Shown here: in pieces, positions 1 through 64,000 of the stretch | Layout: every line of letters begins with the position of its first letter | How positions within the stretch are numbered: the first letter of the stretch is position 1 | DNA from: Piscicola geometra | Taxonomy: Eukaryota > Annelida > Clitellata > Hirudinida > Piscicolidae | Length of the DNA: 64,000 bases | Reading direction: 5' to 3' | Assembly: GCA_943735955.1 (NCBI GenBank) | Contig: OX030957.1 | Coordinates: 1,600,001-1,664,000, forward strand | Position numbers and translations under genes: made by a program | The notes under the pieces: generated by a model | Database searches by the model: none | What the model was told of the DNA's origin: nothing | What the model saw: only the letters and a program-made list of their open reading frames with translations

Positions 1-528
1 AGGGTTTAAAATAAACGGTGATTTCGAGATTTTTATTTCATTGAAAAGCTATTCCCGGAAATGCAAATATTTTGAAAACTATCGTTCATTTTTGAATTAT
101 TTGACTGACTCTAAAAAAATTTTTTGCTTAGAATCGATAACGTAAGTAAATAAATCATCTATCGAAAAACATCATCACTTGGCAAATGGGCAGAGGCTTC
201 TCTTGAAGGGGACAGAAATTAACAGGTGCCAAGCCAGGAAGGTAGAAACCGCTCGTCAAACTCACCAAAAATACTAACAAGTAAAATAAATTTTCCATTA
301 TGAACGTTTTTCAAAAATGAAAAATGAACTTTCACCAACTGACAACTTATCGAAAACGAGTTAAAAGGCTAAAACAATCGATAAAAACAGCGATGTGTTA
401 AAGTATTGATAATGACGTTGCTAGAGTATGAGAGAAAAGTAGGCTTTATAAATAAATGAAATTATGAAGACTTATTTGAATAATTGTATGAAAAAATTCG
501 AAAATAATCAAATTTTAATTCAATTAGT

Positions 529-566
529 TTGATGAAAGCACAATAAATTTATTGTGCTTTCATCAA
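529..566. repeat. Perfect 38-bp palindrome
   Basis: The arm ttgatgaaagcacaataaa (529-547) is followed directly by its exact reverse complement (548-566) with no spacer. It could extrude as a cruciform or mark the end of an element. It is not next to a recognised gene. Confidence 0.9.
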
Positions 567-1010
567 GCTGCTTAATAATATTAATATTAATTGAAGCAAA
601 ATGTAATTACTGGGAAAAAAAATTCATGAAAAATCAAAGGCTGGTGGAACGGGTGATGATGTATGGCTTAGAAACAACGGCATTTGACAAATGGAGCTGA
701 AAAGAATGGTTCCATGAGAACTCACCCGAAAAAAAAACTCACCAGGTTGGTGAGATGAGAAGTCAGTGAAAGAAAAAAAACTGATCAATTTTGTTTGTGA
801 AATTGTATGAGAAATGGAACTTTCGAATGGTTTGGACATGTGCAAATGAGAGGAAAAAGTTATAAATGTACAGAAATATTGAAAATGAAGCGACTATGAA
901 TCATAGTATGATAGTGAAAAAGAAAAAAAGCAAGGATTTACATTGATGTGGTTAAATAAAACCTGCAATTCGAGTGAAAAAGGCAGATTCAATCAATAAC
1001 TGTCTAACGG

Positions 1011-1211
1011 ACTACAAAATTTAATATATTCGCAATACGTGAAAAACTTATTTTAAAAGGAAAAAGTGCCAGGGCCTCAAATTGAGCACCAGTGCACAGC
1101 TTGCAAGCACCCACTGGCTACCTACTTCACAATTCCATTTATTTGGAACTCATTATCTCCTAATTTAACTACTTCTAAATCATTATTTACTTTTCGTAAA
1201 GATCTGTTTAA
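1011..1211 (-). repeat. Interspersed repeat, reverse copy
   Basis: Read on the minus strand this matches much of 4440-4790 at high but imperfect identity. Shared blocks include aagtaggtagccagtgggt, tgctcaatttgaggcc and gtagtccgttaga. It is one of two inverted copies about 3.4 kb apart. The family is not identified; a SINE or short DNA element is possible. Confidence 0.75.
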
Positions 1212-1400
1212 CAAGGTAAACGGATAAAAGGTCCTCCGGATAAAAAGTCCTCGGATAAAAAGTCCTCGGATAAAAAGTCCTCCGGATAAAAAGTCCTCCG
1301 GATAAAAAGTCCTCCGGATAAAAAGCCCTCCGGATAAAAAGTCCTCCGGATAAAAAGACCTCCGGATTAAAAGTTTTCCGGATAAAAAGTCTTCAGAATA
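1212..1400 (+). repeat. 16-bp tandem repeat array
   Basis: About eleven copies of cggataaaaagtcctc, some one base shorter or diverged toward the right end. The first copy carries the leader ggtaaacggataaaaggtcc. The same leader and one unit occur again at 1986-2010, just after the 186-bp tandem repeat, so the array and that repeat may share a history. Confidence 0.9.
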
Positions 1401-1580
1401 AAAATCTTCAAAAAATTACTTTTCAAGGAAAAATACGTGATTAATACGTGATCCTTGATACTTTAAGAATAAAATTTAATACTTTGATCTAATGTTTGCT
1501 ATGTTTTTTTCGTTCAATCTCGAAATAGCATTTGAATAAATTTGAATTGGTTGTGTTTGTTTCTTATTTTTAGCTTATGT

Positions 1581-1985
1581 TAGAAATATCAAATAGAAGA
1601 CATGAAACTTTCAGAGTTTTATGAGAAATGTGGTTAGAGCTCCCAGGAGGGAAAGAATAATCGGGAATAAGAAGTGCTTTTTATATAATTTTAATAACTT
1701 CAATGAATGTAAATAATTGTTAGAAATATTTTTAATTAACAAATACTGAGGAGAGATTAATTAATCGATAAATATCAAATAGAAGACATGAAACTTTCGG
1801 AGTTGTATGTGAAATGTGGTTAGAGCTCCAAGGAAGAAAAGAATAATCGGAAAGTAGAAGTGCTTTTATATAATTTTATTAATTTTAATGAATGTGAAAA
1901 AAATTTTTAGAAACAGTTTTAATTAACATATACAAAGAAGAGAGTAATTAATTAAGAAATATCAAATAGAAGACATGAATAATCT
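1581..1985 (+). repeat. About 186-bp tandem repeat, 2.2 copies
   Basis: The phrase atatcaaatagaagacatga starts at 1586, 1772 and 1959, spaced by 186-187 bp. The first two units are alike over most of their length with scattered substitutions. The third is cut short and followed by a single copy of the 16-bp unit seen at 1212-1400. Confidence 0.85.
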
Positions 1986-2572
1986 GGTAAACGGATAAAA
2001 GGTCCTCCGGACATTTATTTTTGAAGATGGAGGAAGAAATTCTAAATTCATGAATGATCCTAGTTTTCTCTTTTTTTAAAGATTTATTCTCTTTTTAGCA
2101 ACAATACACACCTTTGAGTATAAAACCAGTGGGTTTGTATAAAATTTATACTATAAATGAAGTTGTCATTAAGGCATCCCAAAACTTCAGCTAAAGTTTA
2201 GGTAGCCTAGCTGCTAAACTAAGAAAATATATATGTTCCTTTTTAAAAAAGTTTTTTAACTCTAGAACTAGGCCATTGCTTATAAAAACAACTTTTTTTC
2301 AAACTTTTATTTTTTATATCAATACATGTGAGACCAAGCTTCTGACAGATTGGGCCAGAAAATTCCATTTGAATACAACTGTATTTTAAAGTTTAAAAAA
2401 TTATCATTTGTAAAGTTGTTACGCTCAAATGGCTTAATTTATTATTATGGACTCTAAGCTATGAATATCATAAGAACCAATAAAATGAATGTAAATAAAT
2501 CAAACTTTAAAAAATAAACCAACCAAGAATAACTATGAATTTTTAAATAATATAGAAATTTAGCATTTAAAC

Positions 2573-3770
2573 TAGGTAGTCGCATAACTTTTTCAAATTA
2601 TCTTTTCGAAAATGAAATTATAATTTTATGAAAAAGGAGTTAAAAACAAAAATAAATATATAAAATATATGACAAAAAAATTATTTATAACGAAGATAGA
2701 GCCATTTAAAAGTTGAAATTAGCATCAAAGATTTTACATGGTGTTAGGCTAAAAAAGTGACGCACACTTCTAAGCATTGCTTAAAATCATATTTTCGGCT
2801 TGTATAAGCGACATAATTCAAACTTTATTTTTTTATAAATTAAAATAAGTTTCATTTATTATTAATTTCACAATTAAAATAAATAAATAACGTTTTTACT
2901 TCTTTTATTTTGAAAAATGATAAAATTCACCGTATATACTATATAGAAAGAGGTGCCTAGTAACGCCAATCCCTTTAAATTTAAAGGAACATGCGACAAA
3001 ATAGTATTTTGTTTTGTGAATCGCACACTAACTAAATTAGGCCGACAATTTTGGTTTTCTAATCCTTATTTTTGAACTATCCTATGATATGATTTCAAAA
3101 ATTTCACTTCTCTCGCAAATCGCGGGACAGAGCAGCAACTCCCCGAAAGAGGTGCCTAGTTGACAAAGTTGTCAAATAGTATTTGTCAATTCGCGCACAA
3201 ACTAAATTGAATATTCAATTTTGGTTTTCTTTTGGTTATTTTTGAACTATCATATGATATGATTTTCGAAAATTTCACCTTTCTAGCAAATTCCTGAACA
3301 GAGCAGTAACTCCCTAAAGTTAAAATACTATTTGACAACTTTGTCAACTAGGCACCTCTTTCGGGGAGTTGCTGCTCTGTCCGGCGATTTGCTAGAGAAA
3401 TGAAATTTTCGATATCATATCATAGGATAGTTCAAAAATAAAGATTAGAAAACCAAAATTGTCGGCCTTATTTAGTAAGTGTGCTATACACAAAACAAAA
3501 AAAACTAAAAAAATCAATGACTTTCGAAGAATATTTTTCTTAACACATATGTTCTTCCTTACATATAGGCAGTCAAGATTATTCTCGGTTCTTCTATGAA
3601 CAATTTGATGTAACCATATATTATATAGACATAGGTGATATTTATAAAATTAAAAAAAAGTGAGCACACTCATTTCATGCGCATCGAGAACGGAAAAATA
3701 CGCGGCCAAAAATATAGCTTAGATTTGTAACGTCAAACTCTTTAAATTTAAAGGGACATGCGACTACCTA
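2573..3770. mobile_element. Non-autonomous DNA transposon with 8-bp target duplication
   Basis: The element starts with taggtagtcgcat (2573-2585) and ends with its exact reverse complement atgcgactaccta (3758-3770). It is flanked on both sides by atttaaac (2565-2572 and 3771-3778), a perfect 8-bp target-site duplication. It is 1198 bp and I see no transposase reading frame, so it is non-autonomous. An 8-bp duplication is known for hAT and P-type elements; the terminal bases are not a clean hAT consensus, so the superfamily is open. The interior carries a large fold-back. Confidence 0.85.
3040..3467. repeat. Fold-back (about 144-bp inverted arms) inside the transposon
   Basis: The left arm (about 3040-3183) and right arm (about 3324-3467) are near-exact reverse complements; both hold gaaagaggtgcctagttgac or its complement and the stretch around ggccgacaattttgg. 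The spacer between them is a diverged third copy of the same unit. A transcript across it would form a long hairpin. Confidence 0.85.
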
Positions 3771-3778
3771 ATTTAAAC

Positions 3779-4967
3779 GGCGATAACTATTCAACAGATG
3801 ATATAAAAACAAAAACTTAATTGTGATGCGCTTTACATTTAATAAAATGCTATACGTATGATTTGTATTTTAAAAATCAGAAACGGAGGAGCACTTTTTT
3901 TCAATGAAGTTGATATCATTTTAAAGATTAGGAAATGTACTTTCAGAATGTGTTTGCTAGATTTTAATTATATTATTAAAAGTAGTTTAAAATTCAAAGG
4001 GAAAAATTTAAAGTTTATTTTCTCGTTTAATTATTTGAGAAATAATTTTCTAGCATTCGGCATGAAGTAGGAAATTCAAATACGATTTTAATGATATATA
4101 ATTCATTTATATACATTATATTTTGGTTTCTGAATTTGAAAAATGAACAAGTAGGTGTCGATTCAAAAAGTCCAGATGCCTCAGCGTAAAGTTGACTTGA
4201 TATGATATTCAGTTTTAAATATTGGTTTTTTAGGCTTAGTTAATAAAATTTTACTTTTTATTAAGTTTTTTAAATGAAAAAATGGTTAAACTTTCATTTA
4301 ATTACAATTTGAATTTTATTTAAAAGCTAGAACCTTAAATAAAAGCAATTTATTGTGCTGATTGCACGTAATCAATCAATCAATCAAATCAATTTCTATA
4401 GCGCTCTTTCCTCAAATTCAAGAGCGCTGGTAAATGAATTTGTTAAACAGATATGTCTTCAGATCCGTACGAAAAGTAAATAATGATATAGAAGTAGTTA
4501 AATAAGGAGGTGATGAGTTTTAAATATATGGACATCTTTAAAGAAGGGTCATCTAAGTAAGGTAATAATTGTCTAATACGTCAGTTTTCAATAGATAATA
4601 GACATAAACAGTCATGTGTAAAAGATTCGTTCTGACAGTCTGTCCTGCATCTGCAGAGCTCATTTGCCTTGTGAAGTAGGTAGCCAGTGGGTTCTTGCAA
4701 ACTATGCATTAGTGCTCAATTTGAGGCCTTGGCACTTCTTCCTTTAAAAATAAGTTTTTATTGTAGTCCGTTAGAGTTAGACAGTTCTTGGTTGAAGATT
4801 TTAATTCCGAGAGCAAGATAAATTTAAAACCAGAAAACAAGAAAAGATATAAATTATGATTACTATAATTATTTGAAATTTAAAAAAACTAAATTATTAG
4901 ATAAGAAGACAAACTATTTAACAAAATCATTACGGTTAAAGCGGCTGCCAAGATGGCAGCTGCTAAC
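3779..4967. other. Non-coding flank left of CARM1
   Basis: AT-rich DNA between the transposon and the duplicated CARM1 promoter block. The 70-aa frame at 3858-4070 is rich in Ile, Leu, Lys and Phe and looks like chance. An interspersed repeat at about 4368-4800 fills part of it. I see no gene. Confidence 0.6.
4368..4800 (+). repeat. Interspersed repeat with GCGC-type end
   Basis: It begins with several atca units followed by tctatagcgct and continues through blocks shared with the reverse copy at 1011-1211, ending near gtagtccgttagagttagac. The same end motif (atca repeats plus tatagcgc) recurs at 6371-6410 (minus), 13525-13570 and 56170-56226, so it marks a dispersed family in this genome. 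Confidence 0.75.
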
Positions 4968-5391
4968 CAAAGATTAACGAAATTCGCCACTTTTAGCTCA
5001 TTTGCATATCGTTCGTGGCGGTTGCTAGCTATAGGGTTTATTTGATTGAGTGATTAGAGAACGAGAATGAAAAATCCGTAAATGCGATCTAAGATTATTA
5101 TAGATTGAATTAATCAATTATAGATAAAACATTAATTTATTACAAATATTTTTGAAGTTCAAAAGTTATTTTTATACATTGCTATTTGAAAAACCTTTTG
5201 ATTGATATTTAAACAATTTACACATTTTAAAAGTAACCATGAGAGTTCTTCATAATCACAATTTTTACCTTGGAAAAAAATTCAATTTTTAAAATCATAG
5301 TTTATTTTCTTCATCTTTTATATGCATAGACATTAGATTTTTTAACAATTTGCATTTTCACTGTTTTGTTTTGTTAAAGAATTGTTTGAAA

Positions 5392-12758
<7,367 letters not shown>

Positions 12759-14009
12759 CTTGTGTGTCTGTATGTCTATGTTCTTGTGTGCGTCTAGTGT
12801 TTGCATGTGTGTCTGTGTGCTCTTGTGCGTCTATGTGTGCTTGTATATAATGTAGGCTTGTCACAACTCACCTTGTTAGTCTGTATGAACTTTGTGCTCA
12901 TGGTAATGATGTCTAGAATTATGTATTTTCGTATCATTCAAGCTCTTAAATGTATTTTGTTTTTTAAATGACCAGTTCTAGCAATCCATCCAATCCAAAT
13001 TAAAATGGCTCCAGCATCAATGGTCCCTCCTACAACCAATATTCTTTTAGCCTTTTGGTAGTTCATTTAATATACAAATCATCATATTTGGTTTTACTCT
13101 GCTAGTTCTAATTACATCGCTAATGCCGTAGAGCAGTTGTGGCAAGTTAAGACGTGTGTGTATGCAACGTGTACCTTGTAAATTACTGCCTTTACAGTGT
13201 CACCAGCATCTCATTTAGGCTGTACTTGTGAGTCAAAAAAGATGACGCGTGTATTGCTTTGTTGTCCTTTATTCAAATCTGAGAGAGTTTGCCGTGAGTT
13301 TGCGATGGAGGGGAACTCCATCCCTTCTGAATCTATTCTTTCGTAGTTTCCCACTGCTTGTTCAATAAGAGCGAAAAGGCAAGATCTTTTATGCCCGTCG
13401 AAGTCAAAAAGTTCTCTTTTACAGACTATTGAAAAGTTGAACATTTTCTTTTAGATGAGAGTTTTAACAAGATTGTAAAACCAAATAGGAGGAAAGCTGA
13501 GATGCAGTTTGCCAAAAAGAGTATAATCAATCAATCAAATTTCTATAGCGCTTTTTCCTCAAATTCAAGTTCATAATGCTCTTTGCCGAAAATGTATTCG
13601 CCTTAAAAAAAACAAGTGTATCTCCCCTGTGGATTAAAATAACATAATTTAATATAATAAAATGGTATATGAAGCTTTTATTATTGTTCTTATATGAAGC
13701 TCACCAAAAAACGTCACATTAATACTGTTATGTAAAGGTTAATGAACACAGATTTTAAGAATTATCTGTATTAATAATATATTTAATTTTGATATATAAG
13801 ATTAAAAACATATTTATTGATCTACAATTTTAATATTTAATTCATATAGATTTATTGAAAGCACTAGTAGTTTGTAAAAAATTATATGCTTCAAATATTA
13901 AAAAAAAAAATATTTTATCATATTTAATTATTTTAAAAAACATTTTTTTATTATAAATACAATAAAATGTCGAACATTAGATGTGAATTGAAAATACCAC
14001 GCAACACTA
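12759..14009. other. CARM1 3' UTR and spacer to calreticulin
   Basis: About 1.25 kb with no supported gene. The first several hundred bases are moderately GC and probably CARM1 3' UTR. A minus-strand frame at 13211-13444 (77 aa) has near-average composition but no motif or splice partner I can see, so I do not call it. A GCGC/ATCA repeat end lies at 13525-13570. The rest is AT-rich. Confidence 0.6.
13525..13570 (+). repeat. GCGC/ATCA repeat end
   Basis: Three atca units, then aatttctatagcgcttttt and cctcaaattcaa, as at 4371-4430. A truncated copy of the same dispersed family. Confidence 0.7.
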
Positions 14010-14028
14010 TGTGGTCGATGATGATTGG
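14010..14028 (-). promoter_or_regulatory. ERSE-like element upstream of calreticulin
   Basis: Read on the minus strand this is CCAAT, nine bases, then CCACA, one base off the ER stress response element (CCAAT-N9-CCACG) known from vertebrate chaperone promoters. A second CCAAT, on the plus strand at 14052-14056, is followed at the same nine-base spacing by CCATC. Both lie within about 140 bp of the calreticulin start codon. Function is inferred. Confidence 0.5.
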
Positions 14029-14150
14029 ACGAAGCTGAATAATTTGGTGGACCAATCAAATTCATCCATCTGTCCGTTTCTTTTCGTTAAGTAGTAGAAG
14101 CCGGTTCTCTGTCCACGCTTGTTGCATCCACTGGTTTCTGTTAATCCACA

Positions 14151-15114
14151 ATGTCCAAACTTTCAGTAATTTACTTGTTCGTTGCACTGACTGCACTCGT
14201 TTGTGTTTTCAGTGAACCAACTGTATATTTCAAAGAAGAGTTTGACGGTTAGTTAGAGTGCGTTTTAAAGAATTAATAAGCAAACGAATTTAATTTTAAA
14301 TATAATTTCGGGGTTTTTCACTACAGAGGGTTGGAGAAACAGATGGGTTGAGTCGAAAGCTAAAGGAGCAGATCAAGGTGTTTTTGGATGGACTGCTGGA
14401 AAGTTCTATAATGACGCCGAAAAAGATAAAGGTCAGATGATAGTTTCTCAAAGTTTAGTATTATTCAATTACCTTTATTTGTTTCCACTTTTAAACATAT
14501 TTATGAACTTTATAACAGGTCTTCAAACAAGCCAAGATGCCAAGTTCTATGGCATCTCAGCCAAATTCGAGAAGCCATTCACCAACGAAGGAAAGACACT
14601 CGTTATTCAGTTCTCGGTCAAACACGAGCAAGATATCGACTGTGGAGGTGGCTATGTGAAGTTGTTCTCAAAAGAGTTGGATCAGAAGGGTATGCACGGA
14701 GATTCACCTTACTTCATAATGTTTGGGCCTGACATCTGCGGCTACAGCACCAAGAAGGTACATGTTATCTTCAACTACAAAGGCAAGAATCTTCTCACTA
14801 AAAAGGAGATCAGATGCAAGGTTTACTTGCATGCATATTCTTTTTTTATAAGCATTATTTTTATGTTTCTATTAAGTTATTCAGTTTTTATAAAAATTAC
14901 CTAAACTTAAAATAATTTAATCTGATCACATGCTTATACTCCAAACAGGACGACACCTTGACCCACGTGTACACGCTGATTGTGAGGTCTGACAATACAT
15001 ACGAAGTGAAGATCGACAACAAGAAGGAAGAGAGTGGCACCTTGGAGGCTGACTGGGACTTCCTCGAGCCCAAGAAGATCAAGGTGCACTTTCAGTTCTT
15101 TACTAGTAGTAGTC

Positions 15115-15154
<40 letters not shown>

Positions 15155-15162
15155 TAGTAGTG

Positions 15163-15203
<41 letters not shown>

Positions 15204-16449
15204 CTTTATAGTGCCTTTGTCTTTATCCAAATTCATTTGTGATTTTTCATTATTTAAACTTCAAATTCCTTTAAAATGCTCTTAAAAGTATTAATAGCAT
15301 TATCTTCTGCAGGATCCTGAGGCGAAGAAGCCTGAGGATTGGGACGACAGGGAGATGATCGACGATCCTGAAGACACAAAGCCTGCTGACTGGGACCAAG
15401 CTGAACATGTGCCTGACAAGACCGCCACCAAGCCTGAAGACTGGGATGACGAGATGGATGGAGAGTGGGAGCCTCCGATGGTCGACAACCCCGACTTCAA
15501 GGTGAGCCACCAGAAGTTGTGATAGAAGTATTACGTTAATGTCATTAATCACAAAGGATAATTTATTTAATTAATTTCAAGAGGCAGCTTCTTCACTCAA
15601 TCATTCGACCACCACAGGGTGAGTGGAAGCCGAAGCAGATTGACAACCCAGCCTACAAGGGCAAGTGGGAGCACCCTGAGATCGACAACCCTGCCTACAC
15701 CGAGGACATCACCCTCTACAAGTACTCAGACATCGGAGCCATCGGATTCGACCTCTGGCAGGTCTGCTATTTGTTAATGTTCTTCCCCCTATGCTTGACA
15801 TTAACTACTTGAGGCCTTTGTCATCAGTCGTCATTGGAAGAACGCTCATACACCCACCAGGTGAAGTCTGGAACGATCTTTGACAACGTCCTAATCACAG
15901 ACAGTGAGGAGGAAGCGTCAAAGTTTGCGGATGAGACGTGGGGAGTGACGACTGTAGGGGAGACGAAGATGAAGGAGGCTGCTGATGCTGAAGAGAAGAA
16001 GAAGCAGGATGAGGAGGCTGCCAAGATGAAGGGTCAGTGCTCATTCATGATACCACTGTTGCTGTTGTTGAATGTCTGTTGTGTAGATGCATAGGCATTT
16101 AGTGCACCACTGGTGTACTTAGTGGCGCTTAGACGCATGATGCAGAATTGATAAGCTGCTTTTGTGTGGTCTAAACTCTTGTTAAACTTCTTGCAGAAGA
16201 AGAAGATGCTTCTCCAGAAGATGAGGATGACGATGATGATGAGGAAGACAAGGAGGCTGATGCTGAAGACGAGGCTCCTGTGAGTTGTCGCATTCCTCAG
16301 TCATTTTTTAATCTTTGAAGCAACTTTTCGTGTACTCACGCACGCCACTGAAAGGCAATCAAGCACACTGTGCCACCACCACACAGAAGGACGACGACGA
16401 CGACAGTGCAGATGAAGAGGAAGCCACACACGACCCTGGCGAGTTGTAG
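14151..16449 (+). CDS. CALR: Calreticulin
   Basis: Calcium-binding lectin chaperone of the ER lumen that helps glycoproteins fold. Exons: 14151-14247, 14327-14431, 14519-14820, 14949-15083, 15313-15501, 15618-15761, 15861-16032, 16197-16279, 16387-16449; 429 aa, phases all matching. Residues 1-21 form a signal peptide before [11 protein letters not shown]. The globular domain shows the cysteine pair ([18 protein letters not shown]). The P domain has three KPEDWD-type repeats (KPEDWD, KPADWD, KPEDWD) and three GxWxxPxxxNPxY/F repeats. The acidic tail is rich in Asp and Glu. The protein ends THDPGEL rather than a standard HDEL or KDEL. The start is the only ATG giving a signal peptide. A poly(A) signal lies at 16831. 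Confidence 0.97.
15103..15203 (+). repeat. (AGT)n microsatellite, calreticulin intron 4
   Basis: About 100 bp of agt repeats with a few ggt and cgt variants, between the exons ending at 15083 and starting at 15313. Confidence 0.95.
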
Positions 16450-16830
16450 ACAGCCTGCTGCTCCCATTCAGCTGCTGCTGTACCCACCATTACTCATCCA
16501 TTAGTGTCAGCAAATGTCTTTGATTATCAACCTCATTATCAACAACTAATTCGTAGCTGATCCGCATTATTTGTAAGTGATTGTAATTTATTTTGCCTGC
16601 TTGCTCGTCCTTTAATAATATCCCATTATTGATTATCCCCACCAACACTTGCGTGAGTTTAGAAACCTTTACTTATTATAATTACTTCAATTCTCGAATG
16701 TCTTTTTATCGTTAAATCTGCGGCAGTTTATAAATGTATTTGTCAACAAATTTATTTAAGGAAGCTGTTCGTTCGACTTTGATTTCCACTTTTATATTTG
16801 TTGATCAGGAAAGAGTAGGATGCAACGTCT

Positions 16831-16836
16831 AATAAA
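16831..16836 (+). terminator. Calreticulin poly(A) signal
   Basis: AATAAA 382 bp after the stop codon, the first canonical signal downstream of it that I found. It lies 24 bp from the opposite-strand signal of LENG1. Confidence 0.65.
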
Positions 16837-16859
16837 ACCCTCCAAATTAGTATTGACAA

Positions 16860-16865
16860 TTTATT
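16860..16865 (-). terminator. LENG1 poly(A) signal
   Basis: AATAAA on the minus strand, 73 bp past the LENG1 stop. Cleavage would fall around 16830-16850, inside the 3' end of the calreticulin transcript. Confidence 0.65.
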
Positions 16866-16937
16866 CAATTAAAAAGGATTCTATGTACAGGTTGGTATTG
16901 AAGAAGGGCGATGGTGTGATGATAGTGTCGGATCAGA

Positions 16938-18426
16938 TCACTTGAACCTCGGCAGTTCCGGGTTGAATCGAGAGTTGTAGGACATCTTCCTCAGATCAGT
17001 GACCACCACCTCCTTCTTCTCATTGACGTCTCCCCTTATCAGCTTCTCAGCCTTCACTCTCTCCTTCCTCTCCCTCGCAATCCTCTCTTCCCTCAGCTCT
17101 TGAATGGTCTTCTTGTGTGTCGTCTTGCTCTTCACCTTTAAACTCTTGTGTACTTTACTTTCAGACTTTGGCTGTGGAAGTGGTAAGGTGCAAGAGGGCT
17201 TGGTGGATGAAGTGGTTGTACAATTATTAGACAACTGCATAAACACAACAAATCAGTATGTGAAAAGTGATTAAACCACAAAAATGGACACACAGACAAG
17301 CACACGAAGATGACACCAACATCGAAGTGTTTTCCTTTCTTGATGTCCTCGTACTTGTCAGTAAGTTCGAGGTAGTGCTTCATGGTTCTGAGAGGGTCGA
17401 GTGACAGCTTGCTCTTTAGTTGCACCTCATCTCTGAAGGGGACGAGGGGTTTAAAGAATGTTTTAAACATATTCATTTTATTCATAACTGTTTGAATATT
17501 TCAATTGAAATAAAATATATCACTTTTGTTAGTGTTGTGAAAGTAAATAAATACAAAACTATTCAGGACTAGTTTAATAGTACTTTGGATCTGGTTTCTT
17601 ATCCAAGTACCATGGTTTTTTGCCTGCAATAAATATTCATAAGATGATAACAGGAGTGAGTAAATGAGGATATGAATACTTATAAATCATGTTGAATGTT
17701 TACAATGGAATCTCTCCTGAACCTTCAAACTCAGATGAGCCCTGTCCGAGGAAGGTGAGGAGACCAACATCCATCTCAATCTTCTCCTGCTTCTTCCTCT
17801 CTTCCTCTTCATGCTCTTTGTTGCGTCGTGCCACCTTGTCCTTGTGGAGGAGATGAAAATGAAAAAAAATTCTCAAGTTTAAGTTTATTAACTATGAAAT
17901 AATTCAATAACAGAAATTAAATGTGAGTAAATAATAACCCCAGCTTCTAGGTCTTCAAAAAAGTTCACATGGCCTAGTTTTTTCACTTCAACTTCAGCAC
18001 CTTTGCACTCTTCAGTTACAAACTTCTTCACTGCCAAACTTCTCAGCAGTTCACTCCTTGCCTCAGATTCCTAAATATATAAAAAAAATAGCTTGTTTCA
18101 TCAATAATAATAAATTAAATAAAAGTTACAACATTAAGATTGGGATCTAGAGCTTTTATAAACATTTCAGATTTTAATTTCTATTTTAAATAAATAGCTA
18201 ACAGCTAGATCGATTTTCCTCTGTTTCTCCTTTTCTTCTTCTGCAGCTTTCGCCTCATCTTTCCTCACTTTTGCTAGATTCTTCTTAGAACGAACATGCC
18301 AGCTAAAAATATATAATGATTTTGTGAAACAGGGGCTTCTACCTTATGTAAGCTAAATTTAAATAGATAGAAAAACTTTTTGTAGATTATGAATTAACGA
18401 AACCTTTTTTTCGGATTAATATTCAT
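16938..18426 (-). CDS. LENG1: LENG1 homologue (CIR-N domain protein)
   Basis: Homologue of leukocyte receptor cluster member 1, a conserved nuclear protein of poorly defined role. Exons on the minus strand: 18426-18404, 18302-18203, 18070-17939, 17840-17723, 17623-17584, 17432-17321, 17171-16938; 252 aa (human about 264). The N-terminus reads [20 protein letters not shown], the CIR-N type block, followed by a Lys/Glu-rich helix. Further conserved blocks are [27 protein letters not shown] and, at the end, YNSRFNPEL. All seven exons join in phase. The donor at 17320 is the weakest choice. It shares a short upstream region with RNMT. Confidence 0.88.
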
Positions 18427-18624
18427 TATTATAAGTAGCTCTGAACTTTAAAAGATGGAACTTTTTTTTAATGATTTATTCAAAACTAAACCTTCATTTG
18501 TTTAATTTATAACTAAAACAAAAATTACCTTTAAAACTTCAGATTTATCTCTTAGTGTTTTGATTTAATATATTATCGTCCGCAAAGCACTAAACGCCGA
18601 AAATTAATGAATTTAAAATTTTAA
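18427..18624. promoter_or_regulatory. Shared 198-bp region between LENG1 and RNMT start codons
   Basis: The two start codons point away from each other with only 198 bp between them, so both promoters and 5' UTRs must lie here. The sequence is AT-rich with a more GC patch near 18575-18600 (cgtccgcaaagcactaaacg). I see no clear TATA box. A bidirectional promoter is the simplest reading. Confidence 0.7.
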
Positions 18625-19461
18625 ATGGACGAGCAAAAACCTAAATACTTCAAAGTTAGTATTTATTAACATTAAAAGTAATAAATTCATAGTTTGGATT
18701 GCTCAATATACTTTTCAATCTTTTGCAAACTACTCATGCACAGTCTGACAATGGAGAGAAGAAAGAGATTCCAGGAGACGCCGACTGCACAGGAACGATT
18801 GCAGAGCACTACAACAAGAGGAAGGACTCGAACCTGAGCACGAGGTGGCTCAGTCCCAACTTCTACCAGAAGAACTTCAACAACTGGATCAAGAGTGTCA
18901 TTATTGGTCAGAGCAATATTATATTTCAACTATTTTACGATATTAACTTACATTGAATAAGGCTCGTTTGCTTGTTGAGTCATCAGTACCGATAGTACTA
19001 AGCAATAATGGCATGAATGCATTAATCAGTGAGGCTGGTAGAATGCTCACCATGGATGCACCTTTGCAGGCAACACCCTTAGCAGTGTGCGTGAAGGGAA
19101 GGGTGGGGAGTACGAAGTGGAGGTGTTGGACATGTGCAGTGGCAAGGGTGGAGACCTGCTCAAGTGGAAGAGTGGCAAGATACACAAGCTTGTGCTGATC
19201 GGTGGGCTTCAAGAATATATTTTGTATCTGTTTTGATTAAATATACTTTTTATATATAGTGATTAAATATGCTTTTTATATATATTTATTAAATATATTT
19301 AGTATATGTCTTGATTAAATATACTTTTTATATATAGTGATTAAATATGCTTTTTATATTTATTAGTTAAATATATTTAGTATATGTTTTGATTCAATAT
19401 ACTTTGTTAATGATAAACACACAAATAGATCAAACACACACACCTACACCAATCATTTACT

Positions 19462-19532
<71 letters not shown>

Positions 19533-21160
19533 TAGCAGAAGTTTCAGTGAATCAAAGTAAGCAGAGATATGAAGACTTACTCAGAAGAACTGAAATGGAA
19601 AATAACAGGGGTGGGAGAGGTGGTGGTTGGGGTAACAGGGGTGGGAGAGGTGGTGGTTGGGAAAACAGGGGTGGGAGAGGTGGTGGGTGGAAGGACAGTG
19701 GGGATGGAGGAGGAGGAGGAGGAGGAGGATGGACTGATAGGAAAGGAGGATGGAATGAAAGGAATGAGGGTGCAAGCAGGATTCATCATGACAGCAAGGA
19801 AGATGGAGGAGGTCAAAGAGGGGATCATGGTGAGGGAAGGAGTCATGATGATGATGCTAGGCAACGAAATACAGGCGGTAGTAGTAGTAGTAGTAGTGGC
19901 GGCAGTGGTGGTGGTGGTGGTAGTAGTGGTGGTGGTGGTGGTGGTAGTGGTGGTGGTGGTGGTGGTGGTGGTGGTGGTGGTGGTGGTGGTAATGATAGCT
20001 ATGGCAACAGAGGTAGACATGGTGACGGGTGGGATGGAAGGGGGGCTAGCAGAAACAAGTTGTTCTCTGCCGAGTTCTACACAGCCGACTGCACGAAGGT
20101 GGTTCATTGGGGAGTGGTTATTGTGGTTATAAACAGTTGTCACTACTATCAATAATAGTTTATAATAAAAAGAGGAATTTTAATAACGCGGCGTAAACTC
20201 GGACGAGCTTCAAGACCACCCTGATCTTGGATTTGCTAGCGATTATTTCAGACAATTGTTGGCTGGTTTAAATGACATTTTCGGCGGATATGCGAACAAG
20301 CTGTGGATTGCGTAAATGCTGCTGAAGACAATCGTGAAGTAGTGAAACTTCAGAGATAAAACACTTTTACAAGACTCATAAAATATTTATTATTTTCCAA
20401 ATAGAAAAAGTTTCAATGCTGTCGTAAATAAAACTAAAATATAACATATGACTGGAGTGTGGTTGTGATGTAGCGGCACTTTGTAGTCTTTGCAGAGTTT
20501 TCTCGATTTCTATTGATTCTGTGGCAGCAAGCAGAAGGGACAACGCCTGTGCTGTGCAGTCCTGGTACGATCAAACCTTCGGAAGCTTTGAAGTTAGGCC
20601 GATCATTCTGCAGCACCATCGTGATGATGATAGTTATGAACAGTTTCCTAGGACCGAACGAAAAGCCTTTCAGCGGCAAAGATGAAAAATTACATCGAAC
20701 GCACACACACACAGGCACTTCTTGCTTCCCGTGGTGACCTTTGTCTCTCTGGTAGATACAAACCACCTTACAGAATACATCTTTTTCTACAAGATTCTTC
20801 AGCCTTTCAACACACAATTCAAACTCTTGAAACTCTCTGCAGTGTCTCCAACTTTCTTTTAATCTGTTTTATAAGTGCTGTCAACACCATCACCACCCCC
20901 CATCATCACTATCAACACCACCGCCATCATCATCATCAACACCACCACCATCAATACCACCGCCATCATCATTATCAACACCACCACCATCATCATCAAC
21001 ACCACTAGACCATCATCATCAACACCACCCACCAGACACGTGTCAAGGACTTGTTGACACAACCTGAACAGCGCTTCGACATCACGAGTGCCCAGTTCTC
21101 CTTCCACTACTGCTTTGAAAGCCTCCCACAGGTCTTAATCTCTCTCTCTTTCTCTCTGTG

Positions 21161-21245
<85 letters not shown>

Positions 21246-22464
21246 GTTGTTAAAATGAATCAATCATTCTTCTATGAGTTTCTTGATTTTTCATCACCAT
21301 AATCACCACCATAAGTACCACCATCATCATTATCATCACCATCATCATTATCATCACCATAATCATTATCATCACCACCATCATCAGTACCACCATCATC
21401 ATTACCATCACCATCACCAGGCGAGGGTGATGATGAGGAACGCGGCAGAGTGCTTGAAGGAGGGGGGCTTCTTCATCGGAACGATCATCGACTCGAACAT
21501 CATGGTGTCTGTGGTGGAGGTGTTGTGGCTGTGGTTGTTATGGTTGTGGTTGTGGTTGGTATGTGGAGGTGTTGTGGCTGTGGTTGTTGTTGTTGTGGTT
21601 GTTGTGGTTGTGGTTGTTGTTGTAGTGGTTGTTGTGGCTGTGGTTGTGGTTGTTGTGGTTGTTGTTGTGGTTATCGCTTTTAGTTCTTTGTTCCCATTCC
21701 CGCATGACCGATTCCGGTCCTATGTGGAGAAGGTATGTGAACACCTCCCCCTCTCTCTCTTAGAGCCTCTTTGAGAGGTGGGGAAGAAGGTAGCGCTTTT
21801 GAGATCCTCTTCGTGCCCGTGAAGGCGGGAACATATAGCCGTTGTGTTGTTGTGGTTGTTGTGGTTGGTATGTGGAAGTGTTGTTGTGGCTGGTATGTGG
21901 AAGTGTTGTTGTGGTTGGTATGTGGAGGTGTTGTTGTGGCTGGTATGTGGAAGTGTTTTTGTTGTGGTGGTGTTTTGGCTAGCATGTGGTTGGCATGTGA
22001 TGTTGTTCTTGTGGTATTGTAGTGTAGTGGCCTGTAGTGGTGTTGCATTGGTGTCCTTGCGACCACATCTCCCTATTACCGCCCATTCATTCTCCCATTA
22101 CTGAGTAATCAGCGTCTCATAACGAACAACCTCATCACCGAATAGAAATGACGATGATACGATGAATTCGATTACGATCGCATTGATTGACCGACAGGCA
22201 GCGACTGAAGGCCTCTGAGGACATGCGCTTTGGCAACAAGTTGTACGAGGTGAGCTTCGAGTTGGAGAACAAGCAGACCATTCCCCTCTTCAACGCCAGG
22301 TGCTGCTTATTATTATTTATTTTTATTATTCTTGTTCGCCAGGTGCTGTTGCTTCTTTTCCCTTCCTATTCTTCTCTTTTTCAGTGTGCGATTGAATCGA
22401 AATAACTCAGATGGTTTCTTGCCTTGGCAGATGTTGATGATGATGATGATCTTGATGATGATCT

Positions 22465-22497
<33 letters not shown>

Positions 22498-24512
22498 GGA
22501 TAATATTAATATTGTTTTTCATCAAAGGTACCACTTCTACCTTGACGGCTCTGTCGATTGTCCTGAGTTCCTGGTGCACTTTCCACTCATGATTAAGTAA
22601 TAATAATAATGAAAATTATCATTTTTGTTATTTATATTATTAATATATAATTAACTATTAATACCACCACTATCGCTTACAACACCATGTAATGCGCAAT
22701 TAAAACCTTCACACTACTATCACTACCACCTCACACCACTACTATCACCACCACCTCACACCACTACTATCACCACCACACTCACGCCACCACTATCATC
22801 ACCATCTCACACCACTACTATCACCACCACCTCACACCACTACTATCAATACCACCTCACACCACTACTATCACCACCACCTCACACCACTACTATCACC
22901 ACCACACTCACGCCACCACTATCATCACCATCTCACACTCCCATCTCACACCACCAAACCACGACCACTATCACAACCGTCCACTACTATCTCACACTTA
23001 TTACTACTACTACTACCACATCACCAAATCACCACCACTCCTACCATACTCACACCAAACCACCACCACCATCACTACTACCAAACCACCACCACCAAAC
23101 CAAACCACCACCAAACCACCACTACCAAACCACTACCACCAAACCACTACTACCAAACCACTACTACCAAACCACCACCAAACCACTACTACCAAACCAC
23201 CACCAAACCACTACTACCAAACCACTACCAAACCACCACCAAACCACTACCACCAAACCACTACTACCAAACCACCACCAAACCACTACCACCAAACCAC
23301 CACCACCAAACCACTACCACCAAACCACTACTACCAAACCACTACTACCAAACCACCACCAAACCACTACTACCAAACCACTACTACCAAACCACTACCA
23401 AACCACCACCAAACCACTATCACCAAACCACCACCAAACCACTACTACCAAACCACTACCACCAAACAGTCACCAATGCACTACCACCAAAGCACCACCA
23501 CAAATCCTGACAGACTGGCGAGTGAATACGGCTTGGAGCTGGTGTACTGCAAGAGCTTCAAGCAGTTCTACGACGAGAACTGCCAATCAAGCCAACACAA
23601 ACTCCTCCTCAAGAAGATGTTCGCTCTAGAGGTGAGTCATCATCATCATCTAGTTTTCAACCATCATCTTCGTCGTCATCATCATTATCATCATCATCAT
23701 CTCATCATCATCATCATTATCATCACTAGTTGACCATCCTTACCACCACAACATCATCTTCATCATCACAACATTATCAACGCCTATACTATCTTGACAC
23801 TATCTACACATCATCATCAATACCATCATCATCATCAATACCATCATCATCATCACTATCACACCATCATCACTAACACCACCACCATCATCATCATCAT
23901 CACTATCACACCATCATCACTAACACCACAACCATCATCATCATCGTCACACCATTCAGAACTACCCACCAAGGCCTGAAGAAAAGCCGCATTGTGACCA
24001 CACCAAGTACACGCATGCGCAAGAATTCATTCAGAAACTGCGGCAAAACTCCCACTTGGCCAACGTGCCAGACCTGAGCGTTGTATGTGTATCTTTGTTT
24101 GTGTATGTGTGTGTGGAGGCTTCAATGTGTGTGTGTGTGTGTGTGCTTGTGAATGGATGGATGGATGGATGGATGCATGACATGATCCTTCTTGACTCAG
24201 TGTCACCAGTCATAACACCCTCCACTCCACCTCCATTCCACCTCACAGGGCACTTTGTCTTCAGAAGAGTGGGAAATAGCTGGTGAGTCATCCAACTCCT
24301 ACTTATTATTTCTATTAATTATCATTATTACCATTTCTTTAACTGTTTCCATGAACAACGTTTATCATGCCAATTTTATCCTTTATGTTTCGTAATTGTT
24401 TTGAGATTTCTTGCTTCATACACACACACATACACACAAACACACACACACAGGCCTCTATCAAGTCTTTTCATTCCAGAAGAGATCCAGCCATGGCAGC
24501 ACCTCCAAATAA
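18625..24512 (+). CDS. RNMT: mRNA cap guanine-N7 methyltransferase
   Basis: Adds the N7 methyl group to the guanosine cap of nascent mRNA in the nucleus. Exons: 18625-18654, 18744-18906, 19070-19201, 19530-20098, 21036-21131, 21421-21504, 22202-22299, 22528-22596, 23514-23631, 23960-24082, 24249-24282, 24454-24512; 524 aa with matching phases. Conserved blocks: [25 protein letters not shown] motif [90 protein letters not shown]. Only about 25 residues precede the catalytic domain, so the long vertebrate N-terminal region is missing. Exon 4 carries a roughly 150-residue RGG and poly-Gly insertion. The AATAAA at 24508 overlaps the stop codon. Confidence 0.95.
19463..19528 (+). repeat. (CA)n abutting the RNMT exon-4 acceptor
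   Basis: About 66 bp of ca repeats that run into the 3' splice site (cacacag, exon from 19530), standing in for the usual polypyrimidine tract. Confidence 0.92.
19600..20053 (+). repeat. Coding insertion: RGG repeats and poly-Gly in RNMT
   Basis: Within RNMT exon 4. It starts with three near-exact 30-bp units encoding NRGGRGGGW plus one residue, passes through a mixed Gly/Glu/Asp/Arg/His segment, and ends in a (ggt)n tract (about 19876-19990) coding for Ser-Gly then poly-Gly. The frame stays open on both sides of conserved motifs (QRYEDLL before, [10 protein letters not shown] after), which argues that it is translated. Human RNMT has only a short loop here. Confidence 0.85.
20099..21035. 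other. RNMT intron 4 with a possible antisense ORF
   Basis: 937-bp intron. Its middle (20434-20817, minus) keeps a 127-aa frame open with balanced codon use; the last 60 residues hold [16 protein letters not shown] and [20 protein letters not shown] minus-strand AATAAA occurs near 20385. I do not recognise the product and see no conserved start. The right part (20880-21030) is cat/acc repeats leading to the acceptor. Confidence 0.35.
21157..21241 (+). repeat. (TG)n microsatellite, RNMT intron 5
   Basis: About 85 bp of tg repeats with one tt interruption, about 25 bp after the donor at 21132. Confidence 0.93.
21295..21420 (+). repeat. CAT/ATC array supplying an RNMT acceptor
   Basis: Degenerate trinucleotide array (tcatcaccat and related) whose last unit ends in caccag, the 3' splice site of the exon starting at 21421. 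Confidence 0.88.
21505..22010 (+). repeat. GTTGTG and TATGTGGAAGTG minisatellites, RNMT intron 6
   Basis: Two arrays separated by unique sequence (about 21675-21830): gttgtg/gtggttgt units right after the donor at 21505, then longer units around ttgtggctggtatgtggaag. The frames across them (Val/Cys/Gly-rich) are artefacts. Confidence 0.85.
22660..23500 (+). repeat. ACC/ACT-rich satellite filling RNMT intron 8
   Basis: Nearly the whole intron (22597-23513) is low-complexity: cactactatcaccaccacct units on the left, then aaaccactaccacc and aaaccaccacc units on the right, ending just before the acceptor at 23513. The left part contains a longer duplicated block. Confidence 0.9.
23640..23950 (+). 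repeat. CAT/ATC arrays, RNMT intron 9
   Basis: Trinucleotide arrays starting about 6 bp after the donor at 23632 and running to the acceptor before 23960. The segment near 23840-23945 holds a short direct repeat with cactatcacaccatcatcac. Confidence 0.88.
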
Positions 24513-25244
24513 AGCCATGTTTAGCTTGAATGATAGAGCCATCAGCATACAAAGATGATGCCTACGTCTCACAAATGTTAAATACTTTCTCAACTTCGGG
24601 CCGGCCGCTAGTCTATCATTAAAGCTTGCTTTAGACACCAGCTAACATATGAGTGTTCCTCACCTAACTCTTCCTCACCTTAGCCCCAATGGCAATTGTA
24701 GAAATTAGTTTTATTGTAGGCATATGATGGGAAGCCCCAAAGACTGTGTTGAGCATGTCTTAGAATCATTGTGCTAGGTGTGAACCGTTTAGTTTATTTG
24801 ATGAACTCAAAACTGGAAAAATTATATACACATTGTCTGTTGTTGCAGAATTTCATCATCATCATCACTCCAATGAATTGCTATACCAAGACGTAAAAAC
24901 ATCTTCGCATTTGGCGACTCCCTTTACACTTTCCACCTTGCACACTAATATCCTCACAGCTTTTCCATTGCACGCCACCAAACGTCTCTCAAACTACAGT
25001 ACTTCCCACGCAAGCTTCTACCACACCACACGAACCCTACATCGCATCAGTGCTTTCCACGCAAGTGAATACCGACACCCTCCACCACACCTAACCACAT
25101 CAGTTCTACTTCCCATGCAACTACACACACATAAAGACCCTCCATCCCACCACAACACATTACATGCAACTGGGCACCAAGAAACATATCCCATTACATA
25201 CAAGCAACTGGACAAACACACCCTCCACAGCACAGCACACGCCA
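24513..25244. other. Spacer between RNMT and NIP7 stop codons
   Basis: Tail-to-tail spacer holding both 3' UTRs. A minus-strand AATAAA at 24793-24798 could end NIP7. The 145-aa plus frame at 24833-25270 is His/Thr/Ser-rich, lies over cacc-type repeats and overlaps NIP7, so I do not call it. Confidence 0.6.
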
Positions 25245-26382
25245 TCACAGGAGCGTGTCCTCATCCCTGATGTACTCTCCCACATCAGCCTGATGGAAGG
25301 CAACCACGTCGGTCAGGTCGCCCTTCCTGCAGTCCTCTGTCGCCTTCGCTGCCACTCCAAAGCCCTGTCAGGAGAGGTGCTTGGTGTGTCTTGCTGAGTT
25401 TTGTGTGCATATACATCATAACTATTACCTTCCGCATCATTATCACCACTACCTTCATCATCATCCCTACCACCTCCTTCATAGCCACCACCAGCACCAT
25501 GCACCACCAGTACCATGCACCACCCACAACGTACCAGTGGCACGTCACTCATGGAGTAGACAACGACTCCTTGGTAGCGTGGCGTGTTCTCGGTGATACG
25601 ACCGAGGCCTGACTTGAGAATGTGCTGGCCGGACAGGAACTTGCTCTCAAAGCCTGGCTTCACCCACACCTTGTGCTGATTTGAATGGATGTGACTAATT
25701 TGAAGATTAATATGTTTGAAAAGTTTGGATTTTTTGGCGAATATTAGAATTGAATTATTATTTATACCTTGGCGTAGGGAGCAAGGTAGTCTAGAGCTGT
25801 GATCTTGACCTTGAACTTTTTGGAGGTTGTGAACTTGCCAAAGCATGTGCCAAACGAGATGAGTTTGTCCCTTGGGAAGTGAGCTGCCTTCTTCACCAGG
25901 AACTCACTGCAAGTGAGAATTGTTTTAAATAAAAAAAATAACTTTTTCTTTGTTCACAGCAATAGCTGCATTATGTCTTATTATACTTATTAATAATTAA
26001 TGAAAGTCACTTTCCACTTGATCTCAATAAATTATAGAATAATTGAAACGCGCAAAATGCATCATACTTTGCGTAGAAAACTCTTTCTTTGTGCAGTCTG
26101 AAGCAGTAGTTTCCATCAGATCTCTTGATCAACAGCTCTATGTTGTCACCTATACTGCAAAGAGATCAAGACATTCAATTAGTTTGACACTTCATTTTTT
26201 CGTATGTGGAATAAAAAATAGTTTTATCTAAAAATAACTGATATATTTAGTGATTGGGGTGTTAATTATTAGTAATAAAGAAATTCATGAAATTTTACAA
26301 AAATCAATAATTACAAATAATTATACTATTTTGAGAGCTTTTCAAAGAATATTTTAGTTTCTTCTTCTGTCAAAGGCCTCAT
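25245..26382 (-). CDS. NIP7: 60S ribosome subunit biogenesis protein NIP7
   Basis: Nucleolar PUA-domain protein needed for pre-rRNA processing and 60S subunit assembly. Exons on the minus strand: 26382-26327, 26154-26068, 25906-25768, 25675-25535, 25364-25245; exactly 180 aa, the same length as the human protein, with all phases matching. Conserved blocks: start MRPLTEEET, then [75 protein letters not shown]. The C-terminal part from about residue 95 is the PUA RNA-binding domain. Nothing is missing or broken. Confidence 0.97.
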
Positions 26383-26945
26383 TTTAAAACACGTGTATAA
26401 AATAATCAGCAATATTACTCTTAAATTAATATTCTAAAAGTGAAATGCTATGTGAAACCTTTATAAAATTTAATCTTTAAGGGTCGTCACGGAAAAATAT
26501 TTTAGATTATTTTCTTTTTTAAATAATATTGAATAATCTGTACCAAATTATTTTGAAGAGTGAAATGGTTGATAGATTAATTGGTGAATTGACTGCAATT
26601 CAAAGACAAGCACAGTTTCTCAGAAGAGGTAGAAAAAGAAGCAAAGTAGATGTGTAAATTTGTTATTAGACTTTTTTTCTATTACCTTCATCGTTGTAGA
26701 TTTTGCCTCTAGAGAAGATTTTTTTATTGCCAAATAAAAAGAGTTCTCCAGATAGATCTTTTTCAAGTTTTTTTTAATCTTATATCATGAGAGATAGTCT
26801 TTATAAAAACAATAGTTTTTGTCTATATTAATAATAATAAAAAATAAAATGGAAAATAATTTATAAAAAGTAAGTCTGTTTTATTTATTTTTATATGTGA
26901 ATTCGTTTAATAGAGAATTTAATGAAATTCCACCATCATTCCCAC
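26383..26945. other. 5' flank of NIP7
   Basis: AT-rich. A short plus-strand frame at 26564-26656 reads MVDRLIGELTAIQRQAQFLR and a basic tail; it would sit head-to-head with NIP7, but 30 residues without a homologue I know is not enough to call a gene. Nothing else is visible. Confidence 0.5.
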
Positions 26946-26953
26946 CACAGTAG

Positions 26954-27733
26954 CAGTGTTATTTTCGTAACGAAAACGAAAACGACAATTCTGAATAATC
27001 GTTCCACGAAAACGAAAATAAAAACTAAATTTATTTTCAAAACGAAAACGAAAATAAAAACTATAATTATTTCTAAAACGAAACTGAAATAAAAACTATA
27101 ATTATTTTCAAAACGAAAATTAAATAAATTTTTAGGATATGCCATAATAGGCAAATGAATAACTTTTATTAAAAATATGTCTTTGTTATAAACATTATCT
27201 TTGGGCTTTATGAAAGTAGCGCCATTTATCAAACGTTATTTTATTACCGCTTCTCTTTGTCAATTAAATTATCACTTATTTTAATCATAGATTTGTTGTT
27301 ATAATTTAAATTTGTTGTTAATCAATAATTTACGTAATCAATTCTTATAATATTTCAATTGACTGTTAATTTTTTAAACTCATTTGTTGTTAATATACTG
27401 TTTTCATAGATATCAAAAACAAGTAGTATATATACTATATCTATGACTGTTCTATTTTACCGTTTCATTTTATGATAAATTAATTTTTTTAGATATAAAA
27501 AAAAAGTGTTTAAAGTTGTAAATTAATATTTTTTCAAAACTAAAATGAAAATAAAAACTATAATTATTTTCAAAACTGAAACGAAAATAAAAACTATAAT
27601 TATTTTCAAAACGAAAACGAAAATAAAAACTATAATTATTTCCAAAACGAAAACGAAAATAAAAACTATAATTAATTTCAAAACGAAACTGAAATAAAAA
27701 CTATAATTATTTTATGAAACGAAAATAACACTG
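26954..27733. mobile_element. hAT-like MITE
   Basis: A 780-bp element with terminal inverted repeats: cagtgttattttcgt at 26954-26968 and its exact reverse complement acgaaaataacactg at 27719-27733. It is flanked by the perfect 8-bp duplication cacagtag (26946-26953 and 27734-27741). An 8-bp duplication with ends starting CAGTG is the hAT signature. No transposase frame is present. Both sub-terminal regions carry the same direct repeat (cgaaaataaaaactataatt) in several copies. Confidence 0.9.
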
Positions 27734-27741
27734 CACAGTAG

Positions 27742-29096
27742 TAGTACAATATGCTGTAGTAATTCTTACTACAGCATCATCATCACTGACCTCACTGCTA
27801 AATATACTACCATTACTTTACAAATAATTTGTAATAAGACTAAACACTTTTTAGTAAGATAAAGATAAAATTAAAAGCTTTTTAGTAAAAAGCTTTTATT
27901 TTTATCTTTGATTGAAGAACGTGAAATTTGGAAATGTAATTAATAATTTTAATGAAAAGTTAAGTATTTCGGATGATGTGCCTACAACTTTTAAATTGAT
28001 CATATAAACGTTAAAAGCATAAAAAAGTTCACTTTAAATTTAAATTGCTTCTGCTCTGGATTATCTCACACGCGACTCGTATATCCCGAACTCGGATATC
28101 TTTTTCCAATTTTACGAAACAACAAAAGTTGACTTAACCAAATTGAAAGTGAAAAGTCAAACTTAAAATTTAAGTTTATTTAACTAATTTAACTAAAGTA
28201 AATTCGTGAAACTAGCTCGGATTTTATTTCCCTGTTTCATTTAAACTTTTATTGGAATATAATTTTAATATAAAAGGCGCACTATCTTAACAAGTGAAAT
28301 TTCGAGTAAAAAGTCCTTTTGCGATTACGGTGATAAAAGGATTATTGGAGTGATTTATTTGGAAGAGTAAATGTGAAAATCTAAAATGAAACAAGATAAT
28401 AAAAACTAAAATTATTTTGTTCGAACGCTAATAGGTTACAGAAAAAGAAATACTCCTAAGACTATAAAAACGCAAGTCACACAATCTCTTAACGCTTGGA
28501 ATCGTTTCAAGATTTACATAATTTAGTTTTATTGTCTTTTGTTATAAGCTTGGATAACTTGAAACTTGCAACTGATGCGGTAAAGCAAATGTAAGAAAAT
28601 CTAGAATTGGAATGAACGTAATTTATATTCAATTCTACTTTAAATTGTAACAAGCGTTTGAGTGATAAATTGAAATGCTTTCAAGAAGACCCTCCAAGTA
28701 TAAAAAACAGCAATTCCACAATTAGATGCAGTACACTGACGTGTGAATCGTCAACGTCTGTCTCGAAATTTGTTTCTTAGGGCCTCATGTAATCATATAT
28801 AAGAAGTGTTGTGGTAGGGTTTATAAAAACAGCATCTCTGACATATCTTGACAACGGCTAAATACTAATATCAGTGCGTGATTTTTAAATAAGATTAAAA
28901 GTATTAAAAACACTTCAAAAAGCATCTATAGAAAGTATTTATTGAAATAACTTTTAAATTTTAACAGCTAAAATATGTTTAAAAGTCAATATAGTCAAAC
29001 TGCAAGATCGTTTTCAACGAAGATTCATTCCACGACCAGTTAACTTTTACACGCAAATTTCAAGCCATAGCTTAAAACGTTCAGTGCTGACATGAA
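27742..29096. other. Spacer left of the Cys-loop receptor gene
   Basis: AT-rich DNA between the MITE and the receptor stop codon. Part must be the receptor 3' UTR. I see no other feature. Confidence 0.55.
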
Positions 29097-32000
29097 TCAT
29101 TTGACTGCAAATCCTTTGAGCATTTGCATGTTGCTGATGTTCGTGTAGATGGTCCAGTAGGTGAAGATGAAGACGATGAAGAGGCATGGAAAAACGACTC
29201 TGGACCAGCGGTCTATGAACTCTGCCTTCGCGACGTTGCGGTTCACGATGGTTTCCTTGAAGGGATGGTGGCAACAACAGAACTTCAGCGCCTCGTGGGT
29301 CCCTTGGAATGCCGCTGCTCCTTCAGTTTTGCCTGCAAGTTTGTTGGAAAGGCTCGATACGATGTTCTTGGAGGGCTGACTGGTGCTTCGGGCATTCGAG
29401 TGGGTGGTGGTGTTTCTAGAGATGGTAAGGACTTCGTTGCTGCTTGTCGTGGCATTGTTGAACTCTGGCAAGGAAAACTGGTCCAAGTCTAACTTCCCTG
29501 TGGTCACGTTCTCTTCCACACTCTCTGCTGACTCGATGTCTATCAGGGTCTCTTTGTTTCTTTTCAGTTGATTGCCGCTAATCAATGCGTCCTTCTTCCT
29601 TCTTTTCAGAGAAGAGGTGTTTCTTTGGCGATGCTGCATTGTAATAAATCATGATAAACAATATAGGGTAAAATTTATTTTTAACAATTCATATGTCAAT
29701 TGTTTGTAAGAAAAATGATAAATACGAAAGACCGAACGAAACAAACGAATGAACACGCATTCTGAAGGCAATAAATTACTTGGGAGTCCTGTTTCTCGCT
29801 ATCGACGCTCTTCCAGACTTGTTCTTCTTCGTTGCTCGTCTTGCGATCGATGAACGTCTGCGATCGCATTTTGAGCACTTCATCATTCCTCGCCTGGATC
29901 AGTTTGCAGCGGTTCGGACGAGCATTCGAAGCGCCTCCCGACAAAGCGAGTCTCATGCCTTCAGGAGTGTTGTTCTTCTGGTTGAGGCACATGCGCTCTT
30001 TGTGGAAGGCCGCCTGCTGCTGCAGACACTGCTTGACCGACGGGATGTAGGGCCTGTTGCCGATGAAACTGACGGCAGCGTACTCGAGGAGCGCCGAGAA
30101 GACCATGATGAAGCACGTGACCAGGTAGACGTCGATGCTCTTCAAGTAGCTGATCTTGGGGAGAGCTGCATTGGTGCTGGAGATGAAGGTGGTCAGTGTC
30201 AGAACGGTGGTGATGCCCAGAGCCACTCTGGCAGGGGCTGCATTGCGGTCCAGCCAGAAGGACACCCACGAGAGCACCACGATCAGACTGCTCGGCACGT
30301 AGATCTGGATTATGTAGTAGCCCAGACTTCTGACGAACCACAACTGGCAAGCCAGTCTGCTGTAGTTTCCTACGCAAAAAAGTTAGTTTTTTGAAAATGT
30401 TCTTTTTTTTAATAAAAAAAAATATTATTTTTTAAATTTTTAATCGCTAACCTGTAGACAATTTCTCTATTTTGTCAATTGCTTTGTATCCTTCAACTTT
30501 GAACTGCGGAAGCTGAAGCTTGTCAAAGATTTCCACCGAGTAGCGAGGTCCATCCTTCCAGCTGTAAGAAATGTGCTTGACCGAGTAGGCATCTGTGGAT
30601 GTTCTGGTTTTCTGAAAAGATGCCTTCCATGGCTGCACATGCATGACTACACTCAATGAATAAATTCATAAAATATTTACAAGTATTTTCTCCGTTTTGA
30701 AATAGTTTCTTGTTTGAGTGGATTTAAATAGCGCAAAAAAGTCAGTTTCCCATAATTTGAATATTTTTGCTAACAAATAAAGCTGTTTACAGAGGCAAAT
30801 TCCAAAAAAGGCAGTAGACATTTTTCAAAGATTTTTTTTACTAAAAAAAAAGCTTGAAATAAATAAGAGTTAAAATGAACTTGAAGACTTATGATCTTTA
30901 CGAAACGATTAGAAAAATATATTAGTTTTTCTTTTTTGAAGATTCTCATAGTTTCATTTGTAAATACTTACTTTATATTCTTTCAAAAAACAGTAATATA
31001 AATAGTATGGGTAATTTATGATCCGATTTGTTTTACGGTTGCTCCTTTAAACATTTTTGTGCAAATACGATGAAAATATTTCAATTTATTACACTACATT
31101 CTCATATAAATATGTCTTTTTAATAAAAATATTTCAAAGACTCCCATTCCGCCTTAACTTTAAGCGTAAAAAATCAGTCAAAAACTGAGTTCCGAGTCAT
31201 AAAGCAAGGCATGGCTGGTAAATTAGGCCTTGATTGTATGGACTGACTCCAGCAAAGGCATTCGAATTCAGCATATAAATGCCAAATAGAGGAATTCACG
31301 TATTGTTGCATACGATAAAAACGCTAGCTTATGAGCCATTGAAGAAAGCTTTTAAAAAAGCAAAAAAAACTAGAAAAAGAGTTTCTAGAATACTAGAAAA
31401 GGTTTTAAAATTTTCATTATTCAAGTGAGGGAATAGAGTTTAAAAAATGGAAAAAAAACAAAAAAACATTGCGTTTGAAAAAAAGGCGCGAACTATTAAA
31501 TAATTGAGTACAGGTTGATATGGTTGATGGTAGAAGGGCTTGAACGAAATAATCAATTTTTTTTAAAGTAAGCAAATAATCTTTCGAAATGATTTTGTTA
31601 CTGAAAATTATTTGTCGATCTTTCTACCATTTTGTCAGTAAAAACCGACGGGCTTCAAGATATTAGTTATTAATAAATAAACAGCGTAAAAATGAATTGA
31701 AGTATTAAATTAAGCTTTTATGGCTTGATATGGGCCGACAACCAAAGACTTCTGAGCTTGGAGGCGGAGAATGATCGTAACGCCCTATTAATCAAGTAGA
31801 AATGTTATATAGAAACATTTCTTTTATATTATCGAATAACTTTCACGTCTAATCATCTTAATTTTTTTTAATTAAATGAAAATCTAGAATGTCAGCTTTC
31901 GAATATTCTTGATTGTTTAATAGAATTAAAAATGACATTAAAGTAATTCGTCGACTACTTATGTTCATTAAATCAATAAAAATTCTTTTTATGTCTTGAT

Positions 32001-35000
32001 TTCTACACTATTAATATACGTTAATTATACTTGAAAAACCTATTTTCAATATTTAGTTTGAAACTCACTGAAGGGCTTTTAATAGCTTTTATAAGTAGGA
32101 TTTTCAACGGTTTCCGTAGCCGAACTGTAGGCACTCCGGGCTGTGAATCTTGCGATTCAAGTTTGAATCTCAAACATATTTTTTTTACTTACTATGTTTG
32201 TTTGATTGCATTTTATCTACTTTGAATACATAAATTTTTTTTCCATCAGTGTTGAAAGGACTTTTTGTGTTGTCTGAATATAGATGAAGACTTTAAATAT
32301 AATTTAAATAACTTTTGTTTTCGAATTTAAAAAAAAACCTTTGCATAATTAATTAAAAGAAAAAACGTTCGATAATATTTGTTAAATGTCAGTTTATTTC
32401 AAATTAATACTTGAATGTAGTTTGATAAAACTTTTAAATATTTATTTGAATATTCATTCACATTAAATAAACGTTATAAGCTTTATTATAAGAATTTGAA
32501 CGGTTTTAAACTTCTTATACGAGAATCTTCAAATATTTCATAGAACGAGTTTTTTCCCAGTCCTTCACGCGTGCAGTTTTCAAGGCGCTAACTGGAGGAG
32601 CATATGGATTGATCTTCGTGATCACTGGAGTTTTTGTCACAATGAAATCGTCAATTCAAGCATTCCAACAGCACTAACAGCTCTCGATCTCCAGCGGACA
32701 GATCTGGATGTCCATGGGAAAGAGTCTCAAGTCCATGGTGCACATGGCGGTCACTGACAACCTGAGTGTGTGCACATGTGGCCGCTGTACATTTGTGTGT
32801 GCATGTGTGGTTTTGTACACGTTTGGTGTAGTGAAGTGTGAGAGTTGAATATGCGTATATGATGAACGTATAGACTTTGACTGGGTGAGTGTGGGCATGC
32901 AATCATAGGAACTCTCATGAATGAGAAGGCTTAGTTGATCAAATTGACGGACACGTTGAAGGGGCCTAATTGAAATGGCGTGCAGTTGATCGCATGGGAG
33001 GTTCTGGAAAGTGCTGCCTTGATGACGTTGCATTAGAGGTCTGCTTTGGAGTAGCGACAAATGATCTTTGATCGTGGGAGATTACTCGAAAAGGTTGCTT
33101 GAAGCCATCGTGGGAGGAACGATGAAGTCTCTTTGGACACTCTGCGTGGCATTTCTGCGCGCTATTGAAGATTCTTTTTATTGAGATAAGCGACACATTA
33201 GGCATAACTGATGGAAAAATAATTGGATGAAGAATCTTATCCTTCATCAATTATGATATATTAAACCTTCTCAGCTGACTGGCTTTCGACTGATTTTTTC
33301 AAGATATGAAAAAATAAGATAATATAAAAAAAGAAATTGTTGAAAAAACCTAAATAACTTTTTTTATTGCTTATTAAATAAATAAAAATAGATAAAAAAT
33401 TTTATTTTCTATTAGATAAAAATATTTTTTTTTAATTAAATAAAAAAAATATTTGTTGTTAATTAAATAAAAAAAATATTTTTCCGCAAAAATATATTTA
33501 AACACAAATTATTTCACTATATTTCTCCAACTCAAAGGTAAAATTTAACTTGTATACAATGATAAAAGGATTTAACCTCAAACTTTGAGTGATCGATCCA
33601 TTGGGCTTGATTCGAAGGAAAGCGTTTTTGGTAGTTACTGTGTGGAACTGCGCGGACTTGGCGTTGGCGAAGAAGGTGTCAGGCCACCAAATCCGGTCGA
33701 GCATTTCGTTGCTGATGCACAACTCATCCTCTCCGGTGTTCTCGAAAGTCAGCCTCTCGTCGCGCCAGTGCTGTCTGAAGTAGAAGTCCAGCGTAAAGTC
33801 CTGCGCGTTGTTAATGGCGTTTTGAAAAATTTTAAAACACAAATTTGGAGTAAAAACGTCGTTTGTGGTATAGGTGAATAATTTATTCAATTTAAGTTTT
33901 TTATAGTTTTTATGTTAGGTTTAAATTTCAAAATTGTTCTTTGAGAAAAATTTTATACTTTAAAACGTTTTAAATAGCCCGTCTGAAGAGTATTTAAACT
34001 TCACTAAGGCTATATAGTGTGACGGTTGTCTACAAGTTGTTAGTCGAAACGTAATGCGATTCGACAAGTCAGGAAGTTTGTGTCAACGCGAAGTGACTAA
34101 TGGAAGTGGAATGGAGGAGGCAGCTGGGGCATATTGCATTCAAAAAACAATCAGCCGATGTCTTTAGTTTTTGTGTTTTTTTATTATTTTTTGAAAAAGT
34201 AAACTTTTTTTTCAATTTATATAAAATATTTTTTTCCAAAATTAAATTGATTATTTGAATATTTATTCGCCTAATGAAAATAGACGGTTCTCTATTGTTG
34301 ACTTATCTGAAGCCTTAAGAATAATGAAGCTAGCGGTAAATGCTTTAAAAAATATTTTAAAACTTGAAAAAAAATTTCTTATTTATGGCGAACAAGAAAT
34401 AAAAGCTTTGACACGGAAGGATTTAAAGGCTGAGACTCATAAAACCTTTAAGTGCGTTGCAGCTATTAAATATTTTAAAGCTTTAGAAAAATATCTGTTG
34501 AAATAATATTATTGCTTTTAATAAAAAGTTTACTTTCTATTAAAAAATTATTTAATAAATGGGTTTTAAAACCAAGTTTTCAAAATTTTATTATCCAAAA
34601 CTTGTTGATAGCAGAACTAAACAAAAATAAAAATAATTCATGTTATTCAATCATTCAATTCTAAGCCAAGCTCTGAGTTACGTTATGCGGACGATTCAGT
34701 CTTGATTTTTCATCTGGGTACGATTCATTCCACAAAATGTTAAATAGAACTAAAATCAATGAAATAAACTTTTACATTCAGCGAACTACTGAAACAAAAA
34801 ATAAAAAAGAACTTGATAAAAAATGTGCATACAAATATATAAAGTTTTCTACAAAAAAGAAGAATCGATTTAGTTGTAATAATAAAAAAAATTATAAGTT
34901 TTTTAAAGCAGACTAAATACTTTTTCCATAACTTTTTATTTTATAGATTTATAATAATTCGCATTTAGTATTTGATTAATTCCTAGCTTATTATTCTTGG

Positions 35001-38000
35001 CCTTGACCGTTTTCAGTGGAAGTTTTTCTTAAGCATTCTTGATTAATTATATATTTTTTATATATTTCCAAAGATAAAATATTACCACTAATAAAAAATA
35101 TTGAAAACACACATTTGAGGTTTAGAAAATTAATGAACATCTATGCTTCCTGAGCCTTTAATGTACTGGTTAGTTAATTAAAAAACTCGTCTGAATTGTT
35201 TGTATTGCGGAAATTTTCATTCAACTTTTAATTACTTATTGCACAAAACCTCTTGAATACCCATTAACTGACCATGTTGACTTCGGAGATTGAGCTGATG
35301 CTTGAGACGTACATTGTGATGCCCACTTGAACCGGGTCTCCTTGGGGGACAAATTGGTGTGAAATTGGTTTTAAGATTTATTGGACGGGGCAAGAATTGA
35401 TGGAAATGTGCTTAGCTAAATATATGGATGAATTGTTGTACAAAAGAGTGGTTATGTAAACTAATAAAAAATGGGTTTGATGAACGGCTAGAGGAATAAA
35501 GGATTAGTAAATGAATGAGAAAAAAGCAAATAGATTATTTGAAATGAATAAAAAGAATAATATGAAATTTCTTAATATAATTACAAACGGACTCATGAAA
35601 TATAAGTAGGCGCATCAAAAAATTAGTTTAAAATAATTGATTTCAGTCGTTATTCAGATCAAAAAAGTAAACAAAAATTAATTAAAATCAAAAAGCTCAA
35701 ACGCGCATTGACAAACCTGCCTACTGACTTTGTTATTTCTTCAACAAGATATTGTTCCATTGGGAAAAGTTTTCATAAATCAGAAGATATCTTCTTGAGA
35801 TTACATAGAATAACAAAGAACTTACTCTCTTTTTAAAGTCGTGAGAGCACAGGTTTTGAGATCTAAAAACTCAGTAAACTAATTAGTTGACCGATTAAGT
35901 AAGCCAACAAGATGAAGCTTTACTGAGGTTTTTTAATCATCCTATGGCTTCAAACGGTTTTTAATGATGTTTTATGTAGATAAAGAAAAAGTGAAGAATA
36001 GGAAATTGTTTAAAGAAATGATAAAAAGTTCTTATAAAATAACTTTTTTTAAATAGAAGAATAACAATATTTATAAAGATAAAATCATTATTAGAATTAT
36101 TATTAAAAACACCGTTTAATTTGTAAAACTTGTAATTGGAATAAAAAATATGTTTAGAAAATGATTTTTTGTATGTGCACTGCACGATGTCCAGCTAATG
36201 CCTCATTCACACGGAAAAGTTAAAGCTTCAGTATTCAGCGTATTGGAAAAAAGTTGAAAGATTATTACAAGTTGAGCTCCTTCAAACGAATCTTGATGCA
36301 CGTAGCTCAAAAAAAACGTGATAAATTAACTTACAGTTATTAAAATAGTGAAAAATGTGTGTTCAGTTTAAAGATATAAAAAACTTTTAGCATATGAAGA
36401 GTATTCTCCTGGAAGCTTGCTCTAAATCCTTCTTTCACATCACTCACATTCTATTTTATACTATAATTTTTTGCAGTTTGTGACAGATGACTTTCAAAAG
36501 CGAGAAATTATTTTTTTTAGAAATACTTAAATATTAAAATATAATCTCATTCATTAAGCCATTTTAGGCGTCAATCACGGAAAACATGAAAAAAAGAATC
36601 ATAATATTTTTGCAAATTTGAAAGTCAAATAAACAGAATCGCTACATAAGTTAAAAACTAAAAGTTCTGCCCTTACTCTACCACGGCTAAATATGAAAAT
36701 CCTCAATGACTTTTAGGAAAAGAGCACTAAGAAAGGCATTTGAATCAGTTTACAGCTGTCGTTTCCTCGCCACAGAACCATTGTTTCCGTTCACGCAACA
36801 AGGTCGCCCCTGCAAGTCATCATGTAATATTTACCTTTTCATGTTTTTTCGTTACGAAATATTTAAAATAAAAGACCAAGAAGGGAAGAAACTTTCTTGC
36901 TTTTTATTTAAATTTGTTCATAACTCCGGTTTCCATATACTTAAAGAAAGAATTAATCTGAAAAGGGATTTCTGAATTGAAAAATGACTAAAAACTGAAT
37001 TTAAAACCGAATAAAACAGATGATTATGAAGTTTTTATTGCGCTTTTTTTTCTACCAGAACTGACAACTGGGAGTAAATAATAATAATAATCATAATAAT
37101 AATGACGAGAATTATATAAAAAAATTATAACCAGATTGAGCTTGAAGGGTACTGAGGTGTATCAGAAACGAACCCATTGCCTATAAGTTAAGACCTCAAA
37201 TCTTTAACGACTTGACCATCTATTTTTTAAAATAAATCTTTAAAACTTAGATCCTATTAATTTTTTTCATTTTAAATATCAAAGATGTTTTCGATTACTA
37301 GTAAAATCTACTAAAAGAAGGATTAAAAAACTAAATTATAAATATTTTTCGAGATTATCATCTGAGCGAAGAGATAAAGTTGGTTTAAAAATGCAAACAT
37401 TGACCGATTCGTTTGCAAATTAAAACTTAAAACAATTGTAGGTAACTGAAAACTTAGAAAAAGAAAGAAAATAAAAAATAGGTTTGATTGAATTGTCAGC
37501 AATATCCTTGGAGGGTATGCTGAATAAGCCTGGTTTCAGGTCGCAAAAGAGAGAGTTTTACAAAAAGTGAAGAATGAGTTTCAAAGGAAAAAGTCCCATG
37601 GGGGTCTGAGAGAATGGTGAGAACGCAGAAGACACTTGAAGCCGTCACTCAGCCTGAGTGCTTGTTGTGTCACTGGAAGGACCCGATCAACTAATAAATG
37701 AGACATCCATGAAATTTATTTACGCCATTGCATTGGAAAATTTTCAAAAAAAGCTCTTGTGAATTCTATTTTATTTTCATGCTAATACTGCAATGCAGAT
37801 ACAGGCAAAAAAGCTTGAAAGCTTTTAATTTCCGTTAAAGGAGTCATTAACGCGAAAGCATTTTTAGAGATAAATAAAAAATGTTTACTGTTCACTGCAT
37901 ATTTAAAACCTCTCTCGGATTTCAAAAGCATTTTTTAATGAATTTTTAAAATATTTAATATTTTGATTAAATACATACTCAAATTTAGATAAGAAAAAGT

Positions 38001-41000
38001 CATTATTGTATTTCAATTATTTTGATATGAACAAAGCATGACAAAACACTTGTGTAAGTTCCCATGAAATAATGGAAAGGCTTGTTCCGGTAATAAGTCA
38101 CATTTAATAAGAGTGTGCAAGAAACTCCAATTGAGAAAATTAAAAAAGTGTTACATTAAAACAATCATTGGAAAATTGATCCTTTCGAACTTAAAAAATG
38201 TAATTTGAAGTTAAAAAGATAAGAAAGATTAAAACTGATAGTTATTGAGCTTCGAAACCTGAACACTACATTTAAATTTGTAATCTTGCCATTCATGCTG
38301 ACTCCCATTAACTCCCTTTAAAAAGTATTCCATGCTGATAGACCTGTCGACGTTCATCGCCCGAAGCCTGAAAGTAAATGTTTGCCGAGCGAGGAATTGC
38401 CTTTCAAAGCGATCGTATTTCCGGTTAACAAGTGTTTTTTTGTGTTCAGACTTTTTTTAATCCGTTTTTAGTTGTAAAAATATTTAAAAATTCATTTAAA
38501 TGATTCAGTTTTCAGTGGCTTTTCTATCCTATTTATCAACGTGGGTCAACGCTTATATTTTACACTTGTAAAAATTACACAAAGTAGTAGCAGTAGAAAG
38601 CAAGATTTTTAAAAGAATATAATAAAATGATATTTTTATTTAATTGTTAACAATTCAGCTGAAGGTACATTCATTTTGATTTTCCTAACAGGATAGTCCC
38701 ACTGCAGGCTCATCACTCATTGCAATCCCATTCAAGGTTTGAAAAGTTTGCCAAGTTTGACTGATAGGTAAGAACAGAAGAAATCCTTGATAAAATATCG
38801 ACTGAACTGAGCTTTGAGCTTTCTTGTATAAGAATCTTATACGTTCAATGATTTTTTTCTTTCATGAAAGTTACGTAAGCTAGGCAAAAAAATTTTTTTA
38901 ACGAATTAATTAATTGCTTCAACTCACCCTTCCCACGAACTCAGAAGGATCACAGAAAATGAAACCAACTTAAGTGAAGATTGATTAGGTTACGCTTGTG
39001 AATTGGAAAAAAGTGAGCTAATTTAATTCGCAAGAAGCTCAAAAAAGCACAATTTGTACAATTGTTTTTCAAGATAAAAAACACATAAAAGACTTGAAAA
39101 AGAGAAATACAGAAACTAAGCTCACATGTGCGGGGAAGGGCCTGGAATGGTTAGACGGGATTGAATTGAAGCGTGAGTAGCTGGAACGTGCTTTTGTTTT
39201 TATGCGGTTTGATGGATGGGTTGTTGAGATGCAAGGGACTGCTTTGTGATTCGTGCTGTTTAAGAGTACTTGTAAAAAAATCGGTAAAAAATATTTTTTT
39301 TAAAATGAGTGCATAAATTCCCACTGTATATGTCTATGTTGCTTGGGAATGTCTCTCAATAGAATGCTCGTTAGCGAGACATTACTCCAAATTCGGAGTT
39401 ATTTCCTTTGTGAATTCTTCATGAGGCGCTGATGCTTTTGGCCTTGTTCATCACTAAAATAGGTATATGTTTAAAATAAATTGGATAAAATATTATTAAA
39501 TAAATTTAAATAGGATCCTAATTTATTGGTCCATATGGAGCTTTCAATCTGCGTCATGGACATACCCTTTTTCGATTTACAAGTGAAGAAACTAATCGCA
39601 ATATTGTCAACTACTCCAGGCGTGCTACACTTATCTTAATTTATAAAATCCTTGATGGTTCCATGGGACACTATTCGAGTCTTGCACCTCCCCTTTTATT
39701 ATTTCCACGCCGACGCTGGAATGAACATAGAGGTGGGAAAGAGATGATTGAGGCATATGCATCGTTTTGCTTGTTATTCGTCAGTTTCTCGATGCTTCAG
39801 ACACAGTCCGAGGTTGGGATTCTAAGAGTTTAGGCCTTTTGCTCTGACATTTTTATGAAGAACGTGTTGATCGACCCAAAAGTTTAGGTAGAAAAGGTCA
39901 CCTGCCTCTCAGTCATCATCGAGCTTTTATTAAAAAAGAATAATTCACAGAAAAAAAATAGACCAAAATGAAATACAATTATAGATCTTATTAATTATGA
40001 CAAGTCAAGCGAGCAGCTTTCATTTTATCATTTTCAAATGCCCACAAAAGTCATTCAGTTGCTTTGTTTTGAGCTCTAAAAATGCTCAACTTGTGACCGC
40101 TTGACTAGCGCTGACTGATGAATATCAGAAAAAACACATTAAATATTTTGTTAAAAATAAAATTTCACAAAAATAGTTATAAAGCTTTTTCTATAATGAT
40201 TCTTTTGATTGCTCACGTTTTTTGTACTTTTTCTAGGTTTAAAGGCATTTGGTTTCAAAATCTCTTTTAAGAACATTTTCTTCATGGCTTTGGAACATCT
40301 GGTAATGAACTCAGTGGCCTTGCTACAAGCCTCAAACGGATGATAAGCTGAAAGTGCCCTGGTTTCTTTGTATACTAAAAATTATTTTTTTTCAAAGTAA
40401 AAAAAAGTGTGAGCGTATTAATAAGATGGCAAAACATTTGAAAGTATATTTCTTTATTTTTTGAGATATGTAAAAGCTACCATGAAAAGAAATGTTCAGG
40501 TCTTATTAGCTTTCAAACAATATTGTTATATTTCTGAAATTGTCCGTTATAAAATTGGTTTAAACAGGCTTAAATTGAAAAAAAAGTTTTATTCTTAAAG
40601 TTTGATTTTTCCAATTTTCATGTTAATTCTTTTTCCGCAATTTTTTGATAATTGTTTTCTTTCATTGAATTTTTTTTATAACTAAATATAACTTAGAAAA
40701 AATGATTTTCAAAAAGAAGGCGTGAAGTAAAAAAACAAAAAAGATTGAAAAATCTTTTTAATAAATTAGATAAAAATAGTTTTAGTTCTAAAAAAGATAC
40801 TTTTGGACATTAGGCGTTAGGCTTAAGAAGTTATAAATAAAGTGTTTTGTGAGCCCCAATGGATTTGCTTCTTTGAGTGAAAAACAACCAATCACAAATG
40901 GTAAAGTAAAACTGTAGATTATTTCATAAATCTTACAACTCAAAAAAACTGAAAAATCTATTGAAAAAAGTCTTTCTTTTTGATCAAATAATTTTATTTT

Positions 41001-44000
41001 TTATGTTTATAAATTTTTATATTTAAGAAATATTCTTTATGCATAAATGTTTTTTCTTTTTGAACAAAAAAAGTATACACGATTTCTTATTTTAGTTTTT
41101 TAATTTTAGATTTAACAGATGAATTAGTATTAAATTATAAATATCCATAGAAAGTTTGAAAAATAAATAATTGCAAAATATGTTAAGCGTCAAAATAGTT
41201 CTGAACTAAAACATTGATAATTTGAAAAGTAAACAAGTTTCAAAGCTTGATTTTGGTTTTCGGAAAAAGCGATTTTGAAAAAGTATCAACTATGCGTCAC
41301 CGTGTCACCGTGCATTACTTCCAACATTGTTGATAGAAACTCTTAAAAAAGATATTTGTTTTTTTTATTTATTATTTTTAACCACTTTTTTAAAAGTCTA
41401 AAAAACAAAAAATGCATTAATTAAGTACTCAATATACCTAAATAATTGCTTTACTTTAAACAGCAATACAAGTTCTACTTGTGAAACTTATCTTGCATGC
41501 AGATAAACTTAGATGTAGTCAAATATTTGTTCATTTCCAAGTTGAAAAGATAAGGGTTTTGAGATATTTTTGTTTCGAGAAAAAGCCTTTTTATGCGTAT
41601 AAATAAAAGATGTTTGGGCGTACAAGATTCATAAAATGAATGCACGAATAAAATAAAATAGCAAAATAAAACTTTCTGTTTGAAAAAGTGGACTTTTTTA
41701 TTAAAAAACAAGGATATTGGAAAATAAATCAACTTTTTTGTGTTTTCTTTTTGGAAATCGAAAAATTGAAAAGTCCACAGCATCACTTATATTGTCATAA
41801 TTCTGTGAAAAATGTTCTAATTCTTTAACGATTAAAAATTATAAGTAATAAAATAAATAAAACCTAATAAATCTTAAATTAAGAACCATAAACAACTTTA
41901 AATAGAAAATTGAAAATTGTTTTCAAGATAAAAACATGGAAAGGGTTGAAAGAGTTAAACAATCAAATAGAGTAGGGGATATTTTAAAAATATGTTTGTA
42001 ATCTTATGTATTGTATTTAGATCTAATATTAAAACTAATTAATTAATTAATATTCATAATTTTGCATATTTATAATTTTTATACCAAAGGATGATAGAAA
42101 ATTTTATTTTTAAAGTTAGGCACAATAACTAGAATCGGCTAGAAAGAAGATTAACTGGAAATAGCATATATTGTAAAGAGACCATAATGCAAAAGTTCAT
42201 TCATGACTTCATGCAGGAAGTAATAAACAAATTAACTACGCGGTTCAGACACACCTAGCAGAAGCTTACGACAAAATGGTTATGCTACTTTATTTTAATT
42301 TGCGCCATTGCCTCTGTGACTCGTGCCACCATTATGATCTCACACACGAGTTAGTCGACTCAATGTAGTATTTTAGTTGAAGGAAGAAACAAAGATTCGG
42401 ATAGAAGAAATCTTATCAGTCTTATGAATATGAAACTTCATGAAATTTGAACATAACCAAAATCCAGATTTTGCTGCTGTATTGCATAAAATTTCTTTTC
42501 ATTAAAACTTTTTTTTCAACTTTGTCATTAGGATTTTAAAAGTCAGTAACCCGAAGCTATTATACACCCCTCACTATATATTTAAAAACTTTGGCTTTTC
42601 AAATGGAATGAGTGTTATAGAAACATTAATACTAGATTAAGTTAAACAGATCTCAATGAAATTAGAGAAAATAGGAAGTGAGCATCATACATTCTTTTGA
42701 GTGTTTACCTTTCAGCTAAGTCTTTTTTGATTTTTGTCTGATTTGTTAAAATGTGTTTGAAATAAATAAACATGATTTTGAAGTTCTGTTTGCCTTTTCT
42801 ATTATCTTTTAGAAATGCTTATCCGTTTTATATTTTATATTAGAAGCAATAATAAACAATATTGAGATAAACCATATGTAAATTTGAGAAGATAAGGGAG
42901 TTGGAAAAAATAAACGATTTAAAAAGTTGGTTTTAATTACTAAAAGTTTGCCAAATAAAATTTTAATTTGATAAAATGTTTTTTCACATATTGGTTTTTA
43001 ATTTTATTTATTTAAACACAGCTTGTTCCAAATTTCAATTGTTGAGGTTCATTTCATTCTCTTTTGATTACATTAAAAAGCGTCTGTTTTTGACAGTTTA
43101 AATTACTTTTTTAGATGGAAAAAATTACTGCTGCATTTGTTTTGAAAAAAATAAAATATTTTTTTAATTATAATAAAAATAAAAATTTGAAATTTATTTT
43201 ATAACATCATTGGTTCTGCATCCAAGGTGTTGCAGGGTACATCAATTGAAATGAATTCAGCTAAAGAACTATAACTATTACTCAATTAAATTCTTAACTT
43301 AATACCAATCTCTTGATATTTGCTTCCAGCTTTTAGGGGGAATTATTGTTGCTGATGTCACTGAAAAGTGCGATCAAGGCAAGCTTAAACGTTCTCATGA
43401 ATCACCAAACATGCTGATGCGAGAGCAACCGATGAGCGAACACAAGTTAAAGACCCAAAAGGGTGTTTCGATGCGGTCAATATAAGCAGGCTGTCAAAGA
43501 TTGATACGACTTGACTTTATACGAGATCCATCAGCCAATCGATGTGAGAGAGTGGATGCTTGTCTTCAAACTCTAAAGTTATGCAGAAAAGTCTCTGAAC
43601 ATTTAGAGACGCGTAAATTATCGTTTAGAAAGATATCAAACGTTGAGAAGTGCATGCAAAAGACGGAACCTTTGTAGTTCGGCCTCAGTCGTTTGTCGTA
43701 GCCCTTCATCAACGACTCGATCAGCCTCGAGACGTTGCCACTCTCTCCCGAAAAGTACTTCTCCTGAGAGGGCGAAGGAAGGGGAGCCAGAGGAGGGTAG
43801 GAAAACGATGAGTGTTCAGGTGATGATGGAGAAGATGGAGAAGAAGTTGGAAGAATAATGATCGGTCGATCGCTGCTGAATGACCTGTTGGAATGACACG
43901 TTTGAGGCTGAAGGTTGCAATCGAATTTAACTAAATTAATTTTTTTATTAAAAAAATTCTGCATCTAACGTGTTAGTGTTGCTAAGTTGAAAGCTTGTTA

Positions 44001-45668
44001 TTTCTCAATGCCACCCTAAAAATATCAATTTGTGGCTTTTTTATATAATTGATTCTGAAAATTCACTCCTTCCATGAAAAGCGTATTGTCTCAAGAATTT
44101 TGTTGAAGCTTTAAACTAAGACCCCAGTGTGATACTTTCTGGAAAAGCCCTTTCACAAATCTAGTTTAGAAGCCCTGAAATGTATGTTTTTTTAAATTTC
44201 TTTATGATCAATATTTTTCCATTTCGATTAACTTGCTTTACAGTTGAAAATATTGATATAATATAAATTGATTAATTAAATATATTCTATGAATTTGTAT
44301 ATATATATTTCAAACTCTTTTGAGAGAATTTTTTTTGCACTAATTAATTTAAAACGGATATTTTTGAAAGTTTGAAGTCTAAAAAGTTATTAGCACCCAA
44401 AATTCATTAATAAATTATGATTGGATTTCTAATTCTTAATAAATATAATATAATAAAATTTTAAAGTGGTTTAAAAGGTTATTTTCAATTAACTTTTTTA
44501 CATAGAATTTTTTATAGTGATTATATATTAATAATTCCATTTTAAAACATCCAATTGAATTTATTTCAGTCATAAGGAAAGAGAAAAATGTATTTTCCAA
44601 TAAATATATTTATCGATCAAAAAGAAATGAAGCCAAGTATTTTTATTCCTTATTTATTAAGCATTAAAACATAAAATTAGATGCAGATAGTGTACTGTTT
44701 CAAGTTAAATTTTACATTTTTCTTTTTTTACTTTTCTAAATTTCAAACTTTATACATTTTTATACAATATTTATTTTAACAATTCAAGATCTAGTATTAA
44801 CGCCATGAATTATTTGAATTTTTTTATTATTTTTTTCGGTTTAGTTGGTTTAGGAAGTCAAACCACGCCAGGTCCTTTGACCTCTTAAAAATATGGATGA
44901 TGAAAATATTAATGAGTGTTGCTTTCTTATATGATGTCTCTTGAAGTACATCCATTGTCACCAACTTAAAATATTTCGTTTTTTTTTTTAAATTCTCAAC
45001 AAGCGTTAGAATAATTTCTCTAAGTCCTTCAAACTCTCTCTCTTGCGTTCCTCTTAAAGAGTGACAAATTGCTTTCGCTTAATTGTTTTTGTGCACGTTT
45101 ATTCCAACTCGAAAATTAATATTTTCATTGTTTCAGCAAGTTCACGTAAATTGTATATCTATTCACATTTTAAAATATTGGTTTTCATTTAAATAAGAAA
45201 TTATTTTAAAAAAGCAATTTTCATTGTTATTGAAATACATTTAATAAACTAGAAAATTTACTTTTTTTTATTTATTGAAAGCAATGAAAATCAATATTTC
45301 AGCTCAAATTGAATTGAAAAAAGTGTATCAAGCACCCCTCTACCACACTAAAACATTGGAACTCACTTTTCATCCTCCTCCTCTCCAGAAATATCATTGC
45401 TTCCCGCTTCAGGATCGTGTCTTTGTCTCTCAGGATGATAACTCTCATGCTGGTGCGCTCGTCCATGGCTGCCATTGTCGACTGCGTATCCTACATCAGC
45501 GGGGGGGTGGCCATTTTTTGGAGATGTCTGGGAAGCTGCATGGTTTCTCTTTAGACCTGTCTGCGCCATTCCTCCAGAGCGGCTTTGTGTCGTAGCGACC
45601 AGAAGGCATTGCACTGTCGCCAACACCACCAACAACCTTCCCCACACCCCATGTCTTTTAAGGCCCAT
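29097..45668 (-). CDS. Anion-selective Cys-loop receptor, GABA-A/RDL-like subunit
   Basis: Ligand-gated chloride channel subunit of the plasma membrane, probably GABA-gated. Exons on the minus strand: 45668-45367, 43884-43670, 35340-35273, 33800-33577, 32761-32679, 30592-30452, 30369-29780, 29633-29097; 719 aa, phases all matching. Residues 1-29 look like a signal peptide; about 30-150 are low-complexity. The ligand domain starts at [19 protein letters not shown]. The Cys-loop is [17 protein letters not shown]1 is near [17 protein letters not shown]2 reads [20 protein letters not shown], where PAR predicts anion selectivity; TM4 is [20 protein letters not shown]. The TM3-TM4 loop is long. Exon sizes 68, 224, 83 and 141 bp are close to those of animal GABA-A receptor genes. 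A start at 45707 is possible. A glycine or other ligand is not excluded. Confidence 0.93.
30593..32678 (-). other. Receptor intron 5
   Basis: 2.1-kb AT-rich intron. It includes a tRNA-like relic near 32108-32178, listed separately. No microsatellite and no exon-like sequence seen. Confidence 0.6.
32108..32178 (+). pseudogene. tRNA-like relic (possible SINE head)
   Basis: The stretch gtagccgaactgtaggc could be a box A with a three-base D stem (gcc/ggc). It is followed by an anticodon-like ctgtgaatc, then agtttgaatctc, one base off a box B. The acceptor stem does not pair and the anticodon stem is poor, so this is at best a decayed tRNA or tRNA-derived SINE. Confidence 0.35.
33801..35272 (-). 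other. Receptor intron 3 with a possible RT relic
   Basis: AT-rich intron. On the plus strand 34255-34506 keeps an 83-aa frame open (Lys/Ala/Leu-rich, unrecognised), and 34651-34743 encodes [16 protein letters not shown], with the YADD motif of reverse transcriptases. I read this as the remains of a retroelement inserted antisense to the receptor gene. Confidence 0.4.
35341..43669 (-). other. Receptor intron 2 (8.3 kb)
   Basis: Long AT-rich intron with almost no simple repeats. The longest frames (36706-36975 plus, 41475-41786 minus) are Phe/Lys-rich and look like chance. A plus-strand stretch at about 39590-39840 encodes [15 protein letters not shown], faintly like the region after the reverse-transcriptase domain of non-LTR elements. 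No other exon of the receptor is needed, since exons 2 and 3 join in phase. Confidence 0.55.
43885..45366 (-). other. Receptor intron 1
   Basis: 1.5-kb AT-rich intron between the signal-peptide exon and the exon that begins the ligand-binding domain. I see nothing else in it. Confidence 0.6.
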
Positions 45669-48600
45669 TTCAGATACTTTTGCTATCATTGGTGAGGTTT
45701 TGAGCAATAAAATGAAATGTCAACTTTTATTCGTTTAAGTATTGTCGAAAAGGTTTGATGATGACGATGATGATGACGATGATATGACGATGATGATGAC
45801 AATGATAATGATAATGATGATGATGATGGTGATGATGATGACCTTTAAACTATGTAAAATCATTTAAAAACTAATTTTAACCTTTGATTTGTAACATCAA
45901 ACCAAAACTGATCAAAAGAACAAGTAATTCTTTCAAATAATCAAAGATCGTAGCGGTGATTACGAAAAAGGAAATAAAGTTAAAATCTCGTAAGTATTAA
46001 AAAAATATTGCCATAGTGGACAAAAAATGTGTGGAGACCTTCCAAGCAGAATTCAAAACTCATCGGCCTAATCAGACAAACATCCTTTCAATGAGAATAT
46101 GAATATTTGTTTTAAAATCTGAAATCATTAAGTTTGAATGCGAATCCCAGGTAAATTTTGGCAAAATATGTCTTCTTACTTTCCAATTTATGAGTATAGC
46201 ACCAGCTCCAATTGAAGCTGCATTACGAGTGCGATTGTCGCATAAGTCTTCATGAATAAAGACATTAGTCGCTTGAATAGTTAATTAGAAGCATTTGAAA
46301 AAATAATCTTTTAGAAAAAGAATGTTAAATAACGAAAGTTGATTCATGGATGGCTGAACGTAAGAATTTTAAAGTTGTTTTGAATTTAAGAGTTAAAACG
46401 AGCCGTACAAAACGCATGATAGAATCGCAATGTCAAATGAGACTGTAAATTTCTATGCCGTTATCGTTCAAATCTTTACATATGCATTTTCGTGATTTAT
46501 TTTCAGCCATTAAGCTCTCCAATCTACTTTTTTGATGGCTTAGCAAAACTATTTTTAAAAAAATTACAAAAGGTTTTCTTTAAAACTACATGTATTAACA
46601 CGTCCATGTATAAGTGCCTGACACTCTTCGTTTGATTACCAAAAACAAGAAAATAGAATGAAAGAAATTAAAACAAGACGATTTTGTAGAAAAAGGAAAT
46701 CAGTCTATTATTTATTAGTTCGTAAAACTGCGTTGTTGAAAAGCTTTGTTTTGCACTTGAATAATGAGGTAAAATAAATGAGCAAATGCTTTTCAATTGC
46801 TTGGCAGTGCGCATAAGACTTTCGCTTGCTTCAGCATGCAAGTAATGTGAATCGAGATCACAAGTTGCCTATACCGCAGAACTCAATCTGTTGGGAGCGT
46901 AAGCTTTCAAAGGTACAGTTTATAGATGAATAAGTGCGCTTTGTACATGGTGTTTTACGATAATTTTATAGTAAAATAACTATAATAAGTTTCAGTGGAA
47001 AGAGTAATAAAGGGTTTCCAAAAAGACACCTTCAGATTTACATTTTTTAATTAATTTTTTTAAATTCATAATGGAAAAGTAGAATACATTTTATTTCTTG
47101 TTTAAAAAGCTTTAAAAAATTTTTTTTAACATAAAATCTAAAGGCACAAATTAGAAAATCCGTTGAAAGGCGTTGAGTCTAGATGCCCCTAGAGCTTTAA
47201 AGCTAGGTTTATAGCCATAAGATAAAAATGGATTACAAAGACACTTTCAGACAAAAGTTAAAAATAAATAAATAAAATAATTTAATTTGTTTCATTATTA
47301 GAAAACATCAAAGGTAAAAGTGCATGCGATCAAGTGCACCGACGCCATATTTATGAGTTTTCATGAAAATTCTTAATAAAAGTTTTCTGTTTTTGTGTTT
47401 GATAAGAAAATCAAATAGCAAGTTTTTTGATTTATAATTTTATCAAATAGACTGGCGCAAATTAAGTGTACACTAGGACTACGATATTCTTGCAGTCTTG
47501 TATGACCTCTGTCCTACAAGATGAGTTTTTATGTATGCAAAAAAAACTGAAGTAAACATTTATTTATGATTTTAAAAAAATATTTTCCAAGACGTCAAAA
47601 AACTGTTTTGGAAATATGACGATCGTAAACTTTGAATACTTTTCAATGTATATATACAATATATTATAAAAACAATTAAAAAAAGAAATAGAATAATATA
47701 ATAACAATACAAAAGTAACATATTTTTCTACAGCGTTAAGTTTTTCTACAAGCGCTTTATTTTTAAATATTGTTTTACGTTATTTAAATATAAAAATTCT
47801 CTCATAGATAATTTGAGACTAAACACACTCAAGACTGGCAGACTAAGGAACGCGGAAACATATGCACAAACCAAAGATCAAACATTCACACCAAACAAAT
47901 AAAGAAATATAATTTTGTCGTTTCTATAGTACCGCACTTTAACAAATTATTTTCATCTGTATTCTGGGTAAGGTTTTTTCAAAAGAAAAGCAAAACATAA
48001 TTATTTTTGCACATCGTGTAGAACTAGGGCCGTGCTAAATTTATAAAAAATTGAAAATGTTATAATTCTAGTGAACACAGTTTTCAAATAAAGAAGCAAT
48101 TTCTTTTCTTATTTTTTTTGACGTTGTAGTTTTTATAAGCAATTGGAGTGGGAGAAAACGATTTAAAAGCAGACTTCGTGTGATTTCTGACTTGAAAACA
48201 GCTGGCGCTCTGTACTATTGCTTTTTCATTGTTTTAAACAAAATCCAAAGTTTATGTATGCCTCCTATATAATTCTCTCACAAGTCTTATTTTAATAACA
48301 TACCTCTTTATCTTTTAATTTGTTGTTATACTAAAAAGCTTCATAAACTGTAATGTTATGACGTATTAGATTTACAGGCAGATGGGCTGATTGCATGGAT
48401 CGGAAAAGTTAATAGCTTGGAATTCGTATTGCTCATTTGCTCTTAAAACACATAATGGAAAGCTTCAACATAATGCAACACACAAGAAAGAAAATAATAG
48501 TTACATAATAGTCTAATTATAAAAGTCTAATAATAAATGTTTTATGTCCCTCACCTTTTGCTTTAAAACACGAAGATTATTTACTATGTTTAAAAACTGT

Positions 48601-50595
48601 TAGACTTTGTAAAATGTAAAATTACCTTTATTATTAGAAAAATTTGTTTCTACATTCTTTGAAAATGTGTGTAGAAATTCTATTTATTCGAAAAACTCAC
48701 TTAACAAATTGGTCCAGATTTTTTCAAATTTGTAAAACAATAACTTTTTACCATTTATTAATTTAACATTTTGTTACCAAGTAAACAAGAAAAGTAATTA
48801 ACTGACTGTTGTAGCACCATTTACAAACTATTTCAAGGGTGTTTTTTGTCAATACAGCGACGTTTTCCTTCAGAAGGATCTTTATCTTCCATCAGACAGC
48901 AACAACTCAATAAAAGCAATAAATTATCTTCACAACATTTAGTTGCTTATTAGAATGTCTAAAAATTAAACTTCTATTACACTCTACAAGTATTACTTTT
49001 ATTAAATAGAAATAAATGCACATAAAATACAATGTGCTTATTCTTTTGTTACCAAAACAAGCCGATTGGACAACTGCTGATGTCATATATTGGACTTGTG
49101 GCCATTCATACTCCTCTTGCGCTTCTGAAAAATGCTTCGTATGCGTGCCGTTCTATGGAGACAAACGAGAAAGAGTAAAAGAAGAGAAGAACCAGTGGTC
49201 GAGACGCACCTAGTGTGACAGATGCTTTCCTTTCTTGTATGAAGTGCATCAGCGTAATTGTTTCAGATTGACAGTATCAAACAATTATTTATCCATCGAA
49301 ACAACCACAGCATCAAACAACTCGCTAGCCTCCCCTATCTGTCCGATACATTCAAGACTATAATAATTCAAGTGACTAAATGATCCCTGTCCAAAGAAGT
49401 GTGGCACGTTCTGCTTCAAAAAAAAATTTAAAAAAAGTTTCTATGCAGTGGACGCGAGCATGAGTGAACGCTTGTGACTTTGCAGTGGCATGCGATTACA
49501 CACGATGATTCCTTTGCTTCTTTGTGGAGCAATTTCAAGTCCAAAGGCATTTCTGCAGTGAGCTCAGCCAGAAGAAGAAATGTAGCAGGGGTATAGAGGG
49601 GATTAGTGTCCTGGTGTTGCTGCAATCAGTCTGAAGGACGAGTGGGCGTGCTGGTGTACTATGAATTCCAAAATAAAATCAATCGTTCCGTTTATTTCTA
49701 GAATATAGTTTAATGTGTTAGATCAATCAAGCAAACTATATAAATTAGATGGTATAAAGGTCTATAAAAGCTAACGATAATTCCATAGGCACGTATTGCA
49801 TAAAGTGCGCTGTTTAAAAAGATTAAATATCAATCAAATAGAATTCAAACAAGTTGTAAATCAATGAATCGTCTTCTTTACAATTCATTAGAACGAAATT
49901 AATTCAATTTACTAAGTGAGCTTTGAAACCGAATTCAAATTTTAACAGATTTATAAATCTTTCACAAACGATAACTAAATGATTAAACCGAGTTCAAGCT
50001 AGCCAGTATTGAAGCATTTGGTCTCTAACTTAAACATAACTTTGATTATTTGAATTTGATTAATGTTTCATTTGTTTTTTTAAATAAATAAAATGTCTAA
50101 TAATAATAATAATAATTTTAAAAACATGATAAGCACCAACAATGAAACTTTTAAAAAAGTAAAAGCCAACATCAACTGAAGCTTACACTCCAGTGAATGC
50201 AGCTTACTTTACAAACTATGCCAGTTTGAAGTGAAAGATGCTAACGAAGCGAAATACATTATATAAATAAAGTTAAATTTAAAAATGTATATTTAAAAAA
50301 TTAAAAAAATCACAAAAAGATGTAAGAGTACCTTAGATAGCAATCAATCGTTTTTTGCATTAAAAAAGTCTTCGTCATCGTCACTTACACATACAAAAGT
50401 TTCACTAAGTTCTTACACAGACCGAAGCAAAGGCTCGGATAACTTAATCATTCACTATGTCTAGGATCTAGCCATAAAAACTTGCGAAAAAATAGATACG
50501 TTATATAAAAACATACAATTGTGAATATATTTGTCTAAAAGTAGTAGTGGTAGAACGGATGGACGGACGGACGAGCGGGCTTGGGCGGGTGAGGC
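45669..50595. other. Intergenic region between receptor and filamin
   Basis: Holds the receptor promoter and 5' UTR on the left (a gatgat array lies at about 45755-45845) and the filamin 3' UTR on the right. A minus-strand AATAAA near 49690 could serve filamin. The segment 49040-49660 is less AT-rich and has 65-aa frames on both strands (49016-49213 plus, 49428-49625 minus) that I cannot identify. The remainder is AT-rich with no visible gene. Confidence 0.5.
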
Positions 50596-63804
<13,209 letters not shown>

Positions 63805-64000
63805 CTGTGTCGTGTGTGTGTTTATTTTGAAAATATTGAAATAGTTAAATATTCCAAAGTTTAAAGACAAACAAAAAAACATTCAAACACCATTGCACCA
63901 ACGAGCGCAAAATAGTAAAAAGCATGCTTCAAAACTCGAATGCTACTACTTCATCTCCTTCCAACCACTCTACGACACACTCCACCACACTGCCAACTCC

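Follow-up and report, generated by a model that had tools for sequence, protein, structure and literature searches.

A repeat-rich insert with an RGG box in a predicted animal mRNA cap methyltransferase, and a shortened RAM-like gene in the same genome

The window (the whole stretch of 64,000 nucleotides analysed here) contains a gene that, judged by homology, is an animal mRNA cap guanine-N7 methyltransferase (RNMT, PF03291). The catalytic fold it encodes is interrupted by a 152-residue insert that begins with an RGG box. As the best explanation we are inclined, with moderate confidence, to see here a loop that grew by repeats and became a likely RNA-binding arm, the RAM-like protein encoded elsewhere in the genome contributing the allosteric part only. 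What deserves to be pursued is the combination of an RGG-armed RNMT and a RAM devoid of its RNA-binding domain, seen in one genome only.

The RNMT gene model comprises 12 exons on the plus strand (18625-24512), encodes 522 residues, ends with a TAA stop and has GT/AG boundaries at all 11 introns. Exon 1 (18625-18654) is the least certain; it has no homology support, and the proposed start is based on an ATG, an open exon and a GT donor. The later part of exon 2 (18744-18906, with GT/AG ends) aligns with human RNMT chains. Exon 3 (19070-19201) carries the SAM-binding Motif I, while exon 4 (19530-20098) encodes Motif II (DIA), a helix, the insert and then the beta-3 strand. Exons 5 (21048-21131), 6 (21421-21506), 7 (22198-22299) and 8 (22528-22596) are followed by exon 9 (23514-23631), which covers the hinge and the start of the lobe, by exon 10 (23960-24082), which continues the lobe, and by exons 11 (24249-24282) and 12 (24454-24512), the latter containing the stop codon. 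Tandem arrays made of CAC/CAT, TG, CA, CACCAAACCACTAC and other units are present in 8 of the 11 introns (19202-24453).

The identification of the enzyme as RNMT, proposed by an earlier sequence-only reading of this DNA, was right. With the insert left out, the core matches human RNMT (3bgv) with an E-value of 2.9e-87 over its residues 49-362, and 154 of the 307 aligned residues are identical. Thirteen of the 16 SAM/cap active-site positions that we checked are the same as in human. The differences are R173K, G205C and S262C, the last two of which also occur in the consensus of 45 homologues. Of the 16 checked positions, 13 are named in the consulted parts of PMC5137418 and PMC7145595, and the other three presumably belong to the active site. 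The nearest relative, P0001 (a transcript), reaches 354.9 bits against PF03291. For exon 4 by itself, insert included, the value is 18.9 bits, below the cut-off of 26.6. At E 0.001 the 171-Mb, 66-contig assembly yielded six RNMT matches, all of them exons of one locus, the sole RNMT locus found in the assembly. Apart from the insert, the catalytic fold is complete by sequence, and cap N7 methylation is the predicted activity. In the phylogenetic tree this RNMT has a long branch; its pairing with P0001 is firm and that with P0072 less so. Beyond these pairings the tree gives no firm placement, the nearest named rows by path length being Lingula, Ridgeia and Haliotis. The tree and the 171-Mb size of the assembly suggest that the animal is an invertebrate. 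We also considered the short N terminus as a special loss and rejected the idea, as 31 residues precede HYN here compared with a median of 30 in the 120 listed homologues.

The insert (19601-20056, plus strand; residues 133-284) separates the helix that follows Motif II from beta-3. In the translation of exon 4 it is in frame and stop-free, with KLFSAEF directly after it. This confirms the place in the fold that had been claimed for about 150 extra residues, and the limits given then (19600-20053) were accurate to a few bases. Human RNMT does have a short loop at this point, as had been stated: the PDB chains of the human enzyme show only MKNRRDSEYI there. An open frame by itself says little, because GGT and GGA repeats contain no stop; the same DNA is open in one other plus-strand frame (19551-20132) and, wholly or partly, in two minus-strand frames (19577-20179 and 19581-19856).

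Four sections make up the insert. The RGG box (19601-19690, residues 133-162) consists of three copies of a 30-bp unit (TRF period 30, 3.0 copies, 93% match). It is followed by a mixed-charge Gly-rich segment with a GGA run (19691-19873, residues 163-223), by a Ser/Gly run derived from AGT and GGT repeats (19874-19990, residues 224-262; TRF period 3, 28.7 copies at 19905-19990) and by a C-terminal RG tail (19991-20056, residues 263-284). Altogether there are six RGG motifs, nine RG motifs (RGG included) and six Trp residues, every one of the latter preceded by Gly; within the RGG units Trp recurs every 10 residues. A reading of the six Trp residues as a WG/GW Argonaute hook was considered and set aside. 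With three RGGRGG pairs, the RGG box has more than the two closely spaced RGG motifs that define such a segment, and it contains six Arg and one acidic residue. The mixed segment has 10 Arg/Lys and 13 Asp/Glu. Over the whole insert 20 Arg/Lys are set against 17 Asp/Glu, and this net charge of only +3 counts against an RNA-binding arm. The make-up given in the sequence-only reading, with three NRGGRGGGW units, a charged segment and a long Gly-rich run, holds, with the qualification that the RGG box covers about 30 residues at the start, the remainder being nearly charge-balanced or neutral Gly/Ser. The arginines of the RGG units may be methylated, as that reading suggested.

To compare this region among RNMTs, we took 120 listed homologues out of 954 matches and measured the loop running from YED up to the aromatic residue with which the next strand starts. 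The loop has 8-16 residues in all 120 and 162 residues here by the same measure; among the matches listed, of 954, none has a loop longer than 16 residues. An alignment with related species had been suggested earlier as a check, and the 152-residue insert is found in none of the 120 listed homologues. The nearest relative, P0001 (64-66% identity), has the 8-residue loop LKKRNNRL. Therefore, the insert was either gained after the split from P0001 or lost in P0001, and the lack of an arm in this relative counts against the RNA-binding reading. A narrow region search (361 candidates) revealed no other RNMT with an RGG insert, its seven matches at E up to 1 having short loops by eye. Likewise, no donor gene for the RGG units was detected in the genome, where the first 91 residues of the insert match only their own locus (E 0.01, 20 candidates scored).

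The composition of the loop is distinctive in the 120 listed homologues. Arg accounts for 20.8% of loop residues and for 5.3% elsewhere from HYN to the end, and an RGG, RGRG, GRGR or GGRG motif is present in 11 of the 120 loops (median 14 residues) versus 3 of 120 for the remainder from HYN to the end. These 11 rows are Littorina (P0060), Nucella (P0024), Babylonia (P0026) and Batillaria (P0008), which we take to be caenogastropods, together with P0039, P0042, P0048, P0099, P0102, P0113 and P0114, among which are the annelid Owenia, the moths Spodoptera and Mythimna, and four further rows. Related rows are not independent, yet several lineages are apparently involved. Because the loop is Arg-rich and carries RG motifs in 11 of 120 cases, the insert may be seen as carrying to an extreme what is common in this loop, which tends to be basic and RG-prone. 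We infer that the RNMT loop may contact RNA, and its Arg-rich nature marks it as a likely RNA contact site in animal RNMTs. The RNMTs of Littorina, Nucella, Babylonia and Batillaria resemble the present one in having an RG/RGG motif in the same loop. However, their loops have only 14-16 residues, and the RG motifs probably arose separately.

The comparison also bears on the lobe. A regular expression detected a lobe-length segment of 32-85 residues in 111 of 128 RNMT rows (P0001-P0120, P0208-P0214 and the RNMT of the window; 17 had no pattern match), although length is no proof of the lobe fold. According to the consulted part of PMC12599247, the RNMT lobe is unique to vertebrates. Contrary to this, the lobe-length segment has, by pattern, counterparts outside vertebrates: the 120 listed homologues include seven named fishes, and most of the other named rows are invertebrates.

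The sequence-only reading had proposed a search for a RAM/FAM103A1 homologue in this genome. A RAM-like gene is present, and on its gene model the RNA-binding domain is reduced to a stub. Genome searches found nothing with the human protein and nothing with PF15320 at E 0.001, controls for the latter being uninformative. At E 10, PF15320 gave one site (contig C4 7968858-7968953, minus strand) with 21.8 bits and a genome-wide E-value of 0.04. The gene model at this site (C4 7968659-7969058, minus strand; L009 8059-7845 and 7696-7660) has two exons encoding 83 residues, a pyrimidine tract preceding the acceptor, a TAA stop and AATAAA at the stop. The spliced product scores 26.5 bits against PF15320 (cut-off 25, E 9.3e-6); if the first exon is extended into the intron, the score is 23.1 bits, below the cut-off. 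In a 48-row RAM profile the product obtains 20.0 bits, compared with 9.2 for the best of 5000 shuffles. A convergent gene of the ubiquitin family, presumably NEDD8-like, has its stop about 280 bases beyond the RAM-like gene and leaves little space for a further exon. A second RAM gene with introns within the activating domain could escape detection by such searches.

Contact residues of the RAM-like protein were read from an alignment in which P0122 stands in for human numbering. Of the 12 hydrophobic RAM contacts given in the consulted part of PMC5137418, four (F15, Y29, P37 and P38) are identical, four (F11, F19, V40 and W43) are replaced by the similar Y, Y, L and F, respectively, and A7, V8, I39 and Y26 are not preserved, being either altered or missing. 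At the salt-bridge positions E25, R32 and E42 the protein has a gap, T and D, and the three RNMT residues that pair with them differ as well. On the RNMT side of the interface, 8 of the 16 hydrophobic contacts and none of the three salt-bridge contacts are identical, which counts against the reading proposed here. Overall, these comparisons of sequence make RAM orthology well supported, with an interface that appears to have drifted. The C-terminus of the protein is NKRYQYNRNQQHSH, ending 22 residues past the conserved PP. The distance from PP to the end is 61-126 residues in 47 RAM rows, a range that applies to longer rows only: 48 of 87 rows were kept (at least 110 aa, with core motifs), 47 of them were measured, and the 39 dropped were shorter or without a core motif. 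On the gene model, then, the activating domain is present and both the N/R-rich RNA-binding domain (human residues 56-90) and the QYP tail are absent.

RAM is stated to occur in vertebrates only in the consulted parts of PMC3235549 and PMC5137418, and an annotated RAM in a Daphnia iridovirus is mentioned in that of PMC5873915. Our protein search, which requires shared 5-residue words, returned 87 RAM proteins, and all those named by organism are from vertebrates. The RAM-like gene described here appears to belong to an invertebrate genome, contrary to the vertebrate-only statements; the databases may well hold invertebrate RAMs already. Human RNMT with RAM (PDB 5E8J, 3BGV) and the pair described here have in common the enzyme family and most active-site residues, and a lobe-length segment and a RAM-like gene are also present here. 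The two systems differ in the loop, which has about 10 residues in human RNMT against the 152-residue insert, and in the RNA-binding segment, which in human is part of the separate RAM (residues 56-90) and here is a stub. It might be argued that the RNA-holding module has moved, RAM being reduced to its 83-residue allosteric part and RNMT having gained an RGG arm for RNA capture in cis. We regard this more specific scenario as rather unlikely. If true, it would represent a natural separation of the allosteric and RNA-holding roles of RAM, and the RGG-armed RNMT with its truncated RAM would make it possible to ask directly how far cap methylation in the cell depends on RNA tethering.

How an RNA-binding arm could work follows from the expected topology of class I methyltransferases. 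The loop would run into beta-3 at its N-terminal end, on the sheet face that points away from the SAM/cap pocket, so that the fold could tolerate a long disordered arm; with its 152 residues, such an arm could nevertheless extend to RNA on its way out of the enzyme. The RGG box of about 30 residues would hold nascent capped RNA weakly and non-specifically for sequence, thereby raising the local RNA concentration at RNMT, and the Gly/Ser run would be a passive tether of variable length. Since its RNA-binding part is a stub in the gene model, the RAM-like protein would contribute only allosteric activation. RNA binding in cis by the RGG arm, favoured by the Arg- and RG-rich loops and by the RAM stub, would complete this division of labour. 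RGG arms on RNA methyltransferases are already known. In METTL3-METTL14, according to the consulted part of PMC8828048, RGG motifs of METTL14 likewise add RNA affinity, and binding affinity is 2- to 10-fold lower without the METTL14 RGG motif; these motifs differ in being C-terminal, in a partner subunit of an m6A enzyme and conserved in higher vertebrates. The fibrillarin GAR domain is also an RGG/Gly-rich arm on an RNA methyltransferase; as described in the consulted part of PMC9957100, it is N-terminal and conserved, has more than 10 RGG/RG motifs mostly spaced by Phe, and belongs to an enzyme of rRNA 2'-O-methylation. In contrast, the present arm has Trp spacers and is situated inside the catalytic fold. 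Judged by titles and abstract openings, none of the papers listed in a literature search reports an RGG insert in a cap methyltransferase.

The sequence shows that a short Arg-rich loop grew, with the frame kept, to 152 residues through duplication of the 30-bp RGG-coding unit, with contributions from GGA, AGT and GGT slippage. Judged by its repeats, the insert bears the signature of slippage and unit duplication. In addition to the 30-bp unit of the RGG box and the Gly run (a GTG unit in TRF terms), TRF reports a 21-bp unit in two copies. Tandem arrays account for 48% of the insert and for the same share of the bases of the 11 introns, against 11% of the window; the other 11 exons contain none. 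GGT is used for 43 of 69 Gly codons inside the insert versus 2 of 20 outside (Fisher p = 3e-5, with repeated codons not independent). Since the insert equals the introns in repeat content, its origin requires no selection, and the three RGG units, being 93% alike, are too similar to reveal purifying selection. The array coverage and the codon bias are what would be expected under the strongest rival explanation, according to which neutral slippage of repeats in a tolerant surface loop extended the microsatellite growth of the introns into this exon, producing an arm that is translated and does nothing notable. The lack of an arm in P0001 speaks for it as well. However, the growth sits in a loop that is generally Arg-rich and, in several lineages, RG-rich; moreover, the 30-bp RGG unit is no plain microsatellite, and Trp keeps its 10-residue spacing in the units. 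Neutral slippage is thus a serious candidate, even if we find it somewhat unlikely.

The stretch that codes for the insert might be in part intronic, or a cassette subject to alternative splicing, in which case much of the protein would lack some or most of the insert; we consider this improbable. Its GT-rich sequence has many donor-like sites that score like the gene's own weak donors. The scoring matrix comes from the gene's own 11 introns and is weak, and the real introns were scored leave-one-out, which favours the candidate; on this scale the in-frame pair that scores highest, 19683-19874 (192 nt), reaches a sum of 15.5 and exceeds 8 of the 11 real introns. Its removal would drop the mixed-charge segment and retain the Gly run and almost the whole RGG box. 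The pair 19611-20012 gives the shortest loop obtainable with GT-AG, 28 residues, so that no such pair restores the 8-16 residues of the relatives. Among the in-frame GT-AG pairs (at least 40 bases, within exon 4, stop-free, with RYED and FSAEFY kept), 241 of 247 retain at least one RGG. No loop shorter than 66 residues results from any of the 21 GC-AG pairs, and the acceptors near the 3' end (20012, 20049 and 20052) have no pyrimidine tract. One of 36 AT-AC pairs (19595-20056) leaves exactly eight residues, but its donor ATGGAAAA does not resemble the consensus of minor-class donors. Given the weak donors and the score of 19683-19874, splicing might remove part of the insert; it is unlikely to take out the RGG box. 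Homologue searches returned no protein of this species among the matches listed, which counts against the arm as a translated RNA-binding element. Simple repeats are also prone to length error, yet an assembly or allele artefact is hardly credible, since, within a 13.7-Mb contig of the 66-contig assembly, a single open frame takes in the flanks on either side as well as those portions of the insert that are not repeats, and a length error would not generate RGG units. Finally, the RGG-coding stretch could act in the mRNA by forming G-quadruplexes bound by the RGG arm itself, resulting in autoregulation. For FUS, FMRP and G3BP1, the consulted part of PMC11789052 describes RGG motifs that are encoded by G-quadruplexes in the respective mRNA, a situation given as common for RGG motifs. 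The G4Hunter score of 2.16 at 19595-19733 is among the top three of 23 regions above 1.2 (plus strand), and ViennaRNA gives 19601-19720 an energy of -52.3 kcal/mol with G-quadruplex energies and -2.4 kcal/mol without them, values that carry no shuffle control. Nevertheless, only two-layer quadruplexes are predicted, there is no G3 motif with loops of 1-7, and a G-rich stretch is expected without function because Arg and Gly codons are G-rich. Such autoregulation seems very improbable to us.

Two minus-strand genes flank RNMT. The divergent neighbour is a Cir_N-domain gene (17700-18304), presumably LENG1-like; its 5'-most recognised piece starts at 18304, and an earlier exon is likely. The convergent neighbour is a NIP7 gene at about 25250-25920. 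Farther on, at 26955-27740, several copies of AT-rich repeats of the type CAAAACGAAAACGAAAATAAAAACTATAATTATTTT can be recognised by eye.
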